From Lacrimispora sphenoides (GTDB taxonomy: Bacteria; Bacillota; Clostridia; Lachnospirales; Lachnospiraceae): a stretch of 64,000 nucleotides of DNA. Where the stretch lies: the NCBI RefSeq assembly GCF_900105215.1, contig NZ_FOIP01000001.1, positions 1,634,001 through 1,698,000 of the forward strand, given 5' to 3'. The notes beneath the pieces were generated by a model. The model saw only the letters and a list, made by a program, of their open reading frames with translations. It ran no database searches and was not told the DNA's origin. This document shows, in pieces, positions 1 through 64,000 of this stretch (the first letter of the stretch is position 1; each line of letters opens with the position of its first letter). A program made the position numbers and the translations under genes.

Positions 1-1
1 T

Positions 2-784
2 TACAATGACTTCGAGTTAAGAATAGGGGAAGATGATAAAACATTTGCTATGGAAATCTGGTCACATTCTCTAGGAAGGGTTTCCATTGACATATCCTCA
101 CCAAACAGGGAATCAACACAACAGATTTATCCTACGATCGGCGGTTGCAGAATATTCAACTTTGTATTCTCCCCAACTACCCTTTATGTCAATAATTATG
201 TTTTTGAAGAGGAAACCGGAGATCAGATGATCCTGGTACGCTTTCAGAACACGGTTCCCGGAATCTGGCGTATACGGATCAGAAGCGTTGAAAATGAGCC
301 CTTGTCTTTTCATTCATGGCTTCCTTCGCACGGTCTCATATCTGACCAGACCTATTTCCTTAATTACTCACCGGATACTACGATCACTTCACCTGGAAAC
401 GGCAATCGCCAGCTGACTGTGACTGCCTATAATCAAATGAATAACTCAATTCTTGGTGAATCAAGCAGGGGTTATACAAGAACGGGCTTTATCAAGCCGG
501 ATATTGCGGCTCCCGGTTATCAGCTTACTTGTGCGGTCCCCGGAGGCGGGTACGGTTCTGTGACCGGAACAGGAGCTGCCGCCGCCCATACAGCCGGAAT
601 TATTTCCATGGTCTTTGAGTGGACCATTGTGAGGGGGAATTACAGCACAATGAACGGAATTTCTGTTGACCGGTTGATGGTAAGAGGGGCGACGCGGTCC
701 AGCTCATACACCTATCCCAATAACATATGGGGGTACGGCCAGGTGAATGTGGTCAATTTATTCAGGCTGCTTACTAACTTTTAA
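2..784 (+). CDS. S8 (subtilisin-like) Csp-family protein, C-terminal part, catalytic Ser replaced
   Basis: The frame is open from the window edge, so the true start lies upstream; the 260 codons seen are the C-terminal half of a Csp-like S8 protease of the type that processes or senses spore germination signals. Family landmarks are the KPDIAAPG segment (Asn/Asp loop), then the serine loop, then a C-terminal GYGQVNVVNLF segment. The serine loop reads GTGAAAAHTAG where active subtilisins have GTS-x-A-x-P-H-x-A-G; the codon at 572-574 is GGA (Gly), so the nucleophile is missing. The Asp and His of the triad would lie upstream of the window. Gly at this position is also known in the germination pseudoprotease CspC of Clostridioides difficile. 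The assignment to S8 is secure; the claim of no activity is inference. Confidence 0.85.
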   Translation, partial: YNDFELRIGEDDKTFAMEIWSHSLGRVSIDISSPNRESTQQIYPTIGGCRIFNFVFSPTTLYVNNYVFEEETGDQMILVRFQNTVPGIWRIRIRSVENEPLSFHSWLPSHGLISDQTYFLNYSPDTTITSPGNGNRQLTVTAYNQMNNSILGESSRGYTRTGFIKPDIAAPGYQLTCAVPGGGYGSVTGTGAAAAHTAGIISMVFEWTIVRGNYSTMNGISVDRLMVRGATRSSSYTYPNNIWGYGQVNVVNLFRLLTNF

Positions 785-1096
785 CCTCATCAAGTAAGTC
801 CCCAATTCAATGCAGGAAAGGCATAAGTGGGGAGTGGGGATTTACCTGCATCAGAAGGGAAAAAAAACCTTCTGACAAGCTGAAATAGCAGCTATGAGGT
901 TATGCCCGGTGAAGCGGGGCATGCTGTGAGCAAGTAGCGAAGCGGATATGAATATCCGATTAACTAAATTATTAAAGCGGGTATCCGGTATTTGATGTGA
1001 CTCCAATGAGTTAGACCTAAAAATCCAACTTATTGGGGTCAGTTCAATTTCCGGCCCGCTTTTAAAAAGTTCTTTACAAACTGCCTTCATGGATAT
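785..1096. other. Intergenic region with hairpins, no gene
   Basis: This stretch of about 310 bases separates the S8 gene from the convergent GH18 gene. It holds several imperfect inverted repeats: GTAAGTCCCCA near 795 against TGGGGATTTAC near 843, a small CAGAAGG/CCTTCTG hairpin near 851-876 with an A-rich loop, and an IS-end-like repeat near 1000-1047 listed separately. An 80-codon minus-strand frame here has no recognisable product or ribosome binding site. I see no credible gene. Confidence 0.5.
1000..1047 (-). mobile_element. Possible relic of an IS3-family (IS150-group) terminus
   Basis: Read on the minus strand this begins TGAACTGACCCCAATAAG and continues into an imperfect inverted copy, so CCAATAAGTTGGA and TCTAACTCATTGG flank a short spacer. 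Termini starting TGAACTGACCCC followed by such a pair are typical of IS150-group elements in Firmicutes. No transposase frame follows it, so at most one end of an old insertion remains. The match is from memory of the family, not a search. Confidence 0.35.
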
Positions 1097-2380
1097 TTAT
1101 AACTTCTGGATGTAATATTGATTATTAATAATAAGCCACATTCGGGTATCGAATCTCATTATAGTCCAAATAGATATACCTTGAAGATTGTATTCCTCTA
1201 TAAGTCCAGTCCTTGCATTAAAGCTTCTTGCATCTTTAAACCATACTACATGCAGAATCCCATCGCTATCAATATAGTAGAAGTATGATGACTGTGCTAC
1301 TTCATTAAATTGTATTGGGATTTTGTTTTCTGCTGCAATTTGTACCGCACTATTATTAGATATTACAACAGCTTCTGTAGCACCGGGGACATATGGAAGT
1401 GTCCAGTCATAACCCAGAGCGGTGACTCCTAGAAAAATTTTCTCCGGGGGAATGATGCTAACCACATAATCTAACAATTCTCTTAAGATATTAACCGGAA
1501 ATATTGCGCTTGGATAGCTGTAAGACCTTGCCCAGTCATAAGAAGAAAATATAATTCCATCTGCATATTCAGATAATTTTGAATAGTCTAATCTTTCAAA
1601 ATTGACGCCTGGGATATCTACATTCGTTGCCGGTGTAATGGTAACCAGTACCTTATAACCTTCTGAATGAAATATTGCAGAGGCTTTTTTCAAATATGCT
1701 GCAATGCTGTCTATGTTTCCATTGGTTACGTTTTCGGCATATATATTTATACCATAAAAACCTTTCGTTCTTAATATGTAAAGAGCGTTATCAATAAAGC
1801 GATCCTGCACAGTAGGGTTATTTATAATATTATAGGTCACTTCACGGCTGACGATTCCCTCTTCCGTCATAGTGGAAATAAACATCATGGGTGCAACATC
1901 AAATGCTTTAGCTAGCTGTATAATTTCAGTATCGTCGGAATTTGAGATAATTTCTCCTTCACTTGTAGTCCTATAATTGAATATAGTCAGGTAAGTTAAG
2001 AAAGGAAGTGTTTTTATTAAAACAGATCTATCTATATATGAAAAAGTATAACCAATAGTGGCAATTGTACTTTTTCTATTCGTCTGATAGCTTATAACTA
2101 TAGTTTCACCGGCATACAAAAATTCCATGTCGGAAAGATAGGGATTATTTCTTAATAATTCCATTGTTGTAGTACCATGCTGTTTTGCAATGCTCTCCAA
2201 AGAATCACCGGCCTGGATAGTATAAAGCACTTCAGGTTGAACAATCACAATTGTTTGGCCTGTTGCTAAATTTTCAGGGTTTGTAATTCCGTTTTCCAAT
2301 ATTAATCTGTCAACAGGGATATTGTAATATTCTGCTATTGAATTTATGGTTTCACCGGGTTGTACTACGTGTAGGTTCAT
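1097..2380 (-). CDS. LysM-LysM-GH18 protein, spore cortex lysin-like (SleL/YaaH type)
   Basis: A 427-residue protein with two N-terminal LysM peptidoglycan-binding repeats (about residues 3-48 and 52-98) followed by a GH18 barrel, the architecture of the spore cortex N-acetylglucosaminidases SleL and YaaH. The start is taken at the ATG at 2380 because GAGGGA lies six bases upstream; a TTG at 2392 is less likely. The barrel keeps the glutamate of the GH18 DxxDxDxE motif (E216, in GINIYAENV) but two of the usual aspartates are tyrosine (Y209, Y214). That may lower activity or mark a subfamily. There is no signal peptide, as is common in spore-coat-delivered LysM proteins. Transcription converges on the S8 gene. 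Confidence 0.85.
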   Translation of the reverse strand: MNLHVVQPGETINSIAEYYNIPVDRLILENGITNPENLATGQTIVIVQPEVLYTIQAGDSLESIAKQHGTTTMELLRNNPYLSDMEFLYAGETIVISYQTNRKSTIATIGYTFSYIDRSVLIKTLPFLTYLTIFNYRTTSEGEIISNSDDTEIIQLAKAFDVAPMMFISTMTEEGIVSREVTYNIINNPTVQDRFIDNALYILRTKGFYGINIYAENVTNGNIDSIAAYLKKASAIFHSEGYKVLVTITPATNVDIPGVNFERLDYSKLSEYADGIIFSSYDWARSYSYPSAIFPVNILRELLDYVVSIIPPEKIFLGVTALGYDWTLPYVPGATEAVVISNNSAVQIAAENKIPIQFNEVAQSSYFYYIDSDGILHVVWFKDARSFNARTGLIEEYNLQGISIWTIMRFDTRMWLIINNQYYIQKL

Positions 2381-2513
2381 GGATTCCCTCAATTGATTTT
2401 ATTAATCTATTATATGCTAATCTTACATGTTCATAACATCATAGTACAGATAATAATGTAGCTCAATAGCTTACGCAATAACTGGTTTAGACTGTTGATG
2501 CAATTACATATGA

Positions 2514-2960
2514 GCTATCGGTCCATATACTTTCGGCCCTCCCATGGCAGTAGCCCCCATCAACATGGTCAGAAAAGTAGTGGAGTATGCCGTGACAGCC
2601 ATCCCAACGGAGAAGATCAGCCTGGGAATCCCCAATTACGGATACGATTGGCCCCTGCCCTATGAGAGAGGAGTGACAAGGGCAAGGACCATAAATAACT
2701 TGGAGGCGATCCAGATTGCCATTGACCATGGTGTGGAGATTCAGTTTGACGAGGTTGCCATGTCCCCATATTTCCGTTATTGGCAATATGGAATTCAGCA
2801 TGAGGTTTGGTTTGAGGATGTGAGAAGTTATAAGGCCAAGTTTGAATTAATCAAAGAATTCGGCTTAACCGGTGCCGGGTATTGGCAGCTCATGCAGTTT
2901 TTCCGGGCAAACTGGCTATTGCTGGAGCAGATGTTTACTATTAAAAAGTTTGGAGAATGA
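2514..2960 (+). pseudogene. 5'-truncated GH18 (SleL-like) fragment
   Basis: This frame encodes about 149 residues matching only the C-terminal third of the GH18 barrel, including YTFGPPMAV, NYGYDW, EVWFEDVRSYKAK and GAGYWQLMQF. The recognisable homology starts right after an in-frame stop at 2511-2513. No LysM domain, catalytic motif, start codon with ribosome binding site or promoter precedes it. It is homologous to the C-terminal part of the intact GH18 protein encoded on the other strand just to the left (both have GYDW-LPY, then FxEVA-S-YF, then VWF-D-RS), yet the two differ at many positions, so it is an old paralogue fragment and not a fresh copy. Confidence 0.75.
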
Positions 2961-3049
2961 TTTTACCTGTTTCCAGAAAAACTCCGTTGCATTTCTTCCG
3001 CTTTTCTGTTATATTGAAGTGTTAAACGGTTAGTGGAGAGGATTTCAGG

Positions 3050-4030
3050 ATGTTTTTATATCAGATGAAAGATGACCATGTACAGATTCTGGGTTGTCGG
3101 GGATATGACGGTTCCGTGCGGATCCCGGAGAAGATTGGGGGCCTGCCGGTGACAGAGCTGGCTGCCTATGCATTCTCCGATGGTTGGGGGAAAAAAGAAA
3201 TGCTTTCATTGGCAGGAAAAGAGATACGCCTGTGCGATGAAGAGGGCAACCCAATTGTAATAGAAGAAAAAGATATTCCGCCGGAGATAAGCTGTGAAGG
3301 GCTGATTGAGATATATCTGCCGGACACGATTAGGAAAATAGGAAATTATGCATTCTATAACTGTTATGAGTTAAGCCGTGTGGAGTGCTCGAGCTCCATC
3401 TTTGATGTAGGATCCGGACTTTTTACCGGCTGCACAGGGGTCCGGTTTTTAGATATTCATATGATCGATGGAGAACGTTCCTGCATGAAGGAACTGCTTG
3501 CGGAACTGCGGCAGGAACTTTATGTAAACTATTATAGCAGTAAGGGGAATGCGAGGCTGGTTTTTCCCGAAATGTTTGAGGAGTCTGTGGAGCATACGCC
3601 AGCCAGAATCATCCTCCGGGAAATGCATGGCTGCGGCCATATGTACCGTTACTGCTTTGATCAGACGGAGTTTCAGTTTCATAAATACGACGCACTGTTC
3701 CCTCATATCCTGGTGCAGGAGCCGGAGCGGGTGACTGCAGCCCTGGTTCTTGGAAGGCTTTATACTCCTTTGGAACTTCTTGCAAAGGATAGGGAGGTAT
3801 ATGAGGCTTACCTGATGGAACATTTTAAGGGAGCGGCGAGACTGGCGCTTGAGGAAAAGGACCCGGCCCTTTTCCTTTGGCTTGCCGGGCAGTACGGCCT
3901 TAATCAGGAGGACTTTGACAGGATGGTCGACATGGCGGGAAGTGCTGACAAGCCTGAGATTCTAAGCGTCCTTATGAATCTTCGCCGCCAACGCTTTAAG
4001 GCAGGGAAACGAAAGTTTTCCCTGATATAA
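3050..4030 (+). CDS. Leucine-rich-repeat (BspA-type) protein
   Basis: A 326-residue cytoplasmic-looking protein without signal peptide. BspA-type LRR_5 units are visible at about residues 10-45 (VRIPEKIGGLPVTELAAYAF) and 85-140 (IEIYLPDTIRKIGNYAFYNC), each with the I-x-LP-x-x-I-x-x-I-x-x-x-AF pattern. The C-terminal half is helical and unrecognised. It is followed, nine bases after its stop, by the leader of a VWA-like gene and then a MoxR ATPase, all on the same strand and closely spaced, so it probably belongs to that operon. The start ATG follows GAGAGGATTTCAGG. The repeats suggest protein-protein contact; the partner is unknown. Confidence 0.75.
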   Translation: MFLYQMKDDHVQILGCRGYDGSVRIPEKIGGLPVTELAAYAFSDGWGKKEMLSLAGKEIRLCDEEGNPIVIEEKDIPPEISCEGLIEIYLPDTIRKIGNYAFYNCYELSRVECSSSIFDVGSGLFTGCTGVRFLDIHMIDGERSCMKELLAELRQELYVNYYSSKGNARLVFPEMFEESVEHTPARIILREMHGCGHMYRYCFDQTEFQFHKYDALFPHILVQEPERVTAALVLGRLYTPLELLAKDREVYEAYLMEHFKGAARLALEEKDPALFLWLAGQYGLNQEDFDRMVDMAGSADKPEILSVLMNLRRQRFKAGKRKFSLI

Positions 4031-4092
4031 TTTCATTAATGAAGGCAAATCGAACAGCCTTATATAGAATCAAACAGAAAGAGGGTGGAACC

Positions 4093-5412
4093 ATGATCGA
4101 TCCGGTGAAACAAAGGCAGCTTGATGAACTGGCAGAGGTGGAACTGGGCTATGAGATCCTGACCAATGCCCGCAATGAACTTTATTTAAGCTTCCGGTAT
4201 CTGGATGTAGCCCTAAACAGCCTTGGATTTACGGCTGACTGGACAGGCCTGGGCTTAGGAACGGATGGGTTTGTGATCTATTATCAGCCGGAACATTTGT
4301 TTTCCATATATAAGAGAAGCAGAACCCTGGTAAACCGGGCCTATCTGCATATGCTTTTCCACTGCCTGTTCTGCCATTTGAGTGGGAAAGGGGAACGGGA
4401 AAAGGAATACTGGGATCTGGCCTGCGATATCACCATAGAGTCCATTCTGGATGGATTTTATGTGAAACCCGTTTATCGGCACCAGACTCCTTACCGCAGG
4501 GAGGTCTACGGCAGACTGGCAGAAAAACGAAAGGTATTTACCGCTGAGGGAATTTATAAAGAGCTTCAGGATATGAGTCTGACCCCGGAGCAATATGGAC
4601 GGATGGCAGCAGAATTCTACGTGGATAACCATGACCGGTGGGAAGAGGAGGCCCCTTCGGGAGTACAGATGGAGCGGCAGAATAAATGGCAGAACATCCG
4701 GGAGACCATGCAGACGGAAATGGAATCCTTTGGAGAAAAGAATGAGGATTCATCAAGAAACCTTTTGGAACAGGTGAAAGTCGAAAACCGGGAAAAATAT
4801 AATTACAGACAGTTTTTAAGAAAGTTTGCGGTGTTAAGGGAGGAGGCAGAGATCGATCCGGATTCCTTTGACCCTGTGTTTTATACTTACGGCATGTCTC
4901 TTTACCGGAATATGCCTCTTATTGAGCCTTTGGAAACAAAGGAGGTTTTTAAAATTGAGGATTTTGTGATCGTGATCGATACATCCATGTCCGTATCCGG
5001 GGATCTGGTACGGCATTTCCTTCAGGAAACCTATGGCGTCCTCGGGGAATCGGAAAGCTATTTCCGGAATATCAATATCCATATCATCCAGTGTGATGAG
5101 GAAATCCGCTCTGATGTGACCATCACAAGCAGGGAGGAGATGAAAGATTATATGGAGCATTTCACATTATCTGGTTTTGGCGGAACGGATTTCCGACCGG
5201 CTTTCGAGTATGTGAACGGTCTTTTAAATAAAGGGGCTTTTAAGAAGCTCCGTGGCCTTTTGTATTTTACCGACGGAAAAGGGATATATCCGGTGAAAAT
5301 GCCTCCCTATGATACGGCATTTGTCTTTATGGAAGACCAGTATGAGGACATTTCCGTACCAGGCTGGGCCATGAAAGTGATCCTGACAGAAGAGGATCTG
5401 GAAGTTACTTGA
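4093..5412 (+). CDS. VWA-like / putative metallopeptidase-domain protein (DUF2201 family)
   Basis: A 439-residue protein with an N-terminal metallopeptidase-like domain and a C-terminal VWA-like domain. The VWA part has a good MIDAS: DTSMS at residues 296-300 and a later GGTDF. The N-terminal motif expected to be HExxH reads HMLFH (residues 86-90) with another His at 95, so the general-base glutamate is replaced by Met. ATG 4093 is chosen over an upstream start at 4039 because AGAGGGTGG precedes it by about five bases. Genes of this family are usually paired with a MoxR-type AAA+ ATPase, as here (14-base gap), and the pair is thought to act as a chaperone or assembly machine. The substrate is unknown. 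Confidence 0.8.
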   Translation: MIDPVKQRQLDELAEVELGYEILTNARNELYLSFRYLDVALNSLGFTADWTGLGLGTDGFVIYYQPEHLFSIYKRSRTLVNRAYLHMLFHCLFCHLSGKGEREKEYWDLACDITIESILDGFYVKPVYRHQTPYRREVYGRLAEKRKVFTAEGIYKELQDMSLTPEQYGRMAAEFYVDNHDRWEEEAPSGVQMERQNKWQNIRETMQTEMESFGEKNEDSSRNLLEQVKVENREKYNYRQFLRKFAVLREEAEIDPDSFDPVFYTYGMSLYRNMPLIEPLETKEVFKIEDFVIVIDTSMSVSGDLVRHFLQETYGVLGESESYFRNINIHIIQCDEEIRSDVTITSREEMKDYMEHFTLSGFGGTDFRPAFEYVNGLLNKGAFKKLRGLLYFTDGKGIYPVKMPPYDTAFVFMEDQYEDISVPGWAMKVILTEEDLEVT

Positions 5413-5426
5413 CAGGAGATTTTATT

Positions 5427-6938
5427 ATGAATATTAAACGAGCGAAAGAAGAAATTAAGAATACCATAGAAGCCTATCTGCTAAAGGATGAATACGGCGC
5501 ATATGAGATACCGGCGGTTCACCAAAGACCGGTGTTTCTCATGGGACCTCCGGGAGTGGGAAAAACCCAGATCATGGAGCAGATAGCAAGAGAATGCGGG
5601 ATCGGCCTGGTGGCTTATACCATCACCCATCATACCCGCCAGAGTGCGGTGGGACTTCCCTTTATCAATGAAAAGGAATTCGGCGGGAGTACTTACCGTG
5701 TAACAGAATACACTATGAGCGAGATCGTGGCCTCAATTTACAATAAGATCGAGAGCTCCGGCCTTAAGGAGGGGATTCTTTTTATCGACGAGATTAACTG
5801 TGTGTCCGAAACCCTTGCGCCGACCATGCTCCAGTTTCTCCAGTATAAAACGTTCGGAAACCACAAGATTCCCGAAGGCTGGGTTATTGTGACGGCTGGA
5901 AACCCGCCGGAATATAACAAATCGGTCAGAGACTTTGATGTGGTGACCTTAGACCGTATCAAGCTCATTCATGTAGAACCGGACTTTGAGGTATGGAAGG
6001 CTTATGCCTATGAGCAGGCTCTGCATCCAGCGGTTATTTCCTATCTGAATGCCAGGACCGAATACTTCTGCCGGATCGAAACTACGGTTGATGGAAAATT
6101 CTTCGCTACCCCCAGAGGCTGGGATGACTTATCAAAATTTATTGAAATTTATGAGCGCCTGGGCAAAAAAGTGGACCGGGATGTGGTGGGAGAGTATATC
6201 CAGTTTCCTAAAATTTCAAAGGATTTTACCAACTATTTGGATCTTTATTATAAGTACCGGGATGATTACCAGATCGATGAGATCTTGTCAGGCATCATCA
6301 AGGAGAGCCTGTGTGACAGGCTGAAACGGGCATCTTTTGATGAGAAGCTGAGTGTCATCGGCCTGCTGCTGTCTAGATTGGGTCAGAGCTTCCGATCTGT
6401 GTCTGATCAGGGGGATAAAACCGGCCTTTTGATGGAAGAACTTAAAAAAATAAGTCCGGAATCCGAAAAAGATCAGGATACCTCCATGGTGGCCCGCCTT
6501 GCCGAACTAAGGGATCAGTGGAATGGTGATTGGGACAGGAAAAGAAAAGCCGGCCTTTTAAGCAGGAGAGAAGATTATTTACGTCGTGATGTGGAGGCCC
6601 TTCTTGTTCAATATGAGGAAACCCTCCGAATGGAAGGAACCGGGAATGAGGCTGCCTGGGACCGAATACGGGAGTTGTTTGAGGAAGAAAACGCCAGATA
6701 TGAGGCGCTTTTAGAAGAGGGTGGACAATCCCTGGAGCATGCCTTTGATTTTATGGAAGCCGCCTTCGGCGACGGACAGGAAATGGTGGTATTTATAACG
6801 GAATTAAATACCGGGTATCATAGCGTTAAATTTTTAAAAGAATACGATTGTGAACGGTATTATCAATATAATGAACGGCTTTTATTCAAGGACAGGGAGA
6901 GTGATATAAAAGCCAGGATTGATAGTTTAGGAAAATAA
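5427..6938 (+). CDS. MoxR-family AAA+ ATPase
   Basis: A 503-residue AAA+ protein. The Walker A GPPGVGKT is at residues 40-47 and the Walker B ILFIDEIN about 70 residues later, followed by a sensor-like TAGNPPEYNKS segment. The C-terminal 200 residues are charged and helical, longer than the usual MoxR core of about 330. The ATG at 5427 is preceded by CAGGAGA; an upstream TTG overlapping the VWA stop is less likely. MoxR ATPases work with VWA proteins to remodel or load cofactors into client complexes. The LRR protein two genes upstream may be part of the same machine, which is inference from the shared strand and tight spacing. Confidence 0.88.
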   Translation: MNIKRAKEEIKNTIEAYLLKDEYGAYEIPAVHQRPVFLMGPPGVGKTQIMEQIARECGIGLVAYTITHHTRQSAVGLPFINEKEFGGSTYRVTEYTMSEIVASIYNKIESSGLKEGILFIDEINCVSETLAPTMLQFLQYKTFGNHKIPEGWVIVTAGNPPEYNKSVRDFDVVTLDRIKLIHVEPDFEVWKAYAYEQALHPAVISYLNARTEYFCRIETTVDGKFFATPRGWDDLSKFIEIYERLGKKVDRDVVGEYIQFPKISKDFTNYLDLYYKYRDDYQIDEILSGIIKESLCDRLKRASFDEKLSVIGLLLSRLGQSFRSVSDQGDKTGLLMEELKKISPESEKDQDTSMVARLAELRDQWNGDWDRKRKAGLLSRREDYLRRDVEALLVQYEETLRMEGTGNEAAWDRIRELFEEENARYEALLEEGGQSLEHAFDFMEAAFGDGQEMVVFITELNTGYHSVKFLKEYDCERYYQYNERLLFKDRESDIKARIDSLGK

Positions 6939-6992
6939 TGTATAAAAACCAAAAAACTACTCCATAATAAAGAAAGAAAAGGAGGTAGTGCC

Positions 6993-7211
6993 ATGGGAAA
7001 TAAAGCATTGAGTTACACTGCTCTGACTATAGCCATTATTGGCGCGGTCAACTGGGGGCTGGTAGGTTTCTTTAACTTCAACCTGGTATCATTTATTTTC
7101 GGCAGCATGACATGGATTACAAGAATCGTGTATGCTCTAGTAGGAATTTGCGGGTTGTACCTGATTACTTTTTATGGCCGTTCCGAGGCTGGAACAGAAG
7201 ATAACCGATAA
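6993..7211 (+). CDS. DUF378 small membrane protein
   Basis: A 72-residue protein with two hydrophobic helices (about 9-30 and 40-63) and the family hallmark AIIGAVNWGLVGFFNFNLV. DUF378 proteins are widespread in Clostridia and Bacilli and have no established function. AAGGAGG lies seven bases before the ATG. It is probably monocistronic, with hairpins directly downstream. Confidence 0.85.
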   Translation: MGNKALSYTALTIAIIGAVNWGLVGFFNFNLVSFIFGSMTWITRIVYALVGICGLYLITFYGRSEAGTEDNR

Positions 7212-7217
7212 TTTAAA

Positions 7218-7266
7218 GGGCATTGCAGCATGAGCAGATCACTTACCATGCGGTAATGCCCTCTCT
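7218..7266 (+). terminator. Hairpin after the DUF378 gene
   Basis: GGGCATTGC at 7218 pairs with GCGGTAATGCCC ending at 7261, followed by TCTCTCG. The tail is poor in T, so termination would be weak; it precedes a second, stronger hairpin. Confidence 0.45.
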
Positions 7267-7286
7267 CGTTATTATAAAAACATAGA

Positions 7287-7333
7287 AAAGGTGCTGCAAA
7301 ATGGCTATTTACGAATCATTTTGCAGCACCTTT
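7287..7333 (+). terminator. 17-bp perfect inverted repeat, probable terminator
   Basis: A perfect 17-base inverted repeat (AAAGGTGCTGCAAAATG at 7287-7303 and its complement at 7317-7333) encloses a 13-base loop and ends in CACCTTTATCTT. It sits between the DUF378 gene and the zinc-ribbon gene and would form a very stable RNA hairpin in either direction. Confidence 0.6.
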
Positions 7334-7491
7334 ATCTTATGCGTTCCTTTTTGCGAAACAGCTTACGTGAAAATCTTGTTTGCTTGTCCTGAATATGTCC
7401 TTGTATGAGTTGTAAGCGATATGGAATTATGATAGAATTCATATAAATATCACATATCATGATAATCCATATTCAAATTCAGGAGGATCTT

Positions 7492-7872
7492 ATGTTTTTT
7501 ATATGCGGCATGAGCCAGGGAAAGAAAATACTCGATTATACAAAAACAATAATCTGCGGCCTGTGTGGAGGCTACGGCAGATACCAGGTTTTTATGACTT
7601 ATAGTTATTTCAGTATTTTTTTCATCCCCATTATAAAATGGGACAGACGATATTACGTTCAAATGTCCTGCTGTAATACCCTTTACGAACTGAACCCCGA
7701 AAAAGGAAAAAGACTGAATCATAAAGAGTCTGTAGACATTAGTGAGCAGGATTTGACCCTGGTGCAGTCCGGCCACAGGAGTTCAGACTGGAACCGGAAG
7801 CAATGTTCCCACTGCGGGTATGAAACCACAGAGGATTTTGAATACTGTCCTAAATGTGGACAGAGGTTTTAA
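7492..7872 (+). CDS. Small zinc-ribbon protein
   Basis: A 126-residue protein ending in a zinc ribbon (CSHCGYETTEDFEYCPKCGQRF), with a further CGLCGG pair near residue 25 and a hydrophobic FSIFFIPI segment in the middle. This fits the zinc-ribbon_15 type of small clostridial proteins with unknown role. The ATG at 7492 is chosen because CAGGAGG precedes it by seven bases; an upstream ATG at 7459 has no site. Confidence 0.7.
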   Translation: MFFICGMSQGKKILDYTKTIICGLCGGYGRYQVFMTYSYFSIFFIPIIKWDRRYYVQMSCCNTLYELNPEKGKRLNHKESVDISEQDLTLVQSGHRSSDWNRKQCSHCGYETTEDFEYCPKCGQRF

Positions 7873-7941
7873 AGAAACATGCATCTGCATGCACTATGTC
7901 ACCCTATATCAGGTAGAAGTCAGAAACGTAAGCTAGCTGTT

Positions 7942-8511
7942 CTAAATGATGATATCATCAAGGGTTCTTTTTGGAACGTAGTGTACCTGATTCTCATCCC
8001 GGTAATAGCGAATATCCCCGTCCTCTTTAACTGGGACAAGGACCACTTCTTCCTTGGGCTTTCCAAGAGCAAGGACTAAGTCTATGGAGTACCGTGATGG
8101 CTCAATGGAAAGAGCTTCTGCCAGTTCACGTCTCCGTACATTTCCCAATATGCATCCGCCATATCCTTTTTCCACAGCCCCAAGCATGATGGTCTGAGCA
8201 GCAATTCCATCATCATACAGTTTATTTTTCCCAAGGGAGAGATCGCATAGAATGATGATGTAGGCAGATGGGCGTTCCCCCTTTTCAGGTCCGTCCCGGT
8301 CCGGCAGAGCACCGGCCCAGCTCAGGGTATCAAACACCTTGGAGTTTTCTTCCGGGGTGCTGCACAGCCAGAACTTAAGCGCCTGGGAATTGGCTGTTGA
8401 AGCGGTGAGCCTGGCTAGATCCACCAGCTCCCTTAAATCTTTCGTGGAAACCGCCTCATCCTCATAAAACCGGCGGAAGGTACGGCATTTTGAAACCAGT
8501 TCTTTTAACAT
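7942..8511 (-). CDS. Nitroreductase-family FMN oxidoreductase
   Basis: A 189-residue nitroreductase-like protein: N-terminal CRTFRRFYEDEAVSTKDLRELVDLARLTASTANSQALKFW covers the FMN phosphate loop and the PS(A)xNxQPW-like segment, and the central GIAAQTIMLGAVEKGYGGCILGNV is the family's second helix region. The predicted fold would be a homodimeric FMN enzyme using NAD(P)H; the substrate cannot be told. The ATG at 8511 is preceded on its strand by GGAGGAA. It is transcribed toward the zinc-ribbon gene. Confidence 0.88.
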   Translation of the reverse strand: MLKELVSKCRTFRRFYEDEAVSTKDLRELVDLARLTASTANSQALKFWLCSTPEENSKVFDTLSWAGALPDRDGPEKGERPSAYIIILCDLSLGKNKLYDDGIAAQTIMLGAVEKGYGGCILGNVRRRELAEALSIEPSRYSIDLVLALGKPKEEVVLVPVKEDGDIRYYRDENQVHYVPKRTLDDIII

Positions 8512-8619
8512 AGAATATTCCTCCTGTTTTGTCTGTATTTTATCCGTTTTCTTATTTTAAAAGTATAGCAGGTATTGGTCCGGTCTGCAATGGCATGGGG
8601 AAGGAAGGGAGAGATTACG

Positions 8620-8946
8620 ATGAAAACCAGAGCAGAATTGATTGCTTATTGCTTAACCTATCCTGATGTTTATGAAGATTATCCCTTTCGTGACCACCAG
8701 TGGGCCGTTATCCGGCACAGAAAAAACAAAAAGGTGTTTGCCTGGATCTATGAGCGGGATGGGATAGTCTGTATTAATCTAAAATGTGATCCGGAGTGGG
8801 CGGAGTTTTGGAGAAAAGCATTCTCCGGTGTACTTCCCGGGTATCATTTGAATAAAAAATATTGGAACACGGTCCTTCTTGACGGGACCGTACCGAAGGA
8901 AGATATCTGTCGAATGATAGGGGAAAGTTTTGATCTGACTATTTGA
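8620..8946 (+). CDS. MmcQ/YjbR-family protein
   Basis: A 108-residue protein with the MmcQ/YjbR pattern: YPDVYEDYPF near the N-terminus, a FAWIYERDGIVCINLKCDPEWAEFWR strand-helix core and a C-terminal YHLNKKYWNTVLLDGTVPKEDI. The fold resembles CyaY and some members are annotated as DNA-binding, but the role is not established. The ATG at 8620 is chosen for GAAGGGAGAG just upstream; a TTG 15 codons earlier is unlikely. It is transcribed away from the nitroreductase gene and is probably a single-gene unit. Confidence 0.82.
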   Translation: MKTRAELIAYCLTYPDVYEDYPFRDHQWAVIRHRKNKKVFAWIYERDGIVCINLKCDPEWAEFWRKAFSGVLPGYHLNKKYWNTVLLDGTVPKEDICRMIGESFDLTI

Positions 8947-9170
8947 TTTTCCAGTTTTGCCGGAAAAATAGTGGTTAAAATTAACAAAAAAATATTATAA
9001 AAATGAATTATTATTGTAATATTTTCAGAGTTGACAAAATTAAAACTAGTAAAATAAAATAAATTCAAGAGCAAAATTTCATAATTTATTATGAGGCCAT
9101 CCGGCTCCAGTTGTAATTAATTTTTAGATTTTGCCTGTTTTTGGCTGGAAAAAATAGCGAGTTGGAATCA
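8947..9170. other. AT-rich intergenic stretch, nothing recognised
   Basis: Very AT-rich sequence between the MmcQ/YjbR gene and the promoter of the acidic lipoprotein gene. I see no gene, no clear terminator with a T-run and no repeat that explains it. Confidence 0.5.
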
Positions 9171-9199
9171 TTGACTTTATTTTCTCAAGGTGCTAAACT
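9171..9199 (+). promoter_or_regulatory. SigA-type promoter of the acidic lipoprotein gene
   Basis: TTGACT at 9171-9176, a 17-base spacer, and TAAACT at 9194-9199. The start codon is at 9290, leaving a leader of about 85 bases. Within the leader, TACATAGG (9216-9223) and CCTATGTA (9262-9269) form an 8-base inverted repeat that ends just before the AAGGAGG ribosome binding site, so the leader may fold near the start region. Confidence 0.5.
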
Positions 9200-9289
9200 G
9201 AGACACGGTTTCAAGTACATAGGACAACATGGAACCAAGACAGATTTATGTAACAATATCACCTATGTATCGCAAGGAGGAGAATAATT

Positions 9290-9592
9290 ATGAAATTAAC
9301 AGCAAAAAAACTGGTACTTACAGGCGTAGCCGTATTAACAATGGCATCTATCTCTGCATGTGGAAGCACAAAGACTGCTGAAACAACAGCAGCTACTGAG
9401 GCTACTGTAGAGGCTACAACAGAAGCAGTTACAACAGAGAACGAAACAACAGAAGTTGTAGAAGAATCCGAAACAGAAGAAGTTACCTTAGATGAAGCTT
9501 CTGATGAAGAAAGCAGCGAAGATGCAGCAGCAGATGAAGTAGAAACAGAGGATGCAGCAGCAGAAGTTGAATCCACAAAAGCAGCAAACTAA
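9290..9592 (+). CDS. Small acidic Thr/Glu/Ala-rich lipoprotein
   Basis: A 100-residue protein. Residues 1-23 are a lipoprotein signal with the lipobox SISAC (Cys at about 24). The remainder is low complexity: alternating Thr, Glu, Ala, Val and Asp with motifs such as TTEA and EDAAA, no Cys and no fold that I recognise. It would be tethered outside the membrane as a flexible, strongly negative tail. A strong AAGGAGG site and a perfect downstream terminator suggest a highly expressed single gene. The function is unknown; cation binding or a spacer role is speculation. Confidence 0.75.
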   Translation: MKLTAKKLVLTGVAVLTMASISACGSTKTAETTAATEATVEATTEAVTTENETTEVVEESETEEVTLDEASDEESSEDAAADEVETEDAAAEVESTKAAN

Positions 9593-9633
9593 TCGTCAGA
9601 ACGAATGATTCGATCAGGAATGCTAAATTTCCG

Positions 9634-9662
9634 GAGCGGGGACAATTGTCCCCGCTCTTTTT
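9634..9662 (+). terminator. Intrinsic terminator
   Basis: A 24-base perfect palindrome (9634-9657, starting GAGCGGGGACAA) followed by TTTTTGC. It ends the lipoprotein transcript. Confidence 0.88.
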
Positions 9663-9739
9663 GCGTTCCCCTGCTATGCAGAGTGATGGCAGTTGTGATA
9701 TAATTTTTCCAAATAACTTTAAAAAGGAGGCCTTTTCCA

Positions 9740-10486
9740 ATGAAAATCACCTATATCCATCACAGTGCATTTCTGGCGGAGCTTGAGACAGTAACTCTGC
9801 TGTTCGATTACACAGAGGGTTCTCTGCCAAAAATCAATGATAAGAAACCTCTGCTTGTTTTTGCAAGCCACCGACACGGGGATCATTATTCTGAAAAAAT
9901 TCTGGAGCTTATAAAGGAGCATGAGAAGACCAGGTACATTTTCTCCGATGATATCCCAAAGGGACGTCTGCCCAAAGAGCTTCTCGATGAGGTGGTCTTT
10001 ATGAAGCCCGGGGAAAAGATCTGTTTTTCTAATTCAGAAGGAAATCTCACAGGCCCTATCTCTGCAGAAGAAAGGGCAGATGCAGAGGTTCTGACCCTCC
10101 GTTCCACCGATGAAGGCGTTGCGTTTCTTGTGAAAGCGGAAGGAAAGGTCATTTACCATGCCGGAGATCTAAACAACTGGAGATGGGAAGGGGAACCGGA
10201 CAGCTGGAATGACCAGATGGCAAAGCAGTATTCTGGGGAAGTGGATAAGCTGTCAGATATGCACATAGATGCAGCTTTTCTCCCGCTTGACCCCAGACAG
10301 GAGAAGGCCTTTTCTCTCGGCTTTGACGAATTCATGAGAAAGACCCGGGTAAGCCATGCATTTCCCATGCATTTCTGGGGAGATTTTTCTGTGATCGGCA
10401 GGTTAAAGGACATGGATATTTCCGCGCCTTACCGGGACCGGATCGTGGAGCTCCATGAAGACGGGGAATGCTTTGAAATCGGGTAG
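9740..10486 (+). CDS. MBL-fold metallo-hydrolase
   Basis: A 248-residue metallo-beta-lactamase-fold protein. The metal motif reads ASHRHGDH (residues about 41-48), with further ligand candidates in VIYHAGDLNNW and the C-terminal AFPMHFWGD. The overall pattern resembles UlaG-like or archaeal-type MBL hydrolases that act on small molecules or RNA ends; no substrate can be assigned. AAAGGAGG precedes the ATG by about ten bases. The ThrE-like gene starts 14 bases after its stop, suggesting cotranscription. Confidence 0.83.
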   Translation: MKITYIHHSAFLAELETVTLLFDYTEGSLPKINDKKPLLVFASHRHGDHYSEKILELIKEHEKTRYIFSDDIPKGRLPKELLDEVVFMKPGEKICFSNSEGNLTGPISAEERADAEVLTLRSTDEGVAFLVKAEGKVIYHAGDLNNWRWEGEPDSWNDQMAKQYSGEVDKLSDMHIDAAFLPLDPRQEKAFSLGFDEFMRKTRVSHAFPMHFWGDFSVIGRLKDMDISAPYRDRIVELHEDGECFEIG

Positions 10487-10499
10487 GAGACAGGTTTTT

Positions 10500-11312
10500 A
10501 TGGAAAACGAGAAGGAACAGCCAGGGGAACTGACACCTGAGGAGCAGAGAGAGGTTTTAGAGGCCGCCATGCAGGCAGGGCATATTCTGCTGGAAAATGG
10601 GGCGGAAATCTTCCGGGTGGAGGAGACTATGGAGCGGATCTGCTGTCACTATGGGATCCGGTCCGGGAATTCCTTTGTTCTAAGCAATGGAATTTTTACG
10701 ACCTCAGGCAATGAGAGAGAGGAAATATTTGCAAAGGTCCAGCATATTCCTGTGAGCGGAACCCATTTGGACCGGGTTGCGGCGGTAAACCAGCTATCCA
10801 GGGAAATTGAGACAGGCTTATTAAGCCCCGGTGATGTAAGGCACCGGCTGGACCAGATTCGGGTCATGCCGGGAAAACCAAGAACCATGCAGATCCTTGC
10901 CTCCGGTGTTGGAAGCGCCTGCTTTTGTTATCTGTTTGGAGGAACCCTAAGGGACGGTTTATCGGCCTTTGGCTCCGGGATTCTTCTATATGTATATGTG
11001 ATTTTTCTAAGCAGACCCCATCTCTCAAAGATAGTAGGAAGCATCGGGGGAGGAGCCCTGGTCACATTTTTGTGTACAGTTCTTTATCTGCTTCATTTTG
11101 GAGAGAATTTGAATTTTATGATCATTGGTTCCATTATGCCCCTGATTCCTGGAGTTGCCTTTACCAATGCCATCCGGGATATTGCAGACGGAGATTATAT
11201 CTCGGGTTCCGTCCGGATGATTGATGCACTGCTGGTATTTTTCTGCATAGCTATGGGTGTTGGGATGGTTTTCAGCCTGTTCCACCGGCTGACGGGAGGT
11301 GTGCTTCTATGA
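10500..11312 (+). CDS. ThrE-like threonine/serine exporter, large subunit
   Basis: A 270-residue membrane protein. The N-terminal 110 residues are the soluble ThrE domain (GHILLENGAEIFRVEETMERICCHYG, then SNGIFTTSG), followed by five hydrophobic segments including IGSIMPLIPGVAFTNAIRDIADGDYISG, a family signature. The ATG at 10500 is preceded by TAGGAGA; an upstream in-frame ATG overlapping the MBL gene is less likely. In Firmicutes ThrE is split in two, and here the second part starts in the ATGA overlap of the stop codon. Confidence 0.85.
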   Translation: MENEKEQPGELTPEEQREVLEAAMQAGHILLENGAEIFRVEETMERICCHYGIRSGNSFVLSNGIFTTSGNEREEIFAKVQHIPVSGTHLDRVAAVNQLSREIETGLLSPGDVRHRLDQIRVMPGKPRTMQILASGVGSACFCYLFGGTLRDGLSAFGSGILLYVYVIFLSRPHLSKIVGSIGGGALVTFLCTVLYLLHFGENLNFMIIGSIMPLIPGVAFTNAIRDIADGDYISGSVRMIDALLVFFCIAMGVGMVFSLFHRLTGGVLL

Positions 11313-11764
11313 GTGTGTTTATGGAAGCCGCCGCTGCGGTTGTTGGTACGGTTGCTTTTTCCCTTTTGTTTGGGGTTCCCGCCAGGTTTTATCCATACTG
11401 TGGGCTGATCGGAGGAGCAGGCTGGCTGGTCTATGGAGGGCTTATGAATGGACTATCGGCTCCGTCGGCCGCTTTGGCGGCCACCATTGTGGTGATTTTT
11501 CTTTCCAGGACTTTTGCTGTAAGGGAACGATGTCCTGTCACTATATTTTTAATATCCGGTATTTTTCCCCTGGTGCCCGGGGCGGGAATATACTGGACGG
11601 CTTATTATATTGTGACGGATGAACTGGCGCTGGCAGTTCGGACCGGTTTTCTTGCATGTAAGGTGGCGGTTGCCATTGTACTTGGCATTGTATTTGTATT
11701 TGAGCTGCCCCAGAAATTTTTTACATTTGCTGCAAAGAAACAGGAGGAAGTGGACGATAGATAA
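11309..11764 (+). CDS. ThrE-like threonine/serine exporter, small subunit
   Basis: A 151-residue membrane protein of about four helices matching the second half of ThrE (DUF3815): GVPARFYPYCGLIGGAGWLVYGGL, then RCPVTIFLISGIFPLVPGAGIYWTAYYIV. Its ATG overlaps the stop of the larger subunit by four bases, so translation is probably coupled and the two proteins form one exporter. GGGAGGTG precedes the start. Confidence 0.87.
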   Translation: MSVFMEAAAAVVGTVAFSLLFGVPARFYPYCGLIGGAGWLVYGGLMNGLSAPSAALAATIVVIFLSRTFAVRERCPVTIFLISGIFPLVPGAGIYWTAYYIVTDELALAVRTGFLACKVAVAIVLGIVFVFELPQKFFTFAAKKQEEVDDR

Positions 11765-11786
11765 GAAAGAAAGGTAGGAATAGAAG

Positions 11787-13076
11787 ATGATATGGATTAA
11801 AAATGCTCATGTAGTTGACCCTGGGAATCAGGTGGAAGGAACTATGGATATCTGCATTGCAGATGGGAAGATTGTCGGTATGGGAGAACAGCTTAAGATG
11901 GATGCCCTTCCCGTTTCAAAGGAGGATGTAGTAATCGATGCTTCCGGTTTTATCGTTGCCCCTGGGTTTGTAGATGTCCATGTTCATTTCCGGGATCCTG
12001 GTCTTACTTATAAAGAGGATATACAGACCGGAGCCAGAGCGGCGGCAAAAGGTGGGTTTACAGCAGTTGTTTGTATGGCAAATACAAAGCCTCCCGTGGA
12101 TAATGTAGAAACCCTTCAGTATGTGATGAGGGAAGGGAAGAAAACAGGCATCCACGTGCTGCAGGCTGCAGCTGTATCGAAGGGACTTCTTGGCAGAGAA
12201 CTGACGGATATGGAAGAATTAAAAAATCAGGGGGCGGTGGGATTTACCGATGACGGGATTCCCCTCCTTGATGAGAAGCTGGTAAAAGAAGCTATGGAAC
12301 GTGCGGTAAAGCTTAACGTTCCATTGAGCTTTCACGAGGAAGACCCTGCTTTTATCACAAACAATGGCATCAACCATGGCAAAGTATCTGAGCATCTTGG
12401 AATCTTCGGTTCCCCGGCTTTGGCGGAGGACTGCCTGGTTGCCCGGGACTGTATGATTGCCCTTCACACCGGCGCGGCGGTAGATATCCAGCATATCAGT
12501 TCCGCCGCCTCCGTTAAGATGGTAAAGCTTGCAAAGGAGCTGGGGGCTAAAGTGTATGCGGAAGTGACACCCCATCATTTCACCCTGACAGAGGAAGCGG
12601 TATTAAAGCATGGGACCCTGGCAAAAATGAATCCTCCCCTTCGGACGGAAGAGGATCGTAAGGCCATAATTCAGGGACTAAAGGACGGAAGTATTGATAT
12701 CATTGCCACGGATCACGCTCCCCACAGTGCCGAGGAAAAGTCAAAGGAACTGACTGAGGCCCCAAGCGGGATCATCGGGCTGGAAACTGCGCTGGGGCTT
12801 GGTGTGACAAACTTAGTCCGGCCCGGGCATCTGACCATGATGGAGCTGATGGAAAAGATGAGTTTAAATCCTTCGAAGCTGTACCGGCTGGATTTTGGCT
12901 GTATAAAGGAGGAATCTGCTGCGGATCTGGTGATTTTTGACCCCAATGAGGAATGGACAGTAGGAGAATATGCCTCCAAGTCTTCCAATTCCCCGTTTAC
13001 AGGAGAACGATTGTTTGGAAAGGTGAAGTATACCATCTGCGGCGGACGGATCGTTTATCAGGATGAAAAAGACTGA
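11787..13076 (+). CDS. pyrC: Dihydroorotase
   Basis: A 429-residue class I dihydroorotase that closes carbamoyl-aspartate to dihydroorotate in pyrimidine synthesis. Visible landmarks are the zinc motif DVHVHFRDPG near residue 60, the carbamylated-lysine region around residue 150, HHFTLTE near residue 265, and the catalytic Asp segment IATDHAPHS near residue 305. The length is normal for the family. It lies alone, not with other pyr genes, 22 bases after the ThrE pair and 33 bases before an unknown gene. The ATG follows AAAGGTAGGA. Confidence 0.93.
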   Translation: MIWIKNAHVVDPGNQVEGTMDICIADGKIVGMGEQLKMDALPVSKEDVVIDASGFIVAPGFVDVHVHFRDPGLTYKEDIQTGARAAAKGGFTAVVCMANTKPPVDNVETLQYVMREGKKTGIHVLQAAAVSKGLLGRELTDMEELKNQGAVGFTDDGIPLLDEKLVKEAMERAVKLNVPLSFHEEDPAFITNNGINHGKVSEHLGIFGSPALAEDCLVARDCMIALHTGAAVDIQHISSAASVKMVKLAKELGAKVYAEVTPHHFTLTEEAVLKHGTLAKMNPPLRTEEDRKAIIQGLKDGSIDIIATDHAPHSAEEKSKELTEAPSGIIGLETALGLGVTNLVRPGHLTMMELMEKMSLNPSKLYRLDFGCIKEESAADLVIFDPNEEWTVGEYASKSSNSPFTGERLFGKVKYTICGGRIVYQDEKD

Positions 13077-13109
13077 TGAATGTGAAAGTGGCCAAAAGGG
13101 AGTGATAAC

Positions 13110-14717
13110 ATGGAGATAAAGGCACAGGATCCGCCGTCTGCTGCGGCTCCCAAAGGCGAACCTGCGGCCGTGGATATTCAGCGGGCTGTAGAGGAAGCAG
13201 ATATAAAGGGAAGGATCGAGGCCAGTGAGCGGTTTATGGAAGAACTGAGCCGGAGCGTAGAGGAAAACCGTGAGAAAAGGAGTGAGGAAGGCGGGGAAGA
13301 TAAGAGGGAAACAAGATCTGCCCGGGATACTGCCGCTCTGTCAGATGAAAGCGCCTATTATAAGCTAAGCGCTGATGAGCTTTCTGATCTTGATAAAATG
13401 TGGGGAAAGGAAGAGGCTGATTTGGCATGGGAGGATATCCTGTCGTGGAGTCCGTCTGCCTTAAAGCCCTTCCCTGAGGAACTGGAGTATCTTGCATTGA
13501 TTTATAAGTATCTGCTGCAGGCCATCCTTGAGAATACGACTGCAGGAGTGCAGGAGGATCAGCTTGCCGCACTGGAGACCGCATTATCGGATATCCTTAT
13601 GAAGGTGCTTGAGTCACGCATGGGGGAACTGAAAGTCCTCTTTGGGAGTTTCGGGTCCCCAAGCTCCATGGCAGCCTTAAAGGCTGCGCTTTACCGCAGT
13701 GTCACAGGAAATACTCTAAGCAGCGGAGAACTGCAAAGGGTTTTTGAGGAGCAGGAAAGTGCCGGAGATACGGTTAAATTTAATCCGGGCAGCATTAGAA
13801 TCCCGGTAAATGAATCCGGAAATGAAGCAGAGCAAGGAATGATCTATCAGCCTGCCGGGGAGGGACGGATAAAGAATGATCCCCGGTATACCTGGCGGAT
13901 GCGAAGGGAGGTTCCGCTGTCCGTCCTGGAAGGGAGCGGTTTTCCGGGGAATAAGACATATGGTGCCAAGGTCTCCATTTCCTCCATGGGGAAAAATACG
14001 GTTTATTCTCCTTCGGATCTTGAATCGGCGGAGGCTTTTGCCGGGTATATAAATCATAAGGGAAATTTGTTAAGGGGCTCCGGGCTTTCAGGAGGAAGCG
14101 AGGAGCTTTATGGGTTTCTTGCTGCGCTGATGGCGATTAAATCCCAAACCTTTGGAGCTTATTCCGGGATAAACAAAGGACTGGCTGCTGATCTGCGGGA
14201 GGCGGTTGACCGAATGATTGATTATTACATACAGGAAGCGTTTAGGCAGTCTGAGGGCGCCATGAAAAGGCTGGGGGGCAGGAATGTCCTCTTTCAGCCC
14301 AGGTCTGCTTATAAAATCTATTATTATATGTTGAACCTCTATCAGACCACCAGAGATCTGCGGGAGACCGCAAATAAGGGGATAAAACATGCATATCAGC
14401 AGTTTTTAAAGGATAAGGAATGTCCGGTAGGCAAGGATGATTCCGGATCCTTTTTTACAAAGGACAATAGGGATCCAAGGGAGGACTGGAAAGAGGGCAA
14501 GAAAATAGTAGAACGTGACTGGAAGGAATTTCTGTCCTTTATGGGAAGAGAGGATTTGGGCGGGATTCCCTTAGGAATCATGGAATTAAGTCCCTGGGGA
14601 ATGCTTGCGGAGCCGGAGCTGACTTCCAGAGGAAGGGGAAGTACCATAAGTCCTGTCTTCCTTGGGGGAGCTGCGATTGTTATTTTCATCCTGGTTTTAT
14701 TTATGTTCTTTTTTTAA
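13110..14717 (+). CDS. Unrecognised protein with C-terminal membrane anchor
   Basis: A 535-residue protein that I do not recognise. Residues 1-85 are charged and rich in Glu, Arg, Ala and Ser (probably a coiled or disordered region); residues 90-470 are a mixed, mainly helical body; the last 25 residues (PVFLGGAAIVIFILVLFMFFF) form one membrane helix ending exactly at the C-terminus. There is no signal peptide, so it looks like a tail-anchored protein with its body in the cytoplasm. Start ATG follows AAGGGAGTGATAAC. It lies 33 bases after pyrC and codon use resembles its neighbours. No catalytic motif is visible. Confidence 0.75.
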   Translation: MEIKAQDPPSAAAPKGEPAAVDIQRAVEEADIKGRIEASERFMEELSRSVEENREKRSEEGGEDKRETRSARDTAALSDESAYYKLSADELSDLDKMWGKEEADLAWEDILSWSPSALKPFPEELEYLALIYKYLLQAILENTTAGVQEDQLAALETALSDILMKVLESRMGELKVLFGSFGSPSSMAALKAALYRSVTGNTLSSGELQRVFEEQESAGDTVKFNPGSIRIPVNESGNEAEQGMIYQPAGEGRIKNDPRYTWRMRREVPLSVLEGSGFPGNKTYGAKVSISSMGKNTVYSPSDLESAEAFAGYINHKGNLLRGSGLSGGSEELYGFLAALMAIKSQTFGAYSGINKGLAADLREAVDRMIDYYIQEAFRQSEGAMKRLGGRNVLFQPRSAYKIYYYMLNLYQTTRDLRETANKGIKHAYQQFLKDKECPVGKDDSGSFFTKDNRDPREDWKEGKKIVERDWKEFLSFMGREDLGGIPLGIMELSPWGMLAEPELTSRGRGSTISPVFLGGAAIVIFILVLFMFFF

Positions 14718-14808
14718 AACTAATTTTATAATTGCAAATTTCTTCTTTACAGAAGCACTTTAGTGTGCTACCATGGTAACACATGAAAAGCAAGAGGAGG
14801 ATGCAATT

Positions 14809-15651
14809 ATGAAAAAAGGAATTATAATAGCAGCAGTGTTAGGAGCGGTAGTCCTGCTTGGCGGCTGTTCCGGGCAAAAGAGCGAAGTTACGGCTTCTGC
14901 GTCTTCCGATACCACTGCAGCAACAGCAAAAGAGACTGGAAAAGAAACAGAATCAGGCGCTGATACATTTACCGTTGGATTTGACCAGGATTTTCCGCCG
15001 ATGGGTTTTGTCGGAGACAATGGAGAATATACTGGTTTTGACTTAGAACTGGCACAGGAGGTTTCAAACCGCCTTGGCAGGAAATTTGTTCCCCAGCCCA
15101 TTGCCTGGGATGCCAAGGATATGGAGCTGGAGGCAGGAAATATTGACTGCATCTGGAATGGCTTTACCATTACAGGCCGTGAAGACGGCTATACCTGGAC
15201 AAAGCCCTATATGGAGAACAGTCAGGTGTTTGTAGTGGGAAAGGACTCCGGTATTAAGACCTTAGCTGACTTATCAGGAAAGATCGTTGAGGTTCAAGCG
15301 GATTCCTCCGCGGAAAAGGCACTGCAGGCGGATGGAAAGCTGGCGGAAACCTTTGGAACCCTTCAGACAACACCGGATTACAATACCGCATTTATGGACC
15401 TGGAGATGGGAGCAGTGGATGCCATTGCAATGGATGTGATTGTGGCAGGATACCAGATCGAGCAGAGGAAGGCGGATTTTATTATACTGGATGAGGCCCT
15501 TGCTGCTGAAGAATACGGCGTTGGATTTAAGAAAGGCAATGACGCCTTAAGAGATCAGGTCCAGGAACAGTTAGAGGCTATGGCTGCTGACGGGACTCTT
15601 GAGAAGATCTCAGAAAAATGGTTTGGCAAGGATGTAACAACAGTTAAATAA
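14809..15651 (+). CDS. Polar amino-acid ABC transporter, substrate-binding lipoprotein
   Basis: A 280-residue family 3 solute-binding protein. Lipoprotein signal with lipobox LLGGC (Cys about 20), a Ser/Thr-rich linker to residue 50, then the binding fold: FTVGFDQDFPPMGFVGDNGEYTGFDLELAQEV, the ligand loop NGFTITGRE and the second-lobe VEVQADSSAEKAL. The specificity (Gln, Glu, cystine or others) cannot be told. ATG 14809 follows AGAGGAGG; an upstream ATG at 14773 would bury the signal peptide. A terminator separates it from the permease gene. Confidence 0.9.
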   Translation: MKKGIIIAAVLGAVVLLGGCSGQKSEVTASASSDTTAATAKETGKETESGADTFTVGFDQDFPPMGFVGDNGEYTGFDLELAQEVSNRLGRKFVPQPIAWDAKDMELEAGNIDCIWNGFTITGREDGYTWTKPYMENSQVFVVGKDSGIKTLADLSGKIVEVQADSSAEKALQADGKLAETFGTLQTTPDYNTAFMDLEMGAVDAIAMDVIVAGYQIEQRKADFIILDEALAAEEYGVGFKKGNDALRDQVQEQLEAMAADGTLEKISEKWFGKDVTTVK

Positions 15652-15765
15652 TCTAATACTCCGTAAAATGTCAGGAAGTATTTGACCCTTACAGCATTTG
15701 CCAGATGTAGAATGCAAGCATTCCTGCACCTGGCTCATTGCTTGCAGAAATAAAGATTTAATAAT

Positions 15766-15805
15766 GGGTTCCGGTCCCCCAGCCATGGGCCGGACCCTAT
15801 TTTTT
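15766..15805 (+). terminator. Partial terminator between binding protein and permease
   Basis: GGGTTCCGG pairs with CCGGACCC around CCCAGCCATGGG, followed by TATTTTTTAG. Lying inside the importer operon, it probably lets only part of the transcripts continue, giving more binding protein than membrane subunits. Confidence 0.7.
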
Positions 15806-15824
15806 AGAACATGGAGGAGAAATC

Positions 15825-16475
15825 ATGGCTTTAACGAAGATATTTTTACAATTGGCAGGGGGAATGTGGGTCAGCATCCAGATATTTGTAGTGACGCTGG
15901 TCTTTTCTCTGCCCCTGGGACTTTTGGTATCCTTTGGAAGGATGTCTAAAAACCCTGTTATTCAGGCCATTGTTAAATTCTATATTTCAGTCATGAGGGG
16001 AACTCCATTGATGCTGCAGCTGATGGTGGTATATTTCGGACCATACTATTTATTCGGCATAAAGGTAGGGAACGGGTACCGCCTCTGGGCCGCATTTATT
16101 GGCTTTGTCATCAACTATGCAGCGTATTTTGCGGAAATATACCGGAGCGGGATCCAATCCATGCCGGTGGGACAGTATGAAGCGGCAAAGCTTTTAGGCT
16201 ATACAAAGACCCAGACCTTTTTCCGTATCATATTTCCCCAGGTGGTGAAGCGGATCCTGCCGTCTGTGACCAATGAGGTCATTACTCTGGTCAAGGACAC
16301 CTCCCTGGCTTTTTCTATCAGCGTTTTAGAGATGTTTGCAGTTGCTAAGGCTCTGGCCTCGTCCCAGACAAGCCTTATTCCTTTTGTGGCAGCAGGCCTG
16401 TTTTATTATATCTTTAACCTTATCGTGGCAATTGGGATGGAATACATAGAAAAGCGGTTGAACTATTATCAATAG
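15825..16475 (+). CDS. Polar amino-acid ABC transporter, permease
   Basis: A 216-residue HisM/GlnP-type permease with about five helices. The family features are MRGTPLMLQLMVVYFGPYY near residue 62 and the EAA loop YEAAKLLGYTKTQTFFRIIFPQ near residue 120, which docks on the ATPase. AGGAG precedes the ATG; it is followed 12 bases later by the ATPase gene. Confidence 0.92.
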   Translation: MALTKIFLQLAGGMWVSIQIFVVTLVFSLPLGLLVSFGRMSKNPVIQAIVKFYISVMRGTPLMLQLMVVYFGPYYLFGIKVGNGYRLWAAFIGFVINYAAYFAEIYRSGIQSMPVGQYEAAKLLGYTKTQTFFRIIFPQVVKRILPSVTNEVITLVKDTSLAFSISVLEMFAVAKALASSQTSLIPFVAAGLFYYIFNLIVAIGMEYIEKRLNYYQ

Positions 16476-16487
16476 GAGGAAGAAAAG

Positions 16488-17249
16488 ATGTACTTACTGG
16501 AAATGAACCATGTAAAAAAAGCGTTTGATGGCCAGGGCGTGCTTCGGGATATTTCCCTGTCGGTAAAGGAGGGCGAGATCGTTTCCATCATCGGTCCATC
16601 CGGTTCAGGAAAATCCACCCTGCTTCGGTGCGCTACCATGCTGGAAGAGATGGATGGGGGAGAACTTAATTATCTGGGAGAAAAGGCTGCATGGAACGGG
16701 CCCGACGGAAAGGCCATCTATGCCAAAGGGGAAAGACGAAAGGAAATCCAGAAGAATTACGGCCTGGTATTCCAGAACTTCCACTTATTTCCCCATATGA
16801 CGGTTTTAAAAAACATTACCGATGCGCCGGTTCATGTGCAGAAACGGGATAAGGAAGAGGTTTTTTCCGAGGCCATGAAACTTCTTAAAAAGATGGGACT
16901 GGAAGATAAGGCAGAAGCATATCCCTGCCAGCTTTCCGGAGGGCAGTGCCAGCGGGTAGCCATAGCAAGGGCACTTGCCCTCAATCCCAGGATCCTGTTT
17001 TTTGATGAACCGACTTCCGCTCTGGATCCGGAGCTTACGGGAGAGGTATTAAAGGTCATTAAATCCCTTGCAGACATGCATATCACAATGGTCATAGTGA
17101 CTCATGAGATGGCCTTTGCCAGGGATATCTCAGACAGGATCATCTTTATGGCTGACGGCGTGATCGTAGAGGAGGGAACTCCGGAAGAGGTATTTTCCTC
17201 CAGCAATGAGCGGACCCAGAGCTTTCTTGGAAGGTATGGAGAGGGTTGA
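16488..17249 (+). CDS. Polar amino-acid ABC transporter, ATP-binding protein
   Basis: A 253-residue GlnQ/HisP-type ATPase. Walker [10 protein letters not shown] at about residue 38, Q-loop [13 protein letters not shown], signature [15 protein letters not shown], Walker [13 protein letters not shown], and H-loop VTHEM are all intact. Compared with GlnQ it has an extra 15-residue insertion after the Walker A region. It works with the permease directly upstream and the lipoprotein two genes upstream. Confidence 0.93.
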
Positions 17250-17370
17250 AATTACCAATTATAGGAAATTTGTAAAATTAATTAAGGAAAAAGATAAAGA
17301 TTTTTCACAATCGGATGATATACTAAATGTGGAATCATAGGTGATTTAGGAAAGAAAGAAGAGGATGCTT

Positions 17371-18018
17371 ATGAAGAAAACATGGATTATGGCAGTAGCT
17401 GTCTGTGCGGCAGTTTTATTTACAGCCTGTGGAAAATCTACAAAGAATACAGAAAGTGTGGCAAATACGGTAACGGAGAGTACGGCCCCTAGCTCTGAGA
17501 GTACGGGAGATGTAAGCCAGGAAGCGCCGGGCAACGGGGCAGAATTTAAGATACTGGCCGGCACGGTCAAAAAGGTTGGGGACAACTTAGAAAGCATGAC
17601 CGTGGAGAACGACGGCAAGGAAATGTCCTTTGACTTAAACGGTACGGTGGTGGAGACCTCCTATGCGCTGGAGCCGGAGGTGTCAGTTTCCGTTATCTAT
17701 AAAGGGGAAATTTCCGGCTCGGATGCTTCTAATGCCAAACCTGTCCTGGTATTGGATGGGCAGGAGAACATGAAGGTGCAGGAAGTGACCGGAAGCGTTA
17801 TGGACCAGGCCATGAGTACCTTTACCATTAAGACGGAATCCGGTGAAGAGATAGGGTTTATCAAGGACAACTGTGAGGGTCTGGACACTGATGTGCTTGG
17901 AGCCGCCACCGATGACAGCAATGGAAGCGGGGCCATGGTAAAGGTGACCTATGTGACCGTTGACTATGACGCAGGAAGCAAATCCAACTTCCCCTTAAGG
18001 GTGGAAGCCGCAAAGTAA
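17371..18018 (+). CDS. Lipoprotein of unknown function
   Basis: A 215-residue protein. Signal peptide with lipobox LFTAC (Cys about 20), a Ser/Thr/Glu linker to about residue 55, then two similar beta-rich segments (about 60-125 and 130-215) each of the form V-x-V-x-N/KTESGEE-F, suggesting a repeated small beta domain. I do not recognise the family. The ATG at 17371 is chosen because GAAGAGG lies seven bases away; the ATG at 17365 is too close to it. It is separated from the amino-acid importer by about 120 AT-rich bases and is probably independently transcribed. Confidence 0.7.
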   Translation: MKKTWIMAVAVCAAVLFTACGKSTKNTESVANTVTESTAPSSESTGDVSQEAPGNGAEFKILAGTVKKVGDNLESMTVENDGKEMSFDLNGTVVETSYALEPEVSVSVIYKGEISGSDASNAKPVLVLDGQENMKVQEVTGSVMDQAMSTFTIKTESGEEIGFIKDNCEGLDTDVLGAATDDSNGSGAMVKVTYVTVDYDAGSKSNFPLRVEAAK

Positions 18019-18236
18019 TTGATTAAAATCCCGAATATGCAGGCATAATTTAATCCGTGGAGACAAGCATTTCATAAGCCGAAGGCGTGATGAACTTCTT
18101 TTTCCAAGATAAAAAGCTTGCAAATTCGGGATTTTCATGTACAATAATAGAGATGACAGAAGAAGGGGCCAATGGACCCCTATTTTGATGATTTTGGCTA
18201 GAGAACGATAACCAGATTGCAGAAAGGGAATTTAAG

Positions 18237-19877
18237 ATGATCAGTGCACATAACGTAACATTAAGACTCGGGAAAAAAGCATTGTTTGAAGAGGTGAACA
18301 TTAAGTTTACTGAAGGCAACTGCTACGGGATGATTGGCGCCAATGGCGCGGGAAAGTCCACTTTCCTTAAAATACTTTCCGGTGAATTGGAGCCGACAAA
18401 CGGCGATATCGTCATAACGCCGGGACAGAGACTTTCCTTCTTAAAACAGGACCACTTTAAATATGACGGCTTCCAGGTGCTTGACACCGTTATTATGGGA
18501 AATGTCAGGCTTTATGAGATCATGAAAGAAAAAGATGCCATCTACATGAAAGAAGATTTCACCGATGAAGACGGTATCAAGGCAGCGGACTTAGAAGGTG
18601 AATTCGCTACCATGAACGGCTGGGAGGCAGAATCCGATGCGGCAAACCTCTTAAACGGCCTGGGAATCGATACAGATCTTCACTACAAATATATGAGTGA
18701 ATTAAATGGTGCTGAAAAGGTTAAGGTGCTTCTTGCCCAGGCTCTGTTCGGAAACCCGGACATCCTGCTTCTTGACGAGCCTACCAACCATTTGGATCTG
18801 GATGCCATTGCATGGCTTGAGGAATTCCTTATTAACTTTGAAAATACGGTAATCGTGGTTTCCCATGACCGTTACTTCTTAAATAAAGTCTGCACCCATA
18901 TCGCAGACATTGATTACAGTAAAATCCAGCTTTATGCAGGTAACTACGACTTCTGGTATGAGTCCAGCCAGCTGATGGTAAAGCAGATGAAGGAAGCCAA
19001 CCGGAAAAAGGAAGAAAAGATCAAGGAGCTGCAGGAATTTATCCAGCGTTTCTCCGCCAATGCTTCCAAATCCAAGCAGGCGACTTCCAGAAAGCGTGCG
19101 TTGGAGAAAATCGAACTGGATGACATCAAACCTTCCAGCCGTAAATATCCATACATTGATTTCCGTCCGGCTCGTGAAATCGGCAATGAGGTTATAACTG
19201 TTAATAATTTATCAAAGACCATTGACGGAGTAAAGATTTTAGACAATATCTCCTTTACCTTAACCCGTGAGGATAAGGTGGCTCTGGTGGGACCCAATGA
19301 GATGGCAAAGACCATTCTCTTCAAGATTCTTGCAGGGGAAATGGAGCCTGATGAGGGCGATTACAAATGGGGCCTTACCACCAGCCAGTGCTATTTCCCG
19401 AAGGACAACACAGCGGAGTTTGCTAACGATGATACCATCGTTGACTGGCTGACCCAGTATTCTCCGGAAAAGGAAGCCACTTATGTGCGCGGATTCCTTG
19501 GCCGTATGCTGTTTGCCGGAGAGGATGGCGTAAAAAAGGTACGGGTATTGTCCGGTGGAGAAAAGGTGCGCTGCATGCTTTCCAAGCTGATGATTTCCGG
19601 TGCTAACGTGCTGATGCTTGACGAGCCTACGGACCATTTGGATATGGAGTCTATCACGGCACTCAATAATGGTCTGGTAAAATTCCAGGGAGTTCTGATT
19701 TTCTCCTCCCGTGACCACCAGATCGTTGAGACAACGGCTAACCGTATTATGGAGATCGTAAACGGACAGCTGATCGATAAGATTACCACCTACGACGAGT
19801 ATCTGGCGAGTGATGAAATGGCTCGTAAGAGACAGGTATTTACCTTGACCGAGGAACAGGTAGAAGAGAATAAATAG
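18237..19877 (+). CDS. ABC-F ATPase (YkpA/YbiT-like) with one degenerate ATP site
   Basis: A 546-residue soluble protein with two ABC domains and the ABC-F linker between them, without membrane part; ABC-F proteins act on ribosomes. Domain 1 has a normal Walker A (GANGAGKST), Walker B (ILLLDEPTNHLD) and H-loop (VSHDR), but its signature is LNGAE (156-160) and not LSGGE. Domain 2 has a normal signature LSGGE and Walker B (VLMLDEPTDHLD), but its Walker A is GPNEMAKT (352-359) and its H-loop histidine is Arg492. Because each ATP site pairs one Walker A with the other domain's signature, one composite site is normal and the other degenerate. Some of this may be usual for the YkpA branch. It has an independent leader of about 220 bases and a strong terminator. 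Confidence 0.88.
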   Translation: MISAHNVTLRLGKKALFEEVNIKFTEGNCYGMIGANGAGKSTFLKILSGELEPTNGDIVITPGQRLSFLKQDHFKYDGFQVLDTVIMGNVRLYEIMKEKDAIYMKEDFTDEDGIKAADLEGEFATMNGWEAESDAANLLNGLGIDTDLHYKYMSELNGAEKVKVLLAQALFGNPDILLLDEPTNHLDLDAIAWLEEFLINFENTVIVVSHDRYFLNKVCTHIADIDYSKIQLYAGNYDFWYESSQLMVKQMKEANRKKEEKIKELQEFIQRFSANASKSKQATSRKRALEKIELDDIKPSSRKYPYIDFRPAREIGNEVITVNNLSKTIDGVKILDNISFTLTREDKVALVGPNEMAKTILFKILAGEMEPDEGDYKWGLTTSQCYFPKDNTAEFANDDTIVDWLTQYSPEKEATYVRGFLGRMLFAGEDGVKKVRVLSGGEKVRCMLSKLMISGANVLMLDEPTDHLDMESITALNNGLVKFQGVLIFSSRDHQIVETTANRIMEIVNGQLIDKITTYDEYLASDEMARKRQVFTLTEEQVEENK

Positions 19878-19904
19878 ATTTTATCATGATTCCTGTGAGG
19901 GCAG

Positions 19905-19943
19905 CAGCCTGGCAATTTAAAAATTACCAGGCTGTAATTTTTT
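19905..19943 (+). terminator. Intrinsic terminator of the ABC-F gene
   Basis: CAGCCTGGCAATTT (19905-19918) pairs with AAATTACCAGGCTG (19921-19934), followed by TAATTTTTT. Confidence 0.85.
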
Positions 19944-20028
19944 ACTTAAAAAGAGGTTTCGAAAACAGCAGGATAATAGTATGATAGAAGAAAAGCGGGC
20001 AAGAAGAAACGCAATGAAAGGATTTGGT

Positions 20029-21051
20029 ATGACCATGGTTACAATGGAGGAAGTTGCCAAGGCTGCACACGTATCTCGTGCTACCGTATCAAGAGTATTA
20101 TCGAATCATCCATCTATCACGATGGAAACCCGAAGCAATGTCATGTATTGGGTAAGAAAGCTGGGATATGAACCGAATCAGGTGGCGCAGAGCCTGGCAG
20201 GAAACAGGACCAATCTGATCGGTGTGTTATTTTCCGATTTATCCAATCCATTGTATGCCTCATTGATGACATCCATCGTACACGGGGCTGAAATATACGG
20301 GTATAATGTTATTCTCGGCGATGCGCAGAGAGAAAAGGCGAGGGAAGCCAGCATCATCAACGGATTTAAAAGGCGGAAGGTAGACGGGATTATTGTAAGA
20401 CCGATCGGAACTCCTAATAAAAAATTATACAGCGGAATAGGCATTCCCATGGTCAGCCTTTTTAAGCGGACGGAAAAGAAGAATATTATCATCAGTTCAG
20501 AAGAAGGGGGCATTCAGGTAGCAAGGCATTTTTGCGAGCTTGGACATAGAAATATCGGTTATATAGGTCCCATAAGATCCCTGGCCGGAAATAACAAATT
20601 AGAAGGATTCCGTTCAGAGCTTGAAAAGAACGGGCTGAAATTAAAAGCTGTTCTTGAATGCAATCAGCATGAGACGGTGGAAAATCAAAGGGTCTATGAA
20701 ATCATCAGCCAGTATTTTAAGGATCATGATCCCGAAAAAGTAACTGCCTGGTTTGCACACAGCGATATCGCTGCCAGTGATGTCATAAAGGCATTAACAG
20801 AATATGGCCTGGAGGTGCCGAAAGATGTGATTGTATGTGGTTATAACAATACGCTGTTGGCCAGAAAGATGATTCCAACGCTGTCTTCCGTGGCCTCGCC
20901 GATCGAAGAAATTGCAAAGAGTGCGGTAGGCATGCTGCTGAATGGAATAAATGGGAATATGGAAGAGGAATTGATTCAACTTTCTCCAAGGCTGGTAATA
21001 CGTGAATCAACCTCCAGGGAACTTGTACAATCAGCACAAATAGAAATTTAA
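20029..21051 (+). CDS. LacI-family transcriptional regulator
   Basis: A 340-residue LacI-type repressor. The helix-turn-helix and hinge occupy the N-terminus (TMEEVAKAAHVSRATVSRVL, then YEPNQVAQSLAG), followed by the periplasmic-binding-like effector domain beginning LIGVLFSDLSNPLYASL. The start is uncertain: ATG 20029 has AAAGGA six bases upstream; ATGs at 20014 and 19981 are in frame. It precedes a PTS permease, a glycosidase-like gene and a dehydrogenase on the same strand and most likely controls them, binding the palindrome at 21127-21140. The effector would be the imported sugar or its phosphate. Confidence 0.88.
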   Translation: MTMVTMEEVAKAAHVSRATVSRVLSNHPSITMETRSNVMYWVRKLGYEPNQVAQSLAGNRTNLIGVLFSDLSNPLYASLMTSIVHGAEIYGYNVILGDAQREKAREASIINGFKRRKVDGIIVRPIGTPNKKLYSGIGIPMVSLFKRTEKKNIIISSEEGGIQVARHFCELGHRNIGYIGPIRSLAGNNKLEGFRSELEKNGLKLKAVLECNQHETVENQRVYEIISQYFKDHDPEKVTAWFAHSDIAASDVIKALTEYGLEVPKDVIVCGYNNTLLARKMIPTLSSVASPIEEIAKSAVGMLLNGINGNMEEELIQLSPRLVIRESTSRELVQSAQIEI

Positions 21052-21086
21052 AAATAGGGCATTATATATAAAAATCACATGACATC

Positions 21087-21113
21087 TTGACAGCTGACCA
21101 CTTCTGTTATATT
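21087..21113 (+). promoter_or_regulatory. Promoter of the PTS-glycosidase-dehydrogenase operon
   Basis: TTGACA at 21087-21092 and TATATT at 21108-21113 (spacer 15, rather short; TATTCT at 21110 would give 17). The palindrome at 21127-21140 lies just downstream, over or near the start site. Confidence 0.5.
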
Positions 21114-21126
21114 CTTAATAAATAAA

Positions 21127-21140
21127 TGAACGCGCGTACA
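21127..21140 (+). promoter_or_regulatory. LacI-type operator candidate
   Basis: TGAACGCGCGTACA is a near-perfect 14-base palindrome with a central CG, the form bound by LacI/GalR proteins. It lies about 28 bases before the EIIBC start codon, downstream of the promoter, where a bound repressor would block transcription. It differs from the CcpA cre consensus at two symmetric positions, favouring the local LacI protein over CcpA. Confidence 0.6.
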
Positions 21141-21168
21141 TTGTTGCATAAAAACCAAGGAGGATCAT

Positions 21169-22536
21169 ATGAGTAAAGAAAGACAAACAGCTGAACAGAT
21201 TCTGGTTCACGTTGGCGGTCAAGAGAATATTTTAAACGTAGAGCATTGCGCTACGAGATTAAGGCTTGTTCTTAAAGATGGAGCAAAGTTTAACAAGAAA
21301 GAAATAGAACAAATTGACGGAGTAAAAGGAAGCTTTCTGGCATCCGGGCAACACCAGGTTATTTTGGGGACGGGATTTGTGAACAAGGTATATGCAGAGT
21401 TCCTTGAGATCACAAAGCTGGACAGCGCGAACATGATGTCTAAATCAGAAGCTACGGCAGCAAATATGAATGTCTTTCAAAAGGCATCGAGGCTGCTGGG
21501 AGATGTATTTTTTCCTATCATACCGATCTTAGTTGCAACAGGTCTTTTCATGGGGCTGCGCAGCTTTATTACTAATCTTGGTGTGGAATTAGACCCTACA
21601 TTCCTGGCCTTGTCCCAGGTATTGATCGATACTGCATTTGCATTTCTTCCGGCACTGGTGACGTATTCCGTCATGAAACGGTCCGGCGCTTCACCCGCAC
21701 TGGGGATTGTAATCGGTCTTATGCTGGTGGCCCCGCAGCTTCCCAACGCGAATCAGGTGGCCAGCGGAAAAATTGAGCCTATCTATTTAAGCCTGCTGAA
21801 CTTAAACATTCCGATCATAGGGTACCAGGGTTCCGTATTGCCGGCATTGATTCTGGGTGTGATTGCGGCCAAAATTGAAAAGGGCCTTCGAAAAATCGTA
21901 CCGGATGTTCTGGATTTGATTGTTACTCCATTCGTTACACTTTTTTCCAGCATGGTCATAGGTTTAATTATCATAGGGCCTGTCATGCATATAGTCGAAA
22001 AGGGACTGGTTGCGGCCATTTCTTTCCTGATGAATATTCCGTTTGGAATAGGAGGGTTTATTGTTGGAGCACTGCAGCAGGCGGTGGTGATCACAGGACT
22101 CCATCATACATTTAAAGCATTTGAAATAGAGCTGCTTGCCAATACAGGTGCCAATCCATTTAATGCTCTGGTCTGCGGCGCAATCGTTGCTCAGGGGGCG
22201 GCAGGCATTGCGGCGGCACTTAAAACAAAGAACAAAAAACAGAAATCACTGTATCTTACATCTGCGGTGCCTGCATTTTTAGGAATTACAGAGCCGCTTA
22301 TTTTCGGCGGGAATCTGCCAAGACTGGTGCCATTTGTCTGCGGCTGTATCGGTGGCGGTTTTGCCGGTATATTCGCTTCTGTTTCAGGGCTTGCAGGAAC
22401 CGGAATGTCGATCACCGCAATACCCGGAATTTTATTGTATTTAAATGGGCAGCTTGGAAAATATCTAATTGCATGTGCCATTGGATTTGCAGTAGCATTT
22501 GTATTGACCTATGTGTTTTATAAGTCTGAAGAATAG
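21169..22536 (+). CDS. PTS sugar permease, EIIB-EIIC (glucose/sucrose superfamily)
   Basis: A 455-residue two-domain PTS permease. Residues 1-80 are EIIB with the phosphorylated Cys27 in NVEHCATRLRL; residues 105-450 are the membrane EIIC domain with about ten helices and the conserved TAVPAFLGITEPLIFG-like loop (SAVPAFLGITEPLIFGGNL). No EIIA domain is fused and none is encoded in the operon, so phosphate must come from a EIIA elsewhere. The subfamily covers sucrose, trehalose, beta-glucoside and MurNAc carriers; I cannot choose. AAGGAGG precedes the start. Confidence 0.9.
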   Translation: MSKERQTAEQILVHVGGQENILNVEHCATRLRLVLKDGAKFNKKEIEQIDGVKGSFLASGQHQVILGTGFVNKVYAEFLEITKLDSANMMSKSEATAANMNVFQKASRLLGDVFFPIIPILVATGLFMGLRSFITNLGVELDPTFLALSQVLIDTAFAFLPALVTYSVMKRSGASPALGIVIGLMLVAPQLPNANQVASGKIEPIYLSLLNLNIPIIGYQGSVLPALILGVIAAKIEKGLRKIVPDVLDLIVTPFVTLFSSMVIGLIIIGPVMHIVEKGLVAAISFLMNIPFGIGGFIVGALQQAVVITGLHHTFKAFEIELLANTGANPFNALVCGAIVAQGAAGIAAALKTKNKKQKSLYLTSAVPAFLGITEPLIFGGNLPRLVPFVCGCIGGGFAGIFASVSGLAGTGMSITAIPGILLYLNGQLGKYLIACAIGFAVAFVLTYVFYKSEE

Positions 22537-22559
22537 TTAAACGTATAGTAAGGAGTATC

Positions 22560-24191
22560 ATGGAACGATTATATAATAATATAACGCTGCCGGATTCGTG
22601 GCCGCCGCATTACAGAGAAGAAACATTGGATAAGCCGCTACGCGTTCCATATCTGGAGAACAAACCGGATTATATCGATATATCGGTTGGCAGGCAATTG
22701 TTTGTGGACGATTTTTTGATTTGTGAGACGGATCTGATCAGAGAGTTCGGGAAACCGCAGGTCTTGGAGAAACCTGTTTTATGGCCACAGACCAGCATGG
22801 AACTAAATGACGGATATTGTACATGCGCCTGCCCCTTCAATGGCGGAGTGTTTTATGATGCTCAAAGCCGGAAATTTAAAATGTGGTATCATGCAGGCTG
22901 GTTTGATGGCAGCGCTTACGCGGAAAGTGACGATGGGTTCCGGTGGAAACGGCTAAGCCAGATCTCTACCGGGCACTCGGACCGGGTGCTTAAGCACATT
23001 CCGGGTTATATGAGAGATGGAGATGCCGTATGGCTGGATGAGTATGCCGGGACCCCGGATGAAAGATATAAGATGCTGGTGTTTTACCGGTGTTTTGAGG
23101 AAGATTACAAATATTACCACCGCAAGCCCAAACATGCGCATGATGATCCAGCCTCTGTTCCTCCCAAGGAAATAACGGTATTATATAAGTCCGCAGATGG
23201 AATACATTGGGAGGAAGTCGGTACAACAAGCCATTCCGGGGACAATACGACCTTCTTTTATAATCCATTCCGTAAAAAATGGATCTACAGCTTGAGGACC
23301 TTTTCTGAGCTGGACAGCAGGGTAAGGGTACGCAGCTATTATGAGACCGACGATTTTTACAAAGGCAGCCGGTGGTCAACAGATGATCTAAGCTTCTGGG
23401 CGAGAACAGATATATACGATAAGCCGGATCGGGATCTTGGATATTATACGCAGCTGTATAATCTGGATGCAGTGGCATACGAAAGCGTGATGCTTGGTAT
23501 TTACTCCGTATTTATGGGACCTCCGAATTTTGTATGTGAAAAAACCGGGCTTCCAAAGATCAATGATTTAAAGATCGCTTTCAGCAGGGATGGGTTCCAC
23601 TTTGACAGGCCTACTTATGAGGATTTTTTAAGCTCTTCGAGGAAAGAAGGAAGCTGGGATTACGGATACCTGCATCCGGCTAACGGTATTTGCACGGTGG
23701 CAGGAGATGAACTTTATTTTTACTATTCTGCATTTTCAGGTCAATCGCCTCATTTCGGCAGCCATAAATACTCAGGCGGAGCCGTGGGGATGGCAAAACT
23801 GAGGCGTGACGGGTTCGCCGGCATGAAGGCTTATTCAAAGGGATCATTAACAACAGAGATTTTAAAATATCAGGGAGAGTTCCTGTTTGTAAATGCAGAC
23901 TGCACAGGAGGGAAACTGTCAGCCGAAATTCTGGATCCGGAGGGAAATGTGATTCCGGGATATTCCGGGCAGGATTGCATTGTGATGACGGAGGATAAGA
24001 CAAAATACCGGATCACCTGGCAGGATAAAAAAAGTTTAAAGGATGTAAGGCAGGATAAAATCCGAATCAGATTTACGCTGGACCATGCCACAATATATGC
24101 TTTTTGGATCACGGAAAGTGAAGAAGGGAAAAGCCATGGTTATCTTGCGGCAGGATCTTTGGAGCTTAAAGCCGGAAATAAAGATGACTAA
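22560..24191 (+). CDS. Beta-propeller glycoside-hydrolase-like protein, cytoplasmic
   Basis: A 543-residue protein without signal peptide. The VGRQLFVDDFLI segment (about residue 42), followed by GGVFYDAQSRKFKMWYHAGW, SDDGFRWKR, KSADGIHWEEVG and FSRDGFHFDRPTYEDFL, shows repeated D-G-x-x-W blades of the five-bladed propeller typical of GH32/43-like hydrolases; similar LFVDD-L-I proteins occur widely in Bacteroidetes and Planctomycetes without a defined substrate. A small C-terminal beta domain (about 440-540) follows. Its place between a PTS permease and a dehydrogenase implies action on an imported, phosphorylated glycoside. The exact family and catalytic residues are not assigned. Confidence 0.65.
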   Translation: MERLYNNITLPDSWPPHYREETLDKPLRVPYLENKPDYIDISVGRQLFVDDFLICETDLIREFGKPQVLEKPVLWPQTSMELNDGYCTCACPFNGGVFYDAQSRKFKMWYHAGWFDGSAYAESDDGFRWKRLSQISTGHSDRVLKHIPGYMRDGDAVWLDEYAGTPDERYKMLVFYRCFEEDYKYYHRKPKHAHDDPASVPPKEITVLYKSADGIHWEEVGTTSHSGDNTTFFYNPFRKKWIYSLRTFSELDSRVRVRSYYETDDFYKGSRWSTDDLSFWARTDIYDKPDRDLGYYTQLYNLDAVAYESVMLGIYSVFMGPPNFVCEKTGLPKINDLKIAFSRDGFHFDRPTYEDFLSSSRKEGSWDYGYLHPANGICTVAGDELYFYYSAFSGQSPHFGSHKYSGGAVGMAKLRRDGFAGMKAYSKGSLTTEILKYQGEFLFVNADCTGGKLSAEILDPEGNVIPGYSGQDCIVMTEDKTKYRITWQDKKSLKDVRQDKIRIRFTLDHATIYAFWITESEEGKSHGYLAAGSLELKAGNKDD

Positions 24192-24246
24192 AGGACTAAA
24201 CGCATATTTAGCAGTTTATTATATCTGTTAAGGAGAATGATTCAAG

Positions 24247-25248
24247 ATGAGAGTTCCATATGAAACAATGGTAAGAGAGTTTAAAAGAGTGCTTGTAAAA
24301 AAAGGCTTTCGTGAAGAGAGAGCAGAGGCTGCGGCCGTAATTTTCGCGCAGAACAGCCTTGCGGGTGTTTATTCCCATGGGCTTAACCGCTTTCCCAGGG
24401 TGGTGGAATATCTGGAGAAAGGGGAGATAAATCCGGACCTGGAGGCTGTGTGCGAGCTTAAGATGGGAGCATTTGAACGCTGGAACGGCCTAAGGGGATT
24501 CGGCCCGCTGAATGCAAAGCTCGCCATGGACAGGGCCTGTGAACTGGCAAAGCAATATGGGATCGGTATCGTGGCTCTGGGCAACAACAACCATTGGATG
24601 CGCGGCGGAAGCTATGGGTTTCAGGCGGCGGACCAGGGCTGTATCGGCATCTGTTGGTCAAATACCTGTCCGAATATGCCGGCGTGGGGAGGAAAAGACC
24701 GGAAGATCGGCAACAATCCCATCATTTTTGCAGTTCCCAGAAGCGACGGCCGGCATGTTGTGATTGATTGTGCGGTCTCCCAGTTTTCTTATGGGAAGCT
24801 GGAAGAGTATAAGCTGAAGGGGCAAATGCTTCCGGTGCCGGGCGGCTATGACACTAAAGGAAATTTAAGCACTGATCCGGCCGAAATTGAGAAGAGCTGG
24901 CGGGTATTGCCTATGGGATACTGGAAAGGCAGCGGTATTTCTATTGCCCTTGATTTAATTGGGACGGTTCTGACCAATGGGAATTCCGTCCATACCATAG
25001 CTGGGTTTGGAGATGAGATAGGGCTTTCCCAGGTGATGATCGCCATAGACCCGTCAAAAGCGAACAGTCCGGAGCTTACGGATCAGATCATCGCTGATAT
25101 CATCGCTGATATCAAGTCCTCTGAGCCGGCAGTGGAAAACGGTGAGGTGCTGTATCCGGGAGAACCGGAGGCGATCGCTATGAGGGATAACATGGCAAAC
25201 GGAATACCGGTTGCAGAAGAAAAATGGAGCCAGGTGCTTGCGATGTAA
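24247..25248 (+). CDS. YiaK-type 2,3-diketo-L-gulonate / 3-dehydro-L-gulonate dehydrogenase
   Basis: A 333-residue member of the malate/L-lactate dehydrogenase (Ldh2) family, closest in pattern to YiaK/DlgD: the SHG motif (VYSHGLNRFPR), the ALGNNNHWMRGGSYG segment, ICWSNTCPNMPAWGG and GNNPIIFAVP. These NAD(P)H enzymes reduce 2-keto acids such as 2,3-diketo-L-gulonate. Here it is the last gene after a LacI regulator, PTS permease and glycosidase-like gene, so its substrate is probably an oxidised sugar or uronate released from that glycoside. A 12-base tandem duplication near 25090 encodes IADIIADI. AAGGAG precedes the ATG and a strong terminator follows. Confidence 0.85.
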   Translation: MRVPYETMVREFKRVLVKKGFREERAEAAAVIFAQNSLAGVYSHGLNRFPRVVEYLEKGEINPDLEAVCELKMGAFERWNGLRGFGPLNAKLAMDRACELAKQYGIGIVALGNNNHWMRGGSYGFQAADQGCIGICWSNTCPNMPAWGGKDRKIGNNPIIFAVPRSDGRHVVIDCAVSQFSYGKLEEYKLKGQMLPVPGGYDTKGNLSTDPAEIEKSWRVLPMGYWKGSGISIALDLIGTVLTNGNSVHTIAGFGDEIGLSQVMIAIDPSKANSPELTDQIIADIIADIKSSEPAVENGEVLYPGEPEAIAMRDNMANGIPVAEEKWSQVLAM

Positions 25249-25275
25249 GCAGAGTGTGTGATATAAGAAGAGAGG

Positions 25276-25320
25276 CCTCCCGGGCAGATAGTCGAAAGCT
25301 ATTTGTCCGGGGGTTTTTTT
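25276..25320 (+). terminator. Intrinsic terminator of the sugar operon
   Basis: CCTCCCGGGCAGATAG pairs (with G-U pairs) with CTATTTGTCCGGGGG, followed by seven T. It separates the dehydrogenase gene from cbiQ. Confidence 0.88.
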
Positions 25321-25376
25321 ACATGATTGCACGATCCTTCCGTATAGCGTATAATCAGCTTGTAAAGGAGGTGAGA

Positions 25377-26147
25377 ATGATCGATACCATTGATTATTAT
25401 GCCTATGCTTCCCGTATGAGGGGATGGAATCCATACCTTAAGGCGGCGGTGGCAGTGGCTGCGCTGTTTATTTGCATTGCAGCACATGATGCATGGGTAT
25501 CCGGGGCGGTTATTTTATCCATGGGTGGGATTACCATTCTGGTGGGAGGTCTTTCCGGGAGGAAATACCTGGCGTTTTTAAGGATCCCGCTTGCATTTCT
25601 TGTTTTGGGGACGGCTGCCGTTATAATGGATATTTCTAAGGCGCCTTACGGACGGGTCCTGGTTTCGGTGCGTGGATATTATCTGTATCTGACGGAAGGT
25701 GGGCTGGAACTGGCTTTTTGTCTGGTTTTAAAGGCTATGGCCTCATTAAGTGCCATGTATATGCTGGTGCTTTCCACTCCGGCAAGCGAGGTGATCTGTG
25801 TGTTCCGAAGACTCCATGTTCCGAAGATTATTGTTGAACTGATGAATATGATTTACCGGTTTATCTTTGTGATGACGGATACTCAGTGCCGCATGAGGCA
25901 GGCGGCTGAGTCAAGGCTGGGATACTGCGACTTTAAGACCTCCTGTTGGTCATTTGGGAGTACGGCCGGCAATTTATTCTTGGTTTCCCTAAAAAAGGCC
26001 GGAGTTTATTATGACGCCATGACTGCACGGTGTTATGATGGGGAGCTTTTATTTCTGGAGGAGGAGAAAAAGGTGAAAGGCTGGCAGATCGGGGCTGCAG
26101 CCGGTTATTTTGTATTTCTGGTTCTGGTGTGGAGGATGGCAGGGTAG
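25377..26147 (+). CDS. cbiQ: Cobalt ECF transporter T component
   Basis: A 256-residue membrane protein of the CbiQ family, the scaffold linking the ATPase dimer to the substrate-binding unit of the cobalt importer. The N-terminal IDTIDYYAYASRMRGWNPYLKAA is characteristic, followed by about five helices, with the coupling-helix region containing RRLHVPKIIVELMNMIYRFIF and AAESRLGYCDF. The ATG at 25377 is preceded by AAAGGAGGTGAG. It lies upstream of cbiO, and the pair is separated from cbiMN by the cobalamin riboswitch. Confidence 0.9.
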   Translation: MIDTIDYYAYASRMRGWNPYLKAAVAVAALFICIAAHDAWVSGAVILSMGGITILVGGLSGRKYLAFLRIPLAFLVLGTAAVIMDISKAPYGRVLVSVRGYYLYLTEGGLELAFCLVLKAMASLSAMYMLVLSTPASEVICVFRRLHVPKIIVELMNMIYRFIFVMTDTQCRMRQAAESRLGYCDFKTSCWSFGSTAGNLFLVSLKKAGVYYDAMTARCYDGELLFLEEEKKVKGWQIGAAAGYFVFLVLVWRMAG

Positions 26148-26190
26148 CCTTGCTGCTGGATCAAAGCAGATGATAAGGAGTTGAAGGAAA

Positions 26191-27027
26191 ATGGATGATA
26201 TCCTTTTGCAAGCGGAAAACCTGTCTTATTCTTATGGGCAGGGAAACCAGGTGCTTAAGAAAATCAATTTTACCGTGAAAAAGGGAGAAAAAATAGCAGT
26301 TCTTGGTTCGAACGGAGCTGGGAAATCCACTTGTTTTCTCAATCTGAACGGCGTATTGCGGCCTGAATCCGGCCAGATCCGTTACCGCGGAAAGGAAATT
26401 GGGAAAAAGGATTTGAATGAACTGAGGAAAAATGTGGGGATCGTGTTTCAGGATGCGGATAGCCAGATCATTGCTTCCACGGTGTTTGCGGAGGTCTCCT
26501 TTGGACCGGTGAATTTAAAGCTTCCTAAGGAGGAAGTGAGAAGGCGGGTGGAGACGGCATTGGACTGTATGAATTTAATGCCCATGAAGGACCGGCCGCC
26601 CCACTATTTAAGCGGGGGAGAGAAAAAGCGTGTCAGCATAGCGGATATCATTGCTATGGAATCCGAGGTGGTCATATTTGACGAGCCTACGGCCTCTCTG
26701 GATCCGGTCAATGTGGAAATGTTAGAAGGTGTTCTGGATAAGATGAATGAAATGGGGAAAACTCTTTTGATTTCAACCCATGATGTGGATTTTGCCTACC
26801 GTTTTGCAGACCGGGCGGTGATTTTTTCCGGGGGGCGCATCATAGCCGACGGTCCGGTGAGGGAAGTGTTCGAGGATGATGAGGTATTAAATCAGGCCAA
26901 TTTAAAAAGGCCCATCCTTTTGGAGGTTTATAACAGCCTGGTGAGGCACCGCATTTTAGAAGAAGGCGGGGGCTCTCCCAGAGATGCCGGAGAGCTGGAA
27001 ATGCTCTTACAAACACAAAGAAATTGA
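26191..27027 (+). CDS. cbiO: Cobalt ECF transporter ATPase
   Basis: A 278-residue ATP-binding subunit. Walker A GSNGAGKST at about residue 38, Q-loop VFQDADSQI (typical of ECF ATPases, with the DSQ acidic loop), signature LSGGEKKRVSIADII, Walker B VVIFDEPTASLD, H-loop STHDVDF. It would drive uptake with CbiQ, CbiM and CbiN. It starts 43 bases after cbiQ, and about 36 bases after its stop the cobalamin riboswitch begins. Confidence 0.93.
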   Translation: MDDILLQAENLSYSYGQGNQVLKKINFTVKKGEKIAVLGSNGAGKSTCFLNLNGVLRPESGQIRYRGKEIGKKDLNELRKNVGIVFQDADSQIIASTVFAEVSFGPVNLKLPKEEVRRRVETALDCMNLMPMKDRPPHYLSGGEKKRVSIADIIAMESEVVIFDEPTASLDPVNVEMLEGVLDKMNEMGKTLLISTHDVDFAYRFADRAVIFSGGRIIADGPVREVFEDDEVLNQANLKRPILLEVYNSLVRHRILEEGGGSPRDAGELEMLLQTQRN

Positions 27028-27063
27028 CAGAAACGTATGAAACAGCTACAATACTACATATCA

Positions 27064-27228
27064 TATGAAAGGTGCCTGTGAAAATTCTCCGCAGGATAAT
27101 AGGGAAAAGGGTGCAAATCCCTTACGGTCCCGCCGCTGTAAGTGTGGAGCAGGGCTCAATAATTCACTGGGAAACCGGGAAGAAGAGCTGCTGTGAAGAT
27201 ACACGAGTCAGAAGACCTGCCTTTCATA
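27064..27228 (+). promoter_or_regulatory. Cobalamin riboswitch
   Basis: The conserved blocks are present in order: AGGTGCC, GGGTGCAAATCCC, ACGGTCCCGCCGCTGTAA, CACTGGGAAACCGGGAAG and the B12 box GAGTCAGAAGACCTGCC. The closing P1 stem is perfect: TATGAAAGG (27064-27072) with CCTTTCATA (27220-27228). It binds adenosylcobalamin and represses downstream genes, here cbiM and cbiN. It lies after cbiO, so cbiQO are not under it unless a transcript reads around. Confidence 0.96.
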
Positions 27229-27518
27229 AGGAAGTTCGATTCGCCTTTGGCTCATCGAACGGCTAATTTACTAAATTCAGGCTGCGCCTTCATTAAGTAA
27301 ATTATGCCTGCGATGCATCTGGTTACGAGCGATGACCAGATGCCGGGAAGTCTTTTTGTTGTATAAAGATTTACCCTGTGAGCGCCGGTCTGATGAGTGG
27401 GAATCATCGGAATCAGGTGCTTATTTTATTGGAACACCCTTCGGGTATACCTTTACACCCGATAAAGCGGGGTGGCCCACCCAGAAAACTGTGTGGGAAA
27501 ACAGAAAGGAGAATGAAA
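27229..27518 (+). other. Long structured leader between riboswitch and cbiM
   Basis: About 290 bases separate the aptamer from the cbiM start, much longer than a usual expression platform. Hairpins seen: GTTCGAT/ATCGAAC near 27234-27260, AATTTACT/AGTAAATT near 27266-27304, GCATCTGGT/ACCAGATGC near 27315-27343 followed by a short CTTTTTG, and CCCAC/GTGGG near 27476-27497 just before the ribosome binding site. The CATCTGG hairpin with its T-stretch could be the terminator; the last could mask the site. Frames here have no recognisable product. Confidence 0.5.
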
Positions 27519-28268
27519 ATGAGTAAGAAAGAAAAAAGAGTCATGAAACTAGTCATTGCATTTGCTCTGGCCTTTGGAATTGTTCCAAGCGCCTATGGAA
27601 TGCACATTATGGAGGGGTATTTACCGGTGGGATACTGTATCGCCTGGGGGGCCATTTGCGTGCCATTTCTGGCAGCGGGATTTTTCTCCATCAGGAAGAG
27701 GCTTCAGGAGAACAGGAAAACCATCACCATACTGGCCATGTCGGGAGCCTTTATTTTTGTCATATCATCTTTAAAGATCCCGTCTGTAACCGGAAGCTGT
27801 TCCCATATGACAGGAACCGGCCTTGGGGCACTTTTATTCGGGCCGTCCGCAGTCAGCATTCTGGGAATGATCGTGCTGATATTCCAGGCCATATTACTGG
27901 CACACGGCGGTCTTACGACGCTGGGCGCCAATACCTTTTCCATGGCAATTGCAGGACCGTTCGTGTCTTTTGGAATTTATAAATTATTAAAAATGCTGAA
28001 GGTAAATAAAATGGTCAGCATTTTCCTGGCAGCGATGATCGGTGACCTGTTTACATATTGTGTGACTGCCATTCAGCTTGCACTTGCTTATCCTTCGGAA
28101 ACAGGCGGCGTATTTGCTTCTGCCGTTAAATTTTTAGGGGTATTTGCACCGACTCAGCTCCCCCTTGCAATTATTGAAGGAATCCTCACCACAGTGATCA
28201 TCATCACCCTTGAAACATATGCCCTTCCGGAACTGAAGGCAGTTGGATTCTCAAAGGAGGTTCAGTAA
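27519..28268 (+). CDS. cbiM: Cobalt ECF transporter substrate-binding membrane protein
   Basis: A 249-residue CbiM. After a cleavable N-terminal signal the mature-like sequence begins MHIMEGYLP (M28, H29), whose N-terminal His binds Co2+ in this family. SSLKIPSVTGSCSHMTGTGLGALLFGP and HGGLTTLGANTFSMAIAGPF are hallmark loops. ATG 27519 follows AAAGGAG by seven bases; upstream in-frame ATGs lie in the riboswitch leader. Repressed by cobalamin through that riboswitch. One base separates its stop from the cbiN start. Confidence 0.95.
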   Translation: MSKKEKRVMKLVIAFALAFGIVPSAYGMHIMEGYLPVGYCIAWGAICVPFLAAGFFSIRKRLQENRKTITILAMSGAFIFVISSLKIPSVTGSCSHMTGTGLGALLFGPSAVSILGMIVLIFQAILLAHGGLTTLGANTFSMAIAGPFVSFGIYKLLKMLKVNKMVSIFLAAMIGDLFTYCVTAIQLALAYPSETGGVFASAVKFLGVFAPTQLPLAIIEGILTTVIIITLETYALPELKAVGFSKEVQ

Positions 28269-28269
28269 T

Positions 28270-28590
28270 ATGACCAGTAAAAACAAAACGATCGTAGCAA
28301 CTCTCCTGATTTTAGCTTTCCTGATTGCAGCGGTTCCCCTCTTTGCCTTAAAGGGAGCCGAATTCGGCGGTTCTGATGATGCAGGAAGCCAGATGATATC
28401 GGAGATCCAGGGAACGGAATATGAGCCATGGTTTACACCGGTAATGGAAACCTTCATCGACGGGGAACTTCCCGGAGAAGTGGAAAGCCTGCTTTTTTGC
28501 ATCCAGACCGGTATCGGTGTAGGTGTTCTTGCCTTTTTCATGGGACGGTTTGTGGAACGGAAGAAGTGGCAGGAAAAAGGGAAATCATGA
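28270..28590 (+). CDS. cbiN: Cobalt ECF transporter accessory subunit
   Basis: A 106-residue protein with two membrane helices (about 8-28 and 78-98) and the CbiN ectodomain AEFGGSDDAG - - IQGTEYEPWFTPV. CbiN helps load Co2+ onto CbiM. AAGGAGG overlaps the end of cbiM, so translation is likely coupled. Confidence 0.93.
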   Translation: MTSKNKTIVATLLILAFLIAAVPLFALKGAEFGGSDDAGSQMISEIQGTEYEPWFTPVMETFIDGELPGEVESLLFCIQTGIGVGVLAFFMGRFVERKKWQEKGKS

Positions 28591-28626
28591 GATAAGATAT
28601 GAACCTAATAAGATAAGATCCTGATA

Positions 28627-28665
28627 GAGGGTGTCTTAGAGGAAAAACACCTTTAAGACACCCTC
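28627..28665. terminator. Hairpin between convergent cbiN and ROK gene
   Basis: GAGGGTGTCTTA (28627-28638) and TAAGACACCCTC (28654-28665) form a perfect 12-base stem, with an inner AAAAACACC loop. Neither side carries a long T-run, but its place between two converging genes suggests a two-way terminator. Confidence 0.65.
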
Positions 28666-28676
28666 AAATTACAATG

Positions 28677-29579
28677 TTATATAAGCATTTCATTTACATG
28701 AATGATTGCTCCTAATATATTAGAATCATTGTTATAGCTGCATTTATCAATTTTGGTTGTTATAAATTTCTCGCCTTTAAAATAGCTCTTGCATGTGCTC
28801 TGAAACTTTTCTCTGACAGCTTCAATAAACCAGGATTCTTCTGATATTCCTCCGCCGATGCATATGATTTCCGGATTATAAAATACAGCGATTGTCAGCA
28901 ATTGGATGGATATATAATTAATCCATTCATCAACTGCTTCTATGGCGGTTCTGTCCCCATTTAAATATTTATCACATACTTCATTTCCATAGACAGCCTT
29001 ATCTTCTAAAGTTAACTTACTGTTGTATATTTTAATTAGAGCTGTCATAGAGCAATAATCCCCTTGACAGTCAAGGGCTCCAGTTTTAAAATTCATGAAT
29101 GGCAAGTGGTGAAATTCTCCTGCATAGCCATCCTTCCCATAGATAACACCTTTCTCATCACATAAGCACCCACCGGTGCCTGTTCCGATGATTAAAAATG
29201 CAGAAGAACGGCTCCCTTTTGCATTTCCCATTTTAAGTTCACAAAGGCCGGCGGCTTTGGCGTCATTGATTGTTGCCACCTTCTTATTTGTCCTTTTTCC
29301 TATTTCACAATTAACATTGCTTTCCTTCATGATACATACATTTGCCGCAGCATAAGATTTTACATTGGAATTTTCATCAATGAGCCCTGGAGCACTTACT
29401 CCTATATTCTTTATTGAGTTAAGGTCTTTGATATTTAAACATATGTAATCATAAAATTCATGTATGTTGTCAAACTTTTTGGTTTTAGCTTTCCAACGGT
29501 CAACAATATGGTACGTTTCATCTGCTAATGCATATTTAATAAATGTTCCGCCTATGTCAATCCCTAAACAATATTCCAT
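28677..29579 (-). CDS. ROK-family sugar kinase-like protein
   Basis: A 300-residue ROK protein without a DNA-binding domain, so a kinase-type and not a NagC-type member. The phosphate loop GIDIGGTFIKYALAD is at residue 6, VSAPGLID near residue 62, the ATP-binding IIGTGTGGCLCDEKG near residue 132, and GGGISEE near residue 245. The ROK zinc motif is atypical: DCQGDYC, lacking the first Cys of CxCGxxGC. Likely glucose, mannose or an amino sugar as substrate. It stands alone on the minus strand. Confidence 0.82.
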   Translation of the reverse strand: MEYCLGIDIGGTFIKYALADETYHIVDRWKAKTKKFDNIHEFYDYICLNIKDLNSIKNIGVSAPGLIDENSNVKSYAAANVCIMKESNVNCEIGKRTNKKVATINDAKAAGLCELKMGNAKGSRSSAFLIIGTGTGGCLCDEKGVIYGKDGYAGEFHHLPFMNFKTGALDCQGDYCSMTALIKIYNSKLTLEDKAVYGNEVCDKYLNGDRTAIEAVDEWINYISIQLLTIAVFYNPEIICIGGGISEESWFIEAVREKFQSTCKSYFKGEKFITTKIDKCSYNNDSNILGAIIHVNEMLI

Positions 29580-29736
29580 ATCCCTCTCCTTAGCCCACTG
29601 ATTATTCTTTTATTCTGTGAAACGAATACTATGGAAACGCCTTTCCCTTCATTATTATTAGAATATCTCAAAAGATGTGGATTCGTCAACGGGAAAATGA
29701 TATACTATTTCTATCTTTTATACGAGGTGAAAAACA

Positions 29737-30492
29737 ATGAAAAAACTGATTTCTTGGAATGTAAACGGCCTTCGCGCCTGCGTGGACAAGGGCTTTTTGG
29801 ATTATTTTAATGAAGTGGATGCGGATGTATTCTGTATCCAGGAAAGCAAGCTTCAGGAGGGACAGATCGAACTTGAACTTCCCGGATATCATCAGTACTG
29901 GAATTATGCGGAAAAGAAAGGCTATTCAGGGACTGCCATATTTACGAAGGAGATGCCTTTGTCAGTGGCTTATGGAATCGGCGTTGAGGAGCATGACAGG
30001 GAAGGCCGGGTGATCGCAGCTGAATATCCGGAATACTATGTGGTTACCTGCTATACCCCTAATTCCCAGAATGAGCTGGCCCGTCTGCCTTACCGGATGA
30101 CATGGGAGGAGGCCTTCTTTTCCTATTTAAAAAAGCTGGAGGATAAAAAGCCGGTGATTTTCTGCGGAGACTTAAATGTGGCTCATAAGGAAATCGATTT
30201 AAAGAATCCTAAAACCAACCGGAAAAATGCAGGCTTTACCGATGAAGAAAGGGAGAAGTTTACCCTCCTTTTGAAAAATGGTTTTATTGACACATACCGT
30301 TATTTCAATCCGGAGCTGGAAAGCGTATACTCCTGGTGGTCTTACCGGTTTAGTGCCAGGCAGAAAAATGCAGGCTGGCGCATTGACTATTTCTGCGTAT
30401 CTGAAAGCTTAGAGGACAGGCTCATAAGTGCGGACATCCATACCGAGGTCTTAGGCTCCGACCACTGCCCTGTGGAGCTTGTGATCCGTTAG
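29737..30492 (+). CDS. xth: Exodeoxyribonuclease III / AP endonuclease
   Basis: A 251-residue ExoIII-family enzyme of base excision repair. The metal and catalytic motifs are complete: SWNVNGLRA at the N-terminus, CIQESKL (metal-binding Glu), CYTPNS, GDLNVAHKEIDL (catalytic Asp and Asn) and the C-terminal GSDHCPV (Asp-His pair). Normal length. It is followed 30 bases later by an ABC-F gene on the same strand, with only spacing to suggest a shared transcript. Confidence 0.95.
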   Translation: MKKLISWNVNGLRACVDKGFLDYFNEVDADVFCIQESKLQEGQIELELPGYHQYWNYAEKKGYSGTAIFTKEMPLSVAYGIGVEEHDREGRVIAAEYPEYYVVTCYTPNSQNELARLPYRMTWEEAFFSYLKKLEDKKPVIFCGDLNVAHKEIDLKNPKTNRKNAGFTDEEREKFTLLLKNGFIDTYRYFNPELESVYSWWSYRFSARQKNAGWRIDYFCVSESLEDRLISADIHTEVLGSDHCPVELVIR

Positions 30493-30522
30493 AGAGTACC
30501 AGACAGGAGAGAACGATAAGGA

Positions 30523-32337
30523 ATGAATTTACTGACGATTGAACATTTAATAAAATCATATACGGAACGTCTGCTTTTTGATGATACCAGCTTCAGCATT
30601 AATGAAGGGGATAAGATCGGGCTAATCGGCATTAACGGAACCGGGAAATCCACTTTGCTACGGATCGTGGCAGGTCTTGAAGAGCCGGATCAGGGGACTG
30701 TGGTAAAGGGACGGAATTTAGATATCCGTTTTCTGTCTCAGAATCCAGTCTTCCATGAAGGTGATACCATTTTAGAGAGCATTGTCCGGGACAATGAAGG
30801 GCATGAGCATGTCTGGGACCTGGAAAGCCAGGCAAAGGCCATGCTGACCAGACTGGGATTTTCGGACTTTGATTCCAAGGTGGAGACCTTGTCAGGAGGA
30901 CAGAGAAAACGGGTGGCATTAGTCAGCGTCCTTCTTGGGAATACCGACTTACTGGTCCTTGACGAGCCAACCAACCATTTAGACAGCAGCATGGCAGACT
31001 GGCTGGAGGACTATTTAAAGCGTTTTAGAGGGGCGTTATTGATGGTAACCCATGACCGGTATTTTTTAGACAGCGTTACCAACCGGATTGTGGAGCTGGA
31101 TAAGGGAAAGCTTTACAACTATCAGGAGAATTATGAAGGCTATTTAAAGCTGAAGGCAGAGCGTATGGACATGGAGGCGGCCTCAGAGCGGAAACGCCAG
31201 TCCATCCTTAAAGTGGAGCTGGAATGGATGCAGCGGGGCGCCAGAGCGCGTTCTACCAAGCAGAAGGCTCATATCCAGCGCTATGAGAATCTCCGTGACC
31301 AGGAGGGGATTAAGATCGATCAGACGGTGGAACTGGATTCTGTTTCAAGCCGTCTGGGGCGTACCACAGTGGAGCTTAATGAGATCAACAAAGCCTTTGG
31401 GGAAAAGGTTCTGATGAAGGACTTTACCTATGTATTCTTAAAAAATGACCGAATCGGCATCATCGGGCCCAATGGAAGCGGTAAGTCCACGTTGATGAAG
31501 ATCACTGCAGGGTGGCTGGAGCCTGACGCTGGGACGGTTACCATAGGGCAGACCGTGAAAATGGGATATTTTTCTCAGGAAAGCGAAGACATGGATGGCA
31601 GTGTAAAGGTCATTGACTACATCCGGAATGTGGCGGAGTATGTAAAGACAAAGGATGGAAGTGTCAGCGCCTCTCAGATGCTGGAACGCTTTCTGTTTCC
31701 CTCAAGTGTTCAGTACACTACCGTCAGCAAGCTGTCCGGTGGGGAGAAAAGAAGGCTATATCTGCTCCGGATCCTGATGGAAGCGCCGAATGTGCTTTTG
31801 CTTGACGAGCCGACCAATGATCTGGATATCCAGACTTTAACGATCTTAGAGGATTATCTTGACAGCTTTCAGGGGATTGTAGTCACGGTTTCTCATGACC
31901 GGTATTTTCTGGACCGGGTCGTGCGCCGGATCTTTGCTTTTGAGGGCCAGGGCCGGGTGACCCAGTATGAGGGAGGCTTTACCGATTATCAGGCGGCATT
32001 TGAGGAGAAATATCCGGAAGGTCTTTCAGGCCAGGCTGAGGAAGCTGCAAAAAGTTCAGAAGCCACGGAAAAGAAGACCAAGGAAAAGCCAAAGGGAGAG
32101 AGGAAGCTAAAATTTTCCTTTAAGGAACAAAGAGAATGGGAAACCATAGAGGAGGATTTAGCGGCCCTGGAAGAAAAGATCGAAGCCCTGGACAGGCAGA
32201 TGGGAGAAGCTTCCAGTGATTACAGCAAGCTGAATGCGCTGATGGAAGAAAAGACAGAGCAGGAAAAGCTGCTGGAAGAAAAAATGGAGCGCTGGATGTA
32301 TCTAAACGATCTGGCAGAACAGATTGAGAACCAATAA
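30523..32337 (+). CDS. ABC-F ATPase, Uup-like
   Basis: A 604-residue ABC-F protein with two intact ATPase domains: Walker A GINGTGKST and GPNGSGKST, signatures LSGGQRKR and LSGGEKRR, Walker B LLVLDEPTNHLD and VLLLDEPTNDLD, and both H-loops SHD/THD. The linker WMQRGARARSTKQKAHIQRYE is typical of Uup. The C-terminal 90 residues are a highly charged coiled coil, as in Uup, which binds branched DNA and also acts on ribosomes. Unlike the other ABC-F protein in this window both ATP sites look functional. Confidence 0.9.
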   Translation: MNLLTIEHLIKSYTERLLFDDTSFSINEGDKIGLIGINGTGKSTLLRIVAGLEEPDQGTVVKGRNLDIRFLSQNPVFHEGDTILESIVRDNEGHEHVWDLESQAKAMLTRLGFSDFDSKVETLSGGQRKRVALVSVLLGNTDLLVLDEPTNHLDSSMADWLEDYLKRFRGALLMVTHDRYFLDSVTNRIVELDKGKLYNYQENYEGYLKLKAERMDMEAASERKRQSILKVELEWMQRGARARSTKQKAHIQRYENLRDQEGIKIDQTVELDSVSSRLGRTTVELNEINKAFGEKVLMKDFTYVFLKNDRIGIIGPNGSGKSTLMKITAGWLEPDAGTVTIGQTVKMGYFSQESEDMDGSVKVIDYIRNVAEYVKTKDGSVSASQMLERFLFPSSVQYTTVSKLSGGEKRRLYLLRILMEAPNVLLLDEPTNDLDIQTLTILEDYLDSFQGIVVTVSHDRYFLDRVVRRIFAFEGQGRVTQYEGGFTDYQAAFEEKYPEGLSGQAEEAAKSSEATEKKTKEKPKGERKLKFSFKEQREWETIEEDLAALEEKIEALDRQMGEASSDYSKLNALMEEKTEQEKLLEEKMERWMYLNDLAEQIENQ

Positions 32338-32403
32338 GATGAACGATAAAAGTCAGCAGAAACTATTCCGGGATCGGACCAAGAGACGGAGGAGATAAGC
32401 GAT

Positions 32404-34239
32404 ATGGTACAGTACAAGATTGCAAAGCACGAGATGGGATCCTATTCTATGGGGCTCTCAAGGGTATCCGGCGGGATCCGCCTGTGTGTGGCTGCGCAAG
32501 GAGAGGAATGCAGGGTCCATATCTATAAGGCCGGAGAAGAAACACCGGTTCAGGCCCTTTCCTTTCCTGCAGAGGCCAGAAAAGGCGATGTATGGAGCAT
32601 GACCATTCTGGGAGAGGATTTTGAAAATCTGGAATACTGCTTTGAAATCGATGGAAAGCTGTTTTCTGATCCTTATGGAACACGTTTTACAGGATGGGAG
32701 ATATGGGGGGATCTTGAACACGCTTCCACTCATTTAAAAACTCCCATCGAGTTTTCTGATTTTGATTGGGAAGAGGATAAGCCTCTTCAAATTCCATATG
32801 AGGACAGTATCATATACCGGCTCCATAACCGGGGTTTTACTAAGCACGCCTCTTCCAAAGTAAAGAGCAGAGGGACCTTCGATGCCATACGGGAAAAGAT
32901 CCCTTATTTGAAGGAACTGGGCATTACTGCGGTGGAGCTGATGCCAGTGAATGAATTTTCCGAGGTCATCATGCAGGAACCTGTGTATGGAAGCCCTTTT
33001 GGTGTGGATAAACCTGTTGGAAAATTGAATTATTGGGGATATACGTCAGGCTGTTATTTTACTCCAAAGGCTTCCTACGCCTCTATAAAGGACCCGGCTT
33101 TGGAGTTTAAAAGCCTTGTGAAGGCTCTTCATAAGGAGGGGCTTGAGTTGATCGTGGAGCTTTTCTTTACCGGAAAGGAACCGCCCTCTTTTGTTCTTGA
33201 TGTGGTTCGGTTCTGGGCGGATGAATTTCATGTGGACGGGATTCATCTGGTAGGAGACCCGCCCTTAGACCTCCTTGAACGGGATCCTTATTTAAGCCGG
33301 ATCAAGCTGTTTGCGGTTTCCTGGGACCCGGCCTTTGAAGGAAAGGTTAAGCACTTAGGAGAGTATAATGACGGCTTTCTGGTGGATATGCGCCGGGTAT
33401 TAAAGGGAGACGAGGAACAGATGAAAAACCTTGCATTCCACACCAGGAGTAATCCATCGGGGTACGGCGTCATTAATTATATGGCCAATACCAACGGATT
33501 TACCATGATGGATATGGTATCTTACGATACCAAGCATAATGAGGAAAACGGGGAGAAAAACCAGGATGGCAATCCCTATAATTATTCCTGGAACTGCGGA
33601 GTCGAAGGGCCGACGAAACGGAAAAAGGTGGTGGAACTTCGGAAAAAGCAGCTGCGAAACGCATTCCTTCTTTTGCTTTTGAGCCAGGGAACGCCCCTTA
33701 TTATGGCTGGAGATGAATTCGGCAATTCCCAGTCAGGCAATAATAATGCATATTGCCAGGATAATGAAGTGTCGTGGCTGAACTGGAATCTGGTTAAGAC
33801 CAATCAGGATATTCTGGAGTTTGTGAAGGCAGTGATTGCATTCCGGAAATCTCATCCGGTGTTCCATATGCCGAAGGAGCCAAGGATCATGGATTATCTG
33901 GCATGCGGGTTCCCCGATGTTTCCTATCATGGAGTAAAGGCATGGTGCCCTGAATTTGATAATTTCCGGCGTCAGCTTGGAATCTTTTACTGTGGGGAAT
34001 ATGGAAGAAAACCGGATGGGACTGCGGATAACAATTTCTATGTGGCTTATAACATGCACTGGGAGCCACACGAATTTGATCTTCCTAATCTGCCTAAGAA
34101 GGAGCAATGGCATGTGGTCTTTCATACGGATAAAGGGGAAGAAAACGGCATGTACCCGGAAGGTAAGGAGCCTGCAGCAGAAGGGAAACGGTTTCTGATT
34201 CCACCCAGGTCCATCGTGGTGTTTATGGGAAAGAAATGA
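32404..34239 (+). CDS. GH13 debranching-enzyme homologue (GlgX/isoamylase-like) without catalytic acids
   Basis: A 611-residue protein with a CBM48-like N-terminal domain (to about 115), a GH13 barrel and a C-terminal beta domain. Long stretches match GlgX: NYWGYTSGCYFTPKASYA, SYDTKHNEENGEKNQDG, SQGTPLIMAGDEFGNSQ and GNNNAYCQDNEVSWLNW. The catalytic positions are changed: the nucleophile in VDGFRFD is Val283 (VDGIHLV), the acid in IAEPWD is Val305 (FAVSWD), and the HD of region IV is T363-N364 (NTNGFT). It should not hydrolyse glucan and may bind it. The reading frame is intact. It follows an ABC-F gene by 66 bases and ends in a strong terminator; no other glycogen gene is in view. Confidence 0.87.
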   Translation: MVQYKIAKHEMGSYSMGLSRVSGGIRLCVAAQGEECRVHIYKAGEETPVQALSFPAEARKGDVWSMTILGEDFENLEYCFEIDGKLFSDPYGTRFTGWEIWGDLEHASTHLKTPIEFSDFDWEEDKPLQIPYEDSIIYRLHNRGFTKHASSKVKSRGTFDAIREKIPYLKELGITAVELMPVNEFSEVIMQEPVYGSPFGVDKPVGKLNYWGYTSGCYFTPKASYASIKDPALEFKSLVKALHKEGLELIVELFFTGKEPPSFVLDVVRFWADEFHVDGIHLVGDPPLDLLERDPYLSRIKLFAVSWDPAFEGKVKHLGEYNDGFLVDMRRVLKGDEEQMKNLAFHTRSNPSGYGVINYMANTNGFTMMDMVSYDTKHNEENGEKNQDGNPYNYSWNCGVEGPTKRKKVVELRKKQLRNAFLLLLLSQGTPLIMAGDEFGNSQSGNNNAYCQDNEVSWLNWNLVKTNQDILEFVKAVIAFRKSHPVFHMPKEPRIMDYLACGFPDVSYHGVKAWCPEFDNFRRQLGIFYCGEYGRKPDGTADNNFYVAYNMHWEPHEFDLPNLPKKEQWHVVFHTDKGEENGMYPEGKEPAAEGKRFLIPPRSIVVFMGKK

Positions 34240-34281
34240 TCCGTGGTATTTGAAAAAGTTATTTACGGTTATGATGTTTTT

Positions 34282-34312
34282 GAGGGCAATCAATCGATTG
34301 CCCTCATTTTTT
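34282..34312 (+). terminator. Intrinsic terminator of the GH13-like gene
   Basis: A perfect 10-base stem (GAGGGCAATC and GATTGCCCTC) with an AATC loop at 34282-34305, followed by ATTTTTTAT. Confidence 0.92.
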
Positions 34313-34443
34313 ATGTATTTTTTATGAGCACATTTTTGTATATTTTTAAATGACAAATTTAGGTATCAATTAAGATAGAAAATAAAGCTTAATTATAATA
34401 ATTAATGAAAGTCAGTGATATATTGCATAAAAGAGGTGGGGCA

Positions 34444-36516
34444 ATGCAAGTTATTGAAAAGCGCGCGTTCAATTTATTGCAGTATCTGCTGAGTGACAGA
34501 AATTTTACTGTTAACAAAGCCATGGATTTATTAGGATGTTCCAAAAGGCAGATTGAATATGATGTGAGTAAGATCAATGAACTGCTGAAAGAAAATGAGA
34601 TTGATTTAATCAGATTGTCAAGAGGGAGATTTCTGATTAATAAGGAGACAATCGACAAAGTAACGAGGCTAAACCTGCCCCATCAGAAATTCATTGTTAA
34701 TGGGGAAAATAAAATCTGGATGATCTGTATTCAGATTTTTTGTACAAGGGAACCTTTGGGGTTGAATCACTTTATTACGAAGCTGCAATCAAGCAAGAAT
34801 ACGGTCTTAGGTGATTTAAGAAAAATTGCAAGCATAGGCAGCCAGTACAAGGTGGAATTAAAATACTCACGAAAATCAGGTTATTACTTTGAAGGTGAGC
34901 CCATTAAAATCCGATCTCTGGTATTACTGTCAATTATTAACTTAAAAGACAACTTTTTATGTAAAGAGCTGATCTCATTGGCAGTGTCGGACAATTCCTA
35001 TGCTGCTATATTTGAAGAAACAAAAGACAAGGTAGAGTCCCTGATTAAGGAATTTAATCTGCCGATTATGAAGGAATATCTAATCCTGGTGATCTATTTT
35101 ATCAGTTTACTGCCCTATCACTGTCAGTCAATTACATACGAATCCCCACTGATCCATGAACCCATGTGGAACCACCTCCCTCTTTATGAAGCTGTAACAG
35201 ATTTTTATGAGTCACTGACGTTTCATTTGTCCAAAGAAGAGATTGACTATTTATTTGTACTTTTGTTAAGCATGACTTTGGGAGATAACATGTATTTCCA
35301 GCTTTACGATCAGGAGAGCATATTTTTACAGGAGATGTGCCAAAGCCTGATTAAACGTTTTGAAGTAATCACAGGAACCGTGGTGCAGAAGAAGGCGGGC
35401 ATATCAGAAAACATGCTGATGCATTTACGTTTGGCCTATTTTCGGCTGAAGTATGGGATACCGGTAGTGAATCCTGCATTGATGCAGGTTAAAAAAGAGT
35501 ACGGAGAGGTATTTGACATATGCAGATTCGTACTGGAGCCCTTTGGGGATTATTTGGACTGCTTGATTCCCGATGATGAGATTGCCTATATTGCCTTGCA
35601 TTTTATGACGGTAATGGATTTACCGGATCAGGATAAGATCAGAAAAAGGGCGATTATCGTTTGCCAGAACGGACTTGCAAGCTCTGTTATGATGAAAAAC
35701 CAATTAATAAAAATATTTCCCGAAATACACTTTGTGGCTACCTGCAATGCAGAAGAATTCAAAGGGATTCCGCTTGAAACTTATGACATGGTTTTTTCCA
35801 CTACCGAGGGGATCGATGTGCCTGAAGATAAGTATTTGTTCCTGTCCTCCCCCATTTTAACGGTGGAAGAAAAATTTATAATAAGTGAAGCGGTATATTC
35901 TTCGGTATTTGGAATCAAATCAGAAGCTAATTTATCAGTTCATTCCATTTTGGAAATCGTAGAGAAATATGCAGTGATTCATGATCAGAAGGGATTAAGC
36001 AGCGACTTAAAGAACCTCTTGCAGAAGAAATATAAAAAAGAAAGCAACAGAGAAGGAGGATTACCTGTGATAAAAGACCTTCTTACGAAGGAAACCATAC
36101 AATTTGCTTCCCGTGTGAACAGTTGGGAGGAAGCAATCTGGCTGGGAGCAAGGCCTTTATTGGAGAATGGTTCCATAACAAAAGATTATATCAATGCAAT
36201 GATAGATAATGTAAAGGGCTTTGGTCCCTATATCGTAATATGTCCCTATGTTGCGATCCCCCATGCACAGAATCAAACAGGGGTCAATAAACTGGGAATG
36301 AGCTTTTTGAAGCTGGAAGAAGAGGTTTGCGTGCTGGATAATCCCCAAAAGCCGGTTAAGGTATTCATTACCATGGCGGCGATTGATAATCGCACACATT
36401 TAAGAGCGCTTGCCCAACTATCTAATATTTTAACCAATGAAGATACCAGGGAACAATTCGTAGCTTGTAACTCAGTGGAGGATGTCATCAAATTGCTTGA
36501 TATTGATGAGGAATAA
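34444..36516 (+). CDS. PRD-type transcriptional activator with EIIB-like and EIIA domains (BglG/MtlR type)
   Basis: A 690-residue regulator: N-terminal helix-turn-helix domains (about 1-130), PRD domains (about 170-390), an EIIB-like domain with Cys407 (VCQNGLASS), and a C-terminal EIIA domain with the phospho-His607 (YVAIPHAQ). Such proteins activate PTS operons and are tuned by phosphorylation from HPr and the cognate EII. ATG 34444 follows AAGAGGTGGGG. Ascorbate-type EIIB and EIIC genes start 20 bases after its stop, but no EIIA gene, so its own EIIA domain may feed the transporter. Confidence 0.88.
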   Translation: MQVIEKRAFNLLQYLLSDRNFTVNKAMDLLGCSKRQIEYDVSKINELLKENEIDLIRLSRGRFLINKETIDKVTRLNLPHQKFIVNGENKIWMICIQIFCTREPLGLNHFITKLQSSKNTVLGDLRKIASIGSQYKVELKYSRKSGYYFEGEPIKIRSLVLLSIINLKDNFLCKELISLAVSDNSYAAIFEETKDKVESLIKEFNLPIMKEYLILVIYFISLLPYHCQSITYESPLIHEPMWNHLPLYEAVTDFYESLTFHLSKEEIDYLFVLLLSMTLGDNMYFQLYDQESIFLQEMCQSLIKRFEVITGTVVQKKAGISENMLMHLRLAYFRLKYGIPVVNPALMQVKKEYGEVFDICRFVLEPFGDYLDCLIPDDEIAYIALHFMTVMDLPDQDKIRKRAIIVCQNGLASSVMMKNQLIKIFPEIHFVATCNAEEFKGIPLETYDMVFSTTEGIDVPEDKYLFLSSPILTVEEKFIISEAVYSSVFGIKSEANLSVHSILEIVEKYAVIHDQKGLSSDLKNLLQKKYKKESNREGGLPVIKDLLTKETIQFASRVNSWEEAIWLGARPLLENGSITKDYINAMIDNVKGFGPYIVICPYVAIPHAQNQTGVNKLGMSFLKLEEEVCVLDNPQKPVKVFITMAAIDNRTHLRALAQLSNILTNEDTREQFVACNSVEDVIKLLDIDEE

Positions 36517-36536
36517 AAAAACGAGGTAAATGTCAT

Positions 36537-36818
36537 ATGAAGATATTGGCGGTTTGCGGTTCAGGGCTTGGAAGCAGTTTTATGATGGAAATGAATATAA
36601 AAAATGTGTTAAAGGAGATTGGGGCAGCAGGAATTGAGGTGGATCACAGTGATTTAGGGGGTGCGACACCGGGAGCGGCAGATATCTTTATTGCAGGAAG
36701 AGATATCGCTATGGCAATGACCCATTTGAAAGGGGTCGTAGAGCTTGATAACCTGCTGGATAAAAAAGAACTGAAGGAAAAATTGGAAGAGTCCTTAAGG
36801 AAACTGAATGTAATCTAA
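36537..36818 (+). CDS. PTS EIIB, ascorbate/SgaB type
   Basis: A 93-residue EIIB with the active Cys7 in AVCGSGLGSS. The pattern (GIEVDHSDLGGA, then IFIAGRDIA) matches UlaB/SgaB. It accepts phosphate from an EIIA and passes it to the sugar bound by EIIC encoded next (23 bases downstream). GAGGTAAATG precedes the start. Confidence 0.9.
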   Translation: MKILAVCGSGLGSSFMMEMNIKNVLKEIGAAGIEVDHSDLGGATPGAADIFIAGRDIAMAMTHLKGVVELDNLLDKKELKEKLEESLRKLNVI

Positions 36819-36841
36819 TTGCGCAAAGAGAGGAGAAGACA

Positions 36842-38194
36842 ATGGCTGTTTTAAATATAATACAGGAAATTCTTTCGACCCCTGCAGTATTAGTGGCATT
36901 AATTGCATTGATTGGCTTATTGCTTCAAAAGAAACCTGCAGCAGATACCATCAGAGGTACGATAAAGTCATTTCTTGGTTTTATCGTGTTATCGGCAGGA
37001 GCAGATGTAATCGTCACATCCCTGGCCCCATTGGGAGGAATGTTTCAGGAAGCATTTCATACGGCAGGAGTTGTGCCAAATAACGAGGCCATTATTGCGG
37101 TGGCATTAAAAGAGTATGGCCAGGTTACTGCCCTGATCATGTTTTTCGGAATGTTCGCCAATATCTTAATTGCCCGTATTACCAGGTTTAAATATGTTTT
37201 TCTCACAGGACATCATACTCTTTATATGGCTTGTATGATTGGTGTTATCTTGATTACCATTGGCATGTCTACCGCTGCGACAGTCGTAGTGGGAGCGGTT
37301 GCCCTTGGAATTGTTATGGTGCTGTTCCCTGCCCTGGCACAGCCGACGATGAAAAAGATAACGAAATCCGATGATGTGGCTTTCGGACATTTCAGCACCA
37401 TCGGTTATTGGTCTTCTGCAATGATCGGTAAATTAGTAGGGAAAAATTCTAAGTCCACGGAAGAGATAGAATTCCCGAAATCACTTGCATTTTTAAGAGA
37501 CAGTTCCGTTTCTATTTCCCTGACTATGGTTATCTTTTATCTGATCCTTGCACTCTTTTGCGGACCGGACTATGTAAAGAATAACTGGTCAGACGGAACA
37601 AATTACATTATGTTTTCCATTACAAAAGGGATTCAGTTTGCGGCAGGAGTATTTATCATTTTACAGGGTGTGCGTCTGATCCTTGCAGAAATTGTGCCTG
37701 CATTCAAGGGTATTTCGGAAAGGCTGATTCCCAATGCGAAACCGGCGTTAGACTGCCCGATTGTGTATACCTTTGCGCCAAATGCTGTATTAATTGGTTT
37801 CTTCTCCAGTTTTGTAGGCGGGATCGTAGGTATGATAATGCTTATTCTTACCGGAGGAATCATCATATTGCCGGGAGTTGTGCCTCACTTCTTCTGCGGC
37901 GCTACGGCGGGAGTTTTCGGCAATGCCAACGGAGGGGTAAAAGGAGCTGTATTTGGATCCTTTATAAACGGTTTAATGCTGACCTTTGCTCCGCTTCTTT
38001 TAATGCCATTGCTTGGTGATCTGGGTTACCAGGGAACAACCTTCTCTGATCTGGATTTTATAGCTTCCGGATTCTTAATCGGCAAAGCCGGGCAATTAGG
38101 ACCTATAGCTGCCACCATATTCGTATTCGGAGTATTGGCAGTCATGATCGCTGTCTCAATTAAGAAACCTGGGAGAAAAGAATCAGAATCATGA
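36842..38194 (+). CDS. PTS EIIC, ascorbate/UlaA type
   Basis: A 450-residue membrane protein of about eleven helices with UlaA hallmarks: GFIVLSAGADVIVTSLAPLGGMF, FVLTGHHTLYMA-like FLTGHHTLYMACM, and PHFFCGATAGVFGNANGG. Family members carry L-ascorbate or related sugars and pentitols. Coupling to a split transketolase, and absence of UlaD/E/F-type genes, argue that the substrate may be a sugar entering the pentose phosphate pathway and not ascorbate. AGAGGAG precedes the start. Confidence 0.88.
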   Translation: MAVLNIIQEILSTPAVLVALIALIGLLLQKKPAADTIRGTIKSFLGFIVLSAGADVIVTSLAPLGGMFQEAFHTAGVVPNNEAIIAVALKEYGQVTALIMFFGMFANILIARITRFKYVFLTGHHTLYMACMIGVILITIGMSTAATVVVGAVALGIVMVLFPALAQPTMKKITKSDDVAFGHFSTIGYWSSAMIGKLVGKNSKSTEEIEFPKSLAFLRDSSVSISLTMVIFYLILALFCGPDYVKNNWSDGTNYIMFSITKGIQFAAGVFIILQGVRLILAEIVPAFKGISERLIPNAKPALDCPIVYTFAPNAVLIGFFSSFVGGIVGMIMLILTGGIIILPGVVPHFFCGATAGVFGNANGGVKGAVFGSFINGLMLTFAPLLLMPLLGDLGYQGTTFSDLDFIASGFLIGKAGQLGPIAATIFVFGVLAVMIAVSIKKPGRKESES

Positions 38195-38209
38195 TACATA
38201 GAGAGGAAG

Positions 38210-38245
38210 GCTGTAATGCTTGATGGTAGGTTCAGGCATTACAGC
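38210..38245 (+). repeat. Intercistronic inverted repeat
   Basis: GCTGTAATGC (38210-38219) and GCATTACAGC (38236-38245) form a perfect 10-base stem between the EIIC and transketolase genes, followed by TCTTCTG without a T-run. It probably stabilises or adjusts the mRNA, and is not a full terminator. Confidence 0.6.
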
Positions 38246-38279
38246 TCTTCTGTCAGAGATTAAAGAAAGAGGGATTGGA

Positions 38280-39119
38280 ATGGAGTATAAGGAGCTGCAA
38301 TTAATAGCCAATGATATCCGCAAGGGAATCATTGAGGCCGTATATAGTGCAGGCTGCGGACATCCGGGAGGGTCTTTATCCGCAGCAGAAATACTGGCAT
38401 ACCTGTTTTTTAAAGAGTTGAATATTAATGAAAAAGACCCGGGAAAGGAAGACCGTGACCGGTTTATCTTATCCAAGGGTCATATAACGCCAGGGTACTA
38501 TGCAGTACTGGCTAACCGTGGATTCTTTCCTGTGGATGAATTATCGACTTTTCGGAAAATAGGTTCCAGGTTACAGGGGCATCCGGATATGAAGAAAACG
38601 CCTGGCGTGGATATGTCCAGCGGATCTTTGGGACAGGGTATCTCCGTTGCTGCCGGGATGGCTTTGTCAGGGAAGCTGTCTTCTAAAAACTACCGTGTCT
38701 ACGCGCTTGCAGGTGACGGGGAAATACAGGAAGGGCAGGTATGGGAAGCAGCCATGTTTGCAGCCCACAGAGAATTAGACAATCTGGTCGTGATTGTAGA
38801 TAATAATAATCTCCAGATAGACGGAACCGTTGAGGAGATCTGTTCTCCCTATCCCATTGACAAGAAGTTTGAGGCTTTTGGGTTTCATGCCGTGACAGTC
38901 AACGGCCATAACTTTGAGGAACTGGAAGAAGCCTTTCTGACGGCAAAGCAGGTAAAAGGAAAACCAACGGTCATTATTACGAAGACAATAAAGGGAAAAG
39001 GCATCTCATTTATGGAAGATAATTTGTACTGGCATAGCGGTGTACTGAATGAAGAACAGTATCAGCTTGCTATGGACGAATTGGAAAGGGAAAGGAAGTT
39101 GTTATGTCAGGGATCATAA
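38280..39119 (+). CDS. Transketolase, N-terminal subunit
   Basis: A 279-residue half of a split transketolase. It holds the thiamine diphosphate binding region: GHPGGSLSAAEILA, SKGHITPGYYAVLA, SSGSLGQGISVAAGMA, and the GDGEIQEGQVWEAAMFA metal site with VDNNNLQIDG. Together with the C-terminal subunit it transfers two-carbon units between sugar phosphates. ATG 38280 follows GAAAGAGGGA. Its end overlaps the start of the second subunit by 16 bases. Confidence 0.93.
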   Translation: MEYKELQLIANDIRKGIIEAVYSAGCGHPGGSLSAAEILAYLFFKELNINEKDPGKEDRDRFILSKGHITPGYYAVLANRGFFPVDELSTFRKIGSRLQGHPDMKKTPGVDMSSGSLGQGISVAAGMALSGKLSSKNYRVYALAGDGEIQEGQVWEAAMFAAHRELDNLVVIVDNNNLQIDGTVEEICSPYPIDKKFEAFGFHAVTVNGHNFEELEEAFLTAKQVKGKPTVIITKTIKGKGISFMEDNLYWHSGVLNEEQYQLAMDELERERKLLCQGS

Positions 39120-40051
39120 AGAAGGCAACCAGAGACAGTTATGGCGAAGCATTAGTGGAATTAGGTAATATCCATGAAGATTTACTTGTATTGGATGCTG
39201 ATCTGGCTTCTGCGACAAAGACCGCTTATTTTAAAAAGGCATTTCCTGACCGACATATCGACTGCGGGATTGCAGAGTGTAATATGATGGGGGTTTCTGC
39301 AGGCTTATCTTTAACAGGTAAGATCCCCTTTGCCAGTTCCTTTGCCATGTTTACGGCAGGTCGTGGGTTTGAACAGATACGCAATTCCATTGGATACCCT
39401 GGTTTAAATGTAAAAATCGGAGCCACTCACGGAGGGATCTCTGTAGGAGAGGATGGAGCCACGCATCAATGCAATGAGGACTTTGCTATCATGAGGACCA
39501 TACCGGGAATGGTTGTCATATGTCCTTCGGATGACATAGAAACAAAAGCATCGGTAAAGGCAGCATATAACCATAAAGGGCCTGTTTATTTAAGATTTGG
39601 AAGAGTCCCTGTTCCTCCTGTTAATCAGAGGGAAGACTATCATTTTGAGATTGGGAAAGGTGTCGTATTAAAAGAGGGCAGAGATATTACTGTCATTGCA
39701 AATGGGATTCTGGTAAATGAAGTGCTTGAGGCAGAGAAGGTATTGGCGGAAAAAGGGCTTCAGGTACAGATAATAAATATCCATACCATTAAGCCCTTGG
39801 ATAAGGATTTAGTGATACAGTCAGCAAAAAAGACAGCGAAAATAGTAGTAGTGGAGGAGCATTCCATTATCGGCGGTTTAGGAAGCGCGGTGTGTGATGC
39901 ACTGTCTGAAAATTATCCGGTCCCAGTTTTAAAAATAGGCGTGAATGACGTCTATGGTAGATCCGGCTCTGCAAGGGAACTCCTAAGAGAGCATGAACTG
40001 GATTCAGAAAGCCTGGCAAATCGCATACTTAATTTTTATAATCGGAAGTAA
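39104..40051 (+). CDS. Transketolase, C-terminal subunit
   Basis: A 315-residue second half of transketolase with the pyrimidine-binding domain (DADLASATKT, GIAECNMMGVSAGLSLTGKIPFASSFAMFTAGR with the catalytic Glu) and the C-terminal domain from about residue 190 (VIANGILVNEVLEAEKVL, VVEEHSIIGGLG). GAAAGGAAG lies within the end of the N-subunit gene before this ATG, so the two are translationally linked. A terminator follows. Confidence 0.93.
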   Translation: MSGIIKKATRDSYGEALVELGNIHEDLLVLDADLASATKTAYFKKAFPDRHIDCGIAECNMMGVSAGLSLTGKIPFASSFAMFTAGRGFEQIRNSIGYPGLNVKIGATHGGISVGEDGATHQCNEDFAIMRTIPGMVVICPSDDIETKASVKAAYNHKGPVYLRFGRVPVPPVNQREDYHFEIGKGVVLKEGRDITVIANGILVNEVLEAEKVLAEKGLQVQIINIHTIKPLDKDLVIQSAKKTAKIVVVEEHSIIGGLGSAVCDALSENYPVPVLKIGVNDVYGRSGSARELLREHELDSESLANRILNFYNRK

Positions 40052-40070
40052 TACTCTTTTACAATATTTA

Positions 40071-40114
40071 AAGAAGACACACCGTGGAGGAAGATAGCCT
40101 TGGTGTGTTTTCTT
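40071..40114 (+). terminator. Terminator of the PTS-transketolase operon
   Basis: AAGAAGACACACC (40071-40083) pairs with GGTGTGTTTTCTT (40102-40114), T-rich at its 3' arm. Confidence 0.75.
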
Positions 40115-40159
40115 ATGCAGTTTTTTCGGGGAAGGCTGCATGGAAGCGCTTGACTGAGG

Positions 40160-40207
40160 GGTGCCGTGTAATCTTGACAACTTCTTGACATGGCACCTTT
40201 TCATTTT
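40160..40207 (+). terminator. Second hairpin upstream of kdp
   Basis: GGTGCCGTGT (40160-40169) pairs with ACATGGCACC (40188-40197; one G-U pair), then TTTTCATTTT. Either a second terminator after the transketolase genes or a leader attenuator if a kdp promoter lies further upstream. Confidence 0.6.
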
Positions 40208-40229
40208 AACACCGTCTTGATTTTTTCTC

Positions 40230-40238
40230 TGATATGAT
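40230..40238 (+). promoter_or_regulatory. Candidate kdp promoter, extended -10
   Basis: TGATATGAT is an extended -10 element (TGnTATGAT) 47 bases before the kdpF start. No good -35 is found at 17 bases, as often seen for promoters that need an activator; KdpE is the natural candidate. Confidence 0.45.
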
Positions 40239-40284
40239 TGTGAGCATAGGGAGAAGAAAAATAAAAGGATCAGGAGAGGATATC

Positions 40285-40374
40285 ATGGGAGCTATTTTGA
40301 TGCTGGTAAGCATTATCGGTGTTTCATTGCTAATTTATTTATTTTATATTTTATTTCGAGGTGATCAGTTATGA
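40285..40374 (+). CDS. kdpF: KdpF-like small membrane peptide
   Basis: A 29-residue hydrophobic peptide beginning [16 protein letters not shown] and ending FRGDQL, one membrane helix, with a strong CAGGAGAGGA site nine bases upstream. Its stop codon overlaps the kdpA start (ATGA at 40371-40374). KdpF stabilises the KdpABC complex in other bacteria. Size, place and character fit; the sequence itself is too short for a firm homology claim. Confidence 0.75.
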
Positions 40375-42056
40375 GCCAAATTGTTTTGCAGGATATATTT
40401 TATATTGCTGTTTTAGTTGGATTGTCCATACCTTTAGGCATTTATATATACAAGGTTATGACAGGGCAGAGGGTATTATTGACACCTGCCCTTGCCCCTG
40501 TGGAAAAGGGGATTTATAAGCTTATGGGCATTGACGCCGAGGATGAGATGAACGCAGGGAAGTATGCACTCTCCGTTTTTCTATTCAGCGGGGCAGGCTT
40601 TGTTTTTCTTTTCGGTTTGCTGATGCTGCAGGGGATTCTGCCATTTAATCCGGAGGGAATGAAAGGAACCAGCTGGCATCTGGCTTTTAACACAGCCGCC
40701 AGTTTTATCTCCAACACCAACTGGCAGTCCTATTCAGGCGAATCCACCCTGTCCTATTTCACCCAGTTTTCAGGCCTTGCCGTCCAGAACTTCGTGTCGG
40801 CTGCTACGGGGATTGCCGTCCTCTTTGCCTTAATCAGAGGCTTTGTCCTGAAACAGAAAAAAACCATCGGGAATTTTTGGGCGGACTTAATAAGGTCCTC
40901 GCTTTATATCCTGATCCCGATTTCTTTTCTCGTGGCTTTGCTGCTTGTTTCCCAGGGGGTGGTACAGACGTTTGGCCCCTATAAAGAAGTTGCCATGCTG
41001 GAAAATGGAGCCTTGCAGACAATCCCCTTAGGTCCTGCGGCAAGCCAGATCGCGATCAAGCAGCTTGGAACGAACGGAGGCGGCTTCTTTGGGATGAACT
41101 CCGCGTTTCCGCTTGAGAATCCAACTGCCTTCTCGAACCTGATACAGGTTCTATCCATTCTACTGATTCCTGCGGCGCTTTGCGTAAGCTTTGGAAGGGC
41201 AGTAAAAGACGGCAGGCAGGGGCGATCAATTTATATTACTATGATGATCTTCTTTGTCGCAGCTCTTGCTGCCATAACCGTCAGCGAGCAGTTTGCGGCT
41301 CCTGTGTTTGAACACGCAGCAGTTTCCGGCAGCATGGAGGGCAAGGAGGTAATTCATGGTGTCGGTGCTTCCTCTTTATGGGCAGTGGTGACCACGGCGG
41401 CATCAAACGGCTCCGTGAACGCAATGCACGACAGCCTTACTCCCCTTGGAGGAATGGTTTCCATGTTCCTTATGCAGCTGGGTGAAATTGTATTCGGCGG
41501 TGTGGGAAGCGGACTTTATGGAATGCTTGCATTTGTACTCCTTACCGTATTTATAGCAGGCTTAATGGTTGGCCGGACTCCGGAGTACCTGGGGAAAAAG
41601 GTAGAACCCTTTGATATGAAGATGGTTTGCTTAATTGTCCTTGTTCCCCCGCTTCTGGCGCTTATAGGAACTTCCGCAGCCGTCTCTATGCATGGTGCCC
41701 GGTCATGGTTGACCAATTCAGGAGCCCATGGATTTTCAGAGATTTTGTATGCCTTTTCTTCCATGGCGAATAACAATGGCAGTTCCTTTGGAGGGTTCTA
41801 CGGGAATACCCCGTTTACCAATATTTTAGGCGGGATCATTATGCTGCTGGTTCGGTTTATTCCCATGACAGCCGTCATTTTCCTAGCCGGCAATATGGCA
41901 AGGAAGAAAGCCGTAGCCGTCAGCGAGGGCACATTGTCCACCAGCAATGGTATATTTATAGGACTTTTGATCGGAGTTATCCTTATCATCGGTGCGCTGA
42001 GCTTTTTGCCGGCGCTGGCCCTTGGTCCCATAGCCGATTTCTTTACAATGCAGTGA
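40371..42056 (+). CDS. kdpA: K+-transporting ATPase, potassium-binding subunit
   Basis: A 561-residue membrane protein, normal length for KdpA. The selectivity-filter regions of its four repeats are visible, for example [49 protein letters not shown] and [14 protein letters not shown]. It forms the K+ channel of the KdpFABC pump. Its start overlaps kdpF and kdpB follows 15 bases later. Confidence 0.96.
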
Positions 42057-42071
42057 CAGAAGGTGATTAGA

Positions 42072-44129
42072 ATGGAAAAAAAGAGTGTTGATAAAAGCAT
42101 CTTTTATGATGCGCTGAGACAGTCCTTTGTAAAGCTGTCTCCCAGGGTGCAGGTGAAAAATCCTGTCATGCTGGTGGTTTATATAGGAGCAGTCCTGACC
42201 GGTGTTTTATATTTTCTTTCCTTTGCAGGACTTAAGGATGAGAATTCGGGTTATACCTTAACCATATCCCTGATTTTATGGTTTACCGTCCTGTTTGCAA
42301 ACTTTGCAGAAGCGATTGCAGAGGGGCGGGGGCGGGCACAGGCAGACAGCCTGCGCAGTGCCAAAAAGGACGTTAAGGCAAGAAAACTGAAAACGCCATC
42401 CAATATAGACGATTATACTGAGGTTCTTTCCAATACCTTGAAAAAAGGAGATATCGTATATGTCAGGGCAGGGGAGCAGATTCCAATGGATGGGGAAGTG
42501 ATCGATGGGGCAGCCTCTGTGGACGAAAGTGCTATTACCGGCGAATCTGCGCCGGTTATCCGGGAATCCGGCGGCGACCGAAGCGCTGTAACAGGGGGAA
42601 CCACCCTGGTGTCTGACTGGCTGATCATCGAAGTAACGGCGGAAGTAGGAGAAAGCTTTCTCGATAAAATGATATCCATGGTGGAAGGTGCATCCAGAAA
42701 GAAAACGCCTAATGAAGTGGCTTTGCAGATTTTGCTCATAACCCTTACCATTATCTTTCTTGTGGTTACGGCAGCCTTGCGGCCCTTTACCGGCTTTGCA
42801 AGCCTCCAGGCAGGATCCGGTTCCGCCATCTCCATCACCAATGTCATTGCCCTTTTGGTATGCTTGGCGCCTACTACCATTGGCGCACTTCTATCCTCCA
42901 TCGGCATTGCAGGCATGAGCCGCTTAAATCAGGCCAATGTTCTGGCAATGAGCGGGCGGGCCATTGAAGCTGCCGGGGATGTGGATGTTCTGCTGCTTGA
43001 TAAGACCGGGACTATTACCTTGGGAAACCGCCAGGCAAGTGAATTTCTGCCGGTGGCCGGCGTTACAGAGCAGGAGCTTGCCGATGCGGCCCAGCTTTCC
43101 TCTCTTGCGGACCAGACAGCGGAAGGAAGAAGCATTGTGGTTCTAGCAAAGGAACGGTTCGGGATACGGGGCAGGGAGCTTTCGACCCTGGGCGCAAGCT
43201 TTGTGGAATTTACAGCAAAAACAAGGATGAGCGGCATCGACTATCAGGAAAACGAGATCCGGAAAGGTGCTGCTGATACCATCAAAGCCTATGTGCTGGA
43301 AAAGGGAGGCAACTACCCGGAGGAATGTGAGAAGCTTGTAACGCGTGTTGCCGAGGCAGGAGGCACTCCTCTTGTGGTGGCAAAAAACAATCAGGTAATG
43401 GGCGTGGTCTATTTAAAGGACATCGTGAAAAACGGCGTAAAAGAACGTTTTGAAGATCTGCGTAAAATGGGCATCAAGACCATTATGATCACCGGTGACA
43501 ACCCCATGACGGCGGCGGCTATTGCTGCAGAAGCGGGCGTTGATGATTTTCTTGCGGAAGCTACGCCGGAAGCAAAACTGGCCCTCATCCGTGATTACCA
43601 GGCCAAAGGCCATCTGGTCGCCATGACCGGAGACGGCACAAATGATGCTCCTGCCCTGGCACAGGCAGATGTTGCGGTTGCAATGAATTCAGGAACCCAG
43701 GCTGCCAAGGAGGCAGGAAACATGGTGGATTTAGACTCCAGTCCTACCAAGCTCATCGATATTGTCCGGATCGGCAAGCAGCTTTTGATGACAAGAGGGT
43801 CTTTGACGACCTTTAGTGTGGCAAACGATGTAGCAAAGTATTTTGCCATCATTCCTGTACTGTTTTTCGGCATTTATCCACAGCTGGAAGCTCTGAATTT
43901 TATGAGTCTGACCAGCGCCAAAAGTGCCATGCTTTCAGCAATCATTTATAATGCATTGATCATTATTGCACTGATTCCTCTTGCTCTTAAAGGGGTAAAA
44001 TACCGGGAGATGCCGGCTGAAAAGCTGCTGACAAGGAACCTGCTGGTCTATGGCCTGGGCGGGATCTGCGCGCCTTTTTTCGCAATCAAGCTGATAGATA
44101 TGATTCTGACCGCTTGCGGTCTTGCATGA
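42072..44129 (+). CDS. kdpB: K+-transporting ATPase, ATP-hydrolysing subunit
   Basis: A 685-residue P-type ATPase of the KdpB type. The phosphorylated Asp310 is in [13 protein letters not shown], the actuator motif is TGESAPV, and the hinge is [31 protein letters not shown]. All catalytic elements are intact. ATG 42072 follows GAAGGTG; a GTG nine bases upstream is less likely. It powers K+ uptake by KdpA. Confidence 0.97.
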
Positions 44130-44143
44130 GGTGAATAGAAACT

Positions 44144-44719
44144 ATGAAAATCATGAAATTATTAAAAACCGCTGTTATATGCTTTGGCATAATGACCATA
44201 TTGTGCGGTATCATTTATACGGCTGCAGTTACGGGGGCAGCCCAGCTGCTGTTTCCGGATCAGGCAAACGGCAGCATGATCGTTGTTACCCAAAAGGATG
44301 GAACACAAAAGGAATATGGATCTCAGTTGCTGGCCCAGGAGTTTACAAAACCCCAATATCTTATTGGAAGGCCCTCCGGCGTGACAAATCTCTCCCCTGT
44401 CAGCAAAGAGCAGAAAACCCTTGTTTTAGAACGTATAAACTGGTGGCATTCCTTTGACCCCGGCAATCAGGAGGATATTCCCATGGATCTGGTTACGGCA
44501 TCAGGAAGCGGCGTTGATCCTCATATTTCTCCTGAAGCGGCAGAATACCAGGTGGCAAGGATTGCTGCCGCCAGGAATTTAACAGAGGATGAAGTGAGAG
44601 GCATTATTAAGACCTGTACAAAGGGGCGCTTTCTTGGATTTATCGGCGAACCGGGTGTAAATGTTTTAAAGGTGAATTTAGCTCTTGATGGTTTGCTGCA
44701 GATAAAAAAAGTGGTATGA
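44144..44719 (+). CDS. kdpC: K+-transporting ATPase, subunit C
   Basis: A 191-residue protein with one N-terminal membrane helix and the KdpC body: TLLCGIIYTAAVTGAAQLLFPDQANGS-like N-terminus, the GRPSGVTNLSPVSKEQ segment, TASGSGVDPHISPEAAEYQVARIA and LGFIGEPGVNVLKVNLALD. It holds KdpA and KdpB together. It starts 14 bases after kdpB. Confidence 0.95.
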   Translation: MKIMKLLKTAVICFGIMTILCGIIYTAAVTGAAQLLFPDQANGSMIVVTQKDGTQKEYGSQLLAQEFTKPQYLIGRPSGVTNLSPVSKEQKTLVLERINWWHSFDPGNQEDIPMDLVTASGSGVDPHISPEAAEYQVARIAAARNLTEDEVRGIIKTCTKGRFLGFIGEPGVNVLKVNLALDGLLQIKKVV

Positions 44720-44748
44720 TATCTAAAAAGTAAGGTGGTGGTATTTGG

Positions 44749-47442
44749 ATGGAATCCTTTGATTACAGACCTGACCCTGACGCGATTTTAGAGGATATTC
44801 AGACGCATCGGGACCAAAGGCCGGGCAGGTTAAAAATATTTTTTGGATATGCTGCCGGTGTAGGAAAAACCTTTGCAATGCTTGACGACGCCCAGGAACG
44901 CCTAAAAAGCGGGATCGACGTTTTAGTTGGCTATATCGAGCCTCATACCCGTCCTGAGACCATGCAGAAACTGCATGGTCTGCCGGTGCTTCCACCCAAA
45001 ACCGTATCATACCGCAATATAGAGCTAAAGGAATTCGACTTAGATAAGGCTCTGGAACTTAAACCGGAATTGATTCTTGTGGATGAGCTGGCCCATACCA
45101 ATGCAGAGGGCGGAAGGAATAAAAAACGTTATCAGGACATTGAAGAGCTTTTGGGAGCAGGGATCGATGTTTATACAACTGTGAATGTTCAGCATATGGA
45201 AAGCTTAAATGACGTGATCGAGAACATCACAAAGGTCAGGGTCCGGGAAACCGTACCGGATTATATCTTTGACCGGGCGGAGAAAATCGAACTGGTGGAT
45301 ATTGAACCGGATGAACTGCTGCGCCGTCTGGAAGGAGGTAAGATCTACCGAACTGACCGGGCGGAAACGGCCATGCAGAATTTTTTCACACAGGATAACC
45401 TGCGGCTTTTGCGAGAGATCGCCCTGCGCTGCGCTGCGGATAAGATCAGCTTGGAGAATCAGAGTGAGCGGAGCTTATCCGATAAAATGGCTAACACCAA
45501 GCTGCTTGTCTGCATCGGAGCTTCTCCCTCATCGGCAAAATGCATCCGGTGGACAGCGCGGGCGGCGGAAGCATTTCACGCAAGCTGGGCCGCATTGTAC
45601 GTGGAGAGTACGGAAAGCGAGGATCTTACCGCTGAGCAGCAGAGGACCATCCGTGCGAACCTGGACCTGGCAGAGAAGCTTGGGGCTGAGCTTGTCAACC
45701 TGACTGGACATGATATTGCCGCCACTGTATCGGAATATGCCAAGCTATCCGGTATCACAAACATCGTAGTGGGTAAAAGCAGAAATAAAAAAACACTTAA
45801 GAATCTGTTCGACATGGATTTTGAAGATAAGCTTATCTCTCTTTTGCCTAATATAGAAATCCACATCATACCTGGGAGCGCTGCCAAACGCAACTATAAA
45901 GAGCCAAGAAAAAAAACGAAACATGACAGTATTCATTTTTCTTGGACGGACACTGTAAAAGCACTCTCTATTTTAGGTGGCGCCACCCTGTTGTCCCTTT
46001 GGCTTCACAGGCTTAATATTATGAACCAGAATATCATAATGGTTTATATTTTCTCCGTTTTACTGGTTTCCCGAATGACGGAAGGGTATTGGTATGGAGT
46101 TGTTGCTTCTGCGGTCAGCGTACTGACCTTTAATTTCTTTTTTACAGAGCCTTATTACACTTTTAACGCAATCCAATCCGGCTATCCCCTGACCTTTGTC
46201 ATCATGCTCTTAGTCGCTTTAATTACAAGCGCTTTGACCGTTCGCATGAAAGCGGAAGCCCGGCTGGCCGTGAAAAGAGAACACCGTACTGAAATCCTGT
46301 ATGAGATCAATAAAAAGTTACTTGCCACAAGGGGCCTTGACGGGATCGTGGCTCTTACAAACGACTATGTGGTTAAGCTGTTTGAACGCTCTATCATATT
46401 TTTTACCACGGATCCTGAACAAGGGGAGAATGGTGAAGTAGTGCAGTCGGCTGATGATATCGGTTCCGATGTCTTAAACTCCGCCGATGAAAAGGCCGTT
46501 GCCCACTGGGTATTCTTAAACCAGAAGCGTGCTGGAGCAGGAACCGATACCCTGATGGGAGCGGCAGCGTTTTATATGCCGGTGATTTCTCAGGGAAAGG
46601 TTCTTGCTGTCTGGGGAATTTCCTGTGGAAAAGGGAATCTTGACCATAATACCCGACTGTTTTTACGCATGATCGCTTCCCAGGTAGCCATGGCCCTGGA
46701 GCGGCAGCACCTTTCCGATGAACAACGGAACATGATAGTGGAGTCGGAAAAGGAAAAGATGCGCAGTACCCTTTTGCGGGCAATATCCCATGATCTGCGC
46801 ACGCCTCTTGCAGGCATCTTGGGTGCCAGCTCCGTGATTCGGGAAAATGGGAAGATGCTTGATGAAAATACCCAGGACAGCCTGATCGCCAACATACAGG
46901 AGGAATCACAATGGCTCATACGTATGGTGGAAAATCTGCTCTCCGTGACACGGATCAATGAAGATTCTTCCAATCTTAAGAAAAGCCCGGAGGCAGCGGA
47001 GGAGGTCGTAGGAGAGGCCGTAAGCCGTATCAAACGAAGATTTCCCCAGAGTAAAATTCATGTTCATGTCCCGGAGGAATTTTTAGAGGTCCCAATGGAT
47101 GGAACCTTAATTGTGCAGGTGCTGATAAACCTTCTTGAGAATGCTATTAAATATTCTCCAGCCGATTCTTCCATTGAGGTTCGTTTGGAGAGGGAAGGAA
47201 CAAGGGCAAAATTCGAAGTGCTGGACAGGGGAAGGGGAATTCTAAGTGAAGATCTACCCCATCTGTTTGCAGGTTATAAACCAAACGAAAACAGGAGCGC
47301 TGATTCCTCGAGAGGGATGGGGATCGGTCTGTCCATCTGCAAAACCATTGTAAATGCTCATCAGGGAAACTTAGAGGCTGAAAACAGAAAGGACGGAGGA
47401 ACGGTATTCCGCTTCACCCTGCCCTTGAAAGGAAGTGAATAA
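44749..47442 (+). CDS. kdpD: Osmosensitive K+ channel sensor histidine kinase
   Basis: An 897-residue full-length KdpD. Order: KdpD N-terminal domain with Walker A GYAAGVGKT (33-41) and DELAHTN; a USP domain (about 250-375); four membrane helices (about 400-500, DUF4118); a GAF domain; HisKA with His681 (AISHDLRTPL); and HATPase with NLLENAIKYSP and GRGILSEDL. It phosphorylates KdpE when K+ is short or turgor falls, and its USP domain is a known site for c-di-AMP in some Firmicutes. Confidence 0.96.
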   Translation: MESFDYRPDPDAILEDIQTHRDQRPGRLKIFFGYAAGVGKTFAMLDDAQERLKSGIDVLVGYIEPHTRPETMQKLHGLPVLPPKTVSYRNIELKEFDLDKALELKPELILVDELAHTNAEGGRNKKRYQDIEELLGAGIDVYTTVNVQHMESLNDVIENITKVRVRETVPDYIFDRAEKIELVDIEPDELLRRLEGGKIYRTDRAETAMQNFFTQDNLRLLREIALRCAADKISLENQSERSLSDKMANTKLLVCIGASPSSAKCIRWTARAAEAFHASWAALYVESTESEDLTAEQQRTIRANLDLAEKLGAELVNLTGHDIAATVSEYAKLSGITNIVVGKSRNKKTLKNLFDMDFEDKLISLLPNIEIHIIPGSAAKRNYKEPRKKTKHDSIHFSWTDTVKALSILGGATLLSLWLHRLNIMNQNIIMVYIFSVLLVSRMTEGYWYGVVASAVSVLTFNFFFTEPYYTFNAIQSGYPLTFVIMLLVALITSALTVRMKAEARLAVKREHRTEILYEINKKLLATRGLDGIVALTNDYVVKLFERSIIFFTTDPEQGENGEVVQSADDIGSDVLNSADEKAVAHWVFLNQKRAGAGTDTLMGAAAFYMPVISQGKVLAVWGISCGKGNLDHNTRLFLRMIASQVAMALERQHLSDEQRNMIVESEKEKMRSTLLRAISHDLRTPLAGILGASSVIRENGKMLDENTQDSLIANIQEESQWLIRMVENLLSVTRINEDSSNLKKSPEAAEEVVGEAVSRIKRRFPQSKIHVHVPEEFLEVPMDGTLIVQVLINLLENAIKYSPADSSIEVRLEREGTRAKFEVLDRGRGILSEDLPHLFAGYKPNENRSADSSRGMGIGLSICKTIVNAHQGNLEAENRKDGGTVFRFTLPLKGSE

Positions 47443-47444
47443 AT

Positions 47445-48155
47445 ATGGATATAAAACCAATGGTGCTGATCATTGAAGATGAAGATGCGATTTGCAATTT
47501 TATATCTGCCATTCTGACCTCAAATGGTTATCAGGTGGTTAAAGCCAAAACAGGGAAGGAAGGACTTTCCCTGTTTACCTCCCGTGTTCCCGATATCATC
47601 CTTCTGGATCTTGGACTGCCGGATATTGATGGTGTAGAGATCCTTAAAACGATACGTCAATGGTCAAAGACTCCTGTGATTGTGGTTTCCGCCCGCGGTC
47701 ACGAACGTGAGAAAGTGGCTGCCCTTGACTTCGGCGCTGACGATTATATTGTAAAACCATTTGGTACCTCAGAACTTCTTGCCCGGATACGGACGGCAAT
47801 GCGGCACAGCCCTCAATCGGCCGTCGCAGAAGCTCAGGGGGATGAAACGTTTACCACTGGGAAGCTGGAAATCGATTATAATAAACGGGTCGTATACAAA
47901 GATGGAGAAAAAATCCATTTAACACCTATTGAATATAAGCTGTTGGTTTTACTGTCCAAGAATGCAGGCAAGGTGCTTACCCATGATTTTATCATACGGG
48001 AAATATGGGGGGTTTATACCGATGAAAGCCATACCCTTCGCGTCAACATGGCGAATATAAGGCGTAAGATAGAGGAAAATCCTGGAGCGCCCCAGTATAT
48101 TCTTACGGAAATGGGCGTTGGATACCGGATGGTGGAGGAATTTGAAGAAGGGTAA
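47445..48155 (+). CDS. kdpE: KDP operon response regulator
   Basis: A 236-residue OmpR-type regulator: receiver domain with acidic pocket E11-D12, phospho-acceptor Asp55 (LLDLGLPD) and Lys in IVKPFG; C-terminal winged helix with HLTPIEYKLLVLLSKNAGKVLTHDFIIREIWG and the wing sequence LRVNMANIRRKIEENP. It starts three bases after the kdpD stop, so both are made together, and it is expected to activate kdpFABC. Confidence 0.96.
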   Translation: MDIKPMVLIIEDEDAICNFISAILTSNGYQVVKAKTGKEGLSLFTSRVPDIILLDLGLPDIDGVEILKTIRQWSKTPVIVVSARGHEREKVAALDFGADDYIVKPFGTSELLARIRTAMRHSPQSAVAEAQGDETFTTGKLEIDYNKRVVYKDGEKIHLTPIEYKLLVLLSKNAGKVLTHDFIIREIWGVYTDESHTLRVNMANIRRKIEENPGAPQYILTEMGVGYRMVEEFEEG

Positions 48156-48260
48156 AAAAAAATATATAGTTTGAGTCTAAATGGTTTGATATGCAAATGA
48201 TTTTGTGATAAAATTCTTTTGTTTTTAAAAAAAGAATACGAAACTTAAGGCGGAAAAATA

Positions 48261-48926
48261 ATGAATATTATAAAATACGGTATTGATGTAATTCTTCATT
48301 TAGATAGCTATATGAACTTGATAATCCAACATTTCGGAGCTGGAACCTATTTGATTTTATTTTTAATTATTTTTTGTGAAACAGGACTGGTTGTGACTCC
48401 GTTTCTTCCAGGCGATTCCCTGTTATTTGCGTCTGGTGCTTTTGCTGCCCTGGGTTTCCTTGATATCAAGCTATTGCTCCTGATAAATGGTTTAGCAGCG
48501 GTACTTGGAGATACCGCAAATTATACACTTGGAAGAACCATTGGCCGCAGGATATATGAAAAAGAAAATTTGAGATTCATAAAAAGAGAGCATCTGATAA
48601 AAACTCATAAATTCTATGAAAAACACGGTGCCGCAACTATTATCATAGCAAGGTTCATACCCATTATCCGTACCTTTGCTCCATTTGTAGCCGGAATAGG
48701 AGAAATGAAGTATATGAGATTCATCTCATATAATATAGTCGGTGGACTGGCCTGGGTCATACTGTTTACTTTGGGCGGCTATTACTTTGGAAACCTGCCT
48801 GCGGTAAAGCATAATTTTACATTTGTTATATTTGGCATCATATTTATATCCGTCATACCAGCAGTTTTGGGATTACTGAAAGAGAAAATGAAGCAAAGAG
48901 AAGACCGGAGAGAAGAACGAATATGA
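48261..48926 (+). CDS. DedA-family membrane protein
   Basis: A 221-residue DedA/SNARE-associated protein with about five helices. Key motifs are [32 protein letters not shown], and [25 protein letters not shown]. DedA proteins move lipid carriers such as undecaprenyl phosphate or phosphatidylethanolamine between membrane faces. It is about 105 bases after kdpE and converges on luxS across a strong inverted repeat. Confidence 0.93.
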
Positions 48927-48931
48927 TTATG

Positions 48932-48984
48932 GACAAAGACACCCTGTCTAACAATGAATTATTGTCAGGCAGGGTGTCTTTGTC
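48932..48984. terminator. Two-way terminator between dedA-like gene and luxS
   Basis: GACAAAGACACCCTG (48932-48946) and its perfect complement at 48970-48984 form a 15-base stem between converging genes; the arms are rich in A on one side and T on the other (CTTTGTC). Confidence 0.75.
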
Positions 48985-49017
48985 ATAAAGATGTGTGGCT
49001 CCAGGTAAAAACCGCCC

Positions 49018-49509
49018 TTAATCTTCAGGATAAATAAGCTGGTCGTCATCGATACCGTACAGCACAGAATCAAGGAATTTTCCAGCCAGGTATTTAGCCA
49101 TTCCAAGATTCATGTCCAGGTAATTGCCGCAGTCTCTTGCAGCTGCTCCTGGTACCTCGCCTTCAAAATCCCGTATGAACTCATACATTTCCGTGATCAA
49201 TGGCACAATGTCCCTGGACTTGTAATCACCGGACAGCAGAAGGTAAAAGCCGGTGCGGCAGCCCATAGGGCCAAAGTACAGGATCCGGGAAGTAAAGAAT
49301 TCATGGTTGCGCAGGAAGGTGGCACCCAGATGTTCAATGGTGTGGATTTCTGCTGTATTCATAACAGGCTCAAAATTAGGGCGGGTCATGCGGATATCAA
49401 AGGTTGTAATGACAGAGTCCCCGGCCTGATCCCTGCGGGAGACATAGATGCCTGGAAGAAGTTTTAAATGGTCGATGGTAAAGCTTGTTATTTTTTCCAC
49501 GGTTATCAT
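49018..49509 (-). CDS. luxS: S-ribosylhomocysteine lyase
   Basis: A 163-residue LuxS that splits S-ribosylhomocysteine into homocysteine and the AI-2 precursor DPD. The metal ligands are visible in HTIEH (H56, H60), with the catalytic Cys84 in GPMGCRTGFY and another Cys in AARDCGNY. ATG 49509 is chosen over 49524 because AAGAAAGGA precedes it. It stands alone on the minus strand. Confidence 0.96.
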   Translation of the reverse strand: MITVEKITSFTIDHLKLLPGIYVSRRDQAGDSVITTFDIRMTRPNFEPVMNTAEIHTIEHLGATFLRNHEFFTSRILYFGPMGCRTGFYLLLSGDYKSRDIVPLITEMYEFIRDFEGEVPGAAARDCGNYLDMNLGMAKYLAGKFLDSVLYGIDDDQLIYPED

Positions 49510-49659
49510 GTCCTTTCTTAACATGGTTGCTTACGATTTGCGAGTTACTTATCCCATGATGAAATTATAATAAAAAAAACGTTCCCCTGCAATAGGAAAC
49601 AAATATAAAAAGCCCGACTTCAAGACTGAATTTGCCGATGGAAAATGGAATGTTATATA

Positions 49660-49688
49660 TTGACAGAAAATCCCCATGTTGATAAAAT
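49660..49688 (+). promoter_or_regulatory. Promoter of the gntR-type gene
   Basis: TTGACA at 49660-49665, a 17-base spacer and TAAAAT at 49683-49688. The operator at 49693-49709 begins five bases later, over the start site. Confidence 0.7.
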
Positions 49689-49692
49689 GATA

Positions 49693-49709
49693 ATATGGTA
49701 ATACCTTAT
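49693..49709 (+). promoter_or_regulatory. GntR operator, upstream copy
   Basis: ATATGGTAATACCTTAT contains the palindrome GGTA-A-TACC. It sits across the expected start of the regulator's own transcript, suggesting autorepression. The same core recurs upstream of the purine permease gene, with its flanks inverted. Confidence 0.72.
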
Positions 49710-49725
49710 GAAAGCGAGAGAGAAT

Positions 49726-50490
49726 ATGGAACTTCACCCAATGATTAAACCCAATTTAAGCAGCTCAGTTAAGAACTATCTTTATAAGTATATTCGAAGT
49801 TTGGATTTAGGGGGAAATACAAAGCTGCCGCCGGAGAATGAACTGTCTTCGAATCTTGGAGTCAGCAGGGTAACAGTGCGCCGGGCATTGGATGAACTGG
49901 AGAAGGAGGGGATAGTCCTAAGAATTCATGGAAGAGGAACATTTGTCAATCCGGAAGCTTTAAATATTCAAGTGAATCTTATGCCGGGAGAAGAGTTTTC
50001 AAGACTGATAGAATCCTGTGGTTATAAAGCAACCGTTGAAGTTGCGGATGTCAGGAAATTGAAAGCTGAAGATAAGGTTGCACGGATTCTTCAACTGGAA
50101 GATGGGGAAGAAATCTATGAAGTTGAAAAGATTTATTTAGCAAATGGAAATCCAGCCATTATCAGCATCGACCGTTTTGCATGCAGCTTGGCAGGAGATG
50201 ACTTGCAACGAGAGGCAGTCGAAGGGAAATCCACCTTTGATATCTTAAGAAAGTCTGGCGGATGCTTTATTGTTAGAGATAAGATCCGGATAGAAACCAT
50301 GAACCGCATGGAGATGGAGCAGGAAACCGTTTGCGGGCGGAAGATGGAGTGTGACAGTGTTCTGGTATTTCATGGGATAAATTACAATCAAGATAATAGA
50401 CCGGTTATTTATGATACTGAGTTTTATGATACGAAATACATAAAATTCAGTCTTCTAAGAGTAAAGAATGTATATGAGGATGAGATTTAG
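49726..50490 (+). CDS. GntR-family regulator (HutC/UTRA type)
   Basis: A 254-residue regulator: winged helix at about 5-70 (KLPPENELSSNLGVSRVTVRRALDELEKEGIVLRIHGRGTFV) followed by a UTRA ligand domain from about 90 to the end. The start is not certain; ATGs at 49708 and 49741 are in frame. It precedes a purine permease and an adenine deaminase. Shared palindromes at both promoters indicate that it controls itself and those two genes. A purine or purine nucleotide is the likely effector, by inference. Confidence 0.87.
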   Translation: MELHPMIKPNLSSSVKNYLYKYIRSLDLGGNTKLPPENELSSNLGVSRVTVRRALDELEKEGIVLRIHGRGTFVNPEALNIQVNLMPGEEFSRLIESCGYKATVEVADVRKLKAEDKVARILQLEDGEEIYEVEKIYLANGNPAIISIDRFACSLAGDDLQREAVEGKSTFDILRKSGGCFIVRDKIRIETMNRMEMEQETVCGRKMECDSVLVFHGINYNQDNRPVIYDTEFYDTKYIKFSLLRVKNVYEDEI

Positions 50491-50499
50491 TGAAAGAAT

Positions 50500-50527
50500 A
50501 AAGTGCTGTAAAGGTACTTTATTTTTT
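50500..50527 (+). terminator. Terminator of the gntR-type gene
   Basis: AAAGTGC (50500-50506) pairs with GTACTTT (50514-50520), followed by ATTTTTT. It separates the regulator from the permease operon, which then has its own operator. Confidence 0.65.
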
Positions 50528-50535
50528 AAAGAATA

Positions 50536-50552
50536 ATAAGGTAATACCATAT
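50536..50552 (+). promoter_or_regulatory. GntR operator, permease copy
   Basis: ATAAGGTAATACCATAT is the reverse complement of the upstream operator except for its central base. It lies about 35 bases before the permease start, just ahead of a possible -10 (TATTAT). Confidence 0.72.
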
Positions 50553-50585
50553 TATCATACTAACATATAAGGAGAAGACAATATT

Positions 50586-51947
50586 ATGGGGGATAAGCTG
50601 AATCATTTTTTTCATCTTTCAGAGAGAGGGACGAATATTAAAACAGAGATATTAGCGGGAACCACAACATTTTTAACCTGTGTCTACATTGTGGCAGTAA
50701 ATCCGGGAATCCTGTCGGCAGCAGGGATGGACACGAAAGCAGTTTTCTGGGCAACTGCTGTTGCATCGGCCATTGCCTGCATCTGGATTGGACTCTGGGC
50801 GAATCTGCCGTTTGCTCTTGCACCTGCCATGGGACTGAATGCCTATTTTACATATTATGTATGCAACACGCTTGGGCTTCCATGGCAGAATGCCTTAGCT
50901 TGTGTGGCAATATCCGGAATTACGTTTATGCTGTTAAGTATATTTAAGGTACAGCAGAAAATCGTGGATGCCATGCCGGACTGCATCAAACATTCGGTGG
51001 GTTCAGGAATTGGATTTTTTATCGCTTTTACGGGGCTCATGCAGGCGGGAATTGTTACATCTTCTCCGGATACACTGCTGACGCTGGGGGATTTAGCCAA
51101 TCCTGGAGCTCTGCTTGCACTATTTGGGATTTTCCTTACGGCGATCCTGGTGATCAAGAAGTTCAGAGGCGCGATCCTGATTGGGATCCTGGTTGTGACT
51201 GCGCTTGGCATTCTGGTAAAAGATCCAATGACAGGAATTGCATATACGGTGATTCCGGACCACATCATTTCCTTTGATAATCCAGTGACAGCCATGGCAC
51301 CTACATTTGGTAAGCTGACGCTAAAGGGGCTGTTCTCAGGAACACCGGAAATGGTGCTGGGAGTAATTTTCGCTATTATCAGTTTCCTCTTTGTGGATCT
51401 GTTTGACAGTATCGGTGTCCTTTTAGGTGTTTCATCGAAAGCCGGCCTGGTGGATGAGAAGGGGAATATTCCGTGCGCCGGTAAGGCATTGTTTGTAAGT
51501 GCCGGCGGAGCGGCTGTTGGGGCATTACTGGGAACGAATACGGTGACGATTTATGGCGCAGAAAGTGCAACCGGGATTAACGAAGGCGGAAGAACCGGTC
51601 TTACCGCCTGTGTGACTGGGGTGCTGTTTTTGTTCACGTTGTTTTTATCACCGTTGTTTCTTATGATTCCATCGATCGCTACGGCGCCAGCTTTGGTTAT
51701 GGTAGGGATATTTATGATAGAGCCATTAAGGAAGCTGCCACTTGATGATGTGTCCATCGCACTTCCGGTATTTCTTACAGTGGCTTTTATGCCATTTACC
51801 TATAATATTGCATATGGAATCCTGTTTGGACTAATTGGATATACCATTGGTCAGGTTGCCGCCGGTAAGGCAAAGGAAATGACAAAGACGGTGTGGGTGT
51901 TAACGGTTATCTTTATTGTGTATCTGCTGCTGGAGATTATTTTATAG
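50586..51947 (+). CDS. NCS2-family purine permease (AzgA-like)
   Basis: A 453-residue membrane protein of about 12-14 helices with the AzgA group pattern: RGTNIKTEILAGTTTFLTCVYIVAVNPGIL at the N-terminus, ALAPAMGLNAYFTY, and LFVDLFDSIGVLLGVSSKAG. AzgA-like carriers import adenine, guanine or hypoxanthine. Linked to adenine deaminase 13 bases downstream, so adenine is a likely substrate. AAGGAG precedes the start. Confidence 0.92.
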   Translation: MGDKLNHFFHLSERGTNIKTEILAGTTTFLTCVYIVAVNPGILSAAGMDTKAVFWATAVASAIACIWIGLWANLPFALAPAMGLNAYFTYYVCNTLGLPWQNALACVAISGITFMLLSIFKVQQKIVDAMPDCIKHSVGSGIGFFIAFTGLMQAGIVTSSPDTLLTLGDLANPGALLALFGIFLTAILVIKKFRGAILIGILVVTALGILVKDPMTGIAYTVIPDHIISFDNPVTAMAPTFGKLTLKGLFSGTPEMVLGVIFAIISFLFVDLFDSIGVLLGVSSKAGLVDEKGNIPCAGKALFVSAGGAAVGALLGTNTVTIYGAESATGINEGGRTGLTACVTGVLFLFTLFLSPLFLMIPSIATAPALVMVGIFMIEPLRKLPLDDVSIALPVFLTVAFMPFTYNIAYGILFGLIGYTIGQVAAGKAKEMTKTVWVLTVIFIVYLLLEIIL

Positions 51948-51960
51948 GAGGGGAATGAAT

Positions 51961-53724
51961 ATGAGAACATTTGAGGAAATAAAGAATACGATCGAGACAG
52001 GTCTGGGGATGCATCCCTGCGATTTGAAACTGGAACATGTGAAACTGGTAAATGTATTTTCAGGCGAAGTGTATCCCACGAATATATATATTAAAAACAA
52101 AAGAATTGTATCCATCGACCCTGATGCAGTTCTGGAAGCGGAACGCGTGCTGGATTGTAAAGGACAATATGCGCTGCCGGGGCTGATAGATGCCCATATG
52201 CACTTTGAGTCCACCATGCTTTCCCCGGAAGCGCTGGCTTCCGTAGTAGTTCCCCAGGGAACGACCACATTGTGTGCAGATTTAATGGAAATTGCAAATG
52301 TGGCAGGAGAGCAGGGGCTAAGGGCAATGCTGCAGTCTATGAACCGCCTTCCATACAGAATGCTGATTGAAGTCTCTTCCCGGGTGCCAACTGCACCAGG
52401 ACTTGAGACGACAGGAGCAGTTCTGGGAGCAAAGGAAGTTGCAGACATCATGGATTGGGAAGAAAGCGTCAGCTTGGGAGAACTGGATCCATCTAAGATT
52501 CTCTTTGTAAAAGATGAGTACCTCCATAAGATAGCGGATACCCTTTCGCGGAGAAAACTGGTAAACGGGCATGCCATAGGACGCTTGGGGCAGGAACTGA
52601 ATGTATATGCTTCTTCGGGAATATCTGACGACCATGAATGCGTAAATACCAATGAAATGCTGGAACGCCTGAAGGTGGGAATGAAGGTGTTTATCCGGGA
52701 AGGAAGCAGCGAGCGGAACGTGGACGAACTGGTTAAGGGGATTGTTGACAACCGACTGGATACTTCTAATATTATGTTCTGCACCGATGATAAACATGCG
52801 AGGGAGATACAGGTGGAAGGACATATTAACTATAATGTGTCAAGAGCTGTGGAACTGGGACTGGACCCGATGGAAGCGATTCAGATAGCAACGGTGAATG
52901 CGGCAAAGCATTTCCGCATGGAAGATGAAATCGGAAGCATTACTCCCGGCCGTTTGGCAGATCTTTTCCTTGTGGAAGACTGGCGTATTGTAAAGCCTAC
53001 CATGGTTATATTTGAGGGAAAGGTGGTTGCAGCAGACGGTGAACTTCTGGAAGAATGCAGGGTGAGTGATTACCCTGAGTGGATTAAAAATACGGTAATC
53101 CTGAAAAATGAAATCACTTCTGATTCCTTCCGGGCAGCATCAAAGATAACAGATGGAACGACGAATATTCATGTAATTGATATGATTCCAAGGCAGATCA
53201 TTAACCATCATATCATAAAAGAAATGAAGGTAAAGAATGGTTCTGTTTTATCGGATGTTGAACAGGATATACTCAAACTTGCAGTTGTAGAACGGTATGG
53301 AAAAAATGGCAATGTTGGAGTTGGATTTGTCCGTGGATTCCAACTGAAGAAAGGGGCGCTGGCCTATTCCATGTCCCATGACCACCATAATATAGTGGTA
53401 GTAGGGACGAATGATGAAGATATGGCGGTGGCAGTGAATGAAGTTGCCAGACTGAATGGAGGGCTGGCAGTAGCCTGTGATGGAGGGATCTTAAACAGCA
53501 TGGAGCTGCCGATTGGAGGCCTTATGAGTGAAAAAACAGCGGAAGAAGTGATGGCACAGCTGGATATTCTGAATGCGGATGCAAAAAAAATGGGCTGTGA
53601 GATGGAAGCCCCGTTTATGTCCTTAAGTTTTATATCCCTTCCGACGGTTCCAGATCTGGGGCTGACTGATAAGGGACTGGTGGATGTGCTTGAACATAAA
53701 CTGATTGAACTGGAGTTAGAATAG
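51961..53724 (+). CDS. ade: Adenine deaminase
   Basis: A 587-residue adenine deaminase of the amidohydrolase type, converting adenine to hypoxanthine and ammonia. Metal motifs: LIDAHMHFESTMLSP near residue 75, VNGHAIG, SDDHEC, and CTDDKHA. The C-terminal domain (SMSHDHHNIVVVGTNDEDM) is also typical. ATG 51961 follows AGGAGGGG by seven bases. Together with the permease it lets the cell use external adenine. Confidence 0.96.
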   Translation: MRTFEEIKNTIETGLGMHPCDLKLEHVKLVNVFSGEVYPTNIYIKNKRIVSIDPDAVLEAERVLDCKGQYALPGLIDAHMHFESTMLSPEALASVVVPQGTTTLCADLMEIANVAGEQGLRAMLQSMNRLPYRMLIEVSSRVPTAPGLETTGAVLGAKEVADIMDWEESVSLGELDPSKILFVKDEYLHKIADTLSRRKLVNGHAIGRLGQELNVYASSGISDDHECVNTNEMLERLKVGMKVFIREGSSERNVDELVKGIVDNRLDTSNIMFCTDDKHAREIQVEGHINYNVSRAVELGLDPMEAIQIATVNAAKHFRMEDEIGSITPGRLADLFLVEDWRIVKPTMVIFEGKVVAADGELLEECRVSDYPEWIKNTVILKNEITSDSFRAASKITDGTTNIHVIDMIPRQIINHHIIKEMKVKNGSVLSDVEQDILKLAVVERYGKNGNVGVGFVRGFQLKKGALAYSMSHDHHNIVVVGTNDEDMAVAVNEVARLNGGLAVACDGGILNSMELPIGGLMSEKTAEEVMAQLDILNADAKKMGCEMEAPFMSLSFISLPTVPDLGLTDKGLVDVLEHKLIELELE

Positions 53725-53744
53725 AGATGAGTTAGTAATACCTT

Positions 53745-53774
53745 AAGGCCTCTGCATATTTTTGCAGGGGCCTT
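53745..53774 (+). terminator. Hairpin after adenine deaminase
   Basis: AAGGCCTCTGCA (53745-53756) pairs with TGCAGGGGCCTT (53763-53774). The tail ACTTAG has no T-run, so it may be weak. AGTAATACCTTA at 53734-53745, directly before it, repeats 11 bases of the GntR operator. Confidence 0.6.
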
Positions 53775-53915
53775 ACTTAGTTAGAATAATATCCGATGTG
53801 TTCCCTTGAAAATCAATAGTTTCCAGCACACTGAAATCCAGCACGGTTATCCTATGAGGATTGACCAGAACCAGAACACATTCATAGGTTTGTCGCGGAA
53901 AAATCAGTAAAGCAG

Positions 53916-53944
53916 TTGACAATAATCATTTATAATAATATAAT
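53916..53944 (+). promoter_or_regulatory. Consensus promoter of the siderophore operon
   Basis: TTGACA at 53916-53921, a 17-base spacer, and TATAAT at 53939-53944, both perfect. Such a strong promoter would need repression when iron is plentiful; an inverted repeat lies directly downstream. The spacer (ATAATCATTTATAATAA) also resembles a Fur box in part. Confidence 0.85.
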
Positions 53945-53950
53945 GAAAAA

Positions 53951-53968
53951 AGTTAGCGTCAACTAACT
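53951..53968 (+). promoter_or_regulatory. Inverted repeat over the start site, metal-repressor operator candidate
   Basis: AGTTAGCGTCAACTAACT has six-base arms AGTTAG and CTAACT. It begins seven bases after the -10, where a repressor blocks transcription. The TTAG/CTAA halves resemble DtxR/IdeR boxes, but the spacing differs from the classic form. Confidence 0.5.
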
Positions 53969-53996
53969 GAATATATTTATTAAATGAGGAGATGAA

Positions 53997-55049
53997 ATGA
54001 AAAAAATCAACGTATTAAAATTAACTACCATTATGGCAGCGGCCGCTTTAATGATGACAGCCTGCTCAAGTCCAAGCACTTCTAAAACTACTGAAACCAT
54101 TGAGACCACTGAAGCGTCTCAGGCCGCTGAAACCACTGCAGCTGCTAAGAGCGAAGAAGCTTTAACGGTTGAAATTAAAGATATTCATGGCATGGTTACA
54201 GTTCCTGTAAATCCTCAAAAGGTAATTTCTTTGGATAATAGAACTTATGAAACATTATCAGACTGGGGAATTAAATTAGTCGCTGCTCCAAAGGGTGTAA
54301 TGCCGGCGGATTCCCTATATGTAGCCGATGAATCTGTTCTGGATATCGGAAATCACCGCGAACCGAATCTTGAGATTATAGCAGCTGCAGACCCTGACCT
54401 CGTAATAATCGGTCAAAGATTTGCGTCCTATTATGAAGAAATAAAAAAATTAGTGCCAAATGCAGCTGTTATTGATTTAAATTTTGATGTTTCTGAGGAA
54501 GCGGATACACCTGGAGAAAACTTAGTAAACGGACTTAAGGATTCCACCGTAGCACTTGGAAAAATTTTTGATAAAAACAAAGAAGCTGAACAATTGACAG
54601 CTGACTTTGATCAGGCGATCGAAGCTGTTAAATCTGCATATAACGGAACAGATACCATTATGAGTGTTGTGGTTTCCGGTGGTAATATCGGCTTTTCAGC
54701 TCCTCATTCCGGCCGTGTTTGGGGGCCGATGTATGAAGTGTTCGGATGGGTTCCGGCATTAGATATTGATAATACGACTTCCGATCATCAAGGGGATGAT
54801 ATTTCTGTAGAAGCGATAGCACAAAGTAATCCGGATTGGATTTTCGTATTAGACCGTGATGCTGCAGTATCTTCTACAACTGATGCGGTTCCTGCTCAGG
54901 ACGTTATCGATCAATCACCTGCTCTTCAAAACGTAACCGCTGTTTCTGAAGGGCATATCGTTTATGCACCAGCTGATACTTACACAAACGAATCCATACA
55001 AACATATCTGGAGTTATTTGGAGACCTTGCAAAGGCTTTGGCTGAATAG
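53997..55049 (+). CDS. Iron-siderophore ABC transporter, binding lipoprotein
   Basis: A 350-residue solute-binding protein of the YclQ/CeuE/FatB class for catecholate-type siderophores. Lipoprotein signal with lipobox MMTAC (Cys about 23), a Thr/Glu/Ala linker to about residue 55, then the two lobes: VTVPVNPQKVISLDNRTYETLSDWGIKLV and DPDLVIIGQRFASYYEEIKK in the first, SVVVSGGNIGFSAPHSGRVWG and NPDWIFVLDRDAA in the second. First gene of a four-gene operon. Confidence 0.92.
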   Translation: MKKINVLKLTTIMAAAALMMTACSSPSTSKTTETIETTEASQAAETTAAAKSEEALTVEIKDIHGMVTVPVNPQKVISLDNRTYETLSDWGIKLVAAPKGVMPADSLYVADESVLDIGNHREPNLEIIAAADPDLVIIGQRFASYYEEIKKLVPNAAVIDLNFDVSEEADTPGENLVNGLKDSTVALGKIFDKNKEAEQLTADFDQAIEAVKSAYNGTDTIMSVVVSGGNIGFSAPHSGRVWGPMYEVFGWVPALDIDNTTSDHQGDDISVEAIAQSNPDWIFVLDRDAAVSSTTDAVPAQDVIDQSPALQNVTAVSEGHIVYAPADTYTNESIQTYLELFGDLAKALAE

Positions 55050-55071
55050 TATATAGGAGTATAGCAAAGAG

Positions 55072-56082
55072 TTGAAAAATACAGCGAAAAAAATGATTGG
55101 GGCTGGGAATTCTCAGCCCCAACGTTATTATAACAATAAGAAATGGACAAAACCTTTTATATTAGCGATTATCGTTGTTATTATTTTAGGTATTATATCA
55201 CTGTTTACCGGAGCTTATGATATACAGGGTCAAGCGGATGGAAGGGATATGTTTTTCATAACGCGGGTACCTAGAACAGCTGCACTCATGCTTACCGGAG
55301 CGGCAATGTCAATGTCAGGACTGGTCATGCAGCTTATTACACAAAATCGTTTGGTTGAACCTACAACAACAGGGACGATTGAATGGTCGGGTTTGGGACT
55401 TCTCATTGTCTATTTAATATTTCCGGCACCAACTTTAGTTTTAAGAATGACCGGGGCAATCATGTTTTCTTTTATAGGAACTATGATTTTCTTTCTGTTT
55501 TTAAGAAGAGTGAAACTCCGTTCGTCTTTGATTGTCCCGATTATTGGGATGATGCTTGGAGCAGTTATTTCTGCATTTTCTACTTTTATAGGACTTACCT
55601 TCCAAATGACGCAAAATATTGAAAGCTGGTTTGTAGGCTCGTTTGCAGCCGTTCAAATCGGAAGATACGAATATTTATGGCTGATTATTATAGTTACTGG
55701 CTTTATTTTTATTTATGCGGATAAGCTGACGTTAGCCGGTCTGGGGGAAGATGTCGCTACGAGTCTTGGAGTAAATTATAATAAGATAATTATTTTGGGG
55801 ACCGGTCTTATTTCTATTGCGGTTGGAATTGTTACAGCTGTTATTGGAAATTTACCTTTCTTAGGTTTAATTGTACCCAATATTGTTTCCATGTACAGAG
55901 GAGATAATCTTAGGGGTAATCTGCCTTGGGTATGTGTGTTGGGAATGGGCGTAATAACTCTTTGTGACATTATTTCCCGAACAATTATAATGCCCTTTGA
56001 AGTTCCTGTCTCTTTGATTCTTGGAACAGTGGGATCAATTGTATTTATTGTTATCTTATTAAGGCAAAGGAGGCTAAGATGA
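55072..56082 (+). CDS. Iron-siderophore ABC transporter, permease 1
   Basis: A 336-residue FecCD-type permease with eight to ten helices: RVPRTAALMLTGAAMSMSGLVMQLITQNRLVEPTTTG, LGEDVATSLGVNYNKI (coupling loop) and GNLPFLGLIVPNIVSMYRGDN. The start is read as TTG at 55072, since the ATG at 55093 has no ribosome binding site; this is uncertain. It overlaps the next gene by four bases. Confidence 0.9.
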   Translation: MKNTAKKMIGAGNSQPQRYYNNKKWTKPFILAIIVVIILGIISLFTGAYDIQGQADGRDMFFITRVPRTAALMLTGAAMSMSGLVMQLITQNRLVEPTTTGTIEWSGLGLLIVYLIFPAPTLVLRMTGAIMFSFIGTMIFFLFLRRVKLRSSLIVPIIGMMLGAVISAFSTFIGLTFQMTQNIESWFVGSFAAVQIGRYEYLWLIIIVTGFIFIYADKLTLAGLGEDVATSLGVNYNKIIILGTGLISIAVGIVTAVIGNLPFLGLIVPNIVSMYRGDNLRGNLPWVCVLGMGVITLCDIISRTIIMPFEVPVSLILGTVGSIVFIVILLRQRRLR

Positions 56083-57119
56083 ACGGAATAGAATACAATA
56101 CCGGCCTTCATCATGAACACAGATCAGCGAGAGCTTTTCGTTCTAAAAAAGAAGAAAAAAAATATTGGATATTGTTGATAACCTTGATTGGTTTGGGTGT
56201 TTTTGCTTCCTATGGACTTTTGGTTTATAATAATCCAGTTCCAATTGATTCTCCTTCTTTTCTCCCGGTTGTAAGAAGAAGGATGTTCGCTCTTACGGCG
56301 ATGATCATTTCAGCCGTTTGTCAGAGTTTATCGACAGTCACTTTCCAATCGATTACGAGTAACAGGATTATAACCCCTTCCCTTTTAGGCTTTGAAGCAC
56401 TTTACTCAACCATTCATACCAGTACCATATTTTTCTTTGGTGCCAGTGCCTTTATTAATTTTAGTGGGATTGGATCCTTTGTATTTCAAGTTGTTGTTAT
56501 GGTCTTGATGTGCCTGATCCTTTATGGCTGGCTGCTTTCCGGAAAGTATGGAAATTTACAGCTTATGCTTTTAGTTGGCGTTATTATGGGGACTGGGCTG
56601 AAGTCTTTATCATCGTTTATGAGAAGACTTCTTGCACCGTCAGAGTTTGATATTTTACAGGCAAGATTGTTTGGCTCTGTCAACAATGCGGATTCTAAAT
56701 ATTTTCCTCTTGCAATTCCGGTTGTAATAATTGTAGCTATACTTCTTCTTGCTTATTCTAAGAAGTTAAATGTTGTGTCACTTGGAAAAGATTGCTCTAC
56801 TTCATTGGGTGTCAAACATCAAGTTCATGTGATTTATGCTCTGATTTTAGTATCTGTTTTGATGTCAATTTCTACGGCTTTGGTTGGGCCGCTTACTTTT
56901 TATGGATTTTTAGTTGCAACTTTAAGTTATCAAGCGGCGCCAACATATGATCACAGATACATTTTTCCAATGTCTCTTGCGATTGGATTTTTGATAATAA
57001 CAGGTGCTTACTTTTTTATGTACCATATATTCAGGGCTCAAGGAGTAGTTTCAGTTATTATCGAGATGTTTGGCGGAATAGCATTTTTAATCGTAATTTT
57101 AAGGAAAGGTACTTTATGA
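56079..57119 (+). CDS. Iron-siderophore ABC transporter, permease 2
   Basis: A 346-residue FecCD-type permease: VRRRMFALTAMIISAVCQSLSTVTFQSITSNRIITPSLLGFEALY, LGKDCSTSLGVKHQVH (coupling loop) and GPLTFYGFLVATLSYQ. It forms the heterodimeric channel with the preceding permease. Starts in the ATGA overlap and ends in an ATGA overlap with the ATPase. Confidence 0.92.
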   Translation: MNGIEYNTGLHHEHRSARAFRSKKEEKKYWILLITLIGLGVFASYGLLVYNNPVPIDSPSFLPVVRRRMFALTAMIISAVCQSLSTVTFQSITSNRIITPSLLGFEALYSTIHTSTIFFFGASAFINFSGIGSFVFQVVVMVLMCLILYGWLLSGKYGNLQLMLLVGVIMGTGLKSLSSFMRRLLAPSEFDILQARLFGSVNNADSKYFPLAIPVVIIVAILLLAYSKKLNVVSLGKDCSTSLGVKHQVHVIYALILVSVLMSISTALVGPLTFYGFLVATLSYQAAPTYDHRYIFPMSLAIGFLIITGAYFFMYHIFRAQGVVSVIIEMFGGIAFLIVILRKGTL

Positions 57120-57865
57120 TAATAATAGATAATGCCAGAAAGTCGTATGATGAGGTAGAAATAGGACCTTTGGATATTAAAATACCAAAAGCAGGTCTCA
57201 CTTCTTTGATCGGACCCAATGGTGCTGGAAAATCTACAACACTTTTGATGATTGGAAGACTTTTGGATATGGAAGAAGGCCATATTAAGGTGGCGGATAT
57301 GGATGTTACTGAATCGAAATCAGAGGACTTAGCAAAAGTTTTGACTATTTTGCGACAGGAAAATCATTTTGTAACAAGGCTTACTGTCAGACAGCTGGCT
57401 GGATTTGGCCGTTTTCCTTATTCAAAAGGAAGATTAACGAAAGAGGATGAAGCCATTATTTCTAAATATATTGATTTTTTAGAGTTGACTGATCTGGAAA
57501 ACAGATATTTGGATGAGCTTTCCGGCGGCCAAAGACAAAGGGCATATGTGGCAATGGTTTTGTGCCAGGAGACGGAATATGTACTTCTTGACGAACCTTT
57601 GAACAATCTTGATGTTGCCCGTTCTGTTCAGATGATGGAACATTTGAAGCATGCGGCCAATGAATTTGGAAGAACCATTGTGGCTGTTATGCATGATATT
57701 AATTTTGCGGCCAAATATTCTGATCGAATCTGTGCGATGAAAAACGGACGAATTGCCGCTTTTGGCACGGTAGATCAGATTATGGATTCAAACGTTTTGA
57801 CTAATATTTTTGAAACGAAAATAGAAATTATCGATGGGCCGTATGGGCCTATAGCAATTTATTGA
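57116..57865 (+). CDS. Iron-siderophore ABC transporter, ATPase
   Basis: A 249-residue FepC-like ATPase: Walker A GPNGAGKST (33-41), Q-loop LRQENHFVTRLTV, signature LSGGQRQRAYVAMVL, Walker B YVLLDEPLNNLD, H-loop VMHDINFAAKYSD. It completes the importer. Its start overlaps the previous gene by four bases. Confidence 0.95.
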   Translation: MIIIDNARKSYDEVEIGPLDIKIPKAGLTSLIGPNGAGKSTTLLMIGRLLDMEEGHIKVADMDVTESKSEDLAKVLTILRQENHFVTRLTVRQLAGFGRFPYSKGRLTKEDEAIISKYIDFLELTDLENRYLDELSGGQRQRAYVAMVLCQETEYVLLDEPLNNLDVARSVQMMEHLKHAANEFGRTIVAVMHDINFAAKYSDRICAMKNGRIAAFGTVDQIMDSNVLTNIFETKIEIIDGPYGPIAIY

Positions 57866-57983
57866 GTTAGTGTCTGCTATCCGGTCCATGTCAATACCAA
57901 GCTAAAATCATTCATGAAATTCACTACCTGTCTCATACCATAGTATAGGTTATCAGTAATCGTTTTTCGGATTTCTGATAAAA

Positions 57984-58031
57984 GGGCTGCCTTTCAGCCC
58001 GTCTATCTGATTATCGGAAGCAGTCCGATAA
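57984..58031 (+). repeat. Two small hairpins before the first Ca2+-type ATPase gene
   Basis: GGGCTG and CAGCCC (57984-58000), and TTATCGGA and TCCGATAA (58011-58031). Neither has a T-run. They may be the 5' leader of the ATPase mRNA or a weak end to the siderophore operon. Confidence 0.4.
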
Positions 58032-58057
58032 TATGAGAAACAGGAAGGAGCGTCAGA

Positions 58058-60664
58058 ATGGAAGAATGGTTTCGTTTATCGGAGGATGAGGCCCTTGCTA
58101 AGCTCGGCGCAGGCAGGAACGGCCTGGATTCCAGGGAGGTCCTGAGGCGCAGGCAGACATATGGTCCGAATACACTAAAGAAGGCGGAACGCAAAAGCGC
58201 TTTCCAGGTGTTTTTGGACCAGTTTAAAGACCTGTTAGTCATCATCCTGATTATAGCAGCAGTGATTTCTATGATATCTGGTGACGTGGAGAGCACAGGA
58301 GTGATTTTTGCAGTGCTTCTGCTGAATGCGATTCTGGGAACCGTGGAGCACCAGAAGGCAGAGAAGTCCTTAGACAGTCTTATGGCCCTGTCGTCACCGG
58401 TAGCAAAGGTGATAAGAGAGGGGAAAAAGCAGGAAATCTTTTCGGGGGAGATCGTTCCTGGGGACATACTGCTCCTGGAAGCAGGGGACATGGTAGCGGC
58501 AGACGGCCGGATCCTGGAAAATTACTCCCTTTTGGTCAATGAAAGCTCCCTGACTGGAGAATCCATTAATGTGGAGAAACGGACGGGTAGGATCCGGGAA
58601 AAGAAGGTACCTTTGGCCGAGCAGACGAATATGGTGTTTTCCGGTTCCCTGGTGGCAGCAGGCAGGGCAAAGGTACTGATCACAGGTACCGGAATGGATA
58701 CGGAAATCGGCAGGATCGCTTCCCTTATGAATGACACGGGGGAAAAAAAGACACCTCTTCAGGTAAGCTTAGACCAGTTCGGAAGCAGGCTGGCAGCAGC
58801 TATCCTGTTTATTTGTGCGGTAGTTTTCGGCCTTAGCATCTACCGGAGGATGCCGGTTTTAGATTCCCTGATGTTTGCCGTAGCCCTGGCGGTTGCAGCG
58901 ATACCGGAAGCGTTAAGTTCCATTGTCACTATCGTTCAGGCAATGGGCACACAGAAAATGGCTGGAGAGAATGCCATCATAAAGGATTTAAAGGCAGTGG
59001 AAAGCCTTGGCTGCGTTTCTGTCATCTGCTCCGATAAGACTGGAACATTGACACAAAACCGCATGACCGTACAGCAAATCTACGTAAACAGCCGCCTTTA
59101 TCCTCCGGAGCTCTTAAACAAAGAGGTTCCAGTACATAAATATCTGTTGTATGATGCTGTTTTAAATAATGATTCCGCTTACATAGAAGGAAAGCTGTTA
59201 GGGGACCCGACGGAAGCCGCACTGGTGCAAATGGCCGAAAGGGTGGGAATAAATGAGGAAGCCATGAAATCCTATTACCCCAGAGCAGGGGAGATTCCCT
59301 TTGATTCCAAGAGAAAGCTTATGAGCACCATGCACAGGATCGAAGGAAAAAGGGTACTGTTCACAAAGGGAGCGGTGGATGTGCTGCTTCCCAGGATCAG
59401 TCATATTTGGACAGGGGAAGGGATCCGCCACATGAGGGAGGGGGACCGGCAGAACTTAATTGAGCAGAACATGGAGTTTTCCAAACAGGGACTCAGGGTT
59501 TTGACTTTTGCCTGCCGGGAAATGAATGAGGATGAAAAGCTGACGGAAAAATCAGAGGCCGGCTATACCTTTCTTGGAATGGTCGCGATGATGGATCCGC
59601 CCCGTCCGGAGACAAAAAATGCCGTATTAAATGCCAAAAGAGCAGGCATCCGCCCGGTAATGATTACAGGGGACCATAAGATCACTGCATCTGCCATTGC
59701 GGAGAAAATAGGCATTTGGGGAGACGATGATTTGGCAGTCAGCGGACCGGAGCTTGATGATATGTCGGAGGAGGAATTGAGCCGAAAGCTGGAGCATATC
59801 AGCGTCTATGCCAGAGTTTCGCCGGAGCATAAAATACGGATCGTCCGCTCCTGGCAGAAAAAAGGCCACATCGTAGCCATGACAGGAGATGGGGTCAATG
59901 ACGCTCCGGCCTTAAAACAGGCCGACATCGGGGTTGCCATGGGAAAAATGGGGACAGAAGTGTCAAAGGATGCCTCTGCCATGATCCTGACGGATGATAA
60001 CTTTGCAACCATAATTAAGGCGGTTGCCAATGGCCGTAATGTTTACCGGAACATCCGGAATGCCATTAAATTTCTTTTATCAGGAAATATGGCTGGGATA
60101 TTATGCGTCTTGTATACATCCTTTCTGGCTCTTCCACCTCCATTTGCGCCGGTTCACTTACTGTTTATCAACCTTCTGACCGACTCTCTTCCAGCCATTG
60201 CAATCGGCATGGAAAAGGCGGAGGCGGACTTATTGGCCCAAAAGCCCAGGAATCCCAAAGAAGGAATCTTAACAAAGCGTTTTGTCCTTCAGGTCCTGCT
60301 TCAGGGGGCCCTCATAGCGGGCTGTACCATGACCTCTTACCATACAGGCATGGTGACCGGAAGCGAGGCCGCTGCCAGCACCATGGCATTTTCCACCCTG
60401 ACCCTGGCAAGGCTGTTTCATGGCTTTAACTGCAGAAGCGGCCATTCCATCTTAAAGATAGGATTTAAAAGCAATTTATGGAGCATTATGGCCTTTGAGG
60501 CTGGGGCCATTCTTTTGGCAGCGGTTCTATTCATACCAAGGCTTCATACCTTTTTTTACGTGGCAGATTTAAACGCAAGGCAGTTTATCACCATTTTTAT
60601 ATTTGCAATTATTCCTACGCTTGTAATTCAGGCATTTAAGACCATAAGAGAGAGTCTCCATTAA
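58058..60664 (+). CDS. P-type cation ATPase, Ca2+-type (IIA), copy 1
   Basis: An 868-residue P2A ATPase. The actuator motif TGES, phosphorylated Asp326 (CSDKTGTLTQN), nucleotide-site KGAVD, and hinge MTGDGVNDAPALKQADIGVAMG are intact. Ion-site residues of SERCA-type pumps are kept: AAIPEALSSIV in TM4 and NLLTDSLPAIAIGME in TM6. The N-terminus (LSEDEALAKLGAGRNGLDSREVLRRRQTYGPNTL) is typical. It probably exports Ca2+. GGAAGGAG precedes the start. Confidence 0.9.
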   Translation: MEEWFRLSEDEALAKLGAGRNGLDSREVLRRRQTYGPNTLKKAERKSAFQVFLDQFKDLLVIILIIAAVISMISGDVESTGVIFAVLLLNAILGTVEHQKAEKSLDSLMALSSPVAKVIREGKKQEIFSGEIVPGDILLLEAGDMVAADGRILENYSLLVNESSLTGESINVEKRTGRIREKKVPLAEQTNMVFSGSLVAAGRAKVLITGTGMDTEIGRIASLMNDTGEKKTPLQVSLDQFGSRLAAAILFICAVVFGLSIYRRMPVLDSLMFAVALAVAAIPEALSSIVTIVQAMGTQKMAGENAIIKDLKAVESLGCVSVICSDKTGTLTQNRMTVQQIYVNSRLYPPELLNKEVPVHKYLLYDAVLNNDSAYIEGKLLGDPTEAALVQMAERVGINEEAMKSYYPRAGEIPFDSKRKLMSTMHRIEGKRVLFTKGAVDVLLPRISHIWTGEGIRHMREGDRQNLIEQNMEFSKQGLRVLTFACREMNEDEKLTEKSEAGYTFLGMVAMMDPPRPETKNAVLNAKRAGIRPVMITGDHKITASAIAEKIGIWGDDDLAVSGPELDDMSEEELSRKLEHISVYARVSPEHKIRIVRSWQKKGHIVAMTGDGVNDAPALKQADIGVAMGKMGTEVSKDASAMILTDDNFATIIKAVANGRNVYRNIRNAIKFLLSGNMAGILCVLYTSFLALPPPFAPVHLLFINLLTDSLPAIAIGMEKAEADLLAQKPRNPKEGILTKRFVLQVLLQGALIAGCTMTSYHTGMVTGSEAAASTMAFSTLTLARLFHGFNCRSGHSILKIGFKSNLWSIMAFEAGAILLAAVLFIPRLHTFFYVADLNARQFITIFIFAIIPTLVIQAFKTIRESLH

Positions 60665-60727
60665 GAAAATAAAGCCGGCAATGTAGGGTGAAAATATTAC
60701 GCACGGATTTTTCATGAAAAACAAGAC

Positions 60728-60773
60728 TTTCTGCGAAAAAGAAGTGTAATAAAAGATAACTTTTTCGCAGAAA
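60728..60773. repeat. 14-bp perfect inverted repeat
   Basis: TTTCTGCGAAAAAG at 60728-60741 and its complement at 60760-60773 flank 18 bases. The A- and T-runs lie inside the stem, so on either strand it is not a standard terminator, though the arms could work as one. A small hairpin RNA or the remains of a mobile element are alternatives. Confidence 0.6.
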
Positions 60774-60875
60774 TCAATCAAGTATCCAAGCAAAGCCTGC
60801 GATGATTTGCTTTTATAGATTCAGGTAGCTTAATCTTTTTATGGACAATCAGAAATGTTTACGCAACAAGTCAGA

Positions 60876-60908
60876 GGGGCTGGAAGATATAAACTTCCGG
60901 CCCCTTTT
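60876..60908 (+). terminator. Intrinsic terminator
   Basis: GGGGCTGGAAG (60876-60886) pairs with CTTCCGGCCCC (60894-60904; one G-U pair), then TTTT. Ends the transcript of ATPase copy 1. Confidence 0.85.
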
Positions 60909-61089
60909 GGTATGTCTGATGCGGAAAAAATTAATATTTACCTGTTTCTGGTTTGGAGTGAACGATATCCCCAATGCGTTTATTGACAGAAGTGGCAAAA
61001 AGATTTAACATAAACTTATGTTTCATTTTCTCCCATGCATTCAGCCGATCATGAAGTTCTGCATAGCACAATTAAATGGAGGATATTAT

Positions 61090-63774
61090 ATGAATGATTA
61101 TTTCAGTAAGGATATCCGGGAGTCTGTCCGGGAGTTGAAAACCGACCTCCTTCAAGGATTATCCGGGCAGGAAGCCCAAAAAAGGCTTGAGGAAAACGGT
61201 CACAACCGTCTGCAGGGGGCGGCGGAACGGACCCTGTTTCAGTTGTTCGCTGAACAATTTAAGGATTTTCTCGTAATTATTCTGATTGTTGCAGCTATCA
61301 TCTCCATGGTTGTGGGAATCGTGCAGGGAGAGGGGATTATTGACAGTCTCGTCATCATTGCCATCGTCATCGTCAACGCGATTATCGGTGTAAATCAGGA
61401 AACAAAAGCGAACAATGCGCTGAAGGCTCTTAAGGAAATGTCAAGCCCGCAGGCAAAAGTCATCCGAAACGGAGATATCGTAAGGATGCCTTCCGACGAG
61501 CTTGTAACAGGCGATGTGGTAATCCTTGATGCGGGAGATTACATACCGGCGGATGAAAGGCTTGCAGAAAGCTTTAACTTAAAGATCGATGAGGCGGCGA
61601 TTACCGGTGAATCAGTTCCTGTGGAAAAGAACTGCGAAAGCATACTTCCTGATGATGCGCCTCTGGGCGACCGTGTCAATTCCGCCTTTATGGGAACTGT
61701 GATCACCTATGGAAGAGGCAAGGGCATCGTATCCGCAACTGGAATGGAAACCCAAATGGGCAATATTGCCGCCATGTTAAATGAATCCGAAGAGGAGACA
61801 ACCCCACTTCAAAAGAAGCTTGACAGCCTGGGTAAGGTTTTGGGAATTGTCTGCATCGCCGTATGTGCCATAATTTTTGTCCTGGGACTGCTCCAGGGGG
61901 ATGAGCTTATGGAAATCTTCATGGTTTCTGTTTCTCTGGCCGTGGCCGCCATACCGGAAGGGCTTACGGTAGTCGTTACCGTAATTCTTGCGATGGGCAT
62001 GCAGCAGATGGTGAAGTCCCACGCCATCATAAAGAGGCTTTCCGCTGTCGAAACGCTGGGAAGCACAACGGTTATCTGTTCCGATAAGACGGGAACTCTC
62101 ACTCAGAATAAGATGACCGTGGTCAAGGTATTTGACCATGAGAAAGCTTATGATGTGACCGGGACAGGCTACAGCAGGGAAGGCTCCGTCACCGTAGAAG
62201 AAGGCGGCAGGCTATCGTCCAATATTACAGAACTCATAAAGGGCGCCGTACTTTGTAATGACGCGGTCTATGATATAGAGAAAAGCCAAATCATCGGAGA
62301 TCCTACGGAAGGTGCTATGCTGGTTTTAGGAGAAAAAATCGGTCTCAGCAAAGACCGGTTGAATGAAGAATACCGGAGGGTTCAGGAAATACCCTTTGAT
62401 TCCGACAGAAAGCTTATGTCCACGTTCCATGAAAAAAACGGAGAACTGACTATTTATACAAAGGGCGCTCCCGATGAGATTTTAAAGCGGTGTACCTACA
62501 TATATAAGGATGGTGCGGTTTCGGAAATTACGGAGGCTGACCGGAGAAAAATCCTGGAAGCCAATTTAAGTTTTGCAAAAGGCGCATTGCGCGTGCTTGG
62601 CGTTGCAAGTAAGGCAGTTGATACTCTCGATGACTTTGACAGCCAGGAATACTCTCTTACCTATCTTGGACTCATGTGCATGATTGATCCGCCCAGAGAG
62701 GAAGTGAAGCCGGCCGTAGACGAATGCAGAAAAGCCGGAATCCGTGTGAAGATGATCACAGGGGACCACAAGATCACTGCCAGCGCTATTGCCGGGGATC
62801 TGGGAATCATGTCTCCTGGAGAAGAGGCTTTAGAAGGAGCTGAAATACAGCTTCTTTCCGATGAAGAGCTGAGAGAAAAGGTTAAAACCGTCAACGTATT
62901 TGCCCGGGTTTCACCAGAGCACAAGGTACGGCTTGTAGCCGCATGCAAGGCAAACGGAGAGATTGTCGCCATGACAGGAGACGGCGTAAACGATGCGCCA
63001 AGCCTTAAGAGAGCGGATATCGGCGTTGCCATGGGCATCACCGGAACAGATGTTTCAAAGGAGGCGGCCGATATGATCCTTACGGATGACAACTTTGTAA
63101 GCATTGTTCATGCTGTAGAGGAAGGAAGAACCATTTATAACAACATCCGAAAGGTGGTTGGCTACCTTCTCTCCTGTAACATCGGTGAGATACTTCTCAT
63201 ATTTTTGGCAATGCTCTTTAACCTGCCCATGCCGTTGATGCCCATTCACCTCCTTTCCATCAACTTAATCACCGATGCATTTCCGGCCTTTGCCCTGGGA
63301 ATGGAGGAGAGGGAGCCGGGGATCATGGACCAGAAGCCGAGAGATCCCAATGAATCAATTATTGATAAGAAGATGCGCGTAGCTGTTGCCATGCAAAGTC
63401 TTTTCCTTGGTATCGGCGCTCTGACCGCTTTTTATATCGGGCATATCAGCTATAGAGACGTCGAAGGCGGAGAGACCATCGCCCGTACCATGTGCTTTGT
63501 AGCCCTTATTTTAGGCGAACTTTTCCGCGCCTACTCAAACAGAAGTGAAAAGAGGTCTATATTCGGAATCCGGCTTTTATCAAACTCTTTCTTGAATAAA
63601 TGCGTAATCGCTTCCTTTGCATTTTTAGTGGTTGTGGTTTATGTGCCGTTCTTAAACACAATTTTCAGCACGGCGCCTCTTACTCTCACACAGCTAAGCG
63701 AAGCAATCGGCTTTGCGGTAGTTCCTACTCTGGGCGGTGAGCTTGCAAAGCTTATTACAAAAAGAATGAAATAG
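61090..63774 (+). CDS. P-type cation ATPase, Ca2+-type (IIA), copy 2
   Basis: An 894-residue P2A ATPase: actuator TGESVPV, Asp332 (CSDKTGTLTQN), KGAPDE, hinge MTGDGVNDAPSLKRADIGVAMG, TM4 AAIPEGLTVVV and TM6 NLITDAFPAFALGMEE, the last two being the Ca2+ ligands of SERCA-like pumps. It is a diverged paralogue of the pump encoded just before it. ATG 61090 follows ATGGAGGATATT; an upstream frame start at 61018 lacks a site. Confidence 0.92.
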   Translation: MNDYFSKDIRESVRELKTDLLQGLSGQEAQKRLEENGHNRLQGAAERTLFQLFAEQFKDFLVIILIVAAIISMVVGIVQGEGIIDSLVIIAIVIVNAIIGVNQETKANNALKALKEMSSPQAKVIRNGDIVRMPSDELVTGDVVILDAGDYIPADERLAESFNLKIDEAAITGESVPVEKNCESILPDDAPLGDRVNSAFMGTVITYGRGKGIVSATGMETQMGNIAAMLNESEEETTPLQKKLDSLGKVLGIVCIAVCAIIFVLGLLQGDELMEIFMVSVSLAVAAIPEGLTVVVTVILAMGMQQMVKSHAIIKRLSAVETLGSTTVICSDKTGTLTQNKMTVVKVFDHEKAYDVTGTGYSREGSVTVEEGGRLSSNITELIKGAVLCNDAVYDIEKSQIIGDPTEGAMLVLGEKIGLSKDRLNEEYRRVQEIPFDSDRKLMSTFHEKNGELTIYTKGAPDEILKRCTYIYKDGAVSEITEADRRKILEANLSFAKGALRVLGVASKAVDTLDDFDSQEYSLTYLGLMCMIDPPREEVKPAVDECRKAGIRVKMITGDHKITASAIAGDLGIMSPGEEALEGAEIQLLSDEELREKVKTVNVFARVSPEHKVRLVAACKANGEIVAMTGDGVNDAPSLKRADIGVAMGITGTDVSKEAADMILTDDNFVSIVHAVEEGRTIYNNIRKVVGYLLSCNIGEILLIFLAMLFNLPMPLMPIHLLSINLITDAFPAFALGMEEREPGIMDQKPRDPNESIIDKKMRVAVAMQSLFLGIGALTAFYIGHISYRDVEGGETIARTMCFVALILGELFRAYSNRSEKRSIFGIRLLSNSFLNKCVIASFAFLVVVVYVPFLNTIFSTAPLTLTQLSEAIGFAVVPTLGGELAKLITKRMK

Positions 63775-63831
63775 CAACGGGAAGCTGTGCCTTTCAAGAC
63801 ATGAATAAAGATTGAATAAACGCTGGAAATC

Positions 63832-63860
63832 TTGACATAATTTTTGCTCCATGGTACTAT
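63832..63860 (+). promoter_or_regulatory. Promoter of a gene beyond the window
   Basis: TTGACA at 63832-63837, a 17-base spacer and TACTAT at 63855-63860. AGTTAGCCTAAG (63876-63887) follows about 15 bases later and shares TTAG/CTAA with the repeat in the siderophore promoter. Confidence 0.65.
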
Positions 63861-63893
63861 TAAGTATACATAAATAGTTAGCCTAAGAGATGA

Positions 63894-63942
63894 CAGAGCC
63901 AGGTGATGAGTGCGGGGAACCGTTCATTTCCGAGGCTCTTTC
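63894..63942 (+). ncRNA. Structured 5' leader, unidentified
   Basis: AGAGCC near 63895 pairs with GGCTCT near 63934, closing an inner stem CGG-GGAA-CCG with a GNRA-type loop and two purine-rich internal bulges. A T-rich TTTCTTTATCCC follows. The shape is riboswitch-like but I do not recognise the class, and the controlled gene is not in the window. Confidence 0.35.
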
Positions 63943-64000
63943 TTTATCCCTTGAGAAAAGTTTAACAAGGAATAAAATCCGGGGCGTTTACTGGAAGGGG

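Follow-up and report, generated by a model that had tools for sequence, protein, structure and literature searches.

A non-catalytic homologue of the debranching enzyme GlgX, under purifying selection in Lacrimispora and widely kept in related bacteria

A gene of Lacrimispora sphenoides related to those of the debranching enzymes GlgX, TreX and isoamylase (CAZy GH13_11; TIGR02100) encodes a protein that is predicted to have the isoamylase fold and has lost the catalytic residues; its most likely function is to bind alpha-glucan in what was once the substrate groove. The gene lies in a 64,000-nucleotide stretch of the genome (contig NZ_FOIP01000001.1, positions 1,634,001 to 1,698,000), which we call the window and whose relevant features are collected in Table 1. 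Some of its homologues without catalytic residues, referred to here as dead-type, carry the database names alpha-amylase, isoamylase or glycogen operon protein. The alignments described below strongly support the view that these proteins are non-catalytic and should not be counted as debranching enzymes; doing so would misstate glycogen use by such bacteria.

Table 1. Features of the dead-type gene and its flanks (positions in the window)
Feature	Position	Strand	Remarks
ABC-F-type ATPase gene	30523..32337	+	linker and two ABC_tran domains; the name ABC-F was assigned by us
Non-catalytic GlgX/isoamylase homologue gene	32404..34239	+	611 aa, intact ORF, TIGR02100 match
W211-G-Y213, equivalent to the sugar contacts Trp222/Tyr224 of S. 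venezuelae GlgX	33034..33042	+	conservation in dead-type sequences
Rewritten region I, residues 250-262, site of 44-residue deletion	33151..33189	+	alignments
Dead region II, VDGIHLVGD	33232..33258	+	H281 replaces Arg, V283 replaces nucleophile Asp
Dead region III, LFAVSWD	33307..33327	+	V305 replaces acid/base Glu
Dead region IV, MANTNGFT	33481..33504	+	T363-N364 replace His-Asp
Retained block 366-404 (KHNEENGE...NYSWNCGVEG)	33499..33615	+	20/21 intact-invariant positions kept
Retained block 436-462, GDEFGNSQSGNNNAYCQDNEVSWLNWN	33709..33789	+	11/11 intact-invariant positions kept
Terminator-like hairpin then T run	34281..34306	+	11 pairs; just 3' of the dead-type gene

The open reading frame of 611 codons (32404-34239) starts with ATG and contains no internal stop, in agreement with the single uninterrupted frame described in an earlier, sequence-only reading of this DNA. 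The gene is present at an identity of at least 66% in 24 of the 25 genomes of the genus, the window's own being counted; it is absent from one genome (G308) of the same genus that is 99% complete. Pairwise dN/dS within the genus had a median of 0.096 and a maximum of 0.184 among the 76 of 276 pairs with a dS of 0.05 to 1.2. The homologue is a maintained protein under purifying selection. Decay of a pseudogene would account for the lost catalytic residues, but the intact frame, a dN/dS of about 0.1 and the presence of the gene throughout most of the genus and in about 230 of 298 genomes of the family leave practically no room for it, and we rejected this reading, having found neither a broken frame nor relaxed selection. 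No signal peptide was visible by eye on the 611-aa protein.

The motifs that the sequence-only reading had picked out, VDGIHLV (residues 277-283), FAVSWD (303-308) and NTNGFT (362-367), together with KHNEENGE and GNNNAYCQDNEVSWLNW, were all present in the translated frame. When the protein was aligned with the solved structures of GlgX, TreX and isoamylase 1 (ISA1), V283, V305 and N364 took the places of the catalytic Asp, Glu and Asp of the enzymes, while H281 stood opposite the Arg of region II and T363 opposite the His of region IV. This alignment, which might have placed an intact Asp/Glu/Asp at the catalytic positions, instead bore out the claim that the triad and both accompanying residues are changed. 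Two further losses had escaped that reading. Region I reads ELFFTGK here versus DVVFNHT in the enzymes, and the loop that links region I to region II (the region I-II loop) has lost 44 residues: the span from F255 to D278 measures 24 residues in the window protein and 23 to 25 in 101 aligned dead-type sequences, whereas its equivalent measures 68 in all 24 intact sequences. Unlike GlgX, TreX and isoamylase, the protein therefore lacks not only the triad but also the region I Asn and His and the region I-II loop of GH13_11.

A protein search scored at least 7996 relatives, of which the best 120 were all at least 59% identical to the window protein. A scan of GTDB genomes confirmed 588 loci, and the best 80 of these comprised 61 dead-type loci and 19 with intact motifs; because the search motifs included E384 and the SWNCG block, conservation among those 80 is partly built in. 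The triad was also absent from all 39 further loci with a partial match at the top of the family HMM scan, the best-scoring partial GlgX matches listed and thus a sample that favours GlgX-like residues. Our main comparison set 101 dead-type sequences (the window's included) against 24 intact ones, the dead class being scripted as lacking RFDLA and then confirmed residue by residue. A full triad was likewise missing from 27 and then 4 additional dead sequences, and after one duplicate was dropped (from the pair L061 and L191), it was complete in none of the 131 distinct dead-type sequences. Given this and the presence of the gene across the genus, sequencing error or chance was ruled out. A sample of 30 loci consisted of 26 obtained through a GNNN plus WNCG filter and 4 added later, all 30 together being free of the motif filter. 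In trees that were built quickly, carry no root and have some poorly supported internal nodes, a single branch (SH-aLRT 100) separated dead from intact sequences, both for 62 versus 19 and for 101 versus 24. Five homologues (P0086, P0095, P0108, P0109 and P0120) carry long, charged C-terminal tails, mostly rich in Glu and Lys; the window protein has none.

Among the window protein and its 120 homologues from the protein search, G284 was invariant (121 of 121) and H281 was present in 119. The sequence-only reading had singled out V283, V305 and T363-N364 for comparison among orthologues; N364 (120 of 121) and T363 (106) proved largely conserved and position 283 is mostly Val (85), but position 305 varies freely. 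In the wider family, the residues at 281, 283, 305, 363 and 364 all drift: the 101 dead-type sequences have the nucleophile Asp in 1 case, the Glu in 22 and the transition-state Asp in 17. Individual homologues keep different subsets. L119 retains the region II Arg, the nucleophile Asp and the region IV His; L202 has Asp at the nucleophile position without the Glu or the transition-state Asp; and L128 retains Arg, Glu, His and Asp and has lost the nucleophile. Taken together, the missing triad, region I motif and region I-II loop, the purifying selection and the wide retention strongly support the earlier interpretation of the protein as a pseudoenzyme.

The protein scored 326.1 bits against TIGR02100, below the GlgX family cut-off of 640.9. 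With type I pullulanase (TIGR02104) it shares a related barrel, at 132 bits, but lies far under the cut-off of 504.5 and lacks the catalytic residues; the Pfam alpha-amylase domain gave a partial match only. Its best solved relatives by sequence were TreX (250 bits), plant ISA1 (248) and Streptomyces GlgX (244), with E. coli GlgX (196) and plant ISA2 (97-112) scoring lower. In a predicted model, residues 12-611 have the isoamylase fold, with an N-terminal domain, an eight-stranded barrel and a C-terminal beta domain; the 82 rows of the alignment behind it include 6 intact enzymes, which may bias the model towards the enzyme fold. Residue 12, preceded by 11 residues, aligns in this model with residue 100 of rice ISA1. 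The closest solved folds were ISA1 chains from ISA1 dimers and from ISA1-ISA2 complexes.

Besides the predicted fold, the protein shares with GlgX, TreX and isoamylase the outer contacts to sugar and the long blocks on the C-terminal side of region IV. KHNEENGE occupies residues 377-384, with E384 equivalent to the glucan contact Glu470 of GlgX, and GNNNAYCQDNEVSWLNW occupies residues 445-461, with N448 and Y450 equivalent to Asn534 and Tyr536. The outer contact residues W211, Y213, E384, N448 and Y450 are present in the window protein. W211 is found in 101 of 101 dead-type sequences and Y213 in 89, the remainder having F; in the loci picked by GlgX-HMM score, the corresponding counts are 39 of 39 and 36 of 39. 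Another glucan contact, W380, is kept in only 40 of the 101, and for the contact loop around GlgX Arg212 no clear equivalent could be assigned. Because the dead family hardly varies at the outer sugar contacts known from the structure of GlgX with acarbose, and drifts at the catalytic residues, the glucan-binding or regulatory role suggested by the sequence-only reading appears to be supported, if only indirectly. Ninety-eight positions are conserved in both the dead and the intact groups, and the retained blocks may serve folding instead of binding.

With the cutting machinery lost and the residues that grip the sugar kept, the protein probably binds glycogen instead of cutting it. We envisage that its ligand would be glycogen or the limit-dextrin chains of glycogen, held in the old substrate groove, which removal of the region I-II loop may have opened, and that W211 and Y213 together with E384, N448 and Y450 would grip the chain without cutting it. 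Having no visible signal peptide, the protein would work in the cytoplasm, where, as a scaffold or regulator associated with glycogen, it might limit, guide or recruit other glycogen enzymes (GlgB, GlgA, phosphorylase and, where present, GlgX).

Of the 298 family genomes, 242 matched a profile built from 42 dead sequences at an E value of 1e-100. We counted 230 of these as carriers of the dead gene, excluding the 12 whose matches fell short of about 1e-129, a limit set by eye; in 10 of the 12 the match may be the genome's own active-type GlgX, the other 2 (G125 and G158) probably carry the dead gene, and two genomes whose sequences were unread (G097 and G248) fall just inside the limit. Seventy-one of the 230 carriers, the window's own genome among them, were read as sequence. 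Partial TIGR02100 matches marked the dead gene approximately but inexactly: the dead-family profile matched at 1e-30 in 35 of 38 such genomes and failed to match in the other three (G051, G092 and G136) and in two background genomes. Carrier counts were therefore taken from the profile of dead sequences. When 118 genomes sampled from the class were scanned with a close-homologue profile at a strict E value of 1e-60, only 2 matched, both from the same family, which was represented in the sample by four genomes. The dead gene is mostly single-copy; in one genome (G213) two contigs each carry a dead-family profile match, of about 797 and 794 bits, and one of these matches (L118) was read. Judging from the named homologues, the family of carriers is apparently the Lachnospiraceae. 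Some dead loci are titled Clostridium sp. (L028) or Eubacterium sp. (L040 and L082), so that a restriction to Lachnospiraceae is not proven; L048, L072, L097 and L098 are unplaced.

An active-type, full-length GlgX match was found in 103 of the 298 genomes, 69 of them above the family cut-off, and the 5 that were read proved intact. By score, 91 genomes have both genes, 139 have the dead gene only and 12 have GlgX without the dead gene or are ambiguous. Type I pullulanase was sought in 58 genomes, 57 of which have the dead gene but no active-type GlgX; 37 of these 57 gave no pullulanase match at 1e-60, so that nothing of the GlgX/type I pullulanase type other than the dead protein was found there. 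Other debranching families were sought in the window's genome only, where searches for GlgX, GH133 and type I pullulanase gave no GlgX match above the cut-off and neither of the other two enzymes. The same genome has one glycogen synthase and, identified by eye, two branching enzymes; a 709-aa neopullulanase/TVAI-like GH13 protein encoded there (L009, 1042-3171) is a candidate for the debranching that GlgX would otherwise perform. Co-occurrence with glycogen synthesis was also considered and rejected. GlgA was present in 40 of 40 genomes with a partial GlgX match (including G051, which lacks the dead gene) and in all 40 genomes tested of the 47 with background TIGR02100 scores only, hence in 80 of 80, so that it cannot account for where the dead gene occurs and co-occurrence supplies no link.

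According to PMC12510319, plant ISA2 is an isoamylase paralogue in which at least four of the five catalytic-site residues, the nucleophile included, have been replaced; it is kept throughout Chloroplastida, has an additional N-terminal beta-sandwich domain and evolves fast. The window protein is similar to ISA2, as portrayed there, in having the isoamylase fold with replaced catalytic residues and in being old and under selection, and in its case Arg, Asp, Glu, His and Asp, which we assume to be the five residues meant, are all replaced. It differs in that its 611 residues include no extra N-terminal beta-sandwich, only 11 residues preceding residue 12, in that a GlgX or isoamylase partner was not found in the window's genome, and in that it scores nearer catalytic ISA1, TreX and GlgX than ISA2. 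The scores point to an independent loss, although they are pairwise only and the difference may in part reflect how fast ISA2 evolves. For these reasons, and because GlgX is often missing beside it, we set the bacterial protein apart from ISA2.

We suggest, tentatively, that it could be an unreported and independent bacterial counterpart of ISA2, an old noncatalytic isoamylase that would bind glycogen and shape its structure or turnover, in about three quarters of the sampled genomes of the family and often without GlgX or type I pullulanase. No bacterial noncatalytic GlgX is named in the titles and abstract openings of the papers listed in our literature searches, and such proteins are not described in the accessible parts of PMC12510319, PMC9530166, PMC4236520, PMC10395257, PMC11046441, PMC12892837 and PMC5716241. 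PMC9530166 places Streptomyces GlgX under c-di-GMP control and names the binding arginines. PMC5716241 lists, for Butyrivibrio, a 648-aa glgX2 without CBM48 beside a 726-aa glgX1 with CBM48; judged by its length, glgX2 may be a dead homologue. A bacterial family with a loss of the ISA2 kind, probably independent and mostly single-copy, would make the role of such proteins testable in organisms with a simple glycogen metabolism.

Like plant ISA2, which PMC12510319 describes as a noncatalytic paralogue in complex with ISA1, the dead protein might instead associate with a catalytically active GH13 partner (GlgX in genomes that have it) and stabilise or target it. The ISA1 chains of dimers and ISA1-ISA2 complexes that are closest to the model would fit such a partner, as would the finding that 91 of the 103 genomes with an active-type GlgX (by score; 5 read) also have the dead gene. 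We nevertheless consider it a minority possibility, given the 139 genomes in which the dead gene occurs without a full-length GlgX match, the 37 of 57 tested among them that also lack a type I pullulanase match, and the absence of GlgX, type I pullulanase and GH133 from the window's genome, where the partner would therefore have to be GlgB, the neopullulanase-like enzyme or another protein.

The old centre is poorly conserved in the wider family and the outer glucan contacts are among its most conserved positions, which makes it unlikely that the barrel was co-opted, perhaps into a sensor, to bind a protein or some other small molecule, even though H281, G284 and N364 are fixed in the old centre among close homologues, like a new ligand pocket, and even though synteny with translation and repair genes and the Glu/Lys-rich tails of some homologues would suit such a role. 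More improbable still is an enzyme with a rebuilt catalytic site. The many carriers without a GlgX or type I pullulanase match would give such an enzyme a place, and scattered catalytic residues persist: E305 and D364 in the 22 and 17 of 101 sequences noted above, Asp at the nucleophile position in L119 (with its Arg) and L202, and Glu with the transition-state Asp, without the nucleophile, in L033, L038, L048 and L128. Yet the triad is never complete, the -1 subsite His and the region I-II loop are absent and the dead clade has not acquired an invariant pair of acids elsewhere. Only four of the 16 positions that are conserved in dead sequences and less so in enzymes are acidic (E164, D336, D497 and D505), and at E164, D336 and D505 the enzymes, too, most often have E or D.

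The ABC-F-type gene ends 66 bp upstream of the dead gene on the same strand, and co-transcription of the two is possible; of 62 dead-type loci, counting the window, 12 have a relative immediately upstream in the same orientation. Terminator-like sites such as the hairpin 3' of the gene carry little weight alone, 2 having been found in the region versus 2.2 expected by chance. Clustering of the flanking ORFs of the 62 loci gave GltX, UvrD, DUF1292, DUF5662, TrpS and ABC-F as recurrent neighbours, all of them housekeeping genes, and no recurrent glycogen genes. Just downstream, at 34405-40051 on the forward strand, lie a regulator with PRD and EIIA domains and, assigned by eye, PTS EIIB, EIIC and a split transketolase pair, which by eye make up a sugar-acid or pentose PTS operon.
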